A DNA stretch of 64,000 nucleotides from Burkholderiaceae bacterium (GTDB lineage: Bacteria; Pseudomonadota; Gammaproteobacteria; Burkholderiales; Burkholderiaceae_E), in contig JAJTYR010000014.1 in assembly GCA_021463505.1 (NCBI GenBank), positions 1 to 64,000 of the forward strand, written 5' to 3'. Shown piece by piece: positions 1 through 64,000 of this stretch. The notes under the pieces are model-generated. The model was not told the origin of the DNA and did no database searches. It was given only the letters and a program-made list of their open reading frames with translations. Positions within the stretch are counted from its first letter, which is position 1. Every line of letters starts with the position of its first letter. Both the position numbers and the translations under genes were made by a program.

Positions 1-736
1 GCCAGCGAGGGGCGTGGCGGGCGCGCAGGCGATGGCGCTTGCCGCCGTGGCCCGCCACACGCTCGACCTCGAAGCCTGCCGCGGCGAGCGCCTCGCGCAC
101 CGCGCCGGCGGCCGACCAGGTCGCCAGCGTGGCGCCCGGACGCGCGAGACGGCCCAGCGTGCGCAGCAGCGCCGGCTCCCACATGTGCGGATTGCGCGTC
201 GGCGCGAAGCCATCGAGGAAGAACGCGTCGGCGCCCAGCCGCAGCTTCGGCACCAGCGTGCGTGCGTCACCGAAGCACAGCGTGAGCGTGGCCGCGTCGG
301 CTTCGAAGGCCACGCGGTGCATCCCCGGCAGCGCCGCCGGCCACTGTGCGAGCAGTCGTCGTACGTCGGCCGGCGCCGCACCGAACGCACCAAGCGCATC
401 GAGCGCGCGCCCCAGGTCGTCCGGGCACAGCGGATGGGCCTCGACCGAAAAGAAGTGCAGGCGCGCTGACGGGTCGCGGCGCTCGCGCCAGGCCTCGAGC
501 GTCGCGAGGAAGTTCACTCCCGGCCCGAAGCCGAGTTCGAGCACGGTGAAGGAGGCACCGGACGACTCCCGGGCCGCTTCGTCCCAGCGCTGCGGCAGCG
601 CGCATCCGTCGACGAAGACCGCGCGGGCCTCTGCCCACGCCCCCGCGCGGCTGCGGAACACGTCGCCGTAGAGCGTGCTCAGCGGCGTGCCCGACTCGTC
701 GAAGACCAGCGGCGGATGGGGAGCGATGGCGGGCAT
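1..736 (-). CDS. mnmC: tRNA U34 methyltransferase MnmC (MnmD domain), 3' end outside window
   Basis: The first 245 residues are visible; the gene runs off the left edge. MnmC's N-terminal domain is the SAM-dependent methyltransferase that completes mnm5s2U at the tRNA wobble position. Seen in the sequence: an SAM-binding loop ELGFGPGVNFLA at about residues 68-79 and the family motif FLDGFAPTRNPHMW at about 174-187, followed by an acidic-to-aromatic core ending near residue 235. Whether the C-terminal FAD oxidase half is fused cannot be seen here; a stand-alone MnmD would end near this edge. I took the ATG at 736 because it gives the typical short N-terminus (MPAIAPHPPLVF). The gene is divergent from the SPW-repeat gene; the 64 bp between them must hold both promoters. 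Confidence 0.85.
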   Translation of the reverse strand, partial: MPAIAPHPPLVFDESGTPLSTLYGDVFRSRAGAWAEARAVFVDGCALPQRWDEAARESSGASFTVLELGFGPGVNFLATLEAWRERRDPSARLHFFSVEAHPLCPDDLGRALDALGAFGAAPADVRRLLAQWPAALPGMHRVAFEADAATLTLCFGDARTLVPKLRLGADAFFLDGFAPTRNPHMWEPALLRTLGRLARPGATLATWSAAGAVREALAAAGFEVERVAGHGGKRHRLRARHAPRW

Positions 737-800
737 GGGGCGGTCGATCGCGCGCAGCCGATAGGTTACAGTGCAGGCGTCAGGGACAAGGGCGAAGCAG

Positions 801-1145
801 ATGATCAGGGCGCACTGGCAGGATCGCATCGAGGTGGCGCTGGGCCTGTGGCTGGTGGCGTCGCCGTTCGTGCTCGGCGTCACGCGCCAGCCGGCCGCCT
901 GGTCGGCGATGCTCGCTGGCGTGGCCGTCGTCACGCTGGCGGTCGAGGCCTTCTACTACCCCGAAATCGTCGAGGAATGGGGCAACCTGGCCGTGGGCGT
1001 CGGGTTGGCCGCGTCGCCCTGGCTGTTCGGCTACGACGACGAGCGCATCGCGATGATCAACGCGCTCGCCTGCGGCGTCGCGATCGCCGCGCTGTCGTTC
1101 TGGACTGCCGAGGACATCCAGCGCGAGCAGCGCGACGTCCACTGA
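801..1145 (+). CDS. SPW repeat membrane protein
   Basis: A 114-residue inner-membrane protein with two SPW-type repeats: a helix pair containing LWLVASPFVLG at about residues 16-26 and a second containing GLAASPWLFGY at about 72-82. Each repeat is a pair of membrane segments around a Ser-Pro-Trp/Phe turn, so four membrane segments are expected. The family has no established biochemical role. I chose the ATG at 801; an in-frame GTG at 771 would add ten residues without any family similarity. A TACAGT hexamer at 767-772 is a plausible -10. The downstream transporter gene begins 16 bp after the stop, so the two may be cotranscribed. Confidence 0.7.
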   Translation: MIRAHWQDRIEVALGLWLVASPFVLGVTRQPAAWSAMLAGVAVVTLAVEAFYYPEIVEEWGNLAVGVGLAASPWLFGYDDERIAMINALACGVAIAALSFWTAEDIQREQRDVH

Positions 1146-1161
1146 AGCGGAATCGCGCCAG

Positions 1162-2799
1162 GTGCCGATGAGCGGCCCCGCGCGCCTGGCGCGCTGGCTC
1201 GACGAGAACGTCGTTGCCCTGGGCCGCGACATGCGGCTGTCGTACCTGCCGCCGCTGATGGTCTACATGGCGGCCGGCATCTCCGGACTCACGGCGATCG
1301 TCGGCACCTTCTTCGTCAAGGAATACCTCGGCCTGTCGGCCGAGTTCCTGGCCGCGCTCGGCTTCTGGGCCGGCCTGCCCTGGGCGCTGAAGATGCCGCT
1401 GGGCCACCTGGTCGACCTGATGTGGCGCTACAAGGCCTGGCTCGTCTGGCTCGGCGCTTCGTTGATCGCCGCCAGCCTGCTGATCATGATCGCGCTGCTC
1501 GCCGATCCGCGGGCGATGGCCACGGTGATGCGCATCGAAGCCTGGTACGTGCTGTCCGCACTGCTCGCGCCGATCGGCTACGTGACCCAGGACGTGGTCG
1601 CCGACGCGATGACCGTCGAGGCGGTGCCGCATCACGACGAAGCCGGCCAGCCGATCGGCGACGAGCGGCGGCGCTCGATGCACACCACGATGCAGACCCT
1701 CGGTCGCGTGGCGATCATCGGCGGCGGCGTGCTGGTGGCGCTGGCCAACGTGTTCCTGCTGCGCGGTGCGGGCGCGCTGCCCGAGGCGCAGAAAGTCGCG
1801 GTCTACGTGCTGGTGCACCAGCTGGCGCTGCTGATCCCGGTGGTGTCGGTGGCCGGTGTGGTGTTCGCTGCGTGGTTGCGCCGGCGCGCCGGCCGCCGGC
1901 TGCGTGCCCAGGGTCTCGATGCGGCCGCGATCGCGGCGCGGCTCGATGTCCACCCCCAACGTCCCCCGGTGAACGGGTGGGTGCTTGGCGGCGGACTGGC
2001 GTTCGCCGTGATCTCGATCACCGTCGGCCTGAGCGATTTCCCGTGGAACGAGGAATTGATCTTCGGCGCATCGATGGCGATCGTCGTCGCGCTGATGTGG
2101 CGGTTGCTGCGCGAACTCGCGCCGCAGGCGCGCGCGACGCTGCTCGGCACCGCGCTGGTGGTGTTCGTGTTCCGCGCCACGCCGACGGCCGGCGCCGGCC
2201 AGACGTGGTGGATGATCGACGAACTCGGCTTCGACCAGCAGTTCCTGTCGGTGCTCTCGGTGATCGGCAGCGCGCTCACGCTGGCGGGCCTGTTCGTTTT
2301 CAGGCGGTTCATGGCCGAGCGCTCGATCTACTACATCGTCGGCTTCCTCACGGTGATCGGCATGCTGCTGATGCTGCCGATCGTCGGCATGTTCTACGGG
2401 CTGCACCACTGGAGCGCCGCGCACACCGGCGGCCTGGTCGATGCACGCTTCATCGCGCTGGTGGACACCGCGATCGAGTCGCCGCTGGGCCAGATCGCGA
2501 TGGTGCCGATGCTCGCCTGGATCGCCAACTCGGCGCCCGGGAAACTGAAGGCAACCTATTTCGCGGTGATGGCCTCGTTCACCAATCTGGCGCTGTCGGC
2601 CTCGCAACTGGGTACCAAGTGGCTGAACAAGGCCTTCGTGGTCACGCGCGAGGTGAAGGATCCGACGAGCGGGGTGATCTCGGTGCCGGCCGACTACAGC
2701 GAGCTCGGCGAGCTGATGCTGCTGGTGCTGCTGATCGCGCTCGTCGCGCCACTGGCGACGATCGCGCTGGTGCGCCTGGCCCGGCTGCGCAGCGCCTGA
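1162..2799 (+). CDS. MFS transporter, BT1/folate-biopterin transporter-like
   Basis: A 545-residue polytopic membrane protein with about 12-14 hydrophobic segments spread over the whole length and a polar central stretch (about residues 240-270). The N-terminal half has the pattern of the BT1/folate-biopterin branch of the major facilitator superfamily: a long first helix pair, the motif GFWAGLPWALKMPLGHLVDL at about residues 74-93 replacing the usual MFS loop 2-3 signature, and a conserved DVVADAMTVE near 147-156. BT1 relatives in bacteria are mostly uncharacterised; the substrate is unknown. The start is a GTG at 1162 16 bp after the SPW gene; a downstream ATG at 1168 is an alternative that only removes two residues. 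Confidence 0.6.
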   Translation: MPMSGPARLARWLDENVVALGRDMRLSYLPPLMVYMAAGISGLTAIVGTFFVKEYLGLSAEFLAALGFWAGLPWALKMPLGHLVDLMWRYKAWLVWLGASLIAASLLIMIALLADPRAMATVMRIEAWYVLSALLAPIGYVTQDVVADAMTVEAVPHHDEAGQPIGDERRRSMHTTMQTLGRVAIIGGGVLVALANVFLLRGAGALPEAQKVAVYVLVHQLALLIPVVSVAGVVFAAWLRRRAGRRLRAQGLDAAAIAARLDVHPQRPPVNGWVLGGGLAFAVISITVGLSDFPWNEELIFGASMAIVVALMWRLLRELAPQARATLLGTALVVFVFRATPTAGAGQTWWMIDELGFDQQFLSVLSVIGSALTLAGLFVFRRFMAERSIYYIVGFLTVIGMLLMLPIVGMFYGLHHWSAAHTGGLVDARFIALVDTAIESPLGQIAMVPMLAWIANSAPGKLKATYFAVMASFTNLALSASQLGTKWLNKAFVVTREVKDPTSGVISVPADYSELGELMLLVLLIALVAPLATIALVRLARLRSA

Positions 2800-2858
2800 A
2801 CGTCCAGCCATGCGCGGGCTGCGCGCGCAGTCCGCGGTGCCGACGCGAACCGCGCGGA

Positions 2859-2864
2859 TAGAAT
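2859..2864 (+). promoter_or_regulatory. -10-like hexamer, possible leaderless start of DUF3108 gene
   Basis: TAGAAT lies 6 nt before the ATG at 2871 and no Shine-Dalgarno sequence is present between them. A transcript starting at the usual distance would begin at or next to the ATG. No good -35 is visible. Confidence 0.35.
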
Positions 2865-2870
2865 CGGACG

Positions 2871-4076
2871 ATGCGTGCCCTTGCGCGACCGGCCGCACGC
2901 GCGCCGGCCGTCATCGCCTTCCTGCTGTGCTCGATCGTCGCCCACCTCGTCGCGTTGCGCGGCGCGAGCGTGTCGGGCTGGCTCGCGCCGCCGCCGCGCG
3001 AATCGGCGCAGGTGACGGTCGAGCTGATCGTGCCGGCACCGCCAGCGGCTGCGCCGCCCGTCGCCTCTGCCGCCGCACCGGCCCGACCGAAGCCGGCGCC
3101 GCGTGCGCGGCCGCGCGCGACGCCGCGCGCCGTGCCGGCGCCGGCCGAAGCTGCCGCAGCGGCGCCTGCGGTGATGGCCCCCACGGCGTCGTTCGCCGAC
3201 TCGGATCCGTTCGGTGCGATGCTCGACCTGGCGGACGACGACGCATTGCCGGCCGGTGCCACCGACGCTGCCGCGCAGGGCGATGCCGCAGCGACCACCG
3301 GGTCGCCGACGGGCGCCTCGCCGGGCGCCGCGACGCCCGCGCAGCACGCCGACGAACAGGGCGTGGCGGTGGCCGCAGCTGCCGCGGCGACCACGCCGGC
3401 TGCGCCCCTGGCCGAAGCGCCGATCGTGGTGACACCGCAATCGGGCACGGTGCACTACCGGGTGCACTACGGCGACCCGCTGGACGGCAACGTCGTGGCG
3501 ACGCTCGAGCAGTCGTTCGAGATCGGCCCGCAGCACTACCGGCTGCACAGCGAGGGCAGGGCGCAGGGCCTGGTCTCGTGGTTCTATCGCGGCTCGCTGG
3601 TGCAGGACAGTGTCGGTACCGTGTCGGCGGCGGGTCTGGCTCCATCGAACTATCACGAGCGTCGCGGCGACCGCCCGCCGCGCTCGGCGACGATCGACAC
3701 CGTGCAGGGCGAGGTGATCTTCGGGTCGGGCCGGCGCCGGGAAGCGCCGCAGGGCGTCCAGGACCGGCTGTCGGTGGTGGTACAACTGGCGCTGCTGCGG
3801 CAGTCGCGCCCGGCGCAGTTCGAGCCGGGTGCGACGATCCGCCTGTCGATGCTCGGCAATTCGAGCGTCGAACCGGTGGACTGGTCCGTGATCGGCGAAG
3901 AGACGGTGAACACCGACGCGGGCGCCGTGCGTGCGCTGCGCCTGAATCGCCCCGGCGCGGGCGACGATCCGGCGATCGACGTCTGGCTCGCGCTGGACGA
4001 GCGCATCGTGCCGGTGCGCATGCGCGTCACCGAGCGCAGCGGACGCGCGCTCGACCAGGTGCTGGCGTCGCAGTGA
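2871..4076 (+). CDS. DUF3108 domain-containing protein
   Basis: A 401-residue envelope protein. An N-terminal hydrophobic segment (about residues 12-32) is followed by an Ala/Pro/Arg-rich linker to about residue 185, then a globular DUF3108 domain (about 190-401) that starts with the beta-rich VHYRVHYGDPLDG and ends in RMRVTERSGRALDQVL. DUF3108 proteins are predicted periplasmic beta-structured proteins of unknown function. The N-terminus, with one membrane anchor and a Pro/Ala-rich periplasm-spanning stretch, looks like a TonB-type arrangement, so the DUF3108 domain is probably tethered to the inner membrane and reaches into the periplasm. The start at 2871 is fixed by the anchor helix. The next gene begins 74 bp downstream. 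Confidence 0.75.
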   Translation: MRALARPAARAPAVIAFLLCSIVAHLVALRGASVSGWLAPPPRESAQVTVELIVPAPPAAAPPVASAAAPARPKPAPRARPRATPRAVPAPAEAAAAAPAVMAPTASFADSDPFGAMLDLADDDALPAGATDAAAQGDAAATTGSPTGASPGAATPAQHADEQGVAVAAAAAATTPAAPLAEAPIVVTPQSGTVHYRVHYGDPLDGNVVATLEQSFEIGPQHYRLHSEGRAQGLVSWFYRGSLVQDSVGTVSAAGLAPSNYHERRGDRPPRSATIDTVQGEVIFGSGRRREAPQGVQDRLSVVVQLALLRQSRPAQFEPGATIRLSMLGNSSVEPVDWSVIGEETVNTDAGAVRALRLNRPGAGDDPAIDVWLALDERIVPVRMRVTERSGRALDQVLASQ

Positions 4077-4115
4077 GCATGCGCGTGCCGTGGACACGCG
4101 CGCAGTGACGTGCCG

Positions 4116-4143
4116 CTGACGCACCCGGCGAATACGCTATCCT
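4116..4143 (+). promoter_or_regulatory. Promoter for the class III aminotransferase gene (putative leaderless)
   Basis: CTGACG (4116-4121) and TATCCT (4138-4143) are 16 bp apart and match the sigma-70 hexamers at 4 of 6 positions each. The -10 ends 7 nt before the ATG at 4151, and there is no ribosome binding site, so the mRNA may start at or near the ATG. Confidence 0.4.
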
Positions 4144-4150
4144 GCGCTTC

Positions 4151-5494
4151 ATGACACGCGTATTCCACCGCACGCTCGGGCGCAGGTATCCGGTCGCCGT
4201 CTCGGGTAGCGGCGCGGTGCTGCGCGACGCCGACGGGAAGGCTTACCTCGACGCATCGGGCGGCGCGGCCGTCTCCTGCCTCGGCCATGGCCATCCCGAC
4301 GTGGTCGCCGCGATGCACGCGCAGATCGACCGGCTCGCCTACGCCCACACCAGCTTCTTCACGACCGAGGTCGCCGAACAGTTGGCCGACACGCTGGTGG
4401 CCGACGCGCCCGAGGGCATCGGACAGGTGTACTTCGTCTCCGGCGGGTCCGAGGCGATCGAGGCGGCGCTGAAGATGGCGCGCCAGTATTTCGTGGAGAT
4501 CGGGCAACCCGAGCGGCGGCACTTCATCGCGCGTCGCCAGAGCTATCACGGCAACACGCTGGGCGCGCTGGCGGTCGGCGGCAACGCCTGGCGCCGCGCG
4601 CAGTTCGCGCCGTTGCTGATCGACGTTGCACACGTCGCGCCCTGCTACGAATACCGCGGCCGCGGTGCCGACGAGACGCCCGAAGCCTACGGCCGGCGCC
4701 TGGTGGCCGAACTGGCGGCCGAGATCGAGCGGCTCGGGCCGGGCAACGTGATCGCGTTCGTCGCCGAGACGGTGGGCGGCGCGACCTCCGGCGCGCTGAC
4801 CCCGGTGCCTGGCTACCTGCGCGGCGTGCGCGAACTGTGCGACCGCCACGGCATCCTGCTGATCCTCGACGAGGTGATGTGCGGCATGGGCCGCACCGGC
4901 ACGCTGCACGCCTGCGAGCAGGAAGGGGTGTCGCCCGACCTGATGACGATCGCCAAGGGCCTGGGCGGCGGCTACCAGCCGATCGGGGCGGTGCTGGTGC
5001 AGCAGCGCATCGTCGATGCATTCGCGCGCGGCACCGGCTTCTTCCAGCACGGCCACACCTACCTGGGCCACGCGGTGGCGTGCGCGGCTGCGCTGGCGGT
5101 GCAGCAGGTGATCCGTCGCGACCGGCTGCTCGACGCCTGCGTGCAGCACGGCGAAGAGCTGCGCGAGGCCCTGACCGGGCGTTTCGGCGCGCATCCGCAC
5201 GTCGGCGACATCCGCGGCCGGGGCCTGTTTCGCGCGATCGAGCTGGTGGCCGATCGCGCGACGAAGGCGCCGTTCGACCCGTCGCTGAAGCTGCACGCGC
5301 GCATCAGGCAGGAGGCGATGGCGCGCGGCCTGATGGTCTACCCGATGGGCGGCACGATCGACGGACGGCTCGGCGATCACGTGCTGCTCGCTCCGCCGTT
5401 CATCGTCACGCCGCAGGAAGTCGGGCAGATCGTCGAGCGGCTGGGCGAGGCGGTCGACGCGTCGATCGCTGCGCTGGCGCCCGCGGCACGCTGA
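4151..5494 (+). CDS. Class III PLP-dependent aminotransferase
   Basis: A 447-residue fold-type I aminotransferase of class III (ornithine/omega-amino acid group). Visible landmarks: PLP phosphate site [15 protein letters not shown] (97-111), [10 protein letters not shown] (131-140) that stacks on the cofactor ring, [14 protein letters not shown] with Asp240 that binds the pyridine nitrogen, and the Schiff-base lysine Lys269 in [10 protein letters not shown]. The substrate cannot be assigned: relatives include beta-alanine:pyruvate and diaminobutyrate aminotransferases as well as many annotated only as aspartate aminotransferase family. The following gene is the binding protein of a TRAP transporter, so the aminotransferase could act on an imported acid, but a 131-bp gap separates them and co-expression is not proven. 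Confidence 0.85.
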
Positions 5495-5625
5495 CCCGCG
5501 CCGGCCCGGGGCTTGCCGCGCCACCCGGGCCGCCGCTGCACGTCGGGGTGTTCCCGACTTGCCTCGCGCGGCCCAATCAGCATAATGGCGCCGTCTCAAC
5601 GGCACGAATCCAAGGAGTCGCACGA

Positions 5626-6612
5626 ATGAGCAAGATCCTGAAGGCTGCGCGGCTCGCCGCGATCGTCGGTGCTGCACTGTCGGCCGCCGCGTTCACCACG
5701 CCGGTCGCGGCGCAGAGCAAGTTCATCACCATCGGCACCGGCGGCGTCACCGGCGTCTACTACGCGGCGGGCGGCGCGATCTGCCGGCTGGTCAACAAGG
5801 ACCGCGCGAAGCACGGCATCCGCTGCTCGGTGGAGTCCACCGGCGGCTCGGTGTTCAACGTGAACACGATCAAGGCCGGCGAGCTCGACCTCGGCTTCGC
5901 GCAATCCGACGTGCAGTACAACGCGCTGAAGGGCGTCGGCCAGTTCAAGGACGCAGGCCCCTACGCCGACGAGCGCGCGGTGTTCTCGGTGCACCCCGAA
6001 CCGTTCACCGTCGTCGCGCGCAAGGAAGCCAACATCAAGACGTTCGCCGACTTCAAGGGCAAGCGCTTCAACGTCGGCAACCCCGGCTCGGGCACGCGCT
6101 CGTCGATGGAAGAGCTGCTGGTGGCCCTGGGCTGGAAGCTCGGCGACTTCGGCCTGGCCGCCGAGCTGAAGGCCGACGAGCACGGGCCGGCGCTGTGCGA
6201 CGGCAAGATCGACGGCTTCTTCTACGCGGTCGGCCATCCGTCGGCGAACATCCAGGACCCGACGACCTCGTGCGGCGCGAAGCTCGTCTCGCTCACCGGC
6301 CCGGCGATCGACAAGCTGCTCGCCGACAAGCCGTACTACGCGAAGGCCACGATCCCCGGCGGCCTGTATCCGATCAACCCGCAGCCGACCGAAACCTACG
6401 GCGTGCTCGCCACGGTGGTCGCCTCGGCGAAGACGCCGGCCGACACGGTCTACCAGGTGGTGAAGGCGGTGTTCGACAACTTCGACGAGTTCAGGAAGCT
6501 GCACCCGGCGCTGGCCAACCTGAAGCCGGAGAACATGGCGAAGGACGGCCTGTCGGCGCCGCTGCACGAAGGGGCGCTGCGGTACTACAAGGAAAAGGGC
6601 TGGGTGAACTGA
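5626..6612 (+). CDS. TAXI family TRAP transporter solute-binding protein
   Basis: A 328-residue periplasmic binding protein. Residues 1-30 are a typical Sec signal peptide ending VAAQ; the mature protein starts with the family hallmark [20 protein letters not shown]. Later motifs [18 protein letters not shown] and the C-terminal [13 protein letters not shown] also fit the TAXI (TRAP-associated extracytoplasmic immunogenic) family. Binding proteins of this family deliver small organic acids or amino acids such as glutamate to a DctM-type permease. The start at 5626 has a good AAGGAG 11 bp upstream and a CATAAT -10-like hexamer near 5580. The permease gene follows after an intrinsic terminator, an arrangement that would make more binding protein than permease. 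Confidence 0.92.
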
Positions 6613-6650
6613 GCGCCCGGGGCGCAAGCCTGAGCCGACGTTTCGACAAA

Positions 6651-6672
6651 GCGGGCCCGCGGCCCGCTTTTT
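6651..6672 (+). terminator. Intrinsic terminator between TRAP binding protein and permease
   Basis: A perfect 7-bp stem GCGGGCC / GGCCCGC with a 3-nt loop (6651-6667) is followed by five T residues (6668-6672). It lies 39 bp after the binding-protein stop and 53 bp before the permease start, so it should act as a partial terminator within the operon. Confidence 0.85.
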
Positions 6673-6724
6673 CGTGACGCGCCGCCCGCGAGGCGATCAC
6701 GAGGCGATTGATCGGGAGATCCGC

Positions 6725-9307
6725 ATGAGCCAGAGCGGCAGGCCTTCGGCCGAACTGCAGCAGCTCGTCGCCGACGTCGACACCGGCGGGCGCGCCGCCT
6801 CGGGCTTCTCCGGCGCGGTGATCAGCGTGGTCGCGATCGCCTGGTCGCTGTGGCAGCTCTGGTACGCCTCGCCGCTGCCGTTCTCGCTCGGCTTCGGCCT
6901 GCTCAACGACACCGAGGCGCGCGCGCTTCACGTGGCCCTGGCGCTGTTCCTCGGTTTCCTCGCGTACCCCGGCTCGCGCCGGCGCGGCGTGCGCTATCGC
7001 GTCCCCGTCAGCGACTGGCTGATGGCTTTCGCCGCGGCCTTCGCCGGCGCCTACCTGCTGCTCTTCTACAACGAACTTGCCACCCGCCCGGGCGTGCCGA
7101 TCACGCAGGACATCGTGGTCGCCACCGTCGGCATGGTGCTGCTGCTCGAAGCCACGCGCCGCGCCGTCGGCCTGCCGATGACGATCCTCGCGCTGGTGTT
7201 CCTCGCGTACATCTTCCTCGGCCCGTGGCTGCCCGACGTCGTGTCGCACAAGGGTGCATCGCTCGAGCGGATGATTTCGCACATGTGGCTGACCACCGAG
7301 GGAGTCTACGGCGTCGCGCTCGGCGTGTCGGTGTCGTTCATCTTCATCTACGTGCTGTTCGGCTCGCTGCTCGATCGCGCGGGCGCGGGCAACTACATGA
7401 TGCAGGTGGCGTTCGCCGCGCTCGGCCACCTGCGCGGCGGCCCCGCGAAAGTCGCGGTCGTCTCGTCGGGGTTGAACGGCCTGATCTCGGGCTCGTCGGT
7501 GTCGAACGTCGTCTCGGGCGGCATCTTCACGATCCCGCTGATGAAGAAGGCCGGCTACGGCGGCGTCAAGGCCGGCGCGATCGAGACCGCCTCGTCGGTC
7601 AACGGCCAGATCATGCCGCCGGTGATGGGCGCCGCCGCCTTCCTGATGGTGGAGTACGTCGGCATTCCGTATTCGGACATCGTCAAGCACGCATTCCTGC
7701 CCGCGCTGATCTCGTACATTGCACTGTTCTACATCGTGCACCTCGAGGCGCTCAAGCTCGGCATGAACCCGAGCGCGGCGCGCCGGCCGCGCAGCATGCG
7801 CGAGCGTGCGCTCGGCTGGGGCTTCGGACTGAGCGGCACGATCGTCGTGTGCGCGCTGGTCTACTGGATCGCGCTCGGCGCGCAGCAACTGTTCGGCGCG
7901 AACGCGATCTGGATCACCGGCGGGCTGCTGCTCGTCACGCACGTGGCATTGCTGCGGGACGCCGCGCGCAATCCCGATCTGCCGCAGGACATCGACATCG
8001 ACAACCCGGTTCTGCCCGACACCTGGCCGACGGTGCGCGCGGGGCTGCACTTCCTCGTCCCGATCGGTGTGCTGATCTGGTGCCTGATGATCGAGCAATT
8101 GTCGCCGGCGCTGAGCGCGTTCTGGGCGACAGCGACGCTGATCGCGTTGATGCTCACCCAGCGGCCGATCCTGGCGTTCTTTCGCGGTACCGGCAAGCTC
8201 GACGCCTGGCGCACCGGCGTGCGCGAAGTCGTCCGGGGGCTGAACGACGGGGCGCGCAACATGATCGGCATCGGCATTGCGACCGCCACCGCCGGGATCA
8301 TCGTCGGCGGCATCACGCTCACCGGGTTGGGCTTCCGGATGACCGACTTCGTCGAGGTGGTCTCGCAGGGCAACGTGATCGTGATGCTGCTGTTCACGGC
8401 ATTCGTCTGTCTGGTGCTCGGCCTGGGCGTTCCGACCACCGCCAACTACATCCTCGTCGCGTCACTGATGGCGCCGGTGATCGTCGAGCTCGGCGCGCAG
8501 AACGGCCTGATCATCCCGCTGATCGCGGTGCACCTGTTCGTCTTCTATTACGGGATCATGGGCGACATCACGCCGCCGGTGGGGCTCGCGACCTTCGCCG
8601 CTGCAGCGATCTCGGGCGAGGATCCGATCCAGACCGGGATCCAGGGGTCGCTCTACGCGCTGCGCACGGTCGTGCTGCCCTTTGTGTTCGTCTTCAACCC
8701 GGCGCTGCTGCTGATCGACGTGCACGGCTGGTGGGAAGTCGCGCTGGTGGCGTTTGCGGCGATCGTCGCGTCGCTCACCTTCGCGGCCGCGACGATGGCG
8801 TGGTTTCGCGTACGCTGCCGCTGGTGGGAGGTCGTGGCACTGCTGGTGGCCACCTTCGCGCTGTTTCGCCCCGATTACTTCATCGACCGGATCGCCGCTC
8901 CTCACTTCGAGGTGCCCGCCGCGCGCATCTTCGACGTCGCGAAGAACCTCGGTCCGGGTGACCGGCTGGCGCTGGTCATCCGCGGCACCCGTCTCGAGGG
9001 TGACGAAGTGCGCAAGACCGTCGGCGTGCAACTGCGCGGCGAGCCCGGCGACGGCCGCAGGCGGCTGGAGGAGGCGGGGCTCACGGTCACCGCACTCGGC
9101 GACCAGGTACAGATCGCCAACGTGCGCTTCGGCAGCCGCGCGAAAAGGAACGGCTTCGAGATCGGCTGGACCGTGGGCGGCGTGCTCGTGCCGACGGAGC
9201 GGCCGTCGATGCACTGGGTCTACATCCCGGCGCTGCTGCTGGTGGCGCTGCTCTGGTGGGGGCAGGGCCGGCGGATGCCTCAACCGGAACCGATCCAGCC
9301 GGCATAG
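6725..9307 (+). CDS. TRAP transporter fused permease (DctQM type) with DUF3394 C-terminus
   Basis: An 860-residue polytopic inner-membrane protein: the small (DctQ-like) and large (DctM-like) TRAP permease subunits are fused, as is usual for TAXI systems. The DctM core includes SGLNGLISGSSVSNVVSGG (about residues 248-266), ASSVNGQIMPPVMGAAAFL and a late GVPTTANYILVASLMAPV, the substrate- and sodium-path motifs of the family. After the last DctM helices (about residue 680) a cytosolic/periplasmic region of about 180 residues matches the DUF3394 extension found on many fused TAXI permeases, ending with another membrane helix. The ATG at 6725 has GGGAG 7 bp upstream; an in-frame GTG at 6674 would put 17 charged residues in front and sits in the terminator. 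Its 3' end overlaps the convergent dehydratase gene by 28 bp. Confidence 0.9.
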   Translation: MSQSGRPSAELQQLVADVDTGGRAASGFSGAVISVVAIAWSLWQLWYASPLPFSLGFGLLNDTEARALHVALALFLGFLAYPGSRRRGVRYRVPVSDWLMAFAAAFAGAYLLLFYNELATRPGVPITQDIVVATVGMVLLLEATRRAVGLPMTILALVFLAYIFLGPWLPDVVSHKGASLERMISHMWLTTEGVYGVALGVSVSFIFIYVLFGSLLDRAGAGNYMMQVAFAALGHLRGGPAKVAVVSSGLNGLISGSSVSNVVSGGIFTIPLMKKAGYGGVKAGAIETASSVNGQIMPPVMGAAAFLMVEYVGIPYSDIVKHAFLPALISYIALFYIVHLEALKLGMNPSAARRPRSMRERALGWGFGLSGTIVVCALVYWIALGAQQLFGANAIWITGGLLLVTHVALLRDAARNPDLPQDIDIDNPVLPDTWPTVRAGLHFLVPIGVLIWCLMIEQLSPALSAFWATATLIALMLTQRPILAFFRGTGKLDAWRTGVREVVRGLNDGARNMIGIGIATATAGIIVGGITLTGLGFRMTDFVEVVSQGNVIVMLLFTAFVCLVLGLGVPTTANYILVASLMAPVIVELGAQNGLIIPLIAVHLFVFYYGIMGDITPPVGLATFAAAAISGEDPIQTGIQGSLYALRTVVLPFVFVFNPALLLIDVHGWWEVALVAFAAIVASLTFAAATMAWFRVRCRWWEVVALLVATFALFRPDYFIDRIAAPHFEVPAARIFDVAKNLGPGDRLALVIRGTRLEGDEVRKTVGVQLRGEPGDGRRRLEEAGLTVTALGDQVQIANVRFGSRAKRNGFEIGWTVGGVLVPTERPSMHWVYIPALLLVALLWWGQGRRMPQPEPIQPA

Positions 9308-10242
9308 GCGGCGAGATCGACGTTGCCGCCGCTGACGACGATGCCCACGCGTCGGCCGCGCCAACCGGGCGCCGCGGCGAACGCGCCGGCGGCAGCGAGG
9401 CACCCGGTGGGCTCGACCACCATCTTCATCCGCTCGGCGAAAAAGCGCATCGCCTGCACCAGCTCCCGGTCGGCGACGGTGAGCACGTCGCGCACCCGCT
9501 CGCGGATGACCGGAAAAGTCAGCTCGCCCAGATGCGTGGTCATCGCGCCGTCGGCGATCGTCCTGGGCACCGCGATGGTCACGATGCGGCCCGCGCGCAG
9601 CGACTGTCGGCCGTCGTCGCCCGCCTCGGGTTCCACACCGTAGACCGCGCAGTCCGGTGCCATCTGCCGCGCCGCGAGTGCGCAGCCCGCGAGCAGTCCG
9701 CCACCGCCCAGGCAGACGAACAGTGCGTCGAGGGCGCCCACCTCCTCGAACAACTCGAGCGCCGCAGTGCCCTGGCCGGCGATCACGTCGGTGTGGTCGT
9801 ACGGAGGGATCAGCGTGGCGCCGCGTTCGCGGGCGATGCGGCGTGTGAGCGCCTCGCGATCCTCGGTGAAGCGGTCGTAGGCGACGATCTCGCCGCCGTA
9901 GTCGCGGGTGGCAGCGAGCTTGGCGGCTGGCGCATCCGAGGGCATCACGATCGTTGCCGTCACGCCGAGTTCGCGCGCCGCCAGTGCGATCGCCTGTGCG
10001 TGATTGCCCGACGAGAACGTGACCACGCCCGCGCGCTGTTGCGTCGGCGACAGCCTGGCGATCGCGTTGAACGCGCCGCGGAACTTGAACGCCCCCGTCC
10101 GCTGGAAGTTCTCGCACTTGAAGAAGAGCGACGCGCCGGCGCGCGCGTCGGCGGTGGCCGAGCGCAGCACCGGCGTGCGGTTGGCGTGGCCACGCAGCCG
10201 CTCGGCGGCGGCCTGGACGTCGACGAAAACGGGCAGGGACAT
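9280..10242 (-). CDS. PLP-dependent serine/threonine dehydratase or racemase family enzyme
   Basis: A 320-residue fold-type II PLP enzyme. Lys53 in GAFKFRGA is the Schiff-base lysine, SSGNHAQ (77-83) contacts the substrate, the glycine loop GGGGLLAG (179-186) binds the PLP phosphate, and SGGNVD near the C-terminus completes the site. The short length without a C-terminal ACT domain separates it from biosynthetic IlvA. It fits the catabolic threonine dehydratase / serine racemase / threo-3-hydroxyaspartate ammonia-lyase group, which cannot be split reliably by motif. Its stop codon lies within the end of the convergent TRAP permease gene. The exporter gene lies 42 bp downstream. Confidence 0.85.
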   Translation of the reverse strand: MSLPVFVDVQAAAERLRGHANRTPVLRSATADARAGASLFFKCENFQRTGAFKFRGAFNAIARLSPTQQRAGVVTFSSGNHAQAIALAARELGVTATIVMPSDAPAAKLAATRDYGGEIVAYDRFTEDREALTRRIARERGATLIPPYDHTDVIAGQGTAALELFEEVGALDALFVCLGGGGLLAGCALAARQMAPDCAVYGVEPEAGDDGRQSLRAGRIVTIAVPRTIADGAMTTHLGELTFPVIRERVRDVLTVADRELVQAMRFFAERMKMVVEPTGCLAAAGAFAAAPGWRGRRVGIVVSGGNVDLAAYAGWIGSG

Positions 10243-10284
10243 GGCGTGGCGCGAAGAGCAGGCGGGCGTGCGCGGGGGCGAGCG

Positions 10285-11046
10285 CTACAGGAGCAGTCTG
10301 GCCAGGTTGGTGCACAGCAGCGCGACCGCTGCCACGAACAGCGCACCCAGTGCCACCTGCTGATAAGTGCGTTCGCTTGCATGCCGGAACAGCCATGCAC
10401 CGAACACGCCTCCGCCGAAGAACACCGGGACGAGGTATGCCGCGCTGCTCGCGCCGTCGAAGCCCAGCAGGCCGAAGAGCAGCATCGAGCCGACCGCGGC
10501 CAGCTGCGCGACCCCCGACACGACGATCAGGTCGGCACGCTTGTGCCGCGCCGGCTCGCGTCCGGCGAGGATGTACAGCACCAGCGGTGGCCCGCCGATC
10601 GAACCGAAGCCGGTCAGGAACCCCGACATCACGCCGGCTGCGGTCTCCCCGCGCCTGCCGCGTGGCAGCGGCACGGCTGTTCCGCGCCACATGAGTCCGG
10701 CCATCGCGACGACCGCCGCGCTGATCGCCAGGTTGCTCACGAGCGGGTCCAGTTCGCGCAACGCATAGTGCCCCGCGGGAATCGCGACGAGCGCCGACAG
10801 ACCCATCGTCACCAGACGGTCTCGGGTGGTGTGTGCCAGGCTCGACGGCACCAGCATCAGTGTCGCCAGGGCCTCGAGCAGGGTGCCGATCGCCACGGCC
10901 GGGACCGGTCCCATCGTGAGCCCCAGGACCGGCACGAGCAGCAACGACGAGCCGAAGCCCGAGAAGCCCCGCAGGAGTCCGGCCGCAAGGGTGAACGCCA
11001 GGATCACCGCGATCTGGATCCCCCCGAGGCCCGCAAACCCCGTCAT
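10285..11046 (-). CDS. Sulfite exporter TauE/SafE (TSUP) family protein
   Basis: A 253-residue membrane protein with about 7-8 hydrophobic segments and the twin half-repeat of the TSUP family: GLLRGFSGFGSSLLLVPVLG near the start and SGFLTGFGSIGGPPLVLYIL in the middle. TSUP proteins move sulfite, sulfoacetate, sulfolactate or related anions across the inner membrane; the substrate here is unknown. I placed the start at the ATG at 11046, just before the first repeat. The gene lies between the dehydratase (42 bp downstream) and the HIT gene (20 bp upstream), all on the minus strand, so the three probably form an operon read from the promoter in front of the HIT gene. Confidence 0.85.
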   Translation of the reverse strand: MTGFAGLGGIQIAVILAFTLAAGLLRGFSGFGSSLLLVPVLGLTMGPVPAVAIGTLLEALATLMLVPSSLAHTTRDRLVTMGLSALVAIPAGHYALRELDPLVSNLAISAAVVAMAGLMWRGTAVPLPRGRRGETAAGVMSGFLTGFGSIGGPPLVLYILAGREPARHKRADLIVVSGVAQLAAVGSMLLFGLLGFDGASSAAYLVPVFFGGGVFGAWLFRHASERTYQQVALGALFVAAVALLCTNLARLLL

Positions 11047-11066
11047 GTCGTCCGGCAAGCCGGGCT

Positions 11067-11492
11067 TCAGGCGTCGGTGCGTTCGGAAGCCCGGACGCGA
11101 ATGCGCGCAGCCATCGCCTGCAGCGCCTCGAACGGCGGGTCGCGGCGCGGCCAGCCGAGCGTGACCGCGTCGCCCTGGCGCCGCGGCAGCACGTGCAGGT
11201 GCAGGTGTGCCACCGTCTGCCAGCCGGCGACACGGTTGGCCTGCAGGAGGGTCACGCCGTCGGCGGCGAACTCGCGTTCCACCGCGATCGCAATGCGGCG
11301 CGCTGCGCGCATCAGCGCCGCGGCCGTCTCTTCGTCGGCGTCCATCAGCGTTTCGTAGGGGTGGATCGACGCCACGATCACGTGCCCGTCGTTGACCTGG
11401 CCCGCGTCCATGAACGCGAACACGCGCCCGTCTTCGTAGACGCGCGCGCACGGCAGTTCGCCGGAGTGCAATTTCTCGAAAATCGTCGGCAT
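11067..11492 (-). CDS. HIT family protein
   Basis: A 141-residue histidine-triad nucleotide-binding protein. The catalytic triad HLHLHV is present near residues 97-102, and the fold begins with the conserved IFEKLHSGELPCARVYED segment. HIT proteins hydrolyse nucleoside phosphoramidates or adenylated compounds; the exact substrate of this branch is not defined. Two adjacent ATG codons (11495 and 11492) are possible starts. The gene is divergent from serA; the 68-71 bp between them holds a duplicated AATACCCG element. Confidence 0.9.
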   Translation of the reverse strand: MPTIFEKLHSGELPCARVYEDGRVFAFMDAGQVNDGHVIVASIHPYETLMDADEETAAALMRAARRIAIAVEREFAADGVTLLQANRVAGWQTVAHLHLHVLPRRQGDAVTLGWPRRDPPFEALQAMAARIRVRASERTDA

Positions 11493-11514
11493 CATCGGGC
11501 TCCCGGGCTGCAAC

Positions 11515-11539
11515 AATACCCGTACTGGAAGAATACCCG
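11515..11539. repeat. Direct repeat in the hit-serA intergenic region
   Basis: AATACCCG occurs at 11515-11522 and again at 11532-11539, 17 bp apart start to start, in the 71-bp region between the divergent HIT and serA genes. Duplicated octamers in a divergent promoter region are candidates for a regulator site; no regulator can be named. Confidence 0.4.
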
Positions 11540-11551
11540 AGCGACGATCCC

Positions 11552-11557
11552 TACAAT
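11552..11557 (+). promoter_or_regulatory. -10-like hexamer before serA (putative leaderless)
   Basis: TACAAT lies exactly 6 nt before the ATG of serA at 11564 and matches the sigma-70 -10 at 5 of 6 positions. No Shine-Dalgarno sequence fits in the gap. No convincing -35 is seen; the upstream AATACCCG repeats occupy that region. Confidence 0.45.
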
Positions 11558-11563
11558 TTCGGG

Positions 11564-12814
11564 ATGACGCCTCCATCTCCGCCTCCCGCCCGCCTCTCCG
11601 TCCCGAAAGAAAAACTGAAGTTCGTCCTGCTCGAGGGCATCCACGCCACGGCCCTCGAGACCCTTCGCGCCGACGGTTACACCCACATCGAAACGTACCG
11701 GCAGTCGCTGTCGGGTGACGAACTGCTGCACGCGATCGGGGGGGCGCACTTCGTGGGCATCCGGTCGCGCACGCAACTCACCGAAAGCGTGATCGCCGCG
11801 GCGCCCCGGCTCAACGCGATCGGCTGCTTCTGCATCGGCACCAACCAGGTCGACCTCGGGGCGGCCGCACGCCGCGGCATCCCGGTGTTCAACGCGCCGT
11901 TCTCCAACACCCGCAGCGTCGCCGAACTGGTGCTGGGCGAGATCATCATGCTGATGCGCGGCATTCCGGCGAAGAACGCGAAGCTGCATCGCAATGGCTG
12001 GGAGAAGAGTGCGGCCGGCTCGTTCGAGGTGCGCGGCAAGACGCTGGGCATCGTCGGCTACGGCCACATCGGCACGCAGACCGGCATCCTGGCCGAGCAG
12101 CTCGGCATGTCGGTGCTGTTCCACGACATCGAGAAGAAGCTGCCGCTGGGCAACGCGCGGCAGGCCGCTTCGCTCGACGCGCTGCTCGCCGAATCCGACG
12201 TGGTCACGCTGCATGTGCCGGCCACTGCGGCCACGAAGAACATGATCACCGTGGCGCAGCTGGCGAAGATGAAGCGCGGCGCCCACCTGATCAACGCCTC
12301 GCGCGGCAACGTGATCGACATCGACGCGCTGGCCGCCGCGCTCGAAAGCGGGCATCTGCGCGGTGCCGCGATCGACGTGTTCCCGGTGGAACCGAAGGGC
12401 AACGAGGGCGTGTTCGAGTCGCCGCTCACGCGCTTCGACAACGTGATCCTCACGCCGCACATCGGCGGCTCCACCTCGGAAGCGCAGGCGAACATCGGCG
12501 GCGAGGTGGCCGCGAAGCTGCTGCGCTACAGCGACAACGGCTCCACCGTCACCGCGGTGAACTTTCCCGAGGTGTCGCTGCCCGAGCACACCGGCAAGTG
12601 CCGCCTGCTGCACATCCATCGCAACGTACCGGGTATCATCGCGCGCATCAACGAGCGCTTCTCGCGCGCCGGCATCAACATCGCCGCCCAGTACCTGCAG
12701 ACCGACGCGCTGCTGGGCTACGTGGTGATCGACGTCGACGCGGCGGCCAGCCAGGTCGCGCTCGACGAGATCAGCGCGATCGACGGAACGATCCGCTGCC
12801 GCATCCTGTACTGA
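11564..12814 (+). CDS. serA: D-3-phosphoglycerate dehydrogenase
   Basis: A 416-residue enzyme that oxidises 3-phosphoglycerate to 3-phosphohydroxypyruvate, the first step of serine synthesis. The layout is that of the E. coli-type short SerA: substrate domain at both ends of an NAD domain (GIVGYGHIGTQ at 163-173, and HIGGSTSEAQANIG, carrying the catalytic histidine, near 304-317) and a C-terminal ACT domain from about residue 345 (LLHIHRNVPGIIARINERFS) that binds serine for feedback inhibition. The N-terminal dozen residues (PSPPPARLS) are unstructured. Followed 14 bp later by the NnrS gene. Confidence 0.95.
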   Translation: MTPPSPPPARLSVPKEKLKFVLLEGIHATALETLRADGYTHIETYRQSLSGDELLHAIGGAHFVGIRSRTQLTESVIAAAPRLNAIGCFCIGTNQVDLGAAARRGIPVFNAPFSNTRSVAELVLGEIIMLMRGIPAKNAKLHRNGWEKSAAGSFEVRGKTLGIVGYGHIGTQTGILAEQLGMSVLFHDIEKKLPLGNARQAASLDALLAESDVVTLHVPATAATKNMITVAQLAKMKRGAHLINASRGNVIDIDALAAALESGHLRGAAIDVFPVEPKGNEGVFESPLTRFDNVILTPHIGGSTSEAQANIGGEVAAKLLRYSDNGSTVTAVNFPEVSLPEHTGKCRLLHIHRNVPGIIARINERFSRAGINIAAQYLQTDALLGYVVIDVDAAASQVALDEISAIDGTIRCRILY

Positions 12815-12828
12815 TTTCCCGGACCGAA

Positions 12829-14028
12829 ATGGACGAATTGCAGTTGAAGCGACCGGGCAAGGCGGCCGCGCCGCCCGCGGTGCCGGCGTTTGCGTTGTGG
12901 CAGCTGGGGTTCCGGCCGTTCTACCTGCTGGCGAGCATCTTCGCGGTGCTCAGCGTCGGCCTGTGGACACTGCAGTACTCGGGCTGGCTGGGCGGCGCCT
13001 TGCTGAAGGGGCCGCTGTGGCACGGCCACGAGATGCTGTTCGGCTACACGGTGGCGGTGATCGCCGGGTTCCTGCTCACTGCCGTGCGCAACTGGACCGG
13101 CCTGCCCACGCCCGACGGGGCACCGCTGGCCGCACTGGCAGCGTTGTGGGTGGCCGGGCGCATTCTCGTGCTCACGCCCTGGAGCCTGGCCGCCGCGCTG
13201 GTCGACGCCGCCTTCCCGTTCGCGGTCGCCGCGGCGATCGCCCGGCCGATCGTGCGTTCGCGCAACCGGCGCAACTACTTCTTCGTCGTGCTGCTCGCGC
13301 TGCTCGGCGTGATCACGCTGGCCGCGCACGCGGCGCTGAACGGGGTCATCGACGTGGCGCCGCGTTTCGCGCTGCAGCTGGCGCTCGACGTCGTGCTGTT
13401 CGTCATGACGGTGATGGCCGGGCGCGTCGTGCCGATGTTCACCAACAACGGCGTGCCGGGCACCAATGCCACGCGCCGCCCGTGGATCGAGCGGCTGGCA
13501 CTCGGATCGATCATTGCGCTGTTCCTCGCCGACCACGTGCCGGCGATGCCGGCACTGGCCGGGGTGGTGGCGCTGGTCGCGGCGATCGTGCACGCGGCGC
13601 GGCTGGCGTTGTGGCAGGGCTGGCGCACGCTGCGCACGCCACTGGTGTGGGTGCTGCACCTGGCGTACGCCTGGATCGTGGTTCACCTGCTGCTGCGCGC
13701 ACTGGCCGCCGCCGGGTGGGTGGCCGAACCACTGGCGCTGCATGCGCTCACGGTGGGCGCGATCGGTGGCCTCACCATCGGCATGATCACGCGCACCGCA
13801 CGCGGGCACACCGCGCGCCCGCTGAAGGCCGACGGCTACGAGACCACCGCCTACCTGCTGGTGTTCGCCGCGGCGCTGGCGCGGGTGTTCGGGCCGATGC
13901 TGCTGCCCGGCCAGTACCTGGCCTGCGTGCAGGTCTCGGGCCTGCTGTGGGTGGCCGGCTTCGGGCTCTACGTGGTGCGCTACTGGCCGGTGCTCACACG
14001 CCCGCGTCTGGACGGCAAGCCGGGCTAG
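12829..14028 (+). CDS. NnrS family protein
   Basis: A 399-residue inner-membrane protein with about 12 hydrophobic segments. Family markers are the N-terminal FRPFYLLASIFAVLSV, the WHGHEMLFGYTVAVIAGFLLT block (about residues 64-84) with its conserved histidines, GRVVPMFTNNGVPG in the middle and GMITRTARGHTARPL near residue 325. NnrS is a haem- and copper-containing membrane protein that protects against nitrosative stress during denitrification in several proteobacteria. It sits 14 bp after serA without its own obvious promoter, an unusual partner; a denitrification-type group at the right edge of the window also contains related genes. The ATG at 12829 has a weak GGACCGAA upstream. Confidence 0.88.
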   Translation: MDELQLKRPGKAAAPPAVPAFALWQLGFRPFYLLASIFAVLSVGLWTLQYSGWLGGALLKGPLWHGHEMLFGYTVAVIAGFLLTAVRNWTGLPTPDGAPLAALAALWVAGRILVLTPWSLAAALVDAAFPFAVAAAIARPIVRSRNRRNYFFVVLLALLGVITLAAHAALNGVIDVAPRFALQLALDVVLFVMTVMAGRVVPMFTNNGVPGTNATRRPWIERLALGSIIALFLADHVPAMPALAGVVALVAAIVHAARLALWQGWRTLRTPLVWVLHLAYAWIVVHLLLRALAAAGWVAEPLALHALTVGAIGGLTIGMITRTARGHTARPLKADGYETTAYLLVFAAALARVFGPMLLPGQYLACVQVSGLLWVAGFGLYVVRYWPVLTRPRLDGKPG

Positions 14029-14161
14029 GCCTGTTCACACTACGATCGTCCCCGCGCACTGGCGGGCGGCGCCGCCTCGGCGGGCGCCCGGCGCCGTCGC
14101 CGATCGGGGTGCGCGGCGCGGGTACCATTGCGGCTTCCGACCCCTCTTTCCGAACGGACCC

Positions 14162-15583
14162 ATGGACCCGCAACGCACCCGCATCGAGCACGACCTGATC
14201 GGCGATCGCGACGTTCCCGACGCCGCCTATTACGGCGTGCACACGCTGCGTGCGCTCGAAAATTTTCCGATCAGCGACACGCCGATCTCGATCTATCCGG
14301 AGCTGATCCGCGCGCTGGCCTGCATCAAGCAGGCCGCGGCCGTGGCCAACAACGAACTCGGCCTGCTCGACGACGAGCGCACCCGCCTGATCGTGAGTGC
14401 CTGCGAGGAGGTGCGCGAGGGCAGGCTGCACGAACAGTTCGTCGTCGACGTGATCCAGGGCGGAGCCGGCACCTCGACGAACATGAACGCCAACGAGGTG
14501 ATCTGCAACCGCGCGCTCGAACTGATGGGTCGCGTGCGTGGCGACTACGCGGCGCTGCACCCGATCGACCACGTCAACATGAGCCAGAGCACCAACGACG
14601 TCTACCCGACGGCCATCAAACTCGCCACCTGGTTCGGCATCGCGGGGCTGATCGAAGCCATGGAGACGCTGCGGCGCGCGTTCGCCGACAAGGCGCACGA
14701 ATTCACCGACGTGCTGAAGATGGGCCGCACCCAGCTGCAGGACGCCGTGCCGATGACGCTCGGCCAGGAGTTCACCACCTACGCGACGATGCTCGGCGAG
14801 GACCAGCAGCGGCTGCGCGAGGCGGCCGACCTGATCCGCGAAATCAACCTCGGCGCCACCGCCATCGGCACCGGCATCACCGCGCATCCCGACTACGCCG
14901 CGCTCGTCTGCAGGCGCCTCTCGGAGATCTCGGGTGTGCAGCTGATCACTGCGCCCGACCTGATCGAGGCGACCCAGGACTGCGGTGGCTTCGTGCAGCT
15001 CTCCGGCGTCCTCAAGCGCGTCGCAGTCAAATTGTCGAAGACCTGCAGCGACCTGCGGCTGCTGTCGTCGGGCCCGCGCGCGGGGTTGAACGAAATCGAC
15101 CTGCCGGCGATGCAGGCCGGCTCCTCCATCATGCCGGGCAAGGTGAACCCGGTGATCCCTGAAGTCGTCAACCAGATCGCCTACGAGGTCATCGGCAACG
15201 ACGTCACCATCACCTATGCGGCGGAAGCCGGCCAGCTGCAGCTCAACGCCTTCGAGCCGATCATCGCGCACAGCCTGTTCAAGAGCATCACGCACCTGCG
15301 CAACGGCTGCCTCACGCTGGCCGAGCGCTGCGTGCGCGGCATCACTGCCAACCGCGAGCGGCTGCGCGCGATGGTCGAGAATTCGATCGGCATCGTCACC
15401 GCGCTCAACCCGTACATCGGCTACGCCAATGCGAGCGCGGTCGCTGCCGAAGCGCACGCCACCGGCGGTTCGGTCTACCGGATCGTGCTCGAACGCGGAT
15501 TGATGTCGCGCGAGGAACTCGACCGCGTCATGCGCCCCGAGGAACTGACGCGTCCACAGCCGATCCGCACGCTGGCGAAGTGA
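14162..15583 (+). CDS. aspA: Aspartate ammonia-lyase
   Basis: A 473-residue class II fumarase/aspartase superfamily enzyme that interconverts aspartate and fumarate plus ammonia. The superfamily signature GSSIMPGKVN is at 320-329 and its first serine in the mobile loop acts as the general base. GAGTSTNMNANEV (101-113) and SQSTNDVYPT (141-150) form the rest of the tetrameric active site and resemble AspA rather than FumC. The 133-bp region upstream contains only GC-rich palindromic sequence and no clear ribosome binding site. It ends 13 bp from the convergent OsmC gene. Confidence 0.93.
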   Translation: MDPQRTRIEHDLIGDRDVPDAAYYGVHTLRALENFPISDTPISIYPELIRALACIKQAAAVANNELGLLDDERTRLIVSACEEVREGRLHEQFVVDVIQGGAGTSTNMNANEVICNRALELMGRVRGDYAALHPIDHVNMSQSTNDVYPTAIKLATWFGIAGLIEAMETLRRAFADKAHEFTDVLKMGRTQLQDAVPMTLGQEFTTYATMLGEDQQRLREAADLIREINLGATAIGTGITAHPDYAALVCRRLSEISGVQLITAPDLIEATQDCGGFVQLSGVLKRVAVKLSKTCSDLRLLSSGPRAGLNEIDLPAMQAGSSIMPGKVNPVIPEVVNQIAYEVIGNDVTITYAAEAGQLQLNAFEPIIAHSLFKSITHLRNGCLTLAERCVRGITANRERLRAMVENSIGIVTALNPYIGYANASAVAAEAHATGGSVYRIVLERGLMSREELDRVMRPEELTRPQPIRTLAK

Positions 15584-15596
15584 GTGCGGCGCGCCG

Positions 15597-16043
15597 CTAA
15601 TTCAGCTTCGTGCCCTGCGAATCGAAGACCTCGACGGCCACCGGGATGCCCGCAGCGACGCTCTGCGTGACGGTGCAGAACTGCTCGAACTGGCCGAGCA
15701 CGCGATCGAGGTGCGCGAGCGAGGCGCCCGGCACGCCCAGCGTCAGGCGCACCCGCAATGCGAGCACGCGCAACCGGTTCTCGGCGTTGCGGCCGATCTC
15801 GGCGATGACTTCGGCCGACAGCGGTTCGGGCGCCTGCTTGAACTTGCGCAGCGCGAACAGCAGCGAACTGGACAGGCAGTTGCCCACCGCCGACGCGAGC
15901 AACTCGATCGGCGAGGGGCCGGCCCCCTGGCCAAGGGGCGGCGGCTCGTCGCCGACGATGGCCGGCACACCGGCGCCGTAGCGCACCTCGAACTGGTAAT
16001 CGTGGCGTTGCGCCAGGCGTACGGTCACGTTTTCGGCACTCAT
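15597..16043 (-). CDS. OsmC family protein
   Basis: A 148-residue OsmC/Ohr-fold protein. The redox-active thiols of peroxide-reducing members are visible as Cys57 in GNCLSSSLLFAL and Cys123 in the QFEQFCTVTQSV segment, so a thiol-dependent peroxidase activity is possible, although many OsmC relatives are uncharacterised. The start at 16043 gives the usual N-terminus leading directly to the first beta strand. The gene lies 37 bp downstream of the GST gene on the same strand and both deal with thiol chemistry, so they may be cotranscribed. Confidence 0.85.
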   Translation of the reverse strand: MSAENVTVRLAQRHDYQFEVRYGAGVPAIVGDEPPPLGQGAGPSPIELLASAVGNCLSSSLLFALRKFKQAPEPLSAEVIAEIGRNAENRLRVLALRVRLTLGVPGASLAHLDRVLGQFEQFCTVTQSVAAGIPVAVEVFDSQGTKLN

Positions 16044-16080
16044 CGGCAGGATTCTCCCCGGTTGCTTCGGCTTCGATGAT

Positions 16081-16800
16081 TCAGCGCGACGCGCCCTGCG
16101 GTGCGCTGCGGTAGGGTTCGTAGAAAGGCAGGAAGTCGTGCTCGGCGAGCGCCGCATCGATCCACTCGCGCACCGCGACGCATTCGACGATGCGCCGCGC
16201 ATAGCCCACGCAGGCTGCGTCGAGCGGTACGCCGTAGGTGCGAAAGCGCAGCACCACCGGCGCGTAGAACGCGTCGGCGATGCCGAAGCTGCCGAACAGG
16301 AACGGCCCGCCCGAGACGGCGAGGCAGTCGTGCCACATCTGCGTGATGCGGGCGACGTCGGCGCGCAGCGCCGGATCTTCGGCCAGCGCGCGCTGGCCGA
16401 CCTGCGGCAGTTCGGCCTCCACGTTGAAGCCGAAGCGGCTGCGCAGCGCGGTGAAACCGGAGTGCATCTCGGCCGTGACCGAGCGCGCGCGCGCCCGCGA
16501 GACCGGCTGCGCCGGCCACAGGTGCAGCGCCGGGAAGCGCTCGGCGAGGAATTCGGCGATCGCCAGCGTGTCCCAGACGACAAGCGGGCTGCCGTCGACG
16601 ACCGCCCCGAGCACCGGGACCTTGCCGGTGGGGCTCACCACGGCGAGTCGCCGCTTGAACTCGGAGTCGGGCGCCTGCGAATCGAAGCGCACCATCACCT
16701 CGTCGAAGTCGATACCGGCCTGGCGCATCAGCACCCACGGGCGCATCGACCACGACGAGTAGTTCCGGTTGCCGATGTAGAGCGTCAACGCCGTGCCCAT
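16081..16800 (-). CDS. Glutathione S-transferase family protein
   Basis: A 239-residue cytosolic glutathione S-transferase. The N-terminal thioredoxin-like domain contains LYIGNRNYSSWSMRPWVLM, where the tyrosine/serine pair near residues 13-15 is the usual catalytic position in this branch, followed by SPTGKVPVL and the glutathione-contacting DTLAIAEFLAERF. A helical C-terminal domain follows from about residue 90. The reaction is unknown. The ATG at 16800 is chosen because the thioredoxin strand starts a few residues later; 29 additional in-frame upstream residues have no family similarity. It is divergent from the patatin-like gene. Confidence 0.88.
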   Translation of the reverse strand: MGTALTLYIGNRNYSSWSMRPWVLMRQAGIDFDEVMVRFDSQAPDSEFKRRLAVVSPTGKVPVLGAVVDGSPLVVWDTLAIAEFLAERFPALHLWPAQPVSRARARSVTAEMHSGFTALRSRFGFNVEAELPQVGQRALAEDPALRADVARITQMWHDCLAVSGGPFLFGSFGIADAFYAPVVLRFRTYGVPLDAACVGYARRIVECVAVREWIDAALAEHDFLPFYEPYRSAPQGASR

Positions 16801-16892
16801 CGCCACTGCCCCCGTTCCCTTATCATCCGCCCGAGCCTCGCCGTGCGGCCCGTGGATCGTATCTCCGCGTTCGCCGGCATCGTCCATTATCC

Positions 16893-17975
16893 ATGAGCCT
16901 CACGCGCCAACCATCACGCCGCCGCAAGCGCATCGATCTCGCCCTGCAGGGAGGTGGCGCGCACGGCGCCTTCACCTGGGGCGTGCTCGATCGACTGCTC
17001 GAAGACGATCGGCTCGAGATCAGTGCGATCAGCGGCTCGAGCGCCGGCGCGATGAACGCCGTGCTGCTGGCCGCTGGCCTGATGGCGGGAGGGCGCCGCG
17101 AGGCGCGCGAGATGCTGCGCACGTTCTGGGTCGGCATGGGCGCCTCCGCGCAGCTCAATCCGCTCAACGGCGGCCTGTTCGGCACGCTGTTCGGCAGCGC
17201 CACGAGCTGGTCGCCGCTGGGCCAGTACCTCGATCTGGCCACGCGCGTTCTCTCGCCATACCAGTTCAACCCGCTGAACCTGAATCCGCTGCGCCGGATG
17301 ATCGCCGAGGCGGTCGATTTCGACGCGGTGCGGCGCTGCGACCGGATCGAACTGTTCATTGGCGCCACGCACGTGCGTTCGGGCCGGCTGCGGGTGTTCC
17401 GCAACCCCGAGTTGAGCGTCGACGTCGTGCTGGCATCGACCTGCCTGCCGATGCTGTTCCAGGCAGTCGAGATCGACGGCGAGGCCTACTGGGACGGCGG
17501 CTACATGGGCAATCCGACCTTGCTGCCGCTGATCGACGAGGACACCGCCAACGACGTGCTGCTGGTGCAGGTGAACCCGATCGAGCGCGACGAGGTGCCG
17601 ACGCGCGCACCGGAAATTCTCGCACGTATCGACGAGATCACCTTCAACGGCAGCCTGATCAGGGAGATGCGCACGATCGCGCTGCTCAAGCGGCTGCTGC
17701 GCGACGAAGGCCGGCCGATCGAGCGCTATCGCGAGCCGCTGTTCCAGCGCGTTCACGATCTGCGGCTGCACCGGCTCGACGGCGGCGCCGAGCTGGCGCA
17801 GGCGGGCGACAGCAGCCGGCTGTCGACCGACCCGGCGACGCTGCGACGCCTGCACCACCTGGGGTCGGCGGCGGCCGCCGCCTGGCTTGCGCACAACTTC
17901 TCGCACATCGGCCGCCGCTCGACGCTCGATCTGGTGCGCGAATTCTCCGGCGAGTCGTGGCACCACCGCCTCTGA
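16893..17975 (+). CDS. Patatin-like phospholipase
   Basis: A 360-residue serine lipid hydrolase. The catalytic dyad is present: Ser50 in the nucleophile elbow GSSAG (48-52) and Asp201 in DGG (201-203). The oxyanion loop QGGGAHGAF is at about 19-27. Bacterial patatin-like proteins release fatty acids from membrane lipids or polyhydroxyalkanoate; which applies here is unknown. There is no signal peptide. The last 100 residues (Arg/Leu/His-rich) lie beyond the patatin domain. gshA starts 47 bp downstream. Confidence 0.9.
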   Translation: MSLTRQPSRRRKRIDLALQGGGAHGAFTWGVLDRLLEDDRLEISAISGSSAGAMNAVLLAAGLMAGGRREAREMLRTFWVGMGASAQLNPLNGGLFGTLFGSATSWSPLGQYLDLATRVLSPYQFNPLNLNPLRRMIAEAVDFDAVRRCDRIELFIGATHVRSGRLRVFRNPELSVDVVLASTCLPMLFQAVEIDGEAYWDGGYMGNPTLLPLIDEDTANDVLLVQVNPIERDEVPTRAPEILARIDEITFNGSLIREMRTIALLKRLLRDEGRPIERYREPLFQRVHDLRLHRLDGGAELAQAGDSSRLSTDPATLRRLHHLGSAAAAAWLAHNFSHIGRRSTLDLVREFSGESWHHRL

Positions 17976-18010
17976 CCAGGCGCCAGGCCGGTGCGGCACC
18001 GTCAAGCGGG

Positions 18011-18016
18011 TAAGAT
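18011..18016 (+). promoter_or_regulatory. -10-like hexamer before gshA (putative leaderless)
   Basis: TAAGAT lies 6 nt before the GTG start of gshA at 18023. There is no ribosome binding site in the gap and no clear -35. Confidence 0.3.
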
Positions 18017-18022
18017 CCGGCT

Positions 18023-19669
18023 GTGCCCTCGACCCGACCGACCAGCCGCCTGACCAGGCGCCTGCACTGCCTGCCACCCGACGTCCTGGGGGCGCTGGCG
18101 CGCGGCATCGAGAAAGAGAGCCTGCGCGCGCGGCCCGACGGCGTGCTGGCCGACACGCCGCACCCGCGCGGCCTGGGCTCGGCGCTCACCCATCCGCACA
18201 TCACCACCGATTTCAGCGAAGCGCAGCTCGAGCTGATCACCGGCGTGCACGCCGATGCGCGCTCCTGCCTGGCCGAGCTCACTGCGATTCACCAGGCGGT
18301 GCACCGGCAGATCGGCAGCGAGATCCTCTGGGCCGCGAGCATGCCCTGCGGGCTGCCGCCCGACGATGCGATTCCGCTGGCGCGCTACGGCACCTCCAAC
18401 GTCGGCCGCGCCAAGACGGTCTACCGCCAGGGGCTGTCGCATCGCTACGGCCGGCGGATGCAGACGATCTCGGGCATCCACTACAACTTCTCGGTGCCGC
18501 AGGCGGCCTGGCCCATCCTGCAGCAAGTCGATGGGGATGGCCGATCGCAGCAGGACTACCGCACCGCGGCGTATTTCTCGCTGATCCGCAATTTTCGCCG
18601 GCGCTCGTGGCTGCTGCTCTACCTGTTCGGCGCGTCGCCGGCCGCCTGCAGCACGTTCCTGGCCGGCTACCCGCACGCCCTGCAAAGCCTGGAAGGCGGC
18701 ACGCTGCACCTGCCTCACGCGACCTCGCTGCGCATGGGGCCGCTCGGCTACCAGAGCGACGTGCAGTCGTCGCTGGCGGTCAGCTTCAACTGTCTCGACA
18801 GCTACGCGAAGTCGCTGTCGCGGGCGCTGGCCGAGCCATATCCACCCTACGAGCGTATCGGCATCCACGACGGCGACGGGTTGTACCGGCAACTGGCCAC
18901 GACGCTGCTGCAGATCGAAAACGAGTTCTACGGCACGATCCGGCCCAAGCGCACGATCCGCCCGGGCGAGCGGCCGCTGCGCGCGCTGGCCGAGCGCGGC
19001 GTCGAGTACGTCGAGGTGCGCTGTCTCGATCTCGACCCGTTCGTGCCGATCGGCATCGAAGTGGCTACGCTCGATTTTCTCGACGTGTTCCTGCTCCACT
19101 GCCTGCTCGACGAGAGTCCGCCCGACACGCCCGAGGAGATCGCCGCCATGTCGCGCAACCAGCACAGGGTTGCGCAGCACGGGCGCGAGCCCGGCCTGCA
19201 GTTGCAGCGCGGCGACGCACAGATCGGGCTGGCGGACTGGGGCAGGGAGGTGCTGCGCGACTGCGCGCCGATCGCCGCCGCGCTCGACGCGGCCGCGAGC
19301 GCCGCCACGGACAGCGCGCGCCCGGCGGGTTCGGGTGCCGGGGCGCCGGTGACCCGTCATCGCGACGCGCTCGCCGCGGCCGCGACGCTGCTCGAAGACG
19401 CGACGCTGACGCCGTCGGCGCGCAGCCTGCGCGACATGGCGCAGCACTTCGACAATTCGTTCCCGGATTTTGCGCTGACGAAGTCGCGCGAGCATCACCG
19501 CACGCTGCTCGCGCTGCCCTTCGACGACGACACGCAGGCCCGTTTCGCGCGGATGGCACGGGATTCGCTGGCCGAGCAGCAACGCATCGAGGCCGCCGAC
19601 GACATGCCGTTCGAAACCTACCGGCAACGTTATCTGGCCGGCGAACTGGCACAGGGCGATGGTCGCTGA
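18023..19669 (+). CDS. gshA: Glutamate-cysteine ligase
   Basis: A 548-residue ligase that joins glutamate and cysteine, the first and limiting step of glutathione synthesis. It is of the E. coli (GshA type 1) family: GIEKESLRA at 28-36 with the metal-binding glutamates, ALTHPHITTDFSEAQLELIT (54-73), the YRQGLSHRYG block, MQTISGIHYNFS, and EVRCLDLDPF in the C-terminal half. The length is near the usual 510-540. The start is a GTG at 18023. Its last 11 bp overlap the following NTF2-like gene, so translation of the two is coupled. Confidence 0.93.
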   Translation: MPSTRPTSRLTRRLHCLPPDVLGALARGIEKESLRARPDGVLADTPHPRGLGSALTHPHITTDFSEAQLELITGVHADARSCLAELTAIHQAVHRQIGSEILWAASMPCGLPPDDAIPLARYGTSNVGRAKTVYRQGLSHRYGRRMQTISGIHYNFSVPQAAWPILQQVDGDGRSQQDYRTAAYFSLIRNFRRRSWLLLYLFGASPAACSTFLAGYPHALQSLEGGTLHLPHATSLRMGPLGYQSDVQSSLAVSFNCLDSYAKSLSRALAEPYPPYERIGIHDGDGLYRQLATTLLQIENEFYGTIRPKRTIRPGERPLRALAERGVEYVEVRCLDLDPFVPIGIEVATLDFLDVFLLHCLLDESPPDTPEEIAAMSRNQHRVAQHGREPGLQLQRGDAQIGLADWGREVLRDCAPIAAALDAAASAATDSARPAGSGAGAPVTRHRDALAAAATLLEDATLTPSARSLRDMAQHFDNSFPDFALTKSREHHRTLLALPFDDDTQARFARMARDSLAEQQRIEAADDMPFETYRQRYLAGELAQGDGR

Positions 19670-20057
19670 GGCTGCGCCGGGCGCCGCCCTGCCGGCACTG
19701 CTCGGGCGCTTCCACCCCGGCGGCGAAGCCTTCTTCTGGCAATTCGACGACGTCGTCGCAAACGGCGAGCTGGGCTACGCGCGATACGTCTTCAGCTACC
19801 GCTCCTGCGGACCCGGGAGCAACGGGCAGGTCGTCGTCTTCGAGGGCATCGCACAACTGCGATTGCGTGATGGGCTGATCGCCGAATACGACGAGGCGTT
19901 CGACCGCGGGGTGGCGTTCACGCAGCTGGGCTACGAGCCGACGCGCATCGGCAAGTTGCTGGAGCGCTATGCACGGGCGTTCGCCTCCTCGCCGACTGCG
20001 CAGGCGCATCTCGCGGCTCGCGCGGAGCGCAAGGGGGGGTCGCCAGACAAGGAATAA
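19659..20057 (+). CDS. NTF2-like (SnoaL/nuclear transport factor 2 family) protein
   Basis: A 132-residue protein that looks like a truncated NTF2/SnoaL-fold: FHPGGEAFFWQFDDVVANGE, then antiparallel strands including YARYVFSYRS and GQVVVFEGIAQLRLRDGLIAEY, the last phrase being the typical terminal strand (GLIAEYDE) of ketosteroid-isomerase-like proteins. The function is unknown; many such proteins bind small hydrophobic molecules. The ATG lies inside gshA and overlaps its stop by 11 bp, suggesting translational coupling. It is the last gene before a short AT-rich interval. Confidence 0.7.
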   Translation: MVAEAAPGAALPALLGRFHPGGEAFFWQFDDVVANGELGYARYVFSYRSCGPGSNGQVVVFEGIAQLRLRDGLIAEYDEAFDRGVAFTQLGYEPTRIGKLLERYARAFASSPTAQAHLAARAERKGGSPDKE

Positions 20058-20132
20058 GCATGTATTTATTATTCAAAATTCAAGAAGTTATACGGTTTGT
20101 TTAATGTAATAAATTGAAATGGAACGAAAGAG
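20058..20132. other. AT-rich interval, no gene seen
   Basis: About 75 bp with long runs of A and T (from TATTTATTATTC to TAATAAATTG) in a genome that is otherwise strongly GC-rich. It does not contain an open frame of its own. It could be a promoter region or a remnant of acquired DNA; see the matching AT-rich stretch at 20436-20475. Confidence 0.5.
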
Positions 20133-20408
20133 GTGCCGCCGACGGCAAAGGCGTCGCCTTACGGCGCAACGCGGGTCGCGCTGCGCGGGGTAGCACTCTT
20201 CGAAGCGACCAAGGGGTTTGCGGCGCTGGCTGCCTTGCTCGGCTGGCTGAGCCTGGTCCACCACGATGTCCACCTGCGACACCTGTGGCACGAGCCCGCC
20301 TGGCAGAGCGTCGTCGTGCTCGTCGGCAACGGTGCACGGGTGGGATTCCTGGGCTGGAGGCTGTGGTTGTGGTTGCGGCGCCGGGGGAACGCGGGACGCT
20401 TCGCATGA
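20133..20408 (+). pseudogene. DUF2127-like N-terminal fragment
   Basis: A 91-codon frame starting at GTG 20133. Its first half (VALRGVALFEATKGFAALAA, then LSLVHHDVHLRHLWH) resembles the first membrane helix and following loop of DUF2127 membrane proteins, which are normally about 150-200 residues with four helices. After about residue 56 the resemblance stops and the frame ends in Arg/Trp-rich sequence. I see no continuation in the other frames up to 20530. The most economical reading is a truncated remnant; a short intact two-helix protein is possible. AAAGAGG just upstream could serve as a ribosome binding site. Confidence 0.35.
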
Positions 20409-20446
20409 GCGTCGGGCTGACGATCACCTTCCGATTCTTGAGTTGA

Positions 20447-20462
20447 CATAATACACATTATG
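20447..20462. repeat. 16-bp palindrome CATAAT-ACAC-ATTATG
   Basis: A perfect inverted repeat of two 6-bp arms around ACAC inside a 40-bp AT-rich stretch. It partly overlaps a TTGACA (20443-20448), but there is no matching -10 at 15-19 bp and no plus-strand gene close downstream, so it is not called a promoter. It has the shape of a dimeric regulator site. Confidence 0.35.
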
Positions 20463-20529
20463 CGCATTTTCATCGCCCAATCCCGACCCGAGCGAATCGA
20501 CGTGCCCCGGCCGATCGGCACCTGTCCCG

Positions 20530-20898
20530 TCAATGCCGGGCGCCCTTCTTCTTCGCGATGAACTCCGCAAGCGCTTGCGCGTTGTTGAACCGTTCCTCCT
20601 TCGCGCCGTAAAGAAGGGTCACCACCCGGTGTTGTCGCAGCACCTCCATCAGCTCGGCAACGGCGGGCGGATTGGCCTGGAGTTCGGCGAAGTAGCTCGC
20701 CCGAAACGCATCCCACTGGGCCGGATCGTGGTGGAAACGATGGCGCAGTTCGTCCGACGGTGACACCGTTTTCAGCCAGGCGTCGATGTGCGCGCGCTCG
20801 CGTGCCAGCCCGCGCGGCCACAGGCGGTCGACCAGGAGCCTGAAGCCATCGCCATCGGCCGGCGCCTCGTAGACGCGCTTGACCCGGATCGTCGTCAT
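20530..20898 (-). CDS. DUF488 family protein (YeaO-type)
   Basis: A 122-residue protein of the short DUF488 branch, recognised by IRVKRVYEAPADGDGFRLLV and RLWPRGLARERAHIDAWLK near the start, DLRHRFHHDPxxWxxF-like sequence in the middle (here ELRHRFHHDPAQWDAF) and VVTLLYGAKEERFNNAQAL towards the end. The function of the family is unknown; the conserved Arg/His residues suggest an enzyme or nucleic-acid-binding fold. A strong GGAGGAG lies just upstream of the ATG at 20898. It is divergent from the hydroxyacid dehydrogenase gene; the 121 bp between them holds both promoters. A second, unrelated-looking DUF488 protein is at 55988-56533. Confidence 0.85.
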   Translation of the reverse strand: MTTIRVKRVYEAPADGDGFRLLVDRLWPRGLARERAHIDAWLKTVSPSDELRHRFHHDPAQWDAFRASYFAELQANPPAVAELMEVLRQHRVVTLLYGAKEERFNNAQALAEFIAKKKGARH

Positions 20899-21019
20899 GC
20901 TCTCCTCCGCTCGGCAACAGTCGCAGTAGCGACTCTACGCTCGCGGAGGCACTCGGCGGCACCCCCGACCCCGTGCGCGAGCAGGTACAGTCGATGCCAT
21001 CGCGGCGGGATGAAAAGAC

Positions 21020-21901
21020 ATGGCGGAAAAGCAGCGTATCGGCATCATCGGCGTGGGGCTGATGGGCCACGGGATCGCGCAAAGCGTGCTGCGGCACGGC
21101 TTTTCGCTCGCGTTTGTCGAGCATCCGGGCAATCAGCCGACCGAAGACCTGCTGGCGGCCGGAGCGCGGGCCGTGGCGAGCGGTGCGGCGCTGGCCGCCG
21201 ATGTCGACGTGGTGATTCTGTGCGTCACCGGATCGCCGCAGGTCGAAGACGTGCTCCTGCGTGACGACGGGGTGCTGGCCGGCCTGCGACCGCACACCGT
21301 GGTGATCGATTGCTCGACCGCGATGCCATCGTCGACGATACGCATGGCCGCCGCGGTCGAAGCGGCTGGCGGGCGCTTCCTGGACGCACCGATGACGCGC
21401 ACGCCGAAGGAAGCCGCCGAAGGCCGGTTGAACCTCCTCGTCGGCGGCGATGCGTCGCTGTTCGCCCAATGCCGGCCGCTGCTGGCCAGCTACGCGGAGA
21501 ACATCGTCCACGCAGGTCCGGTCGGTTCGGGCCACACCTTGAAGTTGCTGCACAATTTCGTGTCGCTCGGCTTTGCCACGGTGCTGGCCGAGGCCGCTGC
21601 GTGTGCGCGGCGCGCCGGCGTCGACAGCGGCGTCCTGCTGCAGGTGCTGGCGCACGGCGGCGGCGGCGGCGTGGTACTCGAACGCCTTCGCCCGTTCATC
21701 GAGTCGGGTGACGATTCGGGCTTCCGGTTCACGATCGCCAACGCGCTGAAGGACATGGACTACTACACGGCGATGGCCCGCGAACTGGGCGCCGCGCACC
21801 TCACCGCCGAAGCGATTCGCCAGGCCTTCGCGCTGACCGCCGGGGCGCCTGCCGGCTCGACCGTCCCGACGCTGATCGACCGCCTCGCGGCAGGACAATG
21901 A
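21020..21901 (+). CDS. NAD(P)-dependent beta-hydroxyacid dehydrogenase (3-hydroxyisobutyrate dehydrogenase family)
   Basis: A 293-residue Rossmann oxidoreductase. It begins with IGIIGVGLMGHGIAQSVL (7-24, GxGxxG). DCSTAMPSSTIRMA (97-110) and FLDAPMTRTPKEAAEG (120-135) form the substrate loop, and the catalytic lysine is Lys175 in GSGHTLKLLHNF. Members oxidise 3-hydroxyisobutyrate, tartronate semialdehyde, D-threonate or reduce small aldehydes; the substrate cannot be chosen. A TACAGT hexamer near 20984 is a possible -10. The ZIP gene starts 3 nt after the stop. Confidence 0.88.
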   Translation: MAEKQRIGIIGVGLMGHGIAQSVLRHGFSLAFVEHPGNQPTEDLLAAGARAVASGAALAADVDVVILCVTGSPQVEDVLLRDDGVLAGLRPHTVVIDCSTAMPSSTIRMAAAVEAAGGRFLDAPMTRTPKEAAEGRLNLLVGGDASLFAQCRPLLASYAENIVHAGPVGSGHTLKLLHNFVSLGFATVLAEAAACARRAGVDSGVLLQVLAHGGGGGVVLERLRPFIESGDDSGFRFTIANALKDMDYYTAMARELGAAHLTAEAIRQAFALTAGAPAGSTVPTLIDRLAAGQ

Positions 21902-21904
21902 CCG

Positions 21905-22708
21905 ATGGACGTGTCCGCCCTCTTTCGCGAAACCTCGCCGCTCCCCCTGGCGCTGCTGGCCAGTTTCGTCGGCGGCACGCTCGCCACCACGGTGGGCGCG
22001 TTGCCGGCACTGTTCATGCAGCAGTTGTCGGCGCGCACCAGCAACGCGATGCTGGCGTTCGCGGCGGGCGTGATGCTGGCGGCAACCGTGTTTTCGCTGC
22101 TGCTGCCCGGCCTGGCGCTGGCCGAACCGCTGCTCGGCGGGCGCAAGGCCGGCACGCTGGCGGTGGTCGGTGCGCTGATTGCCGGCGGACTCGCGATGGC
22201 GGCAATCCACCGGTTCCTGCCTCACGAGCATTTCGAGAAGGGCCCGGAAGGCCCCGGCAGCGAACGGCTGGCGCGCGTCTGGCTCTTCGTGCTGGCCATC
22301 GCGGTCCACAACTTTCCCGAGGGGCTCTCGATGGGTGTGGGTGCCGCCAGCGGCGACGCCGCCATCGGCATTGGCGTCACGCTCGGAATCGGCCTGCAGA
22401 ACCTTCCGGAAGGACTCGCGGTGGCGATGGCGCTGGCCGGCCTCGGCTACAGCCGGGCGCAGGCCCTGGGGGTGGCCGCGCTCACCGGGGTGGTCGAGTT
22501 GTTCGGCGGCCTGGTCGGCGGCGGATTGCTGGCGGTCTCGCAGGCGCTGCTGCCGCTCGCGCTGGCCTTCGCGGCCGGCACGATGCTGTTCGTGATCAGT
22601 GACGAGGTGATCCCAGAAACCCATCGCGCGGGCTTCGGCGACAGCGCGACGGCGGCGTTGTTTGCGGGCTTCGGCCTGACCCTGTTCCTGGACGTCGCCT
22701 TCTCCTGA
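21905..22708 (+). CDS. ZIP family divalent metal transporter (GufA-like)
   Basis: A 267-residue inner-membrane protein with eight hydrophobic segments. The two metal-site helices carry HNFPEG (135-140) and QNLPEG (165-170); the first has the canonical histidine, while the second has Gln in place of the usual His/Gln-variable position, as in the GufA branch. A short His/Glu loop (HEHFEKGPEG, 107-116) precedes them. ZIP carriers import zinc, iron or manganese. Starts 3 nt after the dehydrogenase stop, so the two form an operon. A strong inverted repeat follows at 22723. Confidence 0.88.
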   Translation: MDVSALFRETSPLPLALLASFVGGTLATTVGALPALFMQQLSARTSNAMLAFAAGVMLAATVFSLLLPGLALAEPLLGGRKAGTLAVVGALIAGGLAMAAIHRFLPHEHFEKGPEGPGSERLARVWLFVLAIAVHNFPEGLSMGVGAASGDAAIGIGVTLGIGLQNLPEGLAVAMALAGLGYSRAQALGVAALTGVVELFGGLVGGGLLAVSQALLPLALAFAAGTMLFVISDEVIPETHRAGFGDSATAALFAGFGLTLFLDVAFS

Positions 22709-22722
22709 GTGGACTTCGCACG

Positions 22723-22757
22723 CCGCGATTGAGTCGCGGCCCGAGGCTCAATCGCGG
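22723..22757. terminator. Bidirectional terminator-like inverted repeat
   Basis: Perfect 11-bp arms CCGCGATTGAG (22723-22733) and CTCAATCGCGG (22747-22757) with a 13-nt loop. It lies between the convergent ZIP and ankyrin genes and overlaps the ankyrin stop codon. There is no T-tract, so its efficiency is uncertain. Confidence 0.55.
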
Positions 22758-23542
22758 ACGCCGGGCAGCCTCGTGGCACCGCGGCGCTCGGTGCGGCGCT
22801 CGTCGGCCTCGATCATCTCGACGGTGCGCGGCCGCTCCAGCGTGCCGTAGCGGCGCGCATAGTCGGCGGCACGCTGACGCACCCAGGCGGCCGTTTCGGG
22901 CTGCCCTTCGCGCTGCAGATAGCCGGCCGCATCGAATCCGGCTTCGTTGTGCGCCGTCGGATCGGCGCCCGCCTCGATCAGCAGGCGCACGACCTCCGCA
23001 TGCCCGTGGCGCGCTGCCATCATCAGCGGCGTCGTCCGATTGGGCGACTGGGCGTCGATATAGGCATTCTCGTCGAGCAGGTAGCGCACCAGTTCGGCAT
23101 GGCCATTGGTGGCCGCATAGTGCAGCGGCGTCCATCCGGCGCGGTTGATCTCGGCGCCGCGCCGCACCAGCAACCGTGCGACTTCCGCCTGCCCGTGCAG
23201 CGCCGCGAGCATCAACGCGGTTTCATCGCGCCGGTTCGGCGCGTCCACCCGCGTGCCGGACAGGCCGGCCAGCAGCGTCACGGTCTTCCAGGCCTTCTCG
23301 CGCGCCGCCACGACGATGGCCGGGCCCAGTTCGGGGTGCACCGCGTTGGCGTCCACGCCGCGCAGCAGCAGCGTCTGTACGCGGGCGACTTGGTCGCCCG
23401 CGAGCGCCTCCCAGAACTCGTGGGGGGCGCCCAGGGGCGCCGCTGTCGCAACGGCGCACAGCAGGCCCGACGACAACGACGGCAGCAGCGGCAGTGCCGT
23501 CGCGAGGCGTACAAGGTCACGTCTGAAATTAAAGTCACGCAT
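22748..23542 (-). CDS. Ankyrin repeat protein, exported
   Basis: A 264-residue protein with an N-terminal signal peptide (hydrophobic about 11-34, ending ATAAP) followed by four to five ankyrin repeats (for example DETALMLAALHGQAEVARLL, GWTPLHYAATNGHAELVRYL and TTPLMMAARHGHAEVVRLL) and a basic C-terminal tail (about 225-264). Ankyrin repeats bind other proteins; the partner is unknown. The gene directly follows tatD: its ATG lies inside the last eight bases of tatD, so translation is coupled. An upstream ATG at 23560 would add six residues; the ATG at 23542 has AGGATT upstream. Confidence 0.88.
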   Translation of the reverse strand: MRDFNFRRDLVRLATALPLLPSLSSGLLCAVATAAPLGAPHEFWEALAGDQVARVQTLLLRGVDANAVHPELGPAIVVAAREKAWKTVTLLAGLSGTRVDAPNRRDETALMLAALHGQAEVARLLVRRGAEINRAGWTPLHYAATNGHAELVRYLLDENAYIDAQSPNRTTPLMMAARHGHAEVVRLLIEAGADPTAHNEAGFDAAGYLQREGQPETAAWVRQRAADYARRYGTLERPRTVEMIEADERRTERRGATRLPGVRD

Positions 23543-24317
23543 TAATAATCCTGCGTGCATGTTTGAAAAGTCTGAAAAAATTTTCCGTGGTCGTTTGTGC
23601 GATCTGTTCGGGCGACTGTTGTCGGAGCTCAGCCAGGCAGGCGGCCACGAAGCGCACGAATGCCGGTTCGTTGGTCTTGCCCCGGAACGGCACCGGCGCC
23701 AGATAGGGCGCATCGGTTTCGATCAGCAGGCGGTCGTCGGGCACGCGCGCTGCCACTTCGCGCAGCGCCGCCGCGTTCCTGAAGGTGACGATCCCGGAAA
23801 ACGACAGGTGGAAACCGAGGTCAAGCGCCGCCCGGGCGGTGTCCCAGTCTTCGGTGAAGCAGTGCATGACGCCGCCCGCTGCCGCGGCACCCTCTTCGCG
23901 CATCAGCCGCAGCGTGTCGGCCGCCGCCGCGCGGGTGTGCACGATCAGCGGTTTTCCCGCTTGCCGCGCGGCGCGGACGTGCACGCGAAAGCGCTCGCGC
24001 TGCCACTCGGTGTCGCCTGTGGTGCGGTAGTAGTCGAGGCCGGTCTCGCCGATCGCCACCACGGTCGGATGGCTGGCCAGCCGCACCAGCGTTGCGACGT
24101 CGGGCTCGCGCGTGTCGTGCTGGTCGGGATGCACGCCTACCGAAGCGCTGAGCCGCGGATCACGGCCCGCCAGTGCGAGCACGCGCTCGAACCCGTCCAG
24201 CGAGACGCACACGCACAGCGCGTGGCCGACGTCGTTGGCCGACATCTCGCCGAGGACCTGGTCGAAGCGGCCCGCGAGCTCCGGGAAATCGAGGTGACAG
24301 TGAGAATCGACGAGCAT
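23535..24317 (-). CDS. tatD: TatD family metal-dependent DNase
   Basis: A 260-residue TIM-barrel metallo-hydrolase. The metal ligands are visible: DSHCHLD (4-10), ETGLDYY (about 93-99), a central IVHTR, HCFTE (151-155) and ETDAPYL (about 199-205). TatD enzymes are 3' to 5' exonucleases and have been linked to DNA repair and quality control. The gene is part of the mltG-tmk-holB-pilZ-tatD-ankyrin order typical of betaproteobacteria. It overlaps the ankyrin gene by 8 bp. Confidence 0.93.
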   Translation of the reverse strand: MLVDSHCHLDFPELAGRFDQVLGEMSANDVGHALCVCVSLDGFERVLALAGRDPRLSASVGVHPDQHDTREPDVATLVRLASHPTVVAIGETGLDYYRTTGDTEWQRERFRVHVRAARQAGKPLIVHTRAAAADTLRLMREEGAAAAGGVMHCFTEDWDTARAALDLGFHLSFSGIVTFRNAAALREVAARVPDDRLLIETDAPYLAPVPFRGKTNEPAFVRFVAACLAELRQQSPEQIAQTTTENFFRLFKHARRIINA

Positions 24318-24413
24318 GGCCGCAGTGCCGGGGAAGAACCCGACATTCTATCGGCTGCTGCCAAGAGGCCCGGAAGCCCCGACTGACCTGCCGGCCCTGC
24401 GGCCGGCGGCGCC

Positions 24414-24908
24414 TCAGATGGTGTGCGTCGCCCGGTTCGCCCTGGACAGGCCGCCCAGCAGGGTTTCGATTCGCGCGCGTGCCTGCTGGCCCGAATCGTT
24501 CTTCGCGAACTGCACGGCAAGCCCCTGCTGCCTGCCCGGTGTGCCGGCTGGCGTGATCCAGACGACTTTCCCGGTGACCGAGAGCTTGTTCGGATCGTCC
24601 ACCAGCGACAGGATCAGGTACAACTCGTCGCCCAGGTTCACGACTCGGGTCGTGGGGACGAACAGGCCGCCGCCGTCGATGAAGGGCATGTAGGCCGCAT
24701 GGAGCGCAGCCTTCTCGCGAATGGCCAGCTGCACCACGCCGGGTCGGGCCGATGGTGCGCTCGGCGGCACGGGTGCCGGCGCAGCAACGACGCCCGGGTG
24801 AGCCGCATCGGACATACCGCTTCCCGGCATCGTCGCCGGCTCGAGCGTGGCGGTGAAGGCAGGCCCGGTGGTCGGTCCACGCAGCGTCGGATTCGAAGTC
24901 TCGTTCAT
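24414..24908 (-). CDS. pilZ: PilZ domain protein
   Basis: A 164-residue protein with a disordered Pro/Ala/Thr-rich N-terminus (1-55) and a PilZ fold of about 100 residues starting RPGVVQLAIREKAALHAAYM. Later sequence GDELYLILSLVDDPNKLSVT and VVWITPAGTPGRQQGLAVQF matches the type IV pilus PilZ proteins that lack the c-di-GMP-binding RxxxR motif and instead bind PilB. Position right after holB supports this. The true start may be the ATG corresponding to residue 32 (MSDAAHPG), giving about 133 residues, which is closer to the family length. Confidence 0.88.
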   Translation of the reverse strand: MNETSNPTLRGPTTGPAFTATLEPATMPGSGMSDAAHPGVVAAPAPVPPSAPSARPGVVQLAIREKAALHAAYMPFIDGGGLFVPTTRVVNLGDELYLILSLVDDPNKLSVTGKVVWITPAGTPGRQQGLAVQFAKNDSGQQARARIETLLGGLSRANRATHTI

Positions 24909-24953
24909 CGCTCGCCCCTTTTGCTTCCCACGCCGGCATCCGGTGCCGGAGTC

Positions 24954-26003
24954 CTACGACGCCCGCGCCGCAAGTGCGTGACGAACGTCCAGCAGCACGT
25001 CTTCGAGCATCAGCCGCGGATTCAGCGGATGATCGATCGTCCGGGCGGCACGATCGAGCCGGACCGCCAGGCGGTCCAGCGCCACCAGTCCCGCCTGCCG
25101 CGCCAGCACCCCGAGGCGATCGGCCCGATCGGGGAAGTAGCGCGGCTGCGCGCCCGCACACGTCCTTTGCAGGTCGACGACCCAGGTTTGCAGCGTCGTC
25201 ATCCAGATCGCCGGAGCGATGTCGGCAAGCGCATCCGCAGCCTGCACGATGCCAGTCTCGGGAAGGCCCGCCACGGTCTCCACGAGCAACCGATGGATGG
25301 CGGCTTGTGCGGGATCGGCGAATCGGCGTGCACGCAGCGGTGCATCACCGGCTGCTGCGAGCCACGCCTGCGCCTGCGCGAGATCGGCCCCGGTGTCGGC
25401 CGCCAGCCAGGCGGCACCGACGTCGGCGGCCGGTCGAGGCAGCGCCAGCGCGCGACAGCGCGAACGAATCGTGGCCGGCAGCGTGTCGGGCCGATCGGTC
25501 ACCAGCACGAAGTGCGCGCCGCGGCCGGGTTCCTCGAGAGTCTTGAGCAGCGCATTGGCGGCGGCGGGGTTCAAGGCATCGGCCGGATCGACCAGCACGA
25601 TCCGCGTCGCGCCACGATGGCCGCTCACCTCGATGAAGCGCTCCAGCGCGCGAATCTGGTCGATGCGGATATCGCGTGAGGGCCGTCCCGCGCCCTTGCT
25701 GCCTGGTCTGCGCACCGGCTCCTCGGTCACGCCCGCGCCTGCGTCCGTGCCCTCCTCGGCCGCCGATGGTGCGAGCCGGCGCAGATCGGGATGGTTGTCC
25801 TGCGCGAACCATCCGCAGGCGCTGCAGCGCCCGCAGGCAGCACCGTCGCGTAGCGGCGATTCGCACAGCAGCGATCGCGCCAGTTCGGTGGCAAACGCAG
25901 ATTTCCCGATGCCGGCCGGCCCGTGAATCAGCAACGCGTGATGCAACCGGGTGCGCTGCGCGAGTAGTGCCTTCCATTCCGGTTCCAGCCAAGGATAAAT
26001 CAT
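24954..26003 (-). CDS. holB: DNA polymerase III delta' subunit
   Basis: A 349-residue AAA+ clamp-loader subunit that, with delta and tau/gamma, loads the beta sliding clamp. The visible parts are the Walker A-like HGPAGIGKSAF (27-37), a four-cysteine zinc module in the ARSLLCES...CGRCSACGWF region, and the sensor-like IVLVDPADALNPAAANALLK. A low-complexity insertion of about 30 residues follows HPDLRRLAPS. Bacterial delta' often has a degenerate P-loop; here it is intact. The stop at 24954 is 46 bp before pilZ, and the start overlaps the tmk stop by 4 bp (26000-26003). Confidence 0.93.
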   Translation of the reverse strand: MIYPWLEPEWKALLAQRTRLHHALLIHGPAGIGKSAFATELARSLLCESPLRDGAACGRCSACGWFAQDNHPDLRRLAPSAAEEGTDAGAGVTEEPVRRPGSKGAGRPSRDIRIDQIRALERFIEVSGHRGATRIVLVDPADALNPAAANALLKTLEEPGRGAHFVLVTDRPDTLPATIRSRCRALALPRPAADVGAAWLAADTGADLAQAQAWLAAAGDAPLRARRFADPAQAAIHRLLVETVAGLPETGIVQAADALADIAPAIWMTTLQTWVVDLQRTCAGAQPRYFPDRADRLGVLARQAGLVALDRLAVRLDRAARTIDHPLNPRLMLEDVLLDVRHALAARAS

Positions 26004-26614
26004 GTATTACAAAGGTCTGCAATATCTTCTTCAAGTATGACACGAATTTCCGAAACGGCCCGCTCGCCGTCCAGCACGACGAAACGCCCGGGATCGGCTT
26101 GCGCTCGGTCGCGGTAGCCGCGGCGCACTCGCTCGAAGAAGGCGCTGTCCTCGGACTCGAAGCGGTCGGGGGCCCGCACCGACGCGCGCCGGCGTGCTGC
26201 CAGTTCCGGGGCCAGGTCGAACAGGTAGCTGCGATCGGGCTGAAGGACCCCGTGCACCCAGCTTTCCAGCCAGGCAATGCGCTCGCCCGGCGCGCCGCGC
26301 CCGCTTCCCTGGTAGGCCCAGGTGGAATCGGTAAAGCGATCGCAGACCACCCACTGCCCACCTGCCAGCGCCGGGCGGATCTGTCGTTCGAGGTGATCGC
26401 TGCGCGCGGCGAACATCAGCAGCAACTCGGCCTGCATGCCCATCTTCCGGCGCAGCAGCAGTTCGCGCAGCGTCTCGGCGAGATCCGAGCCGCCAGGCTC
26501 GCGCGTCTGCACCACGTCGATGCCACGCGTGCGCAGTCGCTCGACATACCAGTCGATGTGGGTGCTCTTGCCGGCCCCGTCGATGCCCTCGAAGGTGACG
26601 AAGCGCCCGGTCAT
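26000..26614 (-). CDS. tmk: Thymidylate kinase
   Basis: A 204-residue kinase that phosphorylates dTMP to dTDP. The P-loop FEGIDGAGKST is at 8-18, the DR(Y/F) motif VCDRFTDSTWAYQG is near 93-106, and the LID region with arginines comes near 140-155. REPGGSDLAETLRELLL also fits the family. Flanked by mltG (4-bp overlap at its start) and holB (4-bp overlap at its end), so the three are translationally coupled. Confidence 0.96.
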   Translation of the reverse strand: MTGRFVTFEGIDGAGKSTHIDWYVERLRTRGIDVVQTREPGGSDLAETLRELLLRRKMGMQAELLLMFAARSDHLERQIRPALAGGQWVVCDRFTDSTWAYQGSGRGAPGERIAWLESWVHGVLQPDRSYLFDLAPELAARRRASVRAPDRFESEDSAFFERVRRGYRDRAQADPGRFVVLDGERAVSEIRVILEEDIADLCNT

Positions 26615-27651
26615 CGGCCGTTACGCTGGTAGCGTGAAACCGCGCGGTTGTGGCTGGACAGATCCTCGGAGAATTCGCTGGTGCCGTCGCCGCGCGCGAC
26701 GAAATACAGTGAGTTCACGTTCGCCGGCTTCAGCGCCGCCTCGATCGATGCTTTGCCCGGCAGTGCGATCGGCGTCGGCGGCAGGCCGGCGCGCGTGTAG
26801 GTGTTGTAGGCGCTGTCGGCCTGCAGGTCACGCTTGCGCAGGTTGCCGTCGAAGCGCTCGCCCATGCCGTAAATGGTCGTGGGGTCGCTCTGCAGCATCA
26901 TGCCGCGGCGCAGTCGGTTGACGAACACCGCTGCCACCCTGTCGCGATCGAGCGCGTGGCCGGTCTCCTTCTCGACGATCGACGCCATCACCAGCGCCTC
27001 GTACGGGGTACCGTACGGCAATGACGGATCACGCGCCTGCCAGGCGCTGCGCAGGGCCTGCTGCTGCTTGCGGTAGGCCTGGCGGAAGATCTCGACGTCG
27101 CTCGTGCCGGGCGAGAACGCGTAGGTGTCGGGAAAGAACAGCCCTTCGGCGCGGCGCTCGTCGGCGCCGATGAGCCCGAGCAGCGCGGCTTCGGTGAGGC
27201 CCCGGGTGTCGTGGGCCAGGTCGGAATGGGTGTCGATGGCCTCACGCATCTGGCGGAAAGTCCAGCCTTCGATGAAGCGGATTTCGGTGAGCAGCACGTC
27301 GCCGCGCACCAGCCTGTCGAGCAGCGCATCCACGGTGAGCGGCGCAGCGAATCCGTAAGTGCCGGCCTTCAGCCGTCCGTCGTAGCGGCGCAGCTTGTAC
27401 CAGATCCACAGACGCATCGGCGAGATGTCGATACCCTGTGCGCGCAGTCCGGCCGCCACCGCGCGCACGCCGGCGCCCTTGGGCACCGTGTAGCGCACCG
27501 GCGACGTGGCAAAGCTCAGCGGCTGGGCCATGAAGGCATGCCAGCCCCACGCGCCCGCACCCGCGGCCAGCACCAGCGCCAGCAGCAACAGGATCAGCAG
27601 GCGCGCGAATCGGCCTTGCGAAACAGCGGTCATGGCCTCTACAGGCGTCAC
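26611..27651 (-). CDS. mltG: Endolytic murein transglycosylase
   Basis: A 346-residue membrane-anchored peptidoglycan lyase that cuts nascent glycan strands in the periplasm and may set strand length. One N-terminal membrane helix (about 17-39) is followed by a LysM-like small domain and the YceG domain: IRFIEGWTFRQMR, GLFFPDTYAFSPGTS, and the catalytic glutamate in MASIVEKETGH. QSDPTTIYG and PLPTPIALPGKASIEAALKP-like sequence (here PPTPIALPGKASIEAALKP) follow. A GTG at 27651 and an ATG at 27633 are both possible starts; GTG has AGG 5 nt upstream while the ATG's GAGG is too close. It is first in the mltG-tmk-holB operon and divergent from ygfZ. Confidence 0.93.
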   Translation of the reverse strand: MTPVEAMTAVSQGRFARLLILLLLALVLAAGAGAWGWHAFMAQPLSFATSPVRYTVPKGAGVRAVAAGLRAQGIDISPMRLWIWYKLRRYDGRLKAGTYGFAAPLTVDALLDRLVRGDVLLTEIRFIEGWTFRQMREAIDTHSDLAHDTRGLTEAALLGLIGADERRAEGLFFPDTYAFSPGTSDVEIFRQAYRKQQQALRSAWQARDPSLPYGTPYEALVMASIVEKETGHALDRDRVAAVFVNRLRRGMMLQSDPTTIYGMGERFDGNLRKRDLQADSAYNTYTRAGLPPTPIALPGKASIEAALKPANVNSLYFVARGDGTSEFSEDLSSHNRAVSRYQRNGR

Positions 27652-27658
27652 GGGTGCC

Positions 27659-27664
27659 TATAAT
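27659..27664 (+). promoter_or_regulatory. -10 candidate for ygfZ
   Basis: A perfect TATAAT lies 25 nt upstream of the ygfZ ATG at 27690. The matching -35 window has no good hexamer, and the mltG promoter must also lie in or beyond this 38-bp gap. Confidence 0.4.
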
Positions 27665-27689
27665 AATCCCGACCTCCTCCGGATCAGCC

Positions 27690-28832
27690 ATGCTCGCCGC
27701 TTCCGCCACCCTTGCCGATGCCGATGCCGATGCCCTGCGGCACGCGGTCGAAATCTCCGGTGCACGCTTCGAAACCGATGCCTATGGCCCGCAGGCGGTG
27801 CGCGGCGGGGCCACACCGGATTTCGCGCTGCTGCAGTCGGGCGCCGTCGCGCTCTTGCCCGATCACGGTCTGCTTTCGCTCGCCGGCGACGATCGGGTGC
27901 GCTTCCTGCACTCGATGACCACCAACGACGTCGAGCACCAACCCGTGTCGCAGGCGCGCTGGCATGGGCTGTGCACACCCAGGGGCCGCTTGCTCGCCAC
28001 CCTGCTCGCCTGGCGCGATGCCACCGCCATCTGGCTGATGCTGCCGCGCCCACAGGCGGAGTCCGTTCGCAAGCGGCTGGCGATGTACGTGTTGCGCGCC
28101 AGGGTGAAGATCGAAGACCGCTCCGACGCGAAGGTGGTACTCGGCCTGTGTGGCGCGCACGCCGCCGAAACACTGGGTGCGCTGGGCCTGCCGGTACCGG
28201 CCGCCTTCGAAGTCGCCGAGGCAACGCTCGGCGCCCATGTGCCGACAGTGCCCGGTGACGACGCATCGGTGCAGGCCACGGTGATCGGGCTTGCGCCGAT
28301 CGGCGCTGGCCAGGGCGAGGATGGCGTGCCGCTGCCCCGCTGGTTACTGGTGGTGCCGGCCGACTCGCTGGCGGCGCTGTGGCCGCAGCTCGCAGGTGCG
28401 CTGCAGCCGGTTGGCAGCGCCGCGTGGCGCTGGACCGACGTGCGCAGCGGCGTGGCGCGCATCGTGCCGGCCACCGCCGAGCAGTTCGTGCCGCAGATGA
28501 TCAACTTCGACACGATCGGCGGCGTGAGCTTCGACAAGGGGTGCTATCCGGGCCAGGAAATCGTCGCGCGCAGTCACTATCTCGGCAAGATCAAGCGCCG
28601 CGTTCATCTTGCCCACGTCGACGCCGCGGAGCCGACACCGGGCACCGAAGTGTTCGGTGCTGCGGCCGATCCGGTCGGGGTGGTGGTCCTCGCGGCGCCG
28701 GCCCCCGGTGGCGGCGCCGACCTGCTGTTCGAGGCGCAGGCCGTGGCGGTGGCCGGCGGCGAGGTCCTGCGCATGGGCGATTCCGTGCTGCGCATCGAGC
28801 CGTTGCCTTACGCGCTGCCGGCGGGCGGTTGA
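27690..28832 (+). CDS. ygfZ: Folate-binding Fe-S assembly/tRNA-modifying protein YgfZ
   Basis: A 380-residue protein with the GcvT-like fold of YgfZ/IBA57, which uses tetrahydrofolate and helps make or repair some Fe-S enzymes such as MiaB. The signature KGCYPGQE is at 283-290, with its conserved cysteine. Other family parts are DDRVRFLHSMTTNDV (67-81) and TPRGRLLATLLAW. The ATG at 27690 is favoured over an in-frame GTG at 27654, which would overlap the divergent mltG promoter. The DUF4936 gene follows 12 bp after the stop. Confidence 0.93.
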   Translation: MLAASATLADADADALRHAVEISGARFETDAYGPQAVRGGATPDFALLQSGAVALLPDHGLLSLAGDDRVRFLHSMTTNDVEHQPVSQARWHGLCTPRGRLLATLLAWRDATAIWLMLPRPQAESVRKRLAMYVLRARVKIEDRSDAKVVLGLCGAHAAETLGALGLPVPAAFEVAEATLGAHVPTVPGDDASVQATVIGLAPIGAGQGEDGVPLPRWLLVVPADSLAALWPQLAGALQPVGSAAWRWTDVRSGVARIVPATAEQFVPQMINFDTIGGVSFDKGCYPGQEIVARSHYLGKIKRRVHLAHVDAAEPTPGTEVFGAAADPVGVVVLAAPAPGGGADLLFEAQAVAVAGGEVLRMGDSVLRIEPLPYALPAGG

Positions 28833-28844
28833 GCGGCTTCGACC

Positions 28845-29135
28845 ATGAGCCGCGTCGTCATGGTCTGGTTTCGTGCCACGCGCGCCGACGATGGCGCCTG
28901 CCGCGAGCGGCTGACCGAGCTCGGCCGACGCATGGCCGATGCCTACGGCATCGAGGCGCGCGCCGGATGGCGTGACGAAGCCGGATTCCGCACCTGGCTG
29001 GAAACCTACGAACCTCTGGCACCTGCGCGCTGCGACGCGTTCGTCGAGGCACTGCGTATCGAGGCGATCACCCTGGGGCTCGATACCCTGGCGCTCAACG
29101 GGCGTCACGTCGAAGCCTTCGACTGGGCTGCCTGA
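28845..29135 (+). CDS. DUF4936 family protein
   Basis: A 96-residue protein of a family found beside ygfZ in betaproteobacteria; it has a ferredoxin-like alpha/beta pattern: MVWFRATRADDGACRERLTE, then GIEARAGWRDEAGFRTWLET and DAFVEALRIEAITLGLDTLA. The function is unknown. It lies 12 bp after ygfZ and 21 bp before the NRDE gene, so the three are probably one operon. Confidence 0.75.
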   Translation: MSRVVMVWFRATRADDGACRERLTELGRRMADAYGIEARAGWRDEAGFRTWLETYEPLAPARCDAFVEALRIEAITLGLDTLALNGRHVEAFDWAA

Positions 29136-29156
29136 GCTGCCCGGCATCGCAACCCG

Positions 29157-29966
29157 ATGTGTCTGATCGGCTTTGCGCTCGATGCGCACGACGATTTCGT
29201 GCTGTTGCTGGCGGCCAATCGCGACGAGTACTACGCGCGCGAGGCCGCCCCGGCGGCCTGGTGGAGCGATCGCGCCGGCACCTGGGGCGGGCGCGATTGC
29301 GTCGCCGGTGGCAGCTGGCTGGCCGTCGATCGCCACGGGCGGCTCGCGGCGGTCACCAACGTGCGCGAGCCCGCAGCAGCGCCGGGGCGGCGCTCGCGTG
29401 GTGAACTCGTCGCCGATTTCGTCGGCGCAGACGTTCCGATCGACGCCTGGGCGCAGCAGGTCGCCGCCCGCGGCGACGACTACCCGGGCTTCAATCTGCT
29501 GCTGTTCGATCCGGCAGCCCAGCGGCCGGCGCTGTACGTCTCGAACCGCCACCCCGGGCGCGTGCTCGAAGTGCCGCCCGGCGTGCACGGCCTGTCCAAC
29601 CACCTGCTGGACAGCAACTGGCCGAAAGTGACGACGCTCACGCAACGCATCGCGGAGGTCCTTGGCGATGCGCGCGCGCCGCTCGAAGCCGTGCTGCTCG
29701 AGGCGCTCGCCGATCGCTCGCAACCGCCCGACGAAGCACTGCCCGACACCGGCGTGGGTCTGGTGCGCGAGCGCATCCTGGCGCCGGCCATGATCGTTGC
29801 GCCTGGCCTGGGCTACGGCACGCGCGCTTCGACGCTGGTGGCGATCCGGCGTGATGGGCGCATCGAGACCGTGGAGCGCGGCTGGACGCCGGACGGCGAC
29901 GCCGTGCGGATCACCGGCGACCGGCGCGCGCGCTTCAACGCAACGCGCCGAATACCCGCTCGATGA
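29157..29966 (+). CDS. NRDE (TANGO2-like) family protein
   Basis: A 269-residue protein that starts with the Ntn-like N-terminal MCLIGFAL and the family motif AANRDEYYARE (19-29). Later conserved parts are WGGRDCVAGGSWLAVDRHG and GLSNHLLDSNWPKV. The family is called NRDE or TANGO2; the human member has been linked to haem and lipid metabolism, and the bacterial role is unknown. Cys2 is positioned like the nucleophile of Ntn hydrolases after removal of Met1. Its 3' end overlaps the convergent GNAT-DUF4197 gene by 32 bp. Confidence 0.88.
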   Translation: MCLIGFALDAHDDFVLLLAANRDEYYAREAAPAAWWSDRAGTWGGRDCVAGGSWLAVDRHGRLAAVTNVREPAAAPGRRSRGELVADFVGADVPIDAWAQQVAARGDDYPGFNLLLFDPAAQRPALYVSNRHPGRVLEVPPGVHGLSNHLLDSNWPKVTTLTQRIAEVLGDARAPLEAVLLEALADRSQPPDEALPDTGVGLVRERILAPAMIVAPGLGYGTRASTLVAIRRDGRIETVERGWTPDGDAVRITGDRRARFNATRRIPAR

Positions 29967-31062
29967 CTTTCGAGCCCGCCTTCAGCGGATCGCGGCGGAT
30001 CGCGCGCTCTTCTTCGGCGATCATCAGGTACAGGCCGTCGAGGGCGCGTGTGGTGACGTAGCGCTCGACCGACGCATCGCGCGCTTTCAGCAGACCCAGC
30101 TTCGACGCCTGGCCGGCCAGCGCGTTGTAGCGCTTCGCGAGCCCGAGTCGCGACACCTGCTGCGTCACGATCGGCAGGAAGCGCTCGACGAGCGGCGCCT
30201 GCGTGCGCGACTGGAAGAACTGCGTGACCGAATCCTCGCCACCCGTGAGGATCGATTTCGCGTCGGCGACGCTCATCGACTTCACCGCCGCCAGCAGCAG
30301 CTGCTTCGCCTGCGGCACCGCCTGTTCGGCGGCGCGGTTCATCGAAGCGACCAGTTCGTCGAGCTCGCGTCCGCGACCCGTTGCGCGCAGCAGCCCTTCG
30401 GCCTGCCGCAGCCCGTCGGGCAGCGGGATGCGTGCTTTCGGATCGTCCAGGAAGCCACCGGGCCTGCCCAGCGCTGCGACCGCCTGCCCGGCGCCGCGCT
30501 CGAGCGTTGCACGCAGTGCGCCGATCGCATCGGCGTTGGAGACCGCGTCGAGCGCGGCGGCGCGCGCCGGCGAGGCACCACCCGTGGCGATCGTCGCTCC
30601 CGCCCATGCGGCGAGCGCCAGCAGGCTGCGGCGCATCTTCAGGTGCGGGATGCCGATCTCTTCGTAGGGTTCGCCCACGGGCTCGAAGCCCTGCGCCCGA
30701 TAGAACCCCTCGACGCGGCTCTGTGCACTCAATTCGACACTGGTGTCGCCGCGCTGCCTGGCGAGTGCCATCAGCGTCTGCAGCACGCGCCGGCCGATGC
30801 CGCGGCCGCGCTGGTCGGCGCGCACCGCCATGCGGCCGATGTGGCCATCGGGCAGCAGCCGGCCGGTGGCCACCGGTTCGCCGTCGCACCAGGCGACACA
30901 GTGCATCGAGCGTGCGTCCCAGGCGTCGTATTCCAGCGCAGCCGGGATGCCCTGCTCGCGCACGAACACGGCCAGGCGCAGCGCACCGGCCGCCTCGCCC
31001 AACTGTGCCCAGTTGCCGGTCTGCAACGCGATCCCGGGCGTGTCGTCGTCGTTGCAGTTCAT
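29935..31062 (-). CDS. GNAT acetyltransferase fused to DUF4197
   Basis: A 375-residue frame containing two proteins in one. Residues 1-142 are an ElaA-like GNAT acetyltransferase: LRLAVFVREQGIP, GRMAVRADQRGRGIGRRVLQ (76-95, acetyl-CoA loop) and EGFYRAQGFEPVGEPYEE. Residues 143-168 begin with Met143 and look like a Sec signal peptide (MRRSLLALAAWAGATIAT, then SPARA), and 170-375 is a DUF4197 domain, which is normally exported alone. No stop codon separates them. An internal start at Met143 (codon at 30636) would give the exported form, but I see no strong ribosome binding site before it. A lost stop codon, a sequencing error or a true fusion are all possible. The start at 31062 has GAGG upstream. 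Confidence 0.75.
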   Translation of the reverse strand: MNCNDDDTPGIALQTGNWAQLGEAAGALRLAVFVREQGIPAALEYDAWDARSMHCVAWCDGEPVATGRLLPDGHIGRMAVRADQRGRGIGRRVLQTLMALARQRGDTSVELSAQSRVEGFYRAQGFEPVGEPYEEIGIPHLKMRRSLLALAAWAGATIATGGASPARAAALDAVSNADAIGALRATLERGAGQAVAALGRPGGFLDDPKARIPLPDGLRQAEGLLRATGRGRELDELVASMNRAAEQAVPQAKQLLLAAVKSMSVADAKSILTGGEDSVTQFFQSRTQAPLVERFLPIVTQQVSRLGLAKRYNALAGQASKLGLLKARDASVERYVTTRALDGLYLMIAEEERAIRRDPLKAGSKVIERVFGALR

Positions 31063-31063
31063 C

Positions 31064-32020
31064 TCATTGCCTCGCATCGGGATCGCCGAACGCCTCGCGC
31101 AGCGCCGCGCAGGCATCCTGGTGCGCGCGCCGCGCCGCCTGCACGAAGCCGGCGTGCTGGAAGAACGAATGGATCATGCCATCGTACTGCACGAAGTCCA
31201 CGGGCACGCCCGCCGCGCGCAGCCGCGCGGCGTAGGCGCGGTTCTCGTCGATCAGCGGGTCGTACTCGGCGCCTGCGATCCAGGCGGGCGCCACGCCGCG
31301 CAGGTCGGGTGCGCACAGCGGCGCGAAGCGCCAGTCGAGGCGGTCGCGTTCGTCACGCAGCGTCTGCGCGAAGAACCACTGCACGGTCTGCGTGTCGAGC
31401 AGGTAGCCGGTGGCGAAGCGCCGATACGAGTCGCTGTCCTGGTGGCTCGCCAGACCCGGATAGATCAGCAACTGCAGCACCAGCGGCCAGCCACGGTCGC
31501 GCGCGTGGATCGCGCAGGCGGCAGCGAGCGTGCCGCCGGCGCTGTCGCCGCCGACCGCGATGCGCGCCGGGTCGACGCCGAGTGCCGCCGATTCGCGGCG
31601 CAGCCACGCAAGACAGTCGAACGCGTCGTCCGGTGCGCTCGGAAAGCGATGCTCGGGAGCAAGCCGATAGTCGACCGAGAACACCAGACAGTCACTGCCC
31701 GCCGCGAGCATCCGGCAGACGCGGTCGTGCGTGTCGATCGATCCGATCGTGAAGCCGCCGCCGTGAAAGTAGAGCAGCGCCGGTCGCGGTTCGGCCCGCG
31801 AGTGCGGCCACGGCGCGTACTGGCGCACGCGCAGCACCCTTCCGGGCAGTCCGACCGCGTGATCCTCGACCGCGTGCAGTGGCGGGGCCACGATGTCGAG
31901 CGTGGCCGACGCTTTCGCGTAGTGCTCGCGCGCCTGCACCGCGCCGAGTTCCGGGTACGGGGGCACCGACGCGCGCTGCGCCCAGTACAGGATCTTCCCG
32001 ACCTGCGGGTCAAGGGCCAT
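31064..32020 (-). CDS. Alpha/beta hydrolase (hormone-sensitive lipase type)
   Basis: A 318-residue esterase of the HSL/GDXG group. The oxyanion motif HGGG (86-89) and the nucleophile elbow GDSAGG with Ser160 are present; the acidic and histidine members are expected in AEYDPLIDENRAY and GMIHSFFQHA. It hydrolyses short acyl esters; the substrate is unknown. The stop is one base from the GNAT-DUF4197 start, so they share a transcript. It is within a long minus-strand catabolic run. Confidence 0.9.
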   Translation of the reverse strand: MALDPQVGKILYWAQRASVPPYPELGAVQAREHYAKASATLDIVAPPLHAVEDHAVGLPGRVLRVRQYAPWPHSRAEPRPALLYFHGGGFTIGSIDTHDRVCRMLAAGSDCLVFSVDYRLAPEHRFPSAPDDAFDCLAWLRRESAALGVDPARIAVGGDSAGGTLAAACAIHARDRGWPLVLQLLIYPGLASHQDSDSYRRFATGYLLDTQTVQWFFAQTLRDERDRLDWRFAPLCAPDLRGVAPAWIAGAEYDPLIDENRAYAARLRAAGVPVDFVQYDGMIHSFFQHAGFVQAARRAHQDACAALREAFGDPDARQ

Positions 32021-32058
32021 CGTCGACCGGCTCCGCGCTCGTGCGGCAGGGCCTCGCG

Positions 32059-32931
32059 TCAGCGGGGCCGTGGCGCCACTTTGGGCGCGAAACTGAACGG
32101 ATCGCCCGGATTGCGCTGCGCGATCACGTCCTGCAGGCGCAGTTCGACCGAGGCGATGATCTTCGGATGCGTGATCACGTAGAAGCGGTTCTCGCGGATC
32201 GCATCGAAGGTCATGCGGGCCACTTCTCCGGCACTGATCCGCCCCGACGACACCGCCTTCTCCGAGGCCTTCTGCGCAGCGACCATCGAGGCGGTGGGGG
32301 CGGCTGCGCTGCGCAGCGCAGCGGGCCGGTGGTGGTGCGACTGTGCAATGCCGGTGGGCACGAAGGCCGGGCACAGCAGGCTCACGCCGACGCGTGCACC
32401 GGTGACGCGGAGGTCCTGGTAGAGCGTCTCGGTGAGCGTGACCACGCCGTGCTTGCCGACGCTGTAGATGCCCATCAACTGCGGCGACAGCAGCCCTGCG
32501 ACCGATGCGGTGTTGACCACGTGGCACTCGTTGCCCTGGGCCAGCATGATCGGCACGAAGGTGCGCACGCCGTGGATCACGCCCCACAGGTTCACACCGA
32601 GCACCCACGCCCAGTCCTCGAGGGTGTTCTCCCAGACGAGGCCGCCAGCGGCCACGCCGGCGTTGTTGAACAGCAGGTGCAGGACGCCGAACTCGTCGAT
32701 CGTGCGCCGCGCCAGCCGTTCGACATCGGCGGCCTGGCTCACGTCGACTACCTCGCCGAACGCGTGGGCGCCCTGCCCGCACAACTCGTCGACGGTGGCC
32801 GCCAGCGCATCGGCCTGGATGTCGGCCAGAGCGAGCTTCATCCCGAGTTGCGCGCCGAGGCGTGCGAATTCGCGTCCGAAGCCGCTGGCCGCTCCGGTGA
32901 TCACGGCGACCTTGCCGGCGAAGTCTTTCAC
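32059..32931 (-). CDS. SDR family oxidoreductase
   Basis: A 290-residue short-chain dehydrogenase. Near the N-terminus is VAVITGAASGFGREF (cofactor loop TGxxxGxG), then NNAGVAAGG, the serine of NTASVAGLLSP and the catalytic YSVGK, so the Asn-Ser-Tyr-Lys set is complete. It follows the classical (about 250-residue) SDR plan with a 40-residue C-terminal extension (ITHPKIIASVELRLQDVI). Start is a GTG at 32931 that overlaps the stop of the upstream reductase gene by 4 bp. Substrate unknown, probably a hydroxyacyl or alcohol intermediate. Confidence 0.9.
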   Translation of the reverse strand: MKDFAGKVAVITGAASGFGREFARLGAQLGMKLALADIQADALAATVDELCGQGAHAFGEVVDVSQAADVERLARRTIDEFGVLHLLFNNAGVAAGGLVWENTLEDWAWVLGVNLWGVIHGVRTFVPIMLAQGNECHVVNTASVAGLLSPQLMGIYSVGKHGVVTLTETLYQDLRVTGARVGVSLLCPAFVPTGIAQSHHHRPAALRSAAAPTASMVAAQKASEKAVSSGRISAGEVARMTFDAIRENRFYVITHPKIIASVELRLQDVIAQRNPGDPFSFAPKVAPRPR

Positions 32932-33932
32932 GGCGCGATCAGCCTCACCAGTTGCTTGCCGACGTTGCGTCCCGCGAGCAAGCCGATGAATGCCTCGGGA
33001 GCTGTTTCGAGCCCCTGTGCGATCGTCTCGCGGTACTTCAGTTCGCCGGTGGCGACGAGCGCGCCCAGCGCGTGCAGCGCTTCGGGCCACACCTCCATGT
33101 GCTCGGAGACGATGAAACCTTCGACCCGCAGCCGGTTCACCAGCACCGAGCCGAAGTTCTGCAACGGCATCGCCTGGCCGTCATACGTCGAGATGAGGCC
33201 GCAGACCGCGATGCGTCCGAACGCGTTCATCCGGCGCAGCACCGCGTCGAGCGTCGCCCCGCCGACGTTGTCGAAGTAGCCGTCGATGCCCTCCGGCGTG
33301 GCGGCGCGCAGGTCGGCGTACAGTTGCCCGGCCTTGTAGTCGACGCAGGCGTCGAAGCCGTACTCGTCGACGACGATGGCGCACTTCTGCGCGCCTCCGG
33401 CGACGCCGATCACGCGGCAACCCTTGCGGCGCGCGAGCTGCCCGACGACCGAACCCACCGCGCCGCTGGCCGCCGACACGACCACGGTCTGGCCCGGCTC
33501 GGGCGCGACGATGCGGTTCAGGCCGTACCAGGCGGTGACCCCGGGCATGCCGGCGGCGCCGAGGTACGCCGACAGCGGCACCCGCGACGTGTCGACCTTG
33601 CGGAGCAGGCGGCCGTCGCTCTTGCCGTACAACTGCCAGCCGAGCATCGCCATCACCCGGTCGCCCACCGCGAACGCCGGGTTGCGGCTCTCGACGACCT
33701 CGCCGGCGGTGCCGCCGATCATCACCTCGTCGAGCGCCTGCGCTGCGGCGTACGATTTCGCGTCGTTCATGCGCCCGCGCATGTACGGATCGAGCGACAG
33801 GAAATGGTTGCGCACCAGCACTTCGCCGGGGCCGACCACGGGGATCGGCGCTTCGACCAGACGGAAGTTGGCGAGCGTGACCTTTCCCTGCGGGCGGCTC
33901 GCCAGCAGGACCTGCAGGTTGTTCCCGCTCAT
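32928..33932 (-). CDS. NADP-dependent MDR-family oxidoreductase (CurA/leukotriene B4 reductase type)
   Basis: A 334-residue zinc-independent medium-chain dehydrogenase/reductase. Visible are DPYMRGRMNDAKSYA, the LGAAGMPGVTAWYGL substrate segment and the nucleotide motif VVSAASGAVGSVVGQLARRK, followed by the NADP-type GVAGGAQKC. This group (CurA, LTB4 12-hydroxydehydrogenase) reduces alpha,beta-unsaturated ketones or acyl compounds. It lies between two SDR genes in the catabolic run; a GTGA overlap couples it to the downstream SDR. Confidence 0.92.
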   Translation of the reverse strand: MSGNNLQVLLASRPQGKVTLANFRLVEAPIPVVGPGEVLVRNHFLSLDPYMRGRMNDAKSYAAAQALDEVMIGGTAGEVVESRNPAFAVGDRVMAMLGWQLYGKSDGRLLRKVDTSRVPLSAYLGAAGMPGVTAWYGLNRIVAPEPGQTVVVSAASGAVGSVVGQLARRKGCRVIGVAGGAQKCAIVVDEYGFDACVDYKAGQLYADLRAATPEGIDGYFDNVGGATLDAVLRRMNAFGRIAVCGLISTYDGQAMPLQNFGSVLVNRLRVEGFIVSEHMEVWPEALHALGALVATGELKYRETIAQGLETAPEAFIGLLAGRNVGKQLVRLIAP

Positions 33933-33959
33933 CGCACCGTTCTCCTCTCTCGTGACGAT

Positions 33960-34736
33960 TCAGACCGCCGTGGCGCCGCCGTCGACCGCCAGCACCTGGC
34001 CGGTGATGTGCTTGCCGGCGTTCGAGCAGAACAGCACCGCCGCGCCCTTCAGATCCTCGTCGTCGCCGAGCCGGTTCAGCGGGGTACGCGCCTTCAGTTC
34101 GTCCTCGATCGCCGCCAGCGTGGCCCGGGTCATCTTCGACGGGAAGAAGCCGGGAGCCAGCGCATTCACCGTGATGCCGTACTGCCCCCACTCGCCGGCC
34201 AGCGCGCGGGTGAAGTTCACCAGTCCGCCCTTGGTCGTGTTGTAGGCGATCGTGTGGTTGGTGCCCGGCGGGTTGCCGCGCAGGCCCGCGATCGACGCGA
34301 CGATCAGTACCCTGCCGTAGTGGCGGGGAATCATCGAGCGCCTGCCGATTTCCTGCGTCAGCAGGAACACGCCGGTCAGATTCAGGTTGACCAGTTTCTG
34401 CCACGCGTCGAGCGGATGCTCGGCGGCGGGCGCGCCCCAGGTGGCCCCGGCATTGTTCACCAGGATGTCGCAGTGTCCCAGTTTCGCCAGTGCCGCGTCG
34501 GCGAAGGCGTGCACGGACTCCGGCTTGCCGAGGTCGGCGGCCACCGCGTGCGCCTTCACGCCGCTCTTCGCCAGATGCGCGACCGCTGCCTCGAGTTCGT
34601 CCTGCCTGCGTGCGGCGAGCAGCAGTTCGGCGCCCATCTCGCCGAGCGCTTCGGCGATCTGCAGGCCGAGCCCGCGCGACCCCCCGGTGACGATGGCCTT
34701 GCGGCCGTTGAGATCCAGCGCCTGCTTCAACGTCAT
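33960..34736 (-). CDS. SDR family oxidoreductase
   Basis: A 258-residue classical short-chain dehydrogenase. The cofactor loop is AIVTGGSRGLGLQIAEALG, then LVNNAGATWG and IVASIAGLRG with the catalytic serine. The usual YxxxK motif appears as AYNTTKGGLVNFTRALA, and the C-terminus is ITGQVLAVDGGATAV. It starts at the ATG at 34736 and the CurA-type reductase gene begins 27 bp downstream. In this setting a 3-hydroxyacyl-CoA or hydroxyacid substrate is plausible. Confidence 0.92.
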   Translation of the reverse strand: MTLKQALDLNGRKAIVTGGSRGLGLQIAEALGEMGAELLLAARRQDELEAAVAHLAKSGVKAHAVAADLGKPESVHAFADAALAKLGHCDILVNNAGATWGAPAAEHPLDAWQKLVNLNLTGVFLLTQEIGRRSMIPRHYGRVLIVASIAGLRGNPPGTNHTIAYNTTKGGLVNFTRALAGEWGQYGITVNALAPGFFPSKMTRATLAAIEDELKARTPLNRLGDDEDLKGAAVLFCSNAGKHITGQVLAVDGGATAV

Positions 34737-34798
34737 GTGGGACTCCTGGGAGGCTGTCGGGCTTCGGGATCGGATCCGGTCGTCGCGCGCGGCCGGCG

Positions 34799-35704
34799 TC
34801 AGTGCCGCAGGTGACGCAGGTCGAATTCCGCCAACGCCGCGCGCGCCACCGGGCCGCCCCACTCCGGCACGAAATGTCCGGCGTGGGCGAGCCGCATCGG
34901 TTCCGGACAGCCGCGGATCACCGAGCGCAGCGGCAGCATCGCCTCCTCGCCGAGCACCGGATCGCGCAGGCCGATCGCCATGAAGCTGCGGCCACTCCAG
35001 CTCTCGCGCCACCACTGGCCGGCCCGCCCCGACAACTCGGCACCTGGCGCTTCGAGCGAATCGGGCACCAGGTTCGGAAACGCTCGCGGCCCCGCTTTGT
35101 AGTGCGTATCCGGAAACGGTGCGTCGTAGCCCGAGGCCTCCGCCGCGCTCATGTCGGGCTTGCCGCGCATCAGCAGGCGCCCGATCGCAAGATCGGGCGT
35201 GCGATTCGAGTACGCGCGCCACTCGAGGAAGCCACGGGTCGGTCGAATGCCCACGGCCAGTGCGGTATTCATCGCCAGCAGGCGGGTGAAGCGACCCGGC
35301 ATCTCCGGCGGCAACGTGAGCCCGAGCAATCCGCCCCAGTCCTGCACCACCAGCATCACGTCGTGCAGATCGAGCCGCTCGACCAGGTGCATCAGCATCG
35401 AACGATGAAAATCGAAGCGGTGTGCCGACTCGTCGGTCGGCTTGTCCGAGCGCCCGAAGCCGATCAGGTCGGGGGCCACGACCCGCAGACCGGCCTCCGC
35501 GAACACCGGAATCATCCGCCGGTACAGGTAGCTCCAGGTCGGGTTGCCGTGCAGGCACAGTGCCGTGCCGTGATGCGCCACGCCCTCGTCGACGTAGTGC
35601 ACGCGCATCCCCTCGCATCCGGCGAGGTCTTCGAGGTAGTGCGGCGCGAACGGAAAATCGAGCAATCCGTCGAAGCGCTCGTCGGGGGTGCGCAGCGTCG
35701 CCAT
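34799..35704 (-). CDS. Haloalkane dehalogenase (subfamily I type)
   Basis: A 301-residue alpha/beta hydrolase. It has the full dehalogenase set: nucleophile Asp122 in VVQDWGG, the neighbouring Trp123 that holds the halide, Asp248 in GLRDPVLG as the acid, and His277 in HAGHFVPEWGG as the base. The layout follows DhlA (Asp124, Trp125, Asp260, His289); the cap region FPDTHYKAGPRAFPNL near 198-211 is also DhlA-like. DhlA-type enzymes hydrolyse haloalkanes to alcohols and halide. Close relatives are often labelled dehalogenase without test, and DhlA-like members are known with broad or unknown substrates. It lies in the middle of a beta-oxidation operon. Confidence 0.85.
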   Translation of the reverse strand: MATLRTPDERFDGLLDFPFAPHYLEDLAGCEGMRVHYVDEGVAHHGTALCLHGNPTWSYLYRRMIPVFAEAGLRVVAPDLIGFGRSDKPTDESAHRFDFHRSMLMHLVERLDLHDVMLVVQDWGGLLGLTLPPEMPGRFTRLLAMNTALAVGIRPTRGFLEWRAYSNRTPDLAIGRLLMRGKPDMSAAEASGYDAPFPDTHYKAGPRAFPNLVPDSLEAPGAELSGRAGQWWRESWSGRSFMAIGLRDPVLGEEAMLPLRSVIRGCPEPMRLAHAGHFVPEWGGPVARAALAEFDLRHLRH

Positions 35705-35769
35705 GATCGCTCGCGATGCACGGGCCTTCGGAACGGTGCTGCGGCGGGTGTGCCTGCCGCAGCGCCTGC

Positions 35770-36948
35770 TCAGGCGATCTCGAACAGCCCGGCCGCGCCC
35801 ATGCCGCCGCCGATGCACATCGTGACCACCGCGCGTTTCGCACCGCGCCGCCGCCCCTCGATCAGTGCGTGTCCGGTCAGGCGCTGACCGCTCACGCCAT
35901 ATGGATGCCCGACGGCAATCGCGCCGCCGTTGACGTTGAGCCGCTCGTCGGGGATGCCGAGACGGTCACGGCAATAGAGCACCTGCACCGCGAACGCCTC
36001 GTTGAGCTCCCACAGGTCGATGTCGTCGACCTTCAGGCCCGCGCGCGCGAGCAGCCTGGGCACCGCGAACACCGGGCCGATGCCCATCTCGTCGGGCTCG
36101 CAGCCGGCCACCGCAAAGCCGCGGAACCAGCCGAGCGGCTTCAGGCCGCGCTTCTCGGCGAGCCTGGCGTCCATCACCACGCACGCACCGGCACCGTCGG
36201 AGAACTGGCTCGCGTTGCCCGCCGCGATCACGCCGCCCGGCAGCGCCGGCCTGATCTGCGAGACGCCCTCGAGCGTGGTGTCCGCGCGCCGCCCCTCGTC
36301 GTCGGACAGCGTCACCTCGCGGGTGCCGAGTTGCCCGGTCGCCTTGTCGGCCACCGCCATGCGCACCGTGATCGGCACGATCTCGTCGGCGAACTTGCCC
36401 GCCGCCGCAGCCGCGCAGGCGCGCTGCTGGCTGCGCACGCCGTACTCGTCCTGCCGTTCGCGGGCGATGTTGTAACGCTTCGCCACGGTCTCGGCCGTCT
36501 GCAGCATCGACCAGTAGATCTCGGGTCTGGTCTTCAGCAGCCGCGTGTCGCGGATCATGTGCGTGTTCATCTCGTTCTGCACGCACGAGATCGACTCGAC
36601 GCCGCCGGCGACGAAGACCTCGCCCTCGCCGGCGATGATCCGCTGGGCCGCCATCGCGATCGTCTGCAGGCCCGACGAGCAGAAGCGGTTGACCGTGACC
36701 CCCGATACCGTGACCGGGCAACCCGCTGCGAGCGCGATCTGCCGGGCGATGTTCGAACCGGTGGCGCCCTCCGGGGTGGCGCATCCCATCAGCACGTCCT
36801 CGACCTCGCCGGGCTCGACGCCGGCGCGCTCGATCGCCGCGCGCACCACGTGGCCACCCATCGTCGCGCCGTGGGTCATGTTCAGCGCACCGCGCCAGGA
36901 CTTCGCCAGGCCGGTGCGCGCCGTCGATACGATGACTGCTTCACGCAT
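35770..36948 (-). CDS. Acetyl-CoA acetyltransferase (thiolase)
   Basis: A 392-residue thiolase. The acylated nucleophile is Cys90 in [12 protein letters not shown]; His348 in GHPYG and Cys378 in CIGGGMG complete the active site, and NEAFAVQ (316-322) binds the oxyanion. The glycine-loop residue GHPYG differs from the usual GHPLG or GHPIG. It catalyses the last, CoA-dependent cleavage step of beta-oxidation. It sits 22 bp after the FadB-like gene and 65 bp before the dehalogenase. Confidence 0.93.
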
Positions 36949-36970
36949 GATCGATGTTTCCCCTGGTGCG

Positions 36971-39064
36971 TCAACCGTTGAATCCCGTGCCTTGCGCCGC
37001 CAGTCGCGCCAGCAGTGGCGCCGGCGTCCAGAACGCGGCGTCGCCGTGCGGATTCGCGGCGAAATCGGCCATCCGGTTGACCACGTTGTAGAGCCCCGCC
37101 ATGTCGGCATACAACATCGGTCCGCCACGCCACAGCGGGAAGCCGTAGCCGGTGAGGTAGATCATGTCGATGTCGGATGCACGTGCGGCGATTCCCTCCT
37201 CGAGGATCTTCGCGCCTTCGTTGACCAGCGCGAATACCAGCCGGTGGACGATCTCGTCGTCGCCGATGCCTCGCGCCGTCACGCCGATCTCCCTGCGGTG
37301 CGCCGCAATCAGCTCGTCGACTGCCGGATCGGGCAGTGCATCACGCTTGCCCGGCGCGTAGCGGTACCAGCCGGCGCCGCTCTTCTGGCCGAAGCGACCG
37401 AGTTCGCACAGCCGGTCGGCCACCTTCGGATAGACCAGGTGCGGCTGCTCGACGTAGCGGCGCTTGCGGATGAACCAGCCCACGTCATTGCCGGCCAGGT
37501 CGCTCATCCGGAACGGGCCCATCGCGAAACCGAACTTCTCGATTGCGCGGTCGACCTGCTGCGGGCTCGCACCCTCCTCCAGCATGTACAGCCCCTGCCG
37601 GAGGTACTGCTCGAGCATCCGGTTGCCGATGAAGCCGTCGCACACGCCGGACACGACGCCGGTCTTGCGCAGCTTCTTCGACAGCTGCATCGTCGTCGCC
37701 AGCACGTCCTTCGCGGTCTTCTCGCCGCGCACGATCTCCAGCAGCTTCATCACGTTGGCCGGCGAGAAGAAGTGCGTGCCGATCACGTCGTGCGGACGTT
37801 TCGTGAACGAGGCGATCCGGTTCACGTCGAGCGTCGAGGTGTTGGTCGCGAGGATCGCGCCGGGCTTCATCACCTCATCGAGCCTGCGGAACACCGCCTC
37901 CTTCACCGGCATGTCCTCGAACACCGCCTCGATCACGATGTCGGCCGCGGCGATGTCCTCGTATGCGAGCGTCGGTTCGATCAGCGTCATGCGCCTGTCG
38001 ACGTCCTCGGCGCTCATGCGGCCTTTCTTCGCCGAGTTCCCGTAGTTCCTGCGGATCGTGGCGAGCCCGCGGTCGAGCGCGTCCTGCTTCACCTCGAGCA
38101 GCTTCACCGGAATGCCCGCGTTGGCGAAGTTCATCGCGATGCCCCCGCCCATCGTGCCGGCGCCGATGACCGCCGCCGATGCGATCGTGCGCGTCGGCGT
38201 GTCTGGGGGCACGTCGGGAATCTTGCTCGCCGCGCGCTCGGCGAAGAACGCGTGGCGCAGCGCCTTCGATTCGGGCGTCTGCACCATTTCGAGGAAGATC
38301 GTCCGCTCGCGCGCCAGCCCCGCGTCGAACGAGTCGTCCAGCGCTGCGGCAATCGCATCGACGCAGCGCGCTGGCGCCGGGAAATTCTTCGCCACCGTCT
38401 TCACGGTGTTGCGCGCGAACTGCAGGAACGCCTCGGCGTCGTCGTGCTCCACCGTCAGATCGCGCACCCGGGGCAGCCCGCGTCCCTCGGCCACCACCTT
38501 GTGCGCGAATGCCGTCGCGCCCGCGAGCAGGTCGCCGTCGACGATGTCGTCGAACAGCCGCGTGCCCCGGAACTTCTCCGACTTCACCGGATTGCCCGAG
38601 ACGATCATGTTGATCGCCATTTCGAGCGGCACCAGCCGTGGCAGCCGCTGCGTGCCGCCGGCGCCGGGAATGATCCCGAGCCTGACCTCCGGCAACGCGA
38701 TCTGCGCGCCCTGCGCGGACACCCGATAGTGGCAGCCCAGCGCCAGTTCGAGTCCGCCGCCCATCGCCACGCTGTGGATCGCGGCTACCACCGGCTTGGG
38801 GCACTGCTCGACGGTGCGGATCACGGTGAACAGCGTCGGCTCGGCGAGCGCCTTCGGCGTATTGAATTCGCGGATGTCGGCGCCCCCCGAGAACGCCTTG
38901 CCCGCGCCGGTGAGCACGATCGCCTTGATCGCCGGATCGGCCTGCGCGCGGCGCATGCCCTCGACGATGCCGGTGCGCAGCGCGTGCCCGAGCCCGTTCA
39001 CCGGCGGATTGTCCATCGTGATGATCGCGACCTCGCCCTGTGTCGCGTAGTGGGCCTGGCTCAT
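36971..39064 (-). CDS. Bifunctional enoyl-CoA hydratase/3-hydroxyacyl-CoA dehydrogenase (FadB-like)
   Basis: A 697-residue multifunctional beta-oxidation enzyme. The hydratase/isomerase domain fills about 1-200 ([27 protein letters not shown] with catalytic glutamates near 106 and 126). The NAD domain starts at [19 protein letters not shown] (297-315); [15 protein letters not shown] is the dehydrogenase substrate segment and a duplicated C-terminal helical domain ends the protein. It hydrates trans-2-enoyl-CoA and oxidises the 3-hydroxy product. It has the size of FadB/FadJ, but the operon with a Liv transporter suggests a specialised substrate. The ATG at 39064 has ATGAGCCAGGCC start after a GGGAAGCCTCC region. 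Confidence 0.94.
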
Positions 39065-39125
39065 GGAGGCTTCCCGTAATGCGATGAACTTCAAGTTTAA
39101 CCCGACCCGCGCGCCGCGACGCCCC

Positions 39126-39830
39126 TCAGACCTCCAGCCACTCGCGCCGCACCTGCGCATTGGCCTCCAGCGCCTGCGGGGTACCCTCGAACACGATGTG
39201 CCCGTGCCCCATCACGTAGACGCGCTGCGAGATCCGCAGCGCGATCGCCAGCTTCTGTTCGACCAGCAGGACGGAGATGCCGCGGTCCTTCAGCACGTTC
39301 AGGTAGTCGGCCACCAGTTCGATCACCTTCGGCGCCAGCCCTTCGGTGGGCTCGTCGATCATGATCAGTTCGGGGTCGCCCATCAGCGTGCGGCAAAGCG
39401 TGAGCATCTGCTGCTCGCCGCCCGAGAGCACGCCGGCCTGCGTGTGCTGGCGCTCGCGCAGCCGCGGGAACATGCGGTACATGTCGCCGAACGACCAGCG
39501 CCCGGGGCGCCTGCCCTTCATCCCCAGAGCCAGGTTCTGCTCGACCGTGAGGGTCGGGAAGATGTCCCGGCTCTCGGGGACGTAGCCCAGGCCGAGGTGT
39601 GCAATGCGGTACGCCTGCAGACCGAGGATCGGTTGACCCCGGAAGTCGACGCGCCCGGTGGCGGCGACCAGCCCCATGATCGCCTTGACCGTCGTCGAGC
39701 GTCCGACGCCGTTGCGCCCGAGCAGGCTGACGATCTCGCCCGTCCCCACCGACAGGTCGACGCCGTGCAGCACGTGGCTCTTGCCGTAGTAGGCTTGCAG
39801 GTTCTCGACTTCGAGCAGCGGTGCGTTCAT
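39126..39830 (-). CDS. livF: Branched-chain/amide ABC transporter ATPase LivF, Walker A lysine replaced by arginine
   Basis: A 234-residue ABC ATPase with LivF features. It has a good signature (LSGGEQ, 135-140), Walker B with Glu160 (LIMIDEPTEG) and a Gln192 in the switch position (LLVEQK), which is usual in LivF. The Walker A motif reads LLGRNGVGRSTT (36-47), so residue 44 is Arg instead of the invariant Lys. The codon is CGC at 39701-39699 on this strand. LivF starts 4 bp inside the end of livG. It energises uptake of an acid or amide together with LivG, LivM and LivH. Confidence 0.9.
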   Translation of the reverse strand: MNAPLLEVENLQAYYGKSHVLHGVDLSVGTGEIVSLLGRNGVGRSTTVKAIMGLVAATGRVDFRGQPILGLQAYRIAHLGLGYVPESRDIFPTLTVEQNLALGMKGRRPGRWSFGDMYRMFPRLRERQHTQAGVLSGGEQQMLTLCRTLMGDPELIMIDEPTEGLAPKVIELVADYLNVLKDRGISVLLVEQKLAIALRISQRVYVMGHGHIVFEGTPQALEANAQVRREWLEV

Positions 39831-40609
39831 GCGTGCGCCGCTGCGGGTTCGCCGTCGGCGCCCGAGGTGCCGAGATAGGCCTCCTGCACCGCCCGGTTCG
39901 CACGGATGGCCGCCGGGGTGCCGGTGGCGATGATCTCGCCGTACACCAGCACCGAGATGCGGTCGGCCAGGCCGAACACCACGCTCATGTCGTGCTCGAC
40001 CATGACCAGCGTCTTGCCTTCGGTGACGCGCCGGATCAGTTCGACCGCGCGGTCGCTCTCCGAACGACTCATGCCGGCCGTCGGTTCGTCGAGCAGGATC
40101 ACGTCGGCGCCGCCGGCGATCGTGATGCCGATCTCGAGCGCACGCTGCTCGGCATAGGTGAGGGTCGAAGCCGGGGTGTCGCGCCGGTTGCGCAGCCCGA
40201 TCCGCTGCAGCACCTCCTCGGCGCGCGCCGCCGCGTCAGCCAGCTTCGCGAGCCGGTGCCAGCACGAGTAGCGATAGCCAAGCGCGTACAGCGTCGCGCA
40301 GCGGATGTTCTCGTAGACCGACATCCGCGGAAAGAGGTTGGTGATCTGGAAGCTGCGCGACAGCCCCTTGCGGTTGATCTCGAACGGGCGTTGCCCGGTG
40401 ATGTCCTCGCCGTTCAGTTCGATGCGCCCGCTCGTGGACGGGAAGCGCCCCGACACCAGGTTGAACAGCGTCGACTTGCCGGCGCCGTTGGGCCCGATGA
40501 TCGCGTGGCGCTCGCCGCACGGGATCGACAGGCTCACGCCGCGGATGATCTCGGTCTTGCCGAAGCGCTTGCGCAGCCCGACCAGGTCCAGGGCGTTGGC
40601 CGCCGTCAT
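39827..40609 (-). CDS. livG: Branched-chain/amide ABC transporter ATPase LivG
   Basis: A 260-residue ABC ATPase. The Walker A GPNGAGKST (39-47) and Walker B ILLDEP (171-176) are canonical, and His206 in MVEHDM is the switch histidine. The signature motif, however, is LTYAEQRALEI (150-160) where LivG usually has LSYGEQ or LAYGQQ, so the key glycine is Ala153. It partners LivF in the cytosolic ATPase dimer. It overlaps livM and livF by 4 bp each. Confidence 0.93.
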   Translation of the reverse strand: MTAANALDLVGLRKRFGKTEIIRGVSLSIPCGERHAIIGPNGAGKSTLFNLVSGRFPSTSGRIELNGEDITGQRPFEINRKGLSRSFQITNLFPRMSVYENIRCATLYALGYRYSCWHRLAKLADAAARAEEVLQRIGLRNRRDTPASTLTYAEQRALEIGITIAGGADVILLDEPTAGMSRSESDRAVELIRRVTEGKTLVMVEHDMSVVFGLADRISVLVYGEIIATGTPAAIRANRAVQEAYLGTSGADGEPAAAHA

Positions 40610-41898
40610 CGCACGCCGGCCTCGCGCTGCAACTGCTCCTCGATCGCGACCTGCACCGCGCTCCATTCGCGAGCGAAGTGGCGACGCATGGCCTCGAAAC
40701 TGCAGGCGCCGCCCACGAGCACCCCGGCGGCGAGCACCCAGGTCTCGGGCGCGGCAGCGTCGACCGGAAACCCGAACAGCCGCATGCGCGATCCCGCCGC
40801 GAAGTTCAGCGTCAGGTGATAGCTCATCTCGACCACCATCACGGCGCCGACCAGAAGGGTCAGCCCCGACAGCAGGACGCCGGCATACGGATCGCGCAGG
40901 CGGCCGAACAGCCGGTGTCGCGCCACCCTCAGGTTCATCAGGATCAGCGACGCAACGCCGCCGGGCGCGAACATCACCATCGCGACGAAGAACACGCCCA
41001 GGTAGAACTGCCAGGCCCTGGTGTAGTCGGACAGCGCCACCGCGAAGAAGACGAAGATCACCGCGCCCAGGATCGGCCCGAAGAAGAACATCGCCCCGCC
41101 GATGAAGGCGGCCAGCAGCACGCCGCCCGAACGGATCGCCGAGACGTTCTCGGCGGTGACGATCTCGAAGTTGATCGCCGACAGACCCCCGGCGACTCCG
41201 GCGAAGAACGCCGCGACCGTCAACACGAAGAAGCGCACCCGCTGCGTGTTGTAGCCGATGAATTCGGCGCGCTCGGGGTTGTCGCGCACGGCGTTGGCGA
41301 TGCGTCCGAGCGGCGTGTGCATGAAAGCGAACATCGCCACCATGCTGGCGAAGCACCAGGCCGCGATCAGGTAGTAGACCTCGATGCCCGGGCCGAAAGT
41401 GACGCCGAGGAACGGCTCGCCGGCCACCCGGTTGCCGGAGATGCCGCCTTCGCCACCGAAGAACGCGGGAAACATCAGCGCAGCGGCAAACACCATCTCG
41501 CCGATGCCCAGCGTGATCATCGCGAACGGGGTGCCGGCCTTCTTCGTCGTCACGTAGCCGAAGACGACGCCGAACACCGCGCCGGCCAGTCCGCCCACCA
41601 GCGGTACCAGCGACACCGGCAGCCACAGCTCGCCCGCACCGATCCGGTTCAGCGCGTGCATCGCGAAGAACGCGCCGAGCCCCGAGTAGACGGCGTGGCC
41701 GAACGACAGCATGCCGCCCTGCCCGAAGATCATGTTGTAGGACAGGGCGAACACCACCATGATGCCCATCTGCGAGAGCAGCGTGATCGCGAAGCCGCTC
41801 GTAAACGCCAGCGGCAGCAGCGCGAACAGCAGCGCGGTGGCACCCCAGACGAACCAGCGCCCGACGTTGCGCGGCGCGAAACGGATCGTCCGGCCCAC
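40606..41898 (-). CDS. livM: Branched-chain/amide ABC transporter permease LivM
   Basis: A 430-residue inner-membrane protein with about 10 hydrophobic segments. It includes IFGQGGMLSFGHAVYSGLGAF near residues 55-76, where LivM family proteins have the conserved GQ/GHAxxxG sequence, and the cytosolic EAA-like loop HTPLGRIANAVRDNPERAEF. An extra hydrophobic segment and a short basic/acidic tail follow the permease core (about 330-430). The GTG start at 41898 is 1 nt after the LivH stop. Confidence 0.92.
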   Translation of the reverse strand: MGRTIRFAPRNVGRWFVWGATALLFALLPLAFTSGFAITLLSQMGIMVVFALSYNMIFGQGGMLSFGHAVYSGLGAFFAMHALNRIGAGELWLPVSLVPLVGGLAGAVFGVVFGYVTTKKAGTPFAMITLGIGEMVFAAALMFPAFFGGEGGISGNRVAGEPFLGVTFGPGIEVYYLIAAWCFASMVAMFAFMHTPLGRIANAVRDNPERAEFIGYNTQRVRFFVLTVAAFFAGVAGGLSAINFEIVTAENVSAIRSGGVLLAAFIGGAMFFFGPILGAVIFVFFAVALSDYTRAWQFYLGVFFVAMVMFAPGGVASLILMNLRVARHRLFGRLRDPYAGVLLSGLTLLVGAVMVVEMSYHLTLNFAAGSRMRLFGFPVDAAAPETWVLAAGVLVGGACSFEAMRRHFAREWSAVQVAIEEQLQREAGVR

Positions 41899-41899
41899 C

Positions 41900-42868
41900 T
41901 CAGTTCTCGCGGGTGCCCATCAGGCCCCTGGGACGCAGGACCAGGATCAGCACCATCAGCAGGTAGGGCAGCACCGGGGCGACCTGCGACACCTTGAGCG
42001 ACCACAGGCTCCAGAGCGGCGTGGCCGGGCCAACCTCGAAGCCCAGCGCCTGCAGCAGCCCGGCAGACGTCCAGTCGATGCCGATCGCGAAGGTCTGCAT
42101 GAGCCCGATCAGCAGCGAGGCGATGAACGCGCCGGCGAGCGAACCCATGCCGCCGACCACCACCACGACGAAGATGATCGAACCGACCAGCGCGGCCATC
42201 GACGGTTCGGTGACGTATGCGTTGCCACCGATCACGCCGGCCAGGCCGGCGAGCGCCGTGCCGCCGCCGAAGGTGAGCATGAACACGCGCGGCACGTTGT
42301 GCCCGAGCGCCTCCACCGTTTCCGGGTGCGCGAGCGCGGCCTGGATCACCAGTCCGATGCGGGTGCGGGTGAGCAGCAGCCAGATCGCGAACAGCATCAG
42401 GGCCGCCACCAGCATCATGAAGCCGCGATACGCCGGAAAGTGCGTCGCGTAGACCGTGAACAGCGCGCCGTCGAGCCCGGACGGGATCCGGTACGGCACC
42501 GCCGCACGGCCCCAGACGATCTGGACCAGTTCGACGACGATGTACGACAGTCCGAAGGTGAACAGCAGCTCCGGCACGTGCCCCCATTTGTGAACGCGCC
42601 GCAGGCCGTAGCGCTCGACCAGCGCACCGAGCGCGCCGACCGCCAGCGGCGCGGCCACCAGCGCGATCCAGTACCCGGTTCCCGGCAGCAGCGCATCCAG
42701 CCAGGTGCTGATCTGATAGGCCACGTAGGCGCCGATCATGTAGAACGACGCATGCGCGAAATTCAGCACGCCCATCATGCTGAAGATCAGCGTGAGCCCC
42801 GAAGCGAGCATGAACAGCAGCAGCCCGTAGCTGATGCCGTTCAGCAGCGAGATGACGAAGAATTCCAA
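41900..42868 (-). CDS. livH: Branched-chain/amide ABC transporter permease LivH
   Basis: A 322-residue permease with about 8 hydrophobic segments. The N-terminus EFFVISLLNGISYGLLLFML and GVLNFAHASFYMIGAYVAY (about 37-55) are LivH signatures, and RIGLVIQAALAHPETVEALG is the ATPase-coupling loop. I chose the TTG at 42868 because it gives the family N-terminus; a GTG at 42937 would add 23 Cys/His/Arg-rich residues. No strong ribosome binding site supports either. The binding protein gene ends 106 bp upstream. Confidence 0.9.
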   Translation of the reverse strand: MEFFVISLLNGISYGLLLFMLASGLTLIFSMMGVLNFAHASFYMIGAYVAYQISTWLDALLPGTGYWIALVAAPLAVGALGALVERYGLRRVHKWGHVPELLFTFGLSYIVVELVQIVWGRAAVPYRIPSGLDGALFTVYATHFPAYRGFMMLVAALMLFAIWLLLTRTRIGLVIQAALAHPETVEALGHNVPRVFMLTFGGGTALAGLAGVIGGNAYVTEPSMAALVGSIIFVVVVVGGMGSLAGAFIASLLIGLMQTFAIGIDWTSAGLLQALGFEVGPATPLWSLWSLKVSQVAPVLPYLLMVLILVLRPRGLMGTREN

Positions 42869-42974
42869 GGGGCGGACATTCCGGATGACGGGCAGCGACG
42901 GGTGCCGGCAGACACACCCGTGGCCGTCCCGGCGCACGCCGCTGCGCCGGCAGCGTGCGCGCGGGCTTCGGGCG

Positions 42975-44225
42975 TCAGCGCGCGGCCGGCCGCTTCATCT
43001 GGCAGGAAGTGGGCTGCGCGGCCACGTAGCTGTCGAGCTTCGCTTCCGTACGCCAGCCGTAGCCGGTGTTCTCCTGGTCGTACCTGACCGCCTTGCCGTC
43101 GGTCTTCTGCCAGGACGAGATGTAGACCGCCTGCTGCGCCTGGTGGTCGGTCGTGCGCATCTCGACCTCGCCGTTCAGCGACTGCACTTTCAGTCCTTCC
43201 ATGGCCAGTGCGACCTTCAGCGGATCGGTGGAGCGGGCCTTCTTCATGGCCTCCGAGAGCAGCTTGAAGCCGGTGTAGGAGGCCATCACGTAGAAGTCGT
43301 CGTTGAACTTCTTCTTGAAACCCTCGACGATCGGCCGCGGGTCGATCACCGAGTCGTTCGGGTGCCAGTAGCTGACCTGCCGGACGTGGTCCGCGCCGGA
43401 GGCCCCCATCGCGGTGGGCACGCCGGTGGTTCCGGCGTAGTAGGTGTAGAAGTTGGCGTTCAGGCCGGCGTCTTTGGCGGCCTTGACCATCAGCGCAAGG
43501 TCGGCGCCCCAGTTGCCGGTGATGATCGTGTCGGCGCCCGCCGCCTTGATCTTGGCGACGTACGGTGCGAAGTCGCGCACCTGCGCGAGCGGATGGCGGT
43601 CCTTGCCGACCACCTGGACGTCGGGACGCTTGCGCTTCAGGTATTCCTCGGCGGCCTTCTCCACCGAGTGCCCGAACGCGTAGTCCTGGTTGATCAGGTA
43701 GACCTTCCTGATCTCCGGGCGCCTGGCCATGTAGGAGGTCAGCGCCTCCATCTTCATGTCGGCGTTGATGTCGAGCGCGAAATGCCAGAAATTGCAGCGC
43801 GCATTGGTCAGCGACGGATCGATCGCCGCATAGTTCAGGAAGACGATCTCCTTGCCCGGGTTGCGCTCGTTGTGCCTGGCCACCGCGTCGCTCAGTGCAA
43901 TCGCCACCCCCGAACCGTTGCCCTGCACGATGTAGCGGATCCCCTGGTCGACGATCGACTTCAGTGCCGTGAGGCTTTCCTGCGCACTGAGCTTGTTGTC
44001 GAAGGTCACCACCTCGAACTTCACGTCGCCGGCCCACTTCTGCTGGTTGGCCAGGTCGGCGGCGTACTGCCAGCTGCGCACCATGTTCTGGCCGAGCGGC
44101 GCCATCATGCCCGACAGCGGGTCGATCCAGGCGACCTTTACCGTGCCCGACTGGGCGAGCGCCGTCTGGGATGCCAGGGCGGCGGATACGGCGAAGATCG
44201 CCGTCGCGATACGAAATCCGGTCAT
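42975..44225 (-). CDS. ABC transporter substrate-binding protein (LivJ/amide type)
   Basis: A 416-residue periplasmic type I binding protein. Residues 1-25 are a Sec signal peptide ending in ALAQ. VKVAWIDPLSGMMAPLGQNM starts the mature protein, and GNGSGVAIALSDAV and AADTIITGNWGADL-like sequence (here GADTIITGNWGADL) follow. A GAGGAG lies just before the ATG at 44225. Binding proteins of this family take up branched-chain amino acids, urea, amides or aromatic acids. The neighbouring acyl-CoA synthetase and beta-oxidation genes point to a carboxylic acid. Confidence 0.92.
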   Translation of the reverse strand: MTGFRIATAIFAVSAALASQTALAQSGTVKVAWIDPLSGMMAPLGQNMVRSWQYAADLANQQKWAGDVKFEVVTFDNKLSAQESLTALKSIVDQGIRYIVQGNGSGVAIALSDAVARHNERNPGKEIVFLNYAAIDPSLTNARCNFWHFALDINADMKMEALTSYMARRPEIRKVYLINQDYAFGHSVEKAAEEYLKRKRPDVQVVGKDRHPLAQVRDFAPYVAKIKAAGADTIITGNWGADLALMVKAAKDAGLNANFYTYYAGTTGVPTAMGASGADHVRQVSYWHPNDSVIDPRPIVEGFKKKFNDDFYVMASYTGFKLLSEAMKKARSTDPLKVALAMEGLKVQSLNGEVEMRTTDHQAQQAVYISSWQKTDGKAVRYDQENTGYGWRTEAKLDSYVAAQPTSCQMKRPAAR

Positions 44226-44366
44226 GGGTGTCTCCTCTCGTGTCAGGGGTTCGATGGCCGCATGGCGCCGTCGCGGCCAGCCGGGTGCCGGCCGATCATA
44301 TCCGAAGCGCCGGATCGCGCAACACTGCCGCGGCGAGCCCTGACGGCCACCGCGGCGGCCACGCAA

Positions 44367-46010
44367 TCAGGCGCCCGGCAGGCGGTAATCGTGGAACTGC
44401 TCGCGCAGCTTCGTCTTCAGGATCTTGCCCGTGGCGCCCAGTGGAATCGACTCGACGAACTGCACGTCGTCGGGCATCCACCACCTGGCCACCTTGCCTT
44501 CGTAGAACGCGATCAGCTCGTCTCTCGTGACTTCTGCACCGGGCTTCTTCACGATCACCAGCAGCGGTCGCTCGTCCCACTTCGGGTGCGGCACCCCGAT
44601 CACCGCGGCGTTGGCGACCGCCGGATGCCCGATCGCCAGGTTCTCCAGGTCGATCGTGCTGATCCATTCGCCGCCCGACTTGATCACGTCCTTGCTGCGA
44701 TCGGTGATCTGCATGTAGCCGTCGGCGTCGATCGTCGCCACGTCGCCGGTCGGGAACCAGCCACGGCCGTCGGCGTCGTATTTCAGCGGATCGCCGCCCT
44801 CGCCGCGAAAATACTCGCGGATCACCCAGGGACCGCGCACCAGCAGGTTGCCGAAGGTCTTGCCGTCCCACGGCAGCTCGCGATACTCGTCGTCGACGAT
44901 CTTCATGTCGACGCCGAAGATCACGTGGCCCTGCTTCTCCAGGATCTTCTGCTGCGCGGCTTCGGATTGTCGCAGGTGCCTGTTCTGCAGGCGGCACAGC
45001 GTGCCCAGCGGCGACATCTCGGTCATCCCCCAGGCGTGGATCACCTCGACGCCGAATTCGTCGCGGAACGCGCGGATCATCGCCGGCGGGCAGGCCGAAC
45101 CACCGATCACCGTCCGCTTGAAGGAGGAGAACTTCACGCCCGCCTGCCGCACGTGCTGCAGCAACCCGAGCCAGACGGTGGGCACGCCGGCCGAGTAGGT
45201 CACGCCCTCGCTCTCGAACAGTTCGTACAGCGACTTGCCGTCCAGCTGCGCGCCGGGGAAAACGATCTTCGCTCCGACCAGCGGGCAGGTGTACGGCAGT
45301 CCCCAGGCGTTGACGTGGAACATCGGCACCACCGGCAGGATGCAGTCGCGCGACGAAGCCCCCATCGCGTCGGGCAGCGCCGCCGCGTAGGCGTGCAGCA
45401 CCGTGGAGCGATGGGTGTACATCGCGCCCTTGGGGTTGCCGGTGGTGCCGGAGGTGTAGCACAGGCCGGCGGCGCTGCGCTCGTCGATCTCGGGCCAGCG
45501 GTAGTCGGTGGAGCCCCGTGCGAGCAGCGTCTCGTAGTTGACCAGGTTCACCACCCTGGCCGAGGCCGGCTGGCGGTCTTCGTCGGCCATCGCGATCCAG
45601 CTCTTCACGTTCGGGCAATGCGCGGCGATCGCCTCGACGATCGGCAGGAAAGTGAGGTCGAAGGCCAGGTGCACGTCGCCGGCGTGGTTGACGATCCAGG
45701 CGATCTGCTCCGGGTGCAATCGCGGATTGATCGTGTGGATCACCGCGCCCATGCCGCCCACCGCGTAGTACAACTCCATGTGCCGGTAACCGTTCCACGC
45801 GAGCGTGGCGACGCGATCGCCGATCGACACGCCGTCGCGCGACAGCGCATCGGCCAGTTGTCGCGAGCGGCGCTCGCAATCGGCGTAGGTGTAGCGGTGC
45901 AGGTCGCCTTCGACGCGGCGCGAGACGATCTCGGTGTCCCCGTAGTGGCGCGCGGCATGCTGCAGGATGCCCGAGACGAGCAGCGGCATGTCCATCATCA
46001 GTCCTTGCAT
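44367..46010 (-). CDS. Acyl-CoA synthetase (long/medium-chain AMP-binding family)
   Basis: A 547-residue adenylate-forming enzyme. It has the P-loop [13 protein letters not shown], the A5-like [11 protein letters not shown] and the A7-A8 region [20 protein letters not shown], and Lys in [10 protein letters not shown] near the C-terminus (A10) that takes part in adenylation. It makes acyl-CoA from a free acid, ATP and CoA. It is the most upstream gene of the minus-strand catabolic run; 141 bp separate it from the binding-protein gene. ATG at 46010; the next in-frame ATGs at residues 5 and 6 are alternatives. The gene is divergent from msrB. Confidence 0.93.
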
Positions 46011-46143
46011 GGGGTGTCTCCGTGGTCTGTGGGCACGCGGGGTGCAGTCTGCCGGAATTCTAGCGAGTCCCGCGGGGAGATGGCCGGCGTTCGCGGCGCC
46101 GGCGACGTAGAATCACGCCGGCCTCGAATCCGGGCTGCCCGCC

Positions 46144-46653
46144 ATGACCGCCACGAACCCGTCCGCCTCCTCCCCGGCCCGCGTCGAGAAACCGGACGAC
46201 GAATGGCGCGCGCTGCTCACCGCGGAGCAATACCGGATTGCGCGGCACCACGGCACCGAGCGCGCCTTCACCGGCTGCTACCGGGATCATCACGAGACGG
46301 GCCGCTACCTGTGTGTCTGTTGCGGCACGCCGCTGTTCGCGTCGTCGCAGAAGTACGAATCGGGAAGCGGATGGCCGAGCTGGTGGGCGCCGATCGACGC
46401 GGCCAACCTGGCGTTGCGACGCGACGCGAGCCACGGGATGCTGCGCACCGAAGTGCTGTGCGCGGCCTGCGACGCGCACCTGGGACACCGCTTCGACGAC
46501 GGCCCGCCGCCGAGCGGCCTGCGCTACTGCATCAATTCGGCGTCGCTGCGCTTCGAGCCGAAAGACCGAGAGCGCGCGGGCGGGGAGGCGCGCGCAAGTG
46601 CGAATTCAGGCCTTCTTGACCTTTTCGAGCATCCGGAAGACCGGACGCGATGA
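46144..46653 (+). CDS. msrB: Peptide-methionine (R)-S-oxide reductase
   Basis: A 169-residue methionine-R-sulfoxide reductase. Structural zinc is held by Cys57/Cys60 (CVCC) and Cys106/Cys109 (CAAC), and the catalytic cysteine is Cys129 in LRYCINSASL. SGSGWPSWW (73-81) and GHRFDDGPPPSG (114-125) are family motifs. It repairs oxidised methionine. The 3' end overlaps the convergent small gene by 48 bp, so the last 16 codons of msrB are covered by it. A TAGAAT hexamer at 46108-46113 may be the -10. Confidence 0.92.
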   Translation: MTATNPSASSPARVEKPDDEWRALLTAEQYRIARHHGTERAFTGCYRDHHETGRYLCVCCGTPLFASSQKYESGSGWPSWWAPIDAANLALRRDASHGMLRTEVLCAACDAHLGHRFDDGPPPSGLRYCINSASLRFEPKDRERAGGEARASANSGLLDLFEHPEDRTR

Positions 46654-46734
46654 CCCCTTGAACAGCCGCTTCAGCGACTTGGGCAGACAGCGGCGTTCGA
46701 GCGTGTTGCGGCGGTTGCGGGTGCGTTCGGCCAT
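46606..46734 (-). CDS. Small basic protein of unknown function
   Basis: A 42-residue frame on the minus strand starting ATG 46734 with GGAG at 46744-46747, 9 nt upstream: [20 protein letters not shown] is its first half and the rest is rich in Lys and Arg ([20 protein letters not shown]). The good ribosome binding site, biased codon positions and position next to yciB suggest a real gene. It resembles small basic ribosome- or nucleic-acid-associated proteins, but I do not recognise a family. Its last 48 bp overlap the 3' end of msrB. Confidence 0.6.
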
Positions 46735-46782
46735 CGTGGAACTCCAGGATTGCCCGGTCGGGCGCCATCGAACCGGTCATTC

Positions 46783-46788
46783 TATACT
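46783..46788 (+). promoter_or_regulatory. -10-like hexamer before yciB (putative leaderless)
   Basis: TATACT (5 of 6 matches) ends 6 nt before the ATG at 46795 and no ribosome binding site is present between them. The small gene on the other strand starts 61 bp upstream of yciB. Confidence 0.45.
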
Positions 46789-46794
46789 GCGCGC

Positions 46795-47328
46795 ATGAAA
46801 CTGCTGTTCGACCTCTTTCCGATCCTGCTGTTCTTCGTCGCCTACAAGGTGGCCGACATCTATGTCGCCACCGCCATCGCCATCGCCGCCAGCGTGGCGC
46901 AGATCGCATGGCTCGGATTGCGTGCGCGGCCGATCGAGGGGATGCAGTGGGCGAGCCTGGCGGCGATCGTCGTCTTCGGGGGGATGACGCTGTTCCTGCA
47001 CGACGAGACCTTCATCAAGTGGAAGCCGACGGTGCTCTACGGCCTGTTCGCCGCAGTGCTGGCCGGCGGGCGCGTGATCTTCGGGCGCAACCTGGTGAAG
47101 TCGGTGATGGGCAGACAACTGGCACTTCCCGAGCCGATCTGGCACCGGCTCAGCCTCGCCTGGATGGCGTTCTTCATCGCGATGGCCGGCCTGAACCTCG
47201 TCGTCGCCTACCGCTTTGCGACCGACGTCTGGGTCAACTTCAAGCTGTTCGGCACCATGGGTCTCACGATTGCCTTCGTCATCGCGCAGGCACTCTGGCT
47301 TGGCCGTTACGTCCAGGAGGAAGGCTGA
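46795..47328 (+). CDS. yciB: Inner membrane septation protein YciB/IspZ
   Basis: A 177-residue membrane protein with five to six hydrophobic segments. The N-terminus [20 protein letters not shown] and the [20 protein letters not shown] region with its conserved aspartate/glutamate are characteristic of the septation protein A family, which affects cell division and envelope stability. LGRYVQEE at the end fits. The stop overlaps the bolA start codon by 1 nt (TGATG). Confidence 0.94.
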
Positions 47329-47600
47329 TGCGGCCTGGCATGGACGAGTTGCGCGCGCGCCTGGCCAGGCACTTTCCCGGCGCCGTGATCGAGGTTCTCG
47401 ACGACAGCCACCTGCACGCCGGGCACGCGGGCGCCGCCGGCGGAGCCGGCCATTACCGCGTTCGTCTGGTCAGCGAGCGCTTCACCGGTCTGGGCACCGT
47501 GGTTCGCCATCGGCTTGTGTATGATGCCGTGCGCGACTGGATGCCGCAGCGGGTGCACGCACTGATGATCGACGCCCGTACCCCGGCCGAAGCGTCCTGA
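47328..47600 (+). CDS. BolA family protein
   Basis: A 90-residue alpha/beta protein. It shows LRARLARHFPGAVIEVLDDS at 8-27 and the RVRLVSERFTGLGTVVRHRLVYDAV block, which match the BolA fold and its conserved FxG and HR segments. BolA proteins bind [2Fe-2S] clusters with monothiol glutaredoxins and affect cell shape and stress responses. The start shares one base with the yciB stop, so they are translationally coupled; the PpiC gene follows. Confidence 0.9.
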   Translation: MRPGMDELRARLARHFPGAVIEVLDDSHLHAGHAGAAGGAGHYRVRLVSERFTGLGTVVRHRLVYDAVRDWMPQRVHALMIDARTPAEAS

Positions 47601-47666
47601 CGCACCGCCGAACTGCCGTGCCCCGGCAGCGGGTCGGCCACCTCCCGAATGCCACAAGGACCCACG

Positions 47667-48458
47667 ATGTCGCACTCCTTCCTGTCGCTCCGGCTGGCGA
47701 AGCTCGCGGCCGCCGCCCTGCTGCCGCTCGCCTCGGCGGCCCTCGCCCAGAACGCGGCGGTGGTCAACAACAAGCCGATCCCGAAGCAGCGCGTCGACGA
47801 CTTCGTCGCGGCGCTCGTCGCCCAGGGTCGCCCGGACACGCCGGAGCTGCGCGCCGCGGTGCGCGAAGAGCTGATTGCCCGTGAACTGTTCGTCCAGGAA
47901 GCGGAGAAGAAAGGCCTGCCGCGCAACGCCGACGTGCAGCGTCAACTCGAAAACGTGCGTCAGGACATCCTGATTCGCGCGCTGATCCGCGACCACCTGA
48001 AGGTCAATCCGGTCAAGGACGACGAGATCAAGGCCGAATACGAGAAGAGCCGCAAGCAGGCTGGCGACAAGGAGTACCGTGCGCGCCACATCCTGGTCGA
48101 CAGCGAAGACGAGGCCAGGGGCATCATCGAGCAGCTGAAAAAGGGCGCGAAATTCGAGGAGCTCGCGAAGAAGTCGAAAGACACCGGTTCGGCGCAGTCC
48201 GGCGGCGACCTCGACTGGAACACGCCGCAAACCTTCGTCAAGGAGTTTTCCGAGGCGATGGTCAGGCTCGACAAGGGCAAGCTCACCGACACGCCGGTCA
48301 AGACCCAGTTCGGCTATCACGTGATCCGGCTCGACGACACGCGCGAAGCCAAGGCGCCGCCGCTGGAAGAAGTGCGCCCGCAGATCCAGCAGGAAATCGA
48401 ACGTCGCCGCGTCCAGGCCCTGCAGCAGGCGCTCCGGGAGAAGGCGAAGATCCAGTAG
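47667..48458 (+). CDS. Periplasmic peptidylprolyl isomerase (PpiC/SurA type)
   Basis: A 263-residue exported foldase. It has a signal peptide (hydrophobic about 11-26, ending in ALAQ), an N-terminal helical SurA-like segment (30-120) and one parvulin domain from about 125 to 220 (KEYRARHILVDSEDEARGII, FAELA/FEELAKKSKDTGSAQ, GGDLDWNTP, TQFGYHVIRLDD). A Lys/Gln-rich C-terminal helix follows. Parvulins isomerise peptidyl-proline bonds in envelope proteins. AAGGA lies 9 nt before the ATG at 47667; an upstream GTG-like start would add six residues. Confidence 0.92.
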   Translation: MSHSFLSLRLAKLAAAALLPLASAALAQNAAVVNNKPIPKQRVDDFVAALVAQGRPDTPELRAAVREELIARELFVQEAEKKGLPRNADVQRQLENVRQDILIRALIRDHLKVNPVKDDEIKAEYEKSRKQAGDKEYRARHILVDSEDEARGIIEQLKKGAKFEELAKKSKDTGSAQSGGDLDWNTPQTFVKEFSEAMVRLDKGKLTDTPVKTQFGYHVIRLDDTREAKAPPLEEVRPQIQQEIERRRVQALQQALREKAKIQ

Positions 48459-48475
48459 CGGCAACAGGCCCTGGT

Positions 48476-49346
<871 letters not shown>

Positions 49347-50825
49347 ATGCCTCTCGTCTCGCTTCGCAATGTCTTCAAGACCTTCGGCTCGACGCGGGCG
49401 CTGGCCGGTGCCTCGCTCGAGATCGAAGCCGGCGAGATCGTCGCGTTGATGGGCTCCAATGGCGCCGGCAAATCGACGCTGGTCAGGATCCTCTCGGGGG
49501 TGACCGGCGCCGATGCCGGCGACATCGTGCTGAAGGGGCGTCCATTTGCGCCACGATCTCCGGCCGAAGCGGCAGCGGCGGGCATCGCCACGGTGCATCA
49601 GTCGACTGACGTCGTCGGCATCCCCGGGCTCGCGGTCGCCGATGCGCTGCTGATCGACCGCTATGCCGATCGTTCGATGCCCTTGTTCCTGAATCGCGCC
49701 AGCGTGCGCGCCCGCGCCCGCGCGATCGTCGAGGAAGCCGGCTTCGGGTTGCCGCTCGATCGCGATTTTGCCGAACTCGCGCCCGCCGACCGCCAACTGG
49801 TGGCCATCGCGCGCGCCATCGGCCGCAAGGCCGAACTGCTGATTCTCGATGAACCGACCGCCAGCCTGTCGGGCACCGAGGCAAAGCGCCTGTATGCCAC
49901 GCTGAAGCGCCTGGCCGCCCGCGGCATCGCCATCCTGTTCATCTCCCATCGCCTCGCCGATCTCGAGGCGCTGGCCGACCGGGTCGAGGTCCTGCGCGGC
50001 GGGCGCAACGCCGGATGCTTTCACCACCCAGTCGATTTCGATGCGGCCGTCGAGACGATGATCGGGCGCCCGCTCGCCGCTGCGCATCCCGATGCGCGCG
50101 CCGCGAGCGGACCAGCAGTGCTGAGCCTCATCGGCATCCGGCTGTTGCCGCACTCGCAGCCGTTCGACCTGGAACTGCACGCCGGCGAGGTGGTCGCCGT
50201 GACGGGCGTGCTCGGCGCCGGCAAGAGCCGCCTGCTCTCGGGCATCTTCGGTCATGGCCGTTTCGCCGCCGGCCGGATGCTGCTCGACGGCCGGCCCCAT
50301 GCGCCGCGCGATCCGGCCGACGCCATCGCCGCCGGCGTGGTGATGGCGGGCGAAGATCGCCACCGCTCATCGCTGATGCCGGCGGGCTGGCCGGGCGAGG
50401 CGGTACGCGCCACCATCAGCCTGCCGCACCTGCGCCGCTGGTTTCCGTCGGGCTTCGTCGCAGCGGATCGCGAGACTGCGCAAGGCGCGCGCGCGATCGC
50501 CCGGCTCGGCATCCGCGCCAGTTCGCCGGGCGCCTCCGTCTGGTCGCTGTCCGGCGGCAACCAGCAGAAGACCGTGATTGCACGCTGGGAGGCCGAGCCG
50601 AGCCGCGTGTTGCTGCTCGACGAACCGTTCCAGGGCGTCGACCTCGGCGCGCGCCGGGACATCATCGGCGCGCTGCGCGCCGATACCCGTCGCGCCACGC
50701 TGATCGCGACCTCCGATCCGGAGGAAGCGGCCGAAGTCGCGGACCGCTTCGTGGTGCTCGACGGCCACGGCCTGGTTGCTTTCGCGTCGGGCACAGCCAT
50801 GCCGAATCGGGACGCCCGGGCATGA
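49347..50825 (+). CDS. Sugar ABC transporter ATP-binding protein (RbsA/MglA type, two NBDs)
   Basis: A 492-residue protein with two fused ATPase domains. NBD1 has GSNGAGKSTL (36-45) and LLILDEPTASL but a signature LAPADRQLVAIARAI instead of LSGGQ, as is usual for RbsA-like proteins. NBD2 has GVLGAGKSRLL, a canonical LSGGNQQK and VLLLDEPFQGVD; here the P-loop lysine is kept, unlike some RbsA homologues. It powers import of a monosaccharide or related compound. The last 4 bp overlap the permease start (ATGA). Confidence 0.93.
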   Translation: MPLVSLRNVFKTFGSTRALAGASLEIEAGEIVALMGSNGAGKSTLVRILSGVTGADAGDIVLKGRPFAPRSPAEAAAAGIATVHQSTDVVGIPGLAVADALLIDRYADRSMPLFLNRASVRARARAIVEEAGFGLPLDRDFAELAPADRQLVAIARAIGRKAELLILDEPTASLSGTEAKRLYATLKRLAARGIAILFISHRLADLEALADRVEVLRGGRNAGCFHHPVDFDAAVETMIGRPLAAAHPDARAASGPAVLSLIGIRLLPHSQPFDLELHAGEVVAVTGVLGAGKSRLLSGIFGHGRFAAGRMLLDGRPHAPRDPADAIAAGVVMAGEDRHRSSLMPAGWPGEAVRATISLPHLRRWFPSGFVAADRETAQGARAIARLGIRASSPGASVWSLSGGNQQKTVIARWEAEPSRVLLLDEPFQGVDLGARRDIIGALRADTRRATLIATSDPEEAAEVADRFVVLDGHGLVAFASGTAMPNRDARA

Positions 50826-51856
50826 GGTCCGACAGCAACACCACCCCGGTTCCGCCCACCGGCCCAGGCCTCGCGGGCCGCCTTGCGGACTTCGTGCGTA
50901 CCGGCGCGGTCTTCATCCTGCTCGCGACCCTGATGATCGGCTTCGCCGCGGCCCAACCCGCCTTCATCGGAATCAACAACCTGATGAGCATCCTGCAGGC
51001 TGTGGCGGTGGTGGCGATCCTCGGCACCGGCGTCACGCTGTCCATGGCCGTCGGCGGCTTCGATCTCTCCGTCGGCGCCGTGGCCGCCTCGTCGGTGATG
51101 GCGGCGAGCTACGCCATGATCGTCTGGCAGTTCGGCGTCTTCGCCACCGTGCCGCTGGTGCTGGCATTCGGTGCCACGGTCGGCCTGGTCAACGCTTTCC
51201 TGGTCGTGCGCCTGCGCATTCCCGACATGCTGGCGACGCTGTCGATGATGTTCCTGCTGACGGGCCTGCAGCTGATTCCCACCGCCGGCCGCTCGATTTC
51301 CACTGGCCTGATCCTGGCCGACGGTTCGACCGCGCCCGGAAAATACGACCCGCTGTTCCTCGCAATCGGCCGCGCGGGCATTGCCGGCTTCATTCCGGTG
51401 CCGGTCGTGCTCACGCTGCTGGTCGCGGTGGTCCTGTACCTGCTGACCGAGCACACCCGCATCGGTCGCCTGTTGTTCGCCACCGGCGGCAACGAGCTCG
51501 CCGCGCGCCTGGCGGGCGCTTCCACCGCCCGCCTGAAGGTGATCGCCTATGTCGTCTCGGGAACGCTCGCGTCAGTGGGCGGTATCGTGGTCGCCGGGCG
51601 CGTCGGCCGCGGCGACGTGTCCTCCGGCTCGTCGCTGATGATGGATTCGGTCGCCGCTGCGCTGATCGGCTTCGCGGTGCTCGGCCTGCGCCGACCCAAC
51701 GTGTTCGGCACCGTGGTGGGCGCCGTCTTCGTCGGCGTGCTGCTCAACGGCCTGACGATGCTCAACGCCCCCTACTACACGCAGGATTTCGTCAAGGGTG
51801 CCGTCCTCGTCGGAGCACTCGCGATGACCTACGGCCTCGGCCGGACCCGCCACTGA
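50822..51856 (+). CDS. Sugar ABC transporter permease (RbsC type)
   Basis: A 344-residue membrane protein with about 9-10 hydrophobic segments. It shows GVTLSMAVGGFDLSVGAVAA (about 68-87) and NELAARLAGASTARLKVIAY, the RbsC/CarA-like motifs near the membrane and ATPase contact. A 25-residue polar N-terminus precedes the first helix. The gene overlaps the ATPase gene by 4 bp and ends 36 bp before the binding protein gene. Confidence 0.93.
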   Translation: MRSDSNTTPVPPTGPGLAGRLADFVRTGAVFILLATLMIGFAAAQPAFIGINNLMSILQAVAVVAILGTGVTLSMAVGGFDLSVGAVAASSVMAASYAMIVWQFGVFATVPLVLAFGATVGLVNAFLVVRLRIPDMLATLSMMFLLTGLQLIPTAGRSISTGLILADGSTAPGKYDPLFLAIGRAGIAGFIPVPVVLTLLVAVVLYLLTEHTRIGRLLFATGGNELAARLAGASTARLKVIAYVVSGTLASVGGIVVAGRVGRGDVSSGSSLMMDSVAAALIGFAVLGLRRPNVFGTVVGAVFVGVLLNGLTMLNAPYYTQDFVKGAVLVGALAMTYGLGRTRH

Positions 51857-51892
51857 CCGCTCGATCCCTCAACTCGAAGAAACGGAGTGCCA

Positions 51893-52936
51893 ATGAAAAC
51901 CTCGATTCTTTCCGTCGCCGGCCTCGCTCTGAGTGCCGCCCTCGTTGCCGCGCCGGTGGCCGCCCAGGGCCTGCGCGGGGCTCCGGCGCCGTTCGACAAG
52001 GGCGGCGTGGAGATCGCCGTGGTCTCGTTCCTCGGCAGCGGCGACTGGTTGCAGGCCTTCGAGGCAGGCACGAAGCGCCAGGCCAGCGCGCTCGGCGTCA
52101 CGCTGACGCTGTCACAGGCGCGCAACGACAACGACACGCAGCGCAATCTCGTCGAGCAGGCGATCAACCGCCGCGTCAAGGGCATCGTCATCAACAACGG
52201 TCGGCCCGAAGTGCTCAAGGACGTCGCCCAGAAGGCGCTCGATGCCGGCATCAAGGTGGTGGCCTACGACGTCAACCTCGACAATCCCGCCATCCCGCAG
52301 ATCGAGCAAAGCGACAGGGACATGGCCCGTCTGGTGCTCGAACAGGCGATCCGGGACAAGGGCGACGGATTCACCGCGGGCGCCGTCTACGTTGCCGGCT
52401 TCGCACCGCTCGATCGCCGCTACGCGGTCTTCAAGGAGTTCGTCAAGAACCACAAGCTCACCGAAAAGGCCGTCTGGGGCGTGGTCAACGACACCGTGCC
52501 GGCCTCGGTCGCCGACCAGACCAAGGCGGTGCTGCGGGCCAATCCGGACATCTCCGTCGTCTTCACGCCGTGGGACGAGTTTGCCAAAGGGGTCAAGCTC
52601 GCCATCGACGAACTCGGCGTCGCGAAGAAGGTGAAGATCTACGGCGTCGACACCTCGACAGCCGACATCCAGTTGATGATCGAACCCGACAGCGCCTGGG
52701 TGGCGACGGCTGCCACCAACGCCGCCGTGGTCGGCGAAGTGGCAGTGCGCGCCGTGTCGCTGGCGATCGCCGGCCAGAACCCCGGGCGTGCAGTGATGCT
52801 GCAGCCGACGCTGGTGACCCGCAAGGACCTCATCGACAACAGGATCAGGACCATCGAGGATCTGCAGAAGAAGTTCCCGGCCTTCAGCGCCTCGAGCGCC
52901 GCCACGGCGAAGTGGATCCCGGCGCCGAAGCACTGA
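51893..52936 (+). CDS. Sugar ABC transporter substrate-binding protein (type I, RbsB/peripla_BP_4)
   Basis: A 347-residue periplasmic binding protein. The signal peptide ends about residue 24 (PVAAQ). It is followed by EIAVVSFLGSGDWLQAFEAG and VKGIVINNGRPEVLKDVAQK, with aromatic/polar residues of a sugar pocket, and IYGVDTSTADIQLMIE. A CGGAG lies 6 nt before the ATG at 51893. The gene is third in the ATPase-permease-binding protein order, and the ligand is unknown. Confidence 0.93.
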   Translation: MKTSILSVAGLALSAALVAAPVAAQGLRGAPAPFDKGGVEIAVVSFLGSGDWLQAFEAGTKRQASALGVTLTLSQARNDNDTQRNLVEQAINRRVKGIVINNGRPEVLKDVAQKALDAGIKVVAYDVNLDNPAIPQIEQSDRDMARLVLEQAIRDKGDGFTAGAVYVAGFAPLDRRYAVFKEFVKNHKLTEKAVWGVVNDTVPASVADQTKAVLRANPDISVVFTPWDEFAKGVKLAIDELGVAKKVKIYGVDTSTADIQLMIEPDSAWVATAATNAAVVGEVAVRAVSLAIAGQNPGRAVMLQPTLVTRKDLIDNRIRTIEDLQKKFPAFSASSAATAKWIPAPKH

Positions 52937-52967
52937 TCGGCCGCTGCCGTCGTTCGCCGGTGCCGCG

Positions 52968-54218
52968 GTGAGTCGCGACCTGCCGCGCCCCGATTTCGCC
53001 CGCAACATGACGCTGATCGGGCACTCCGACATCGGCGGGCGCGGCGACGGCCTGCAATTGATGGTGCATCGCGGCTTCGCCTATGTCGGCCACCCGTGGT
53101 CGCGGGGTTTCTCGATCGTCGATGTGCGCGATCCGCGAAACCCCGGGGCGGTCGCCTACGTCGCAGCGCCGCCCAACACCTGGAACATCCACCTCCAGGC
53201 GCACGACGATCTGCTGCTGGTCATCAATGCGCTCGACCTGTTCGCCGACGTCGACGTGGCCGAGGACGAAAGGGTCTACTACACGAGATCGGTGGGCGAG
53301 ACGTTCTCCGGTGCCGCACGCCGGCAGGCGTGGAGTGCCGGGATGAGCGTGTTCGACATCTCCACGCCCGATCGCCCGCGAAAGATCGGCCAGCTCGACT
53401 CGGGCGGTATCGGGTTTCACCGTCTCTGGTACGTGGGCGGGCGCTGGGCCTACGCATCGGCACTGCTTCCCGGCTTCACCGACTACGTCTTCGTGACGAT
53501 CGACATGGCCGACCCGACGCGGCCCGCCATGGCCGGCCGCTGGTGGCTGCCCGGCATGAACAAGGCCGCCGGCGAGGTGTCTGCCGCGCCTCCCGGCCGG
53601 CGCTGGGCGCTGCACCACGCGCTCGTCTGTGGCGACACCGCCTATGCCTGCTGGCGCGACGGCGGGCTCACGCTGCTCGACGTCTCCGACCGTAGCGCAC
53701 CGAAGCTCGTCGTCCATCGCAACTGGTGCCCGCCGTACGGCGGCGGCACCCATTCGGCGCTGCCGCTGGTTGCGCGCAACCTCCTCGTCGTGGCCGACGA
53801 AGCGGTGCTCGACAACGAAGAGGACGGCCGCAAGCTCACCTGGCTGTTCGACATCCGCGAGCCATCGAACCCGATCTCCATCTCCACCCTGCCGGTGCCC
53901 GACGAGGCCGACTACGCGGCGAAAGGCGGCCACTTCGGGCCGCACAATCTGCACGAGAACCGCCCGGGCACGTTCGTCTCCGATGCGTTGATCTTCGCCA
54001 CCTGGCAAAACGCCGGCATTCGCGCCTTCGACATCTCCGATCCGTACCGCCCTCGCGAGACCGGCGCGCTGGTGCCGGCGGCGCCGCGCACGATGACCGA
54101 TCGCCGGCCGGGTCGGCCGCAGGTGATCCAGTCGGCCGACGTGTTCGTCGACGCATCGGGCCTTGTCTACGCCACCGACTACAATGCGGGACTGGAGATC
54201 ATCGAATACGGCGGCTGA
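52968..54218 (+). CDS. LVIVD repeat beta-propeller protein
   Basis: A 416-residue protein of the LVIVD family (COG5276), built of WD-like beta blades each containing an h-h-D-h pattern such as FSIVDVRDPRNPGAVAYV, MSVFDISTPDRPRKIGQL, LTLLDVSDRSAPKLVVH and IRAFDISDPYRPRETGAL. There is no signal peptide at the GTG start, although a slightly earlier exported form cannot be excluded. Seven blades would close the propeller. The function of these proteins is unknown, though homologues are found with sugar transport operons, and its start 31 bp after the binding protein supports co-expression. Confidence 0.82.
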   Translation: MSRDLPRPDFARNMTLIGHSDIGGRGDGLQLMVHRGFAYVGHPWSRGFSIVDVRDPRNPGAVAYVAAPPNTWNIHLQAHDDLLLVINALDLFADVDVAEDERVYYTRSVGETFSGAARRQAWSAGMSVFDISTPDRPRKIGQLDSGGIGFHRLWYVGGRWAYASALLPGFTDYVFVTIDMADPTRPAMAGRWWLPGMNKAAGEVSAAPPGRRWALHHALVCGDTAYACWRDGGLTLLDVSDRSAPKLVVHRNWCPPYGGGTHSALPLVARNLLVVADEAVLDNEEDGRKLTWLFDIREPSNPISISTLPVPDEADYAAKGGHFGPHNLHENRPGTFVSDALIFATWQNAGIRAFDISDPYRPRETGALVPAAPRTMTDRRPGRPQVIQSADVFVDASGLVYATDYNAGLEIIEYGG

Positions 54219-54251
54219 GCCGCGGGCAACGATGTCGCGCCGGCGCCTGCG

Positions 54252-55766
54252 TCAGTGCAAGGCCGTCGCCCACTCGAGCGCCTGCACGTCGCGCCCGATG
54301 GCCGCAACTGCCACGCGCCGGCCGGCCTTCCAGTAGCTGACGAGACAGTCGCGCGCGGTGATGTCGCCGTCGATCTCGATCGCGTCCCAGGACGGCGCGT
54401 GGCCGGCGTAGCGGATCGTGACGTCGTAATGGGCGCTCCAGAAGAACGGCACGTCCTGGAAGCGCGTTCGCACCCCGAGCATGTTCTCCGCCACCACCTG
54501 CCCATGGCGTTCGGCGACGACCCAGTGCTCGACACGATTCGTGTCGCCGCGGTCCGGGTCGCGCCAGCGCGCCACGTCGCCCGCGGCGTAGATGCCGGGC
54601 ACGCTGGTCTGCAGATACTCGTCGACCAGGATGCCGTGATCGACGGCGATACCGGCTGCTTCGGCGAGCGCGCTGCGCGGCCGCACGCCGACGCCGACGA
54701 TCACCAGATCGGCTGCCAGGGCGGTGCCGTTGCTCAACTGTGCTGTCTGTGCGCCGATCGACGCCAGCGACGAGCCCAGGTGGAAAACGACGCCGTGGCG
54801 CTCGTGCAGCACGCGAACGAAGTCGCCCAGCGCCGCGCCGAGCACCCTTTCGAGCGGGCGCTCGTCGAGCGAGACCACGTGCACCTGCAGCCCGCGCGCG
54901 CGCAGTGCGGCGGCGGTTTCCAGCCCGATGAAACCCGAACCCAGCACCACCGCCGCTTTTGCCGTCCGGGTCCGTTCGATGATGGCCCGGCTGTCCGCAA
55001 GCGAACGCAGTGTGAAGACGTGGGGTCGATCGGCGCCGGGAATCGGCAAACGCACCGGTTCGGCTCCCGTGGCCAGCAGCAGACGCTCGAACGGGAATGC
55101 GCGGCCATCGGCGCTCGCCACGGTGCGTGCCACCACGTCGATCCGCGTCGCGCTGACGCGAAGCTGCAGGTCGATGTCGTTGTCCGCATAGAACGTCTCG
55201 GGCCGCAACGGCATCCACGCCTCCGGGGCATTGCCGGCCAGATAGTCCTTCGACAGGTTCGGGCGATCGCAGGGCGCGTCAGCCTCCTCGCTCAGCATCG
55301 TCAGGTGTCCTCGGTAGCCGCGCCGGCGCAGCATTTCGGCGCAGGCGAAGCCCGCCGCCCCGCCACCGACGATGACGATGTCCTCGGGTTGGCCGACCGC
55401 GGCCGGCGCCGGTTGCGACGCGCAGGCGGTCGGCTCGCACACCACGATCCGCCCACCCTCGCGCTCGACGCGCCAGCACGAAAGCGGGTCGAAGGCGGGA
55501 GCGCCAAGCGCCTCGCCGCTGTGCAGGGAAAAGCGCGCGTGATGCCAGGGGCAGCGTACCGTGTCACCCACGACGATGCCCGCCGCCAGCGGACCGCCGT
55601 AGTGGGTGCACGTCGCATCGACGGCCAGCACTTCGTCGCCGACCCGCGCGAGCAGCACCGCCTTGTCTCCGACATGACCGCGCAACATCGGCTTGTCGCC
55701 GAAGTCGGCGAGCGTGACACCCCGGGTCAGGTCGGGACCGGCGTCTTCGATCGCATCCGAAGCCAT
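54252..55766 (-). CDS. Rieske [2Fe-2S] domain-containing FAD/NAD(P)-dependent oxidoreductase
   Basis: A 504-residue fusion. Residues 18-112 are a Rieske domain with the CxH...CxxH ligands Cys53/His55 and Cys72/His75 (CTHYGG, CPWHHARF). From about residue 125 begins a pyridine nucleotide-disulfide oxidoreductase: IVIVGGGAAGFACAEML, ATGAEPVRLPIPGAD, the second GxGxxG in VVLGSGFIGLETAA and IYAAGDVARWRD. The plan is that of AIFM3-like and ferredoxin-reductase-like enzymes with a built-in electron carrier, likely reducing an unknown partner. GGAGGACA before the ATG at 55766 is a good ribosome binding site. The gene is convergent to the LVIVD gene. Confidence 0.92.
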   Translation of the reverse strand: MASDAIEDAGPDLTRGVTLADFGDKPMLRGHVGDKAVLLARVGDEVLAVDATCTHYGGPLAAGIVVGDTVRCPWHHARFSLHSGEALGAPAFDPLSCWRVEREGGRIVVCEPTACASQPAPAAVGQPEDIVIVGGGAAGFACAEMLRRRGYRGHLTMLSEEADAPCDRPNLSKDYLAGNAPEAWMPLRPETFYADNDIDLQLRVSATRIDVVARTVASADGRAFPFERLLLATGAEPVRLPIPGADRPHVFTLRSLADSRAIIERTRTAKAAVVLGSGFIGLETAAALRARGLQVHVVSLDERPLERVLGAALGDFVRVLHERHGVVFHLGSSLASIGAQTAQLSNGTALAADLVIVGVGVRPRSALAEAAGIAVDHGILVDEYLQTSVPGIYAAGDVARWRDPDRGDTNRVEHWVVAERHGQVVAENMLGVRTRFQDVPFFWSAHYDVTIRYAGHAPSWDAIEIDGDITARDCLVSYWKAGRRVAVAAIGRDVQALEWATALH

Positions 55767-55987
55767 GACACTTGTCCTCCAGACGGTGAAGCGGAGCGAG
55801 CCCGGCATTCATGGACGACGGAAGCACCCCGCGGACGGACCCACCCCGCGAAGAAAGCATAAGCCAGGACCCCGCGCGCCCTGCACCGAAACCACACCAG
55901 CGTGCCGCACATCGGGCGGCCGCGCAGCCATCCCGAAGCCCGGTGTGCGCGCGTGCGGACGTGCGGCCGTGCCGATCGGTGATCCGG
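55767..55987. other. Intergenic region, no gene seen
   Basis: About 220 bp between two minus-strand genes. No convincing coding frame or terminator. It probably carries the promoter of the Rieske-FAD gene. Confidence 0.4.
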
Positions 55988-56533
55988 TCAGGGCGGGTGC
56001 AGCGGCAGCGGGTAGTGGATGCCGCCGTCGGCGGGCACCGCAGCTTTGGTCATGCGCGCCGGCTCGATCCGGTTCGTCCCCATCAGGTGCAGCACCTGGC
56101 GGCCGCCGAGCAGCAGGTAGTCGGCGACGATGCGACGATGGCAGCGCCACCACAGCGCCTCGGCGCACATGATCGCCGAGCGCTGCGCGTCGGCGAGCCC
56201 GAGCAGGCGCTCGAGTCCGGTGCGGAATTCGGACGACAGCGCGTAATCGGCGTAGTTGTGAAAGCTCGCGTTGACCCAGAAGGCATTGACTTCGGGCGGC
56301 ACCGTTTTCGATCTGCCGCGCAGGCCGCCGAGCGTCTCGATGCGCACGTACCCGATCCCTTGGCGGCGCAACCCTTGTTCGATCACGCCAGCGTTGAATT
56401 GCGGGTTGTGGCGCGAGCGCGGCACGCTCCGGATGTCGACCACCCGTTGCACCTCGCCGGCGCGCAGCAACCCGACGAATGCCTCCAGCGTCCGATTCGA
56501 ATGGCCGACCGTACACACGGGAGGCCGGTTCAT
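55988..56533 (-). CDS. DUF488 family protein
   Basis: A 181-residue protein of the larger DUF488 branch: CTVGHSNRTLEAFVGLLRAG at 7-26, VVDIRSVPRSRHNPQFN, GYVRIETLGGLRGRS and the metal- or substrate-contact block IMCAEALWWRCHRRIVADYL (CAE...CHR). The Cys/Glu/His/Arg set is conserved in the family, which has no experimentally known activity. It differs in length and motifs from the short DUF488 protein at 20530-20898. Confidence 0.88.
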   Translation of the reverse strand: MNRPPVCTVGHSNRTLEAFVGLLRAGEVQRVVDIRSVPRSRHNPQFNAGVIEQGLRRQGIGYVRIETLGGLRGRSKTVPPEVNAFWVNASFHNYADYALSSEFRTGLERLLGLADAQRSAIMCAEALWWRCHRRIVADYLLLGGRQVLHLMGTNRIEPARMTKAAVPADGGIHYPLPLHPP

Positions 56534-56594
56534 TGCGGGCCTCGATCCATGAACGGCATCTCCGGTGTCAGGTCGGCGCGGTCCTGCGATCCGC

Positions 56595-58199
56595 TCACCG
56601 ATGCGCAGGCAAAGGCCGCGCAAGCCAGATGAATCCCGCGAGGACGACGAACAGCAGCGCCGAGCCATAGAACAGATCGTTCGCCGAGAGCGTGTAGGCC
56701 TGCTGGTCGATCATCTGCTCGATCGCCGCGAGCGCCTGACCCGGTGACAGGCCGGCGGCCTCGAGCCGGGTCAAGGCTTGCGTCGTGGCGCCCCTGCCGA
56801 GGCTCACCGATTCGACCAGATGCGCGTGGTGCATCGACGCGCGGTGATCCCACAGCGTGGTCGCGACCGATGTCCCGAACGAGCCCGCCAGGATACGGAA
56901 GAAGTTGCTCAGGCCCGAAGCCGCCGCGATGCGCTCGGGTCCAATGCCCGAGAGCACGATCGCCATCAGCGGCACGAAGAAGAAGGCGACCGCGATGCCC
57001 TGGACGATGGTCGGAATCACGATGGAGAAGTAATCGGCCTGGGTGTCGAACAGCGAACGCATCCACAGTACCAACGCGAAGATCACGAACGAGATCGTCG
57101 CCAGCGCGCGCGCATCCCACCGACCGAGATTGCGACCCACGATGGGCGTGAACACCGCTGCCAGCAATCCTACCGGCGCCAGCGCCATGCCTGCCCAGGT
57201 GGCGGTGTAGCCCAGATACTGCTGCAGCCACAGCGGCAGGATCACCACGTTGCCGAAGAACAGCGCATAGGCGAGCGCGAGCGACACGACACCCGCCGAG
57301 AAGTTGCGACCGCGAAACAGCGAGAGGTCCACCACCGGGTGCTCTTCGGTGAGTTCCCAGACGAGAAACAGGGCCAGTGCAACGAGCGCCACCACACCCA
57401 GCCAGACGATGGTGCCAGAGGCGAACCAGTCGAGTTCCTTGCCCTTGTCGAGCATGATCTGCAGCGCGCCCACCCAGAGCACCAGCAACGCCAGGCCGAC
57501 ACCGTCGACCGGCAGCTTGCGTCGCGGCGTGTCGCGATCACGATAGATCAGCCAGGTGAGCCCGACGGCGAACAGCCCCACCGGGATGTTGATGTAGAAG
57601 ATCCACGGCCAGGCAATGTTGTCGGTGATCCAGCCACCCAGCAGCGGGCCGGCCACCGGCGCGATCAGCGTCGTCATCGACCACATCGCCAGGGCGGTGC
57701 CCGAGCGGTGTGCCGGATAGCTGGACAACAACAGCGCCTGCGACAGCGGCACCATCGGGCCGGCCACGGCCCCTTGCAGCACGCGAAACGCGATCAGCCA
57801 CTCAATCGACGGTGCCAATCCGCAAAGCCAGGACGCGAACACGAACAACAGCACGCTGGCGATGAACAGGCGCACCTGCCCGAAGCGCACCGTGAGCCAT
57901 CCGGCCAGCGGCACCGAAATGGCGTTGGCCACGCCGAAACTGGTGATCACCCAGGTGCCCTGGCTGAGACTCACGCCGAGATCGCCCGACATCGCCGGAA
58001 TCGAGACATTGGCGATCGACGTGTCGAGCACGTTCATGAACGTGGCCAGCGACAGCGCGAACGTGCCGAGAACGAGGGTTGCACCGGCAAGCGGCGGTGG
58101 CCGGCGGCCGTTGCTTGCCCCATCGCGCGCCGGGCCGCGCGCACCGGCAGCACCCGGCTCGCCGCCGGGCTCAGCGTCCGCGGGCAGGGGCCCGGCCAC
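56595..58199 (-). CDS. emrB: DHA2 family multidrug efflux MFS transporter (EmrB type)
   Basis: A 534-residue inner-membrane transporter with 14 hydrophobic segments. Motif D1 LDTSIANVSIPAMSGDLG (about 58-75), the loop GWLTVRFGQVR, and the antiporter-type GPLLGGWITDN (about 182-192) are those of DHA2 drug:H+ antiporters. It expels toxic compounds through the EmrA-TolC-like pathway. The first 40 residues (Gly/Pro/Ala/Arg) are disordered. Start GTG 58199 lies 29 bp inside the end of emrA. Likely regulated with emrA and the NodT gene by the upstream MarR. Confidence 0.92.
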   Translation of the reverse strand: MAGPLPADAEPGGEPGAAGARGPARDGASNGRRPPPLAGATLVLGTFALSLATFMNVLDTSIANVSIPAMSGDLGVSLSQGTWVITSFGVANAISVPLAGWLTVRFGQVRLFIASVLLFVFASWLCGLAPSIEWLIAFRVLQGAVAGPMVPLSQALLLSSYPAHRSGTALAMWSMTTLIAPVAGPLLGGWITDNIAWPWIFYINIPVGLFAVGLTWLIYRDRDTPRRKLPVDGVGLALLVLWVGALQIMLDKGKELDWFASGTIVWLGVVALVALALFLVWELTEEHPVVDLSLFRGRNFSAGVVSLALAYALFFGNVVILPLWLQQYLGYTATWAGMALAPVGLLAAVFTPIVGRNLGRWDARALATISFVIFALVLWMRSLFDTQADYFSIVIPTIVQGIAVAFFFVPLMAIVLSGIGPERIAAASGLSNFFRILAGSFGTSVATTLWDHRASMHHAHLVESVSLGRGATTQALTRLEAAGLSPGQALAAIEQMIDQQAYTLSANDLFYGSALLFVVLAGFIWLARPLPAHR

Positions 58200-59400
58200 G
58201 ATTTGCCTCGACGATTCGCCGGATCATCGCATCGGCCGGATCGGCCGCCTCGTCCGAGGATGCGGTGGAGGCGGCCGCGGGTGTGCGCGGCGCCTGCGCG
58301 AGCAGCGGCCCGCTCTGGTCGTGCAGATCGATGCCGACCTGCATCGACAGTCCGATGCGCAGCGGGTGCTCGCGCAGCTGCCGGGCGTCGAGCGCGATGC
58401 GCACCGGTACGCGCTGCACGACCTTGATCCAGTTGCCAGTGGCGTTTTGCGGCGGCAGCAGCGCAAATGCCGCCCCGGTACCCGCCGCGAGCCCGACCAC
58501 GCGTCCGTCGAACTCCACCTTGCTGCCGTAGAGATCGGCGGTCAGCTTCGCCGGCTGGCCGATGCGTACGTCGCGCAACTGCACTTCCTTGAAATTGGCT
58601 TCCACCCACACGTCGTCGAGCGCGATGACCGTCAACAGCGGCGTTCCGGCCTGCACGCGCTGACCCGTCTGCACGCTGCGGCGTGCCACGTAACCGGCAA
58701 CCGGCGCCGTCAGCGTGGTGCGCCCGAGTGCAAGTCGGGCCTCGCGCACCGCCGCTTCGGCGCCCAGCACATCGGGATGCTGCTCGACCGGCGTACTGCC
58801 GACGAGCGCCTGGTTCGCTGCGTACTGACCGTGCGCCACCGCCACCGCTGCGCTCGCGGCCGCCGCCGCGGCCTTCGCCTTGTCGATGCCGCCGCGCACG
58901 TGCGCGAGTTCCTCGCCGCTGACCGCACCGCTGGCGCCGAGATGCTGGCGCCGCACGAGATCGGCGTGTCCCTGTTCGAGCTCGATGCGCGCCCTTGCCG
59001 CATCGGCGTTGCGCTGCTCGATGCCGGCGCGCAACGTCGCACCTTCGGCCCGGAGCGACGCCACCCCGCGCACCGCCCGCGCAAGTTGCGCCTGCGCTTG
59101 CGCCAGCGCCAGGCGGGCATCGGCCGGATCGAGCCGGACCAGTACCTGACCGGCCTCGACCCGGTCGGTGTCCTCGACATCGACCGCCACCACGGTACCG
59201 GCGATCTGCGGCGTGATCTGGACCAGGTGGCCCTGCACGTAGGCATTGTCGGTGTCGACGCGGTACTGGCCGTACAGGGTCCACCAGGCTGCATAGCCGG
59301 CCGCTACGAGCAGCGTCGCCAGGCTCACCATCGCCAGGCCGATCCTGCGTCTGCGCCCCGGCCTGCGGGCACCTGCCGCAGGGGCTACCTGATCACTCAT
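58171..59400 (-). CDS. emrA: HlyD/EmrA family membrane fusion protein
   Basis: A 409-residue periplasmic adaptor. One membrane helix at about 20-44 anchors it to the inner membrane. The barrel-sandwich hybrid starts GQYRVDTDNAYVQGHLVQIT and VAVDVEDTDRVEAGQVLVRLD; a long coiled-coil hairpin spans about 105-205. VWVEANFKEVQLRDVRIGQP is the EmrA signature. It links EmrB to the outer-membrane channel. The C-terminus has a short Ala/Ser-rich tail. Overlaps emrB by 29 bp and the NodT gene by 8 bp. Confidence 0.92.
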   Translation of the reverse strand: MSDQVAPAAGARRPGRRRRIGLAMVSLATLLVAAGYAAWWTLYGQYRVDTDNAYVQGHLVQITPQIAGTVVAVDVEDTDRVEAGQVLVRLDPADARLALAQAQAQLARAVRGVASLRAEGATLRAGIEQRNADAARARIELEQGHADLVRRQHLGASGAVSGEELAHVRGGIDKAKAAAAAASAAVAVAHGQYAANQALVGSTPVEQHPDVLGAEAAVREARLALGRTTLTAPVAGYVARRSVQTGQRVQAGTPLLTVIALDDVWVEANFKEVQLRDVRIGQPAKLTADLYGSKVEFDGRVVGLAAGTGAAFALLPPQNATGNWIKVVQRVPVRIALDARQLREHPLRIGLSMQVGIDLHDQSGPLLAQAPRTPAAASTASSDEAADPADAMIRRIVEANRGRAPARGR

Positions 59401-60862
59401 CGATACGCTCCGCACGTTCGTCACTGTCCGGCCGGTACCCGCCACCGAGCGCACGCACCAGCGCAAGCTCGAGGTCGATCGAGCGCGCGGTGAGTTCGAT
59501 GGCGTTGCGCCGCTGCACGAGCACGCCGGATTCGGCCGACAGCACGGCGACGTAACTGGCAAGCCCGGCGCGATAGCGCTGCAGTGCCAGCGCATGGGCG
59601 CTTTCGGCGGCCTCACGGGCCGCCCCCTGCTGCACCTGCTGGCGCGCAAGCGAGTGCAGCGAAGCGAGATGGTCGCTGGCTTCGCGCACGGCCCCCACGA
59701 CCGTCGCGTTGTAGGTCGCCACCGCTGCGTCGAGATCGGCCGTCTTGCCGCCCAGGTTCGCGCGCAGGCGCCCTGCATCGAACACCGGCAGGCGCAGCGC
59801 CGGCCCGACGCCCCAGATGCGGCTTGCGGCCGTGAGCCAATCCGTGAAACCGAGACTCGAGAAACCGGCGAAGGCGGCGAGGTTCAGGTCGGGGAAGAAC
59901 TCCGTCACTGCCGCATCGCGATCGCGCAACGCAGCCTCGATGCGCCAGCGCGCCGCGACGATGTCGGCGCGGCGCCCGAGCAGGTCGGCGCCGATGCGCT
60001 CGCCGTCCACATGCCGGGCGTTCCGCGGCAGGCCCGGCGAGAGCGTCGCCAGCGCGTCGGCGGGCTGAAACGTCAGCGCAGCCAGTGCATGGCGCGCCAG
60101 CGTCGCCTGTTCGGCCAGGGATTCTCGCTGCCCGACCGCCTCGGCCAGCGCTGCCTCGGTCTGTCGCAACTCCACCGCAGTGTCCAGGCCCGCGCGCACG
60201 CGCTGCGCGACCAGCTCCCGCAGTTGCGCGTGCTGGCGCAACGTGTCGGTCGCCAGCGCCTGCAGCGCCACCAGCCGCGACAGCTGGAACCAGGTGCGCG
60301 CCACTTCGGTCGACAGCAGGACGCGCGCCGCCTGGAGATCGGCGCGCGCGGCACGCACCTGGCCCAGGGTGGCGTCGAGCAGCGCGCGGTTGCGTCCGAA
60401 GACATCGAGTTCCCAGGTCGCATCGAACCGCATCGCGATGCCCGTGCGCACGCTGCCGGCGATCGGCGGCGGGAACAGATCGTTGGCGGAATAGCGCTGG
60501 CGAGTCGCAGCGAGCGAACCCGCGACGCCCGGGGCGAGCACGGCATCGGCCGCCTGCGCGAAGCTGCGGGCCTTCGCGAGCCGCGCCTCCGAGATCGCGA
60601 GTGTCGGGTTGCCGTGCAGCGCGCGCTCGACCAGGTCGTTCAGTCGGGGATCGTCGAAACGCTCCCACCAACGCGTGCCCGGCCACCCGAGGCCGGCCGT
60701 GTCCGCCGTCGCCACGCCGAGGCTGCGCGGATCGATCGGCACGGCGCGAGGTTCGATCCCGGCGTGACTTGCACAGCCTGCCAGTGCCACCAGCGTCGCC
60801 AGTGCGGCACAGCGGCGCATTTGTGCGCGGCGTGCTGCCTGCACGTCGTCAACCGGGCACAT
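59393..60862 (-). CDS. Outer membrane efflux lipoprotein (NodT/OprM family)
   Basis: A 489-residue TolC-like channel with a lipoprotein signal: the lipobox LAGC follows MRRCAALATLVA at about residues 26-30. Two long helical/strand repeats follow (about 60-270 and 280-480), including EARLAKARSFAQAADAVLAP and VATYNATVVGAVREASDHLA, typical for the family. The ATG at 60862 and the ATG at 60820 both fit a signal peptide; the second places the lipobox 16 residues from the start as usual. Together with EmrA and EmrB it completes a tripartite exporter. Confidence 0.9.
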   Translation of the reverse strand: MCPVDDVQAARRAQMRRCAALATLVALAGCASHAGIEPRAVPIDPRSLGVATADTAGLGWPGTRWWERFDDPRLNDLVERALHGNPTLAISEARLAKARSFAQAADAVLAPGVAGSLAATRQRYSANDLFPPPIAGSVRTGIAMRFDATWELDVFGRNRALLDATLGQVRAARADLQAARVLLSTEVARTWFQLSRLVALQALATDTLRQHAQLRELVAQRVRAGLDTAVELRQTEAALAEAVGQRESLAEQATLARHALAALTFQPADALATLSPGLPRNARHVDGERIGADLLGRRADIVAARWRIEAALRDRDAAVTEFFPDLNLAAFAGFSSLGFTDWLTAASRIWGVGPALRLPVFDAGRLRANLGGKTADLDAAVATYNATVVGAVREASDHLASLHSLARQQVQQGAAREAAESAHALALQRYRAGLASYVAVLSAESGVLVQRRNAIELTARSIDLELALVRALGGGYRPDSDERAERIDE

Positions 60863-60865
60863 GCG

Positions 60866-61351
60866 TCACAACCCGGCGTCCGGCGTTGCGCGAGCGCCTC
60901 GGCCATTCTCGAGCATGCGCAACAGGTAACCGTGCAACTGCTCGAATTCCTGCCGGTCGAATCCGGCCAGGTGAAGATTGTTGGCGTTGGCCAGTTCGGT
61001 CGGCACTTTCGCGGCTGCACGCTTGCCGGCGGCCGTGAGTTCGAGCAGCCACACGCGCCGGTCATGAGGCGCGCGAACGCGGCGAATCAGGCCCTTGCCC
61101 TGAAGGCGGTCGAGCGTGCGGGTCATCGCACCGGCGTCGAGATCGAGCGCTTGCGCGAGTGCTGCCGCAGTGCCGGCGCGACCGCTGGAAATCAGCAACA
61201 GCGGGCCCCACTGCGCGTCGGTGAGCCCGTGACGCGCCATCGCGTCATCGACGCAGCGCCGCAGCGAAACCTGGAGTCGGCGCACGAGATAGCCGACGCT
61301 CTGGCCGACCGGATAGTCGCGAGCATCGTAGAAAGGTTCGATCGAAGCCAC
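60866..61351 (-). CDS. MarR family transcriptional regulator
   Basis: A 161-residue winged-helix regulator. It has GQSVGYLVRRLQVSLRRCVD as helix 1 of dimer contacts, LTDAQWGPLLLISSGRAGTAAALAQALDLDAGAMTRTLDRL (helix-turn-helix, shown as pieces: LTDAQWGPLL, TAAALAQALDLDAG) and the wing LIRRVRAPHDRRVWLLELT. It probably represses the nodT-emrA-emrB genes downstream, which start 4 bp after its stop. A GTG at 61351 is preferred; a TTG at 61375 is also in frame, but a palindrome at 61354-61368 lies between them. Confidence 0.9.
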   Translation of the reverse strand: MASIEPFYDARDYPVGQSVGYLVRRLQVSLRRCVDDAMARHGLTDAQWGPLLLISSGRAGTAAALAQALDLDAGAMTRTLDRLQGKGLIRRVRAPHDRRVWLLELTAAGKRAAAKVPTELANANNLHLAGFDRQEFEQLHGYLLRMLENGRGARATPDAGL

Positions 61352-61353
61352 GC

Positions 61354-61368
61354 AGCAAGATACTTGCT
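61354..61368. promoter_or_regulatory. Probable MarR operator palindrome
   Basis: AGCAAGATACTTGCT is a 15-bp inverted repeat (arms AGCAAG and CTTGCT, centre ATA) that ends 2 bp before the GTG start of the marR gene. Its size and position fit an autoregulatory MarR-family operator over the start region. Confidence 0.6.
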
Positions 61369-61375
61369 CAGGCAA

Positions 61376-61670
61376 CGATCGTCAATGGCCTGCCCGTGAA
61401 AACGGATGACGGGCGTTCGCCCCCGGACCATGCGAACGCAAGGGTTTCAGCGACCCGGGAATCTGCAGCGCAGCGTTTTACAGTCCTGAACAAGCAGATT
61501 TTTGCATTCAGTTTCCGTTGCTTATAGAGTTTCCTTCATGTTGTTTCTGAATAGATATTCGAATCGGCGGCGTCGCTGATCGCCGTCCGCAATCCAGCCG
61601 ATCCCGGCCAGCCGGCATGTGCTGCGCACATCCGGCCGCATCCGGGATCGCGCATCGACGATGGTTTCCT
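61376..61670. other. Intergenic region with AT-rich stretch and hairpin
   Basis: About 295 bp without a convincing gene. It holds an 8-bp inverted repeat (GCGTTCGC 61413-61420 / GCGAACGC 61432-61439) and an AT-rich part near 61485-61560. Both may contain the promoter of the marR operon and the end of the DUF2249 transcript. Confidence 0.45.
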
Positions 61671-61910
61671 TCAGGCTGTCGCGGTCTTGCCGATCCTGAC
61701 GCGCCAGGTCTCCGGGCCCGATTCGAGGTAATCCCAGGTGAATTGACCCCGGTGTTCGGCATCGAACTGGTAGTACAGCGGTTTCGGATCGTGGTCGTTG
61801 ATCAGCACGAAGCTCTTGCCCGCACCCAGGTTCTGCCAGGTGGCAAAGATCGTGCTGTGCCGCTGCATCGGAATCAGCTGGCGGACATCGAGGTTTTCGC
61901 TATCGCTCAT
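61671..61910 (-). CDS. DUF2249 domain protein
   Basis: A 79-residue single-domain DUF2249 protein: LDVRQLIPMQRHSTIFATWQ, LGAGKSFVLINDHDPKPLYY and QFTWDYLESGPETWRVRIGK cover the whole fold. DUF2249 proteins are often found beside nitric-oxide or denitrification genes and may bind metal or haem; the activity is unknown. Two adjacent ATGs exist; the AGGAG spacing favours the one at 61910. It is last in a minus-strand group that continues beyond the window's right edge. Confidence 0.88.
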   Translation of the reverse strand: MSDSENLDVRQLIPMQRHSTIFATWQNLGAGKSFVLINDHDPKPLYYQFDAEHRGQFTWDYLESGPETWRVRIGKTATA

Positions 61911-62031
61911 CATGACGCTCCTTGTTCATCACACGGTGGGTCGATCAAACCGGCTCGGGGGCCTTGCCGGCACGGGGTTGCGCACCGCTGCCGCACGCAG
62001 AGGCAAGCGGATCGGGTGCATCGATGGGTGA

Positions 62032-62340
62032 TCAGCTCTCGACGCCGAAATGCTCCTTGGCGACCGGGCTCATCGCGTCCGGGCCCCAGGGCGGCTCCCA
62101 GACCAGATCGATGACGACCTCGCCGACGCCTTCGGCCTCTTCCAGCCGATTCCTGACGCCCGCCTGGATCATGTCCGACGCAGGGCACCCGGGCGTCGTC
62201 AGCGTCATCGTCACCGTCACCACGGTTTCCGCGATCTCGACCCCGTAGACGAGGCCGAGATCGACGATGTTGTAGCCGAGTTCCGGATCGAACACGTCTT
62301 TCAACATCTCGCGCAGCTGTTCGCGTGTGGGCGAGCCCAT
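62032..62340 (-). CDS. DUF59 (SufT/MIP18 family) Fe-S assembly-type protein
   Basis: A 102-residue DUF59 domain protein. It begins REQLREMLKDVFDPELGYNI and continues VDLGLVYGVEIAETVVTVTM, with the conserved cysteine in TTPGCPASDMI and VWEPPWGPDAMSPVAKEHFG at the end. Members help deliver Fe-S clusters or phenylacetyl-CoA oxygenase partners (PaaD-like). The start codon shares a base with the upstream DUF2249 gene (TGATG), so the two are coupled. Confidence 0.88.
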   Translation of the reverse strand: MGSPTREQLREMLKDVFDPELGYNIVDLGLVYGVEIAETVVTVTMTLTTPGCPASDMIQAGVRNRLEEAEGVGEVVIDLVWEPPWGPDAMSPVAKEHFGVES

Positions 62341-62900
62341 CACGCACTCGCCCGTGCGGCGCCGCAACGGATCAGCACGCGATACTCAGCCGGGCCGCGC
62401 TTGTCGCAGCGGGCCTGATGGCCGCGCGCTTCGAGTTCCGGATAGAGCAGCAGCGGTTCGCGGTCGTACCAGCCTTCCAGCACTTCGCCTGCGGCCATGG
62501 CCTCGATGGCTTCGAGCGTAATGACCATCGGCTCGGGAGGCATCAGACCGCGATTGTCGAGCGAGTGCACCGGTGCCGGCCAGACATCCGCATCGCCCTC
62601 GCCCGCATGGACCCGACCGGCTTCCCCGGCTGCCCCCGACGGTGCAACCGGCGCAGCGCCAGGCGTCGGTGCATTGGGTTCGAAGACGATCTCCCAGTCG
62701 CCACCGCCCAGTTCTCTTTCGTGATGCGCGTAGCCCCGCTTTTCCATGATCGAAAAGAGCGGTACCGGCTTGAACGTGGCCAGCAGGCGCAAGCCCTGTC
62801 CGCTGCCGAGTGCGGCGGCGGCGTTCATGATTTCCGGGAAAGGCTCGCCACCCGCCGCGAGGATCGGGCGCACGTCGAGCGTCTGGAGTGAAGCGGTCAT
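62340..62900 (-). CDS. Tandem DUF2249 domain protein
   Basis: A 186-residue protein with two DUF2249-like halves: TLDVRPILAAGGEPFPEIMN to about residue 70 (LRLLATFKPVPLFSIM and a WEIVF close) and MVITLEAIEAMAAGEVLEGW, YDREPLLLYPELEARGHQAR from about 120 to 186. A Pro/Ala/Gly linker of about 40 residues lies between them. AAAGGAG lies 6 nt before the ATG at 62900. The start overlaps the stop of the upstream membrane protein by 4 bp. Confidence 0.82.
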   Translation of the reverse strand: MTASLQTLDVRPILAAGGEPFPEIMNAAAALGSGQGLRLLATFKPVPLFSIMEKRGYAHHERELGGGDWEIVFEPNAPTPGAAPVAPSGAAGEAGRVHAGEGDADVWPAPVHSLDNRGLMPPEPMVITLEAIEAMAAGEVLEGWYDREPLLLYPELEARGHQARCDKRGPAEYRVLIRCGAARASA

Positions 62901-64000
62901 GTCGTACTCCTTTGACGGGATGGGGTTGCCGCAAGGGCTGCCGATTCGGAGCGCGGCGCAGGCATGCCTGGCGGTCGCACCGGTGCGGGCCTGGCGTTCG
63001 GATCCGGGTGACGCGCACGCCACAGCTCGATCACGATCAGGGCGGTTGCCGCCAGTTGCAGGGCCACCGTCACTCTCCACGCCAGTGCATGGCCAAGCGC
63101 GATGGACCCCGCCGCCAGCAGCGCCATCACCAGATAGAGCGCGAACCACGGCGCAGCCCGGCGCTCGTTGACCAGATCCTGAACCCGCGGCACCGGGCCC
63201 TTGCCGAGCTTCGGCCCGAAAATCTCGAGCCAGGTCAGGAACGGCACGACCTTGTAGAGCTGGCCCAGGCCGAGCCCGGTCAGACCGCCGAAGACAAACA
63301 GATAGCCGATCGCCGCAGCGTCACGATCGAGTGTCCCCAAGGTCGCGGCCAGCGCGCCCGCCACGAGCGCCAATGCGACCAGCGTGAGCGAGGCGGCCGC
63401 CGTCACACTGTTCAGTTCCAGGTGGCGCCGGCTGCGTGCGCGGTAGAACCGCACGATGTCGACGAAGTAGAAAAGCGCGCCCAGTGCAGCGAGCGCAGCA
63501 CCAATCGACGTGCCCCAGCCCGAGGCCGTCCCGATCCAGACACCGCTCATGCCAGCGGCGATCAGGACCGCCAACCCCGTCACGGTCAGGATCAACGCCG
63601 CATAGGTGCTGCGGTGTGGTTCGTCGGGCGCCAGCATGAACATCGACAGCAGCCGATAGCTGACGCCCATCACGGTCAGCGTGAACCAGCCCCCCAGCCC
63701 CGCCGCGACGTGCAGGCTCAAGCCTTCGGCGGACAGCGCCAGCAGCCAGCCGGGTGGGCGCGGCAGCGCGAAAGCCAGCGCAAACCCGAGACCGATCAGG
63801 CCGGTGAGCAACAGGAAGCCCAGACCGAAGGCCACGAAGCCTGCCGGCAGCGGCAGCGGCCGCACCCCGCGCAGCGTCGCCCAGAGATTGATCGCCGCGA
63901 GCACGAAGCCGGTCAGCACCAGGCTACCCCCGATCGGCAGCCAGGCGGCCGTGAAGTGCATCGACCCGCCAAGTGCCAGGAAGCCCGCCAGCATGGCGGC
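62897..64000 (-). CDS. Polytopic membrane protein, cytochrome oxidase subunit I-like, 5' end outside window
   Basis: The last 367 or so residues are visible; the start lies beyond the right edge. There are about 10 hydrophobic segments. LSLHVAAGLGGWFTLTVMGVSYRLLSMFML is the most conserved part (written here as LSLHVAAGLGGWF and GVSYRLLSMFML), with a histidine in the right place for a haem or metal ligand. Similar proteins are found beside DUF2249 genes in denitrifiers, and some are named as cbb3 oxidase subunit I-like. The C-terminal about 35 residues are Pro/Ala/Arg-rich. It precedes the tandem DUF2249 gene with a 4-bp overlap. Confidence 0.7.
   Translation of the reverse strand, partial: AAMLAGFLALGGSMHFTAAWLPIGGSLVLTGFVLAAINLWATLRGVRPLPLPAGFVAFGLGFLLLTGLIGLGFALAFALPRPPGWLLALSAEGLSLHVAAGLGGWFTLTVMGVSYRLLSMFMLAPDEPHRSTYAALILTVTGLAVLIAAGMSGVWIGTASGWGTSIGAALAALGALFYFVDIVRFYRARSRRHLELNSVTAAASLTLVALALVAGALAATLGTLDRDAAAIGYLFVFGGLTGLGLGQLYKVVPFLTWLEIFGPKLGKGPVPRVQDLVNERRAAPWFALYLVMALLAAGSIALGHALAWRVTVALQLAATALIVIELWRARHPDPNARPAPVRPPGMPAPRSESAALAATPSRQRSTT

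Follow-up and report, generated by a model that had tools for sequence, protein, structure and literature searches.

Two unlike predicted composite ATP sites in a Liv-type ABC importer of a Burkholderiaceae bacterium

The Liv-type gene run and the residues of its ATP sites

The stretch of DNA that was analysed, here called the window, comprises 64,000 nucleotides from a Burkholderiaceae bacterium (positions 1 to 64,000 of contig JAJTYR010000014.1, assembly GCA_021463505.1) and has a G+C content of 69%. Its minus strand carries a gene run encoding a substrate-binding protein, LivH, LivM, LivG and LivF, in this order, where the livG and livF reading frames overlap by 4 bases. The features are given below; base positions of the Walker A motif, the Gln192 codon and the LivG signature were derived from the residue numbers.

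36971..39064, minus strand: FadJ-like enoyl-CoA hydratase / 3-hydroxyacyl-CoA dehydrogenase, downstream of livF
39126..39830, minus strand: LivF-type ATPase subunit, 234 aa, with Arg44, Glu86, LSGGEQ (135-140), Asp159-Glu160, Gln192 and Lys193
39252-39254, minus strand: LivF residue 193 (Lys)
39255..39257, minus strand: codon of LivF Gln192, switch (H-loop)
39690..39719, minus strand: LivF Walker A GRNGVGRSTT, residues 38-47, Arg44 in place of Lys
39827..40609, minus strand: LivG-type ATPase subunit, 260 aa, with Lys45, Gln88, LTYAEQ (150-155), Asp174-Glu175 and His206
40145..40162, minus strand: LivG signature LTYAEQ, Ala153 at the position of the conserved Gly
40606..41898, minus strand: LivM-type permease (PF02653)
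41900..42937, minus strand: LivH-type permease (PF02653), reading frame as listed, start provisional
42975..44366, minus strand: periplasmic substrate-binding protein (Peripla_BP_6), reading frame as listed, start provisional
44367..46010, minus strand: acyl-CoA ligase, same gene run, upstream of the transporter genes

The ABC_tran domains of LivF and LivG adjoin two BPD_transp_2 permeases and a Peripla_BP_6 binding protein, the set by which a Liv-type importer is recognised. Both ATPases stayed below the NCBIfam equivalog cut-offs, LivF with 190 vs 441 bits for the LivF model and 221.3 vs 285.8 bits for UrtE, LivG with 171.5 vs 362 bits for the LivG model and 195.6 vs 304.1 bits for UrtD, therefore Liv-type is used here as a family name and not as proof of branched-chain amino acid transport. 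PDB sequence searches matched the LivF-like structure 1ji0, which in the alignment likewise has Gln at the switch, and the LivG-like structure 1g6h, while the searches with LivM and LivH matched no solved structure.

A sequence-only reading of the window had pointed out three residues, Arg44 instead of the Walker A lysine and Gln192 at the switch of LivF, and Ala153 instead of the signature glycine of LivG, and had placed all of them in one composite site. Each was located by script, in LivF within GRNGVGRSTT (38-47) and VEQK (190-193), beside the signature LSGGEQ at 135-140, and in LivG within LTYAEQ (150-155), beside the Walker A GPNGAGKST at 39 and VEHD (204-207) with His206; the orthologues agree. 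The LivF-side site further carries Glu86 of the LivF Q-loop and the non-canonical Thr151 and Tyr152 of LivG, which had been absent from that reading. In an ABC dimer the Walker motifs of one nucleotide-binding domain (NBD) face the signature of the partner NBD, and by this general geometry the LivG signature with Ala153 should lie opposite LivF Arg44 in the heterodimer. The proposed placement holds as far as motifs can tell: the three residues would share one composite site, and the residues of the other are canonical. Confinement of the non-consensus residues to one predicted site is the pattern by which an asymmetric ABC transporter is recognised. The catalytic Walker B glutamate of the window LivF, the loss of which is frequent, though not universal, in degenerate sites, is kept (Asp159-Glu160).

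Close LivF relatives (E<=1e-75) were found in 42 of the 74 family genomes, the own genome included. In the loci read from these 42 genomes Arg44 is present in 30/30 LivF and Ala153 in 29/29 readable LivG partners, and three more of the 42 genomes agree. Since the orthologues share both states, neither an assembly slip nor an event in a single genome can account for them. Compared with the window genes, dN/dS lay at 0.11-0.33 in the 27 of 28 LivF comparisons for which it was defined and at 0.06-0.40 in all 28 LivG comparisons; these values are rough, with many of the pairs well diverged. A pseudogene or a sequence error was ruled out by the intact frames, by dN/dS below 1 and by the identical states in relatives.

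The one-sided pattern in LivF/LivG pairs

In order to place these residues in the family, 259 non-redundant LivF/LivG operon pairs were read, LivF and LivG being assigned by the better score to the two window proteins. The sample is non-random. It combines paralogues from the window's own genome (19 LivF/LivG pairs read there), orthologues from the family, the 80 best of at least 591 matches and the top of a ranked phylum list, and was drawn further from a class sample, from the source genomes of some named loci in several phyla and from the phylum to which a deltaproteobacterial relative belongs. A set of 263 loci gave 229 pairs after 2 loci without LivF, 20 without a separate LivG reading frame within 400 bp and 12 repeats had dropped out. 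Among those 20 are L081, L082 and L233, where both proteins share one reading frame. The 259 pairs come from 313 loci, where L264-L283 were skipped and the same 2, 20 and 12 were left out. The skipped loci hold 21 pairs: 14 re-cover clade pairs already counted, L275, L282 and L283 add three to the clade (all Arg44/Ala153), L279-L281 are other LivF genes with Lys and Gly, and the second pair of L277 has Lys44 and the signature TSQEER.

The LivG-side site was found without exception in its canonical form, with Lys45 in 257/257 and Gln88 in 258/258 readable proteins, Walker B DE and His206 each in 259/259, and SGG in the LivF signature facing the LivG Walker motifs in all 259 pairs. On the LivF side only the Walker B DE was equally constant (259/259). 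Position 44 is Lys in 197 and Arg in 62 pairs, the Q-loop residue is Glu in 240, Gln in 13 and Asp in 6, the switch is Gln in 242, Lys in 8, His in 8 and Arg in 1, and the facing LivG signature reads SGG in just two pairs (L020, L226). Altogether 258 of the 259 pairs have at least one non-canonical LivF-site position among Walker A, Q-loop, switch and facing signature. The sole exception, L020 of the own genome (C45:9308-10018), is fully canonical in both sites (Lys, Gln, SGG, His); it scores low, is a doubtful member of the true Liv pairs and may be an outgroup or a reverted pair. Four other LivG paralogues of this genome (L005, L007, L011, L021) have the signatures MTLSDR, LTLPDR, LTLAMR and ITPSQQ, in which the signature Gly is absent beside a LivF with Lys44.

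It follows from these position counts that Gln192 is ordinary for LivF and that the asymmetry is, in this sample, a property of the family. Gln192 can no longer be regarded as a special defect of the window protein, as had been proposed, since the same residue occupies the switch in 242 of the 259 pairs and in E. coli LivF. E. coli K-12 LivFG has the same split and resembles the window importer in operon layout, in fold, in its PF02653 permeases, in the Gln switch and Glu Q-loop of LivF and in a LivG signature other than SGG (LAYGDQ); it differs in the Walker A Lys of LivF and the signature Gly of LivG, where the window has Arg44 and Ala153. The heterodimeric importers OppD/OppF and DppD/DppF of E. 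coli, read as controls, carry Lys, Gln, SGG and His in each of their two sites.

The counts also bear on the possibility that both sites hydrolyse ATP at comparable rates, the substitutions in the LivF site (His to Gln, Lys to Arg, Gly to Ala) being tolerated. Such an explanation agrees with the Walker B DE kept in every LivF and with Lys44 in 197 of the 259, but it leaves Walker A Lys, Q-loop, switch and facing signature all deviating in one and the same site, while their counterparts do not deviate in any readable case of the 259 pairs, and the E. coli Opp and Dpp pairs are without such a split. We therefore hold it to be unlikely. Hydrolysis predominantly at the LivG site is favoured because that site is without exception in the 259 pairs while the LivF-site positions vary, and because the Opp/Dpp controls are canonical on both sides and DppDF has both sites working (see below).

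Origins of Arg44 and its relation to LivG position 153

Arg44 is distributed over two clades. In clade 1, to which the window pair belongs, Arg44 is present in 51/51 pairs and the facing LivG position 153 is Ala in 49 and Ser in 2; three further clade-1 pairs and one fused chain also have Arg44 with a signature lacking Gly. Arg44, Gln192 and Glu86 are invariant in all 51 pairs, down to 55% LivF identity, and Arg44 is written with five different codons (50 of the 51 are CGN, one is AGA). This invariance, with Arg44 kept through five codons, is a further reason for favouring hydrolysis at one site. A recent one-step change to Arg44 was considered and rejected, given CGN in 50/51 vs the AAR codons of Lys44, which alone is weak evidence at 69% G+C. 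Additionally, the residue after the switch Gln is Lys193 in 50/51 clade-1 LivF, vs 1/197 LivF with Lys44 and 0/11 of clade 2, and is thus one more fixed change next to this site. Arg44 with a non-Gly signature is thus a fixed, inherited trait of the clade, and the suggestion of the sequence-only reading that Arg44 may be a lineage trait was borne out by 30/30 family LivF and 51/51 clade-1 pairs.

Clade 1 extends over Burkholderiales, several Alphaproteobacteria, a gammaproteobacterial MAG and MAGs titled Deltaproteobacteria that are placed in Myxococcota. A close LivG relative (E<=1e-70) occurs in 4 of 185 class genomes, the own included, the three others being all Arg/Ala, and, in the phylum of the deltaproteobacterial relative, an Arg44 LivF was found in 4 of 198 genomes, among 30 loci read there. 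When a phylum was sampled by rank in the E. coli LivF model, Lys44 and Gln192 were present in 78/78 pairs and Arg44 in none, so Arg44 is far rarer than the 62 of 259 suggest.

In the LivF tree of 96 rows Arg44 changes twice, with support 100/100 for clade 1 (23 rows) and 100/95 for clade 2 (11 rows), and in quick trees of 229 rows it changes 2 times (LivF tree) or 3 times (LivG tree), all of these being minimum counts on unrooted trees that retained the columns of the trait itself. A single Arg44 clade, with the 34 rows together, was rejected (p-AU 5.7e-6), the tested group being defined by the trait. Clade 2 includes members from Roseobacteraceae, Burkholderiaceae, Comamonadaceae and others, together with the own-genome paralogue L004; it keeps Gly153 in 11/11 pairs, with signatures such as LPYGRK that are common to its Lys44 neighbours. 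The nearest Lys44 relatives of clade 1 are Lys/Gly pairs. L047 and L082, which have an Arg44 LivF without a separate LivG reading frame, nest within clade 1. A group near clade 1 combines His192 with Lys44 and the signature LSYGKH (L075, L293, L294, L299, L302, L303, L313), so that its LivF site is partly canonical; together with the fully canonical LivF site of L020, these seven pairs show that the pattern does not hold without exception.

The matching of Arg44 and Ala153 stressed by the sequence-only reading was thus found to be complete in clade 1 (51/51), where it goes back to a single change; it does not extend to clade 2, so that for one of the two origins Arg44 goes with a normal signature Gly, the outcome that the same reading had named as refuting the match. 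When co-occurrence was checked on the 259 pairs, clade 1 had both states, and another 16 pairs have a residue other than Gly at 153 despite Lys44. Functional coupling of the two residues, in which the larger Arg requires a changed signature and the changes must occur together, is consistent with the 51 clade-1 pairs, the three further pairs and the fused chain, and with the branch between clade 1 and its neighbours, on which no pair with just one of Arg44 and non-Gly 153 was seen. It is at odds with the separate clade 2, which keeps Gly in 11/11 and cannot be merged with clade 1, and with the history of position 153, for which the 229 pairs require at least 9 changes between Gly and non-Gly by the LivF tree and at least 7 by the LivG tree, only one of them coinciding with that of Arg44. 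The naive association is strong (Fisher p=1.5e-24), but there are only 2 independent contrasts (3 or 4 when the two traits exchange roles), where at least 6 informative ones would be required and a sign test (p=1) is powerless to decide; the association therefore rests on shared descent and provides no statistical evidence for coupling, which we consider improbable.

The gene order acyl-CoA ligase, binding protein, LivH, LivM, LivG, LivF, FadJ-like enzyme and thiolase is found in 10 of the 17 clade loci with long flanks, as in the window; among the remaining ones L269 and L271 are cut or miss part of that order. The window ligase scores 1000.6 bits with the model for 3-(methylthio)propionyl-CoA ligase, which has a cut-off of 822, and also passes two broader models for long-chain-fatty-acid ligases. 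Judging from this context of ligase, FadJ-like enzyme and thiolase, the importer may take up a carboxylic acid instead of an amino acid. A tie between the ATP-site trait and the acyl-CoA-ligase run was considered and rejected, as Arg44/Ala153 is present in L275, L277, L278 and L283 without a ligase in the stretch read (for L283 the upstream part past the binding-protein gene is just ~1 kb long) and in L282, where the only ligase is 29% identical and lies elsewhere. Since these five distant loci lack the context, the trait goes with the transporter and not with the pathway.

Parallels in other transporters and the proposed mechanism

Degenerate ATP sites are already known elsewhere, in ABCG5/ABCG8, Pdr5 and RbsA. 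In an open-licence literature collection, searched by title and the start of the abstract, unequal ATP sites in LivF/LivG were not found described. The nearest worked example of a Walker A Lys-to-Arg change combined with a signature change in one site is ABCG5/ABCG8, a human exporter of another ABC subfamily: one of its sites is reported to be degenerate through these two changes and the other to hydrolyse (PMC7756269, PMC8100176), Arg111 in the Walker A of ABCG8 facing the ABCG5 signature in the degenerate site (PMC8100176). This published parallel also favours the one-site reading. The fungal PDR exporter Pdr5, for which PMC7756269 describes changes at the Walker A Lys, at the H-loop His and in the facing signature of one site, is more extreme than LivF, with Asn at the catalytic Glu and Cys at the Walker A Lys. 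According to the same review, individual changes in Pdr5 have little effect, whereas combinations of them do have one. For the importer DppDF, a single Glu-to-Gln variant of either subunit is reported in PMC12136057 to keep an evident and similar ATPase activity, therefore this pair, symmetric in sequence, has two working sites.

A further parallel is offered by the RbsA-type importers (CUT2 in transporter classification), which share with the Liv-type the PF02653 permease, E. coli RbsC, LivH and LivM all matching this family; their two NBDs lie in one chain, whereas LivF and LivG of the window are separate genes. In 32 RbsA-type sequences (30 loci from 34 matching genomes among 120 searched, together with RbsA and a cut MglA of E. 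coli) all 32 NBD1 sites have the canonical residues. The NBD2 site has a Walker A with Arg in 27, Lys in 4 and Gln in 1, a Glu Q-loop in 28, a Ser switch in 29 and Walker B DE in 29, and the NBD1 signature that faces it has Ala in 17, Ser in 7 and Gly in 8. In its Arg, its Glu and its facing Ala or Ser (24/32) this site resembles that of LivF. The 27 Arg and the 24 facing Ala or Ser would suit a coupling of the two changes, to which the Gly kept in 8 of the 32 is again opposed. A degenerate site is reported for B. subtilis RbsA and NupO in PMC11466899. The sequence-only reading was right in that the window importer has an asymmetry in sequence, but this is not particular to it, being found in 258 of the 259 pairs and as the same split in the RbsA-type.

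The window itself encodes a fused two-NBD sugar-importer ATPase at 49347-50825 (plus strand), with AraG as the best NCBIfam model (335.7 bits, below the cut-off of 689), a Lys in the NBD2 Walker A and the NBD1 signature LAPADR; a Peripla_BP_4 binding protein lies nearby at 51887-52936 (plus strand).

One-sided use of ATP might even be ancestral to the PF02653 importers, LivF and RbsA-NBD2 both descending from the holding subunit and Arg having been fixed at least three times, in LivF clade 1, in LivF clade 2 and in RbsA-NBD2. This we propose only tentatively: NBD1 and NBD2 group together in the best tree (94/95, not starred), and the alternatives that join LivF with NBD2 (p-AU 0.479) or LivG with NBD1 (p-AU 0.508) were not rejected in the AU test.

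We consider it probable, on the residues and their distribution, that the window encodes a Liv-type importer with two unlike ATP sites, of which that of LivG hydrolyses ATP and that of LivF mainly holds it. The hydrolytic site would be formed by the Walker motifs, Q-loop and His206 of LivG with LSGGEQ of LivF. The Walker motifs of LivF with the LivG signature would most likely bind ATP and clamp the dimer with little turnover, so that each cycle would consume about one ATP, chiefly in the site of LivG. The LivF site is not called dead, mainly because Glu160 is retained, and residual hydrolysis there is quite possible. The model presumes 1:1 pairing of LivF and LivG, which is favoured by L082:1084-3687 (plus strand) of an Ottowia MAG, where LivM, LivG and LivF are fused in one reading frame of 868 residues (PF02653 and two ABC_tran stretches) that carries the same states, Arg at Walker A with LPYAAQ; L081 and L233 are LivG-LivF fusions in one reading frame, and for all three frame errors of the source assembly are possible. 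An arrangement in which LivF is not opposed to LivG, with homodimers or an exchange with paralogous ATPases, would void the composite-site argument. It would be conceivable with 19 LivF/LivG pairs read in the genome and with the multitask ATPases that PMC7658222 reports in other importers, but in view of the 4-base overlap of livF and livG, their side-by-side position in the clade loci and the three fusions it is very improbable.

Loss of the catalytic Walker B glutamate is named as a hallmark of degenerate exporter sites in PMC7544095, and in the literature covered degenerate ATP sites concern mostly exporters. If Liv-type importers hydrolyse ATP at one site, estimates of ATP per substrate and models taken from symmetric importers such as DppDF would fail to carry over to them, and the role of each subunit would become predictable. 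Furthermore, the Arg44/Ala153 clade with its Lys44 neighbours, the His192 group included, offers a natural series for the stepwise dismantling of an ATP site.
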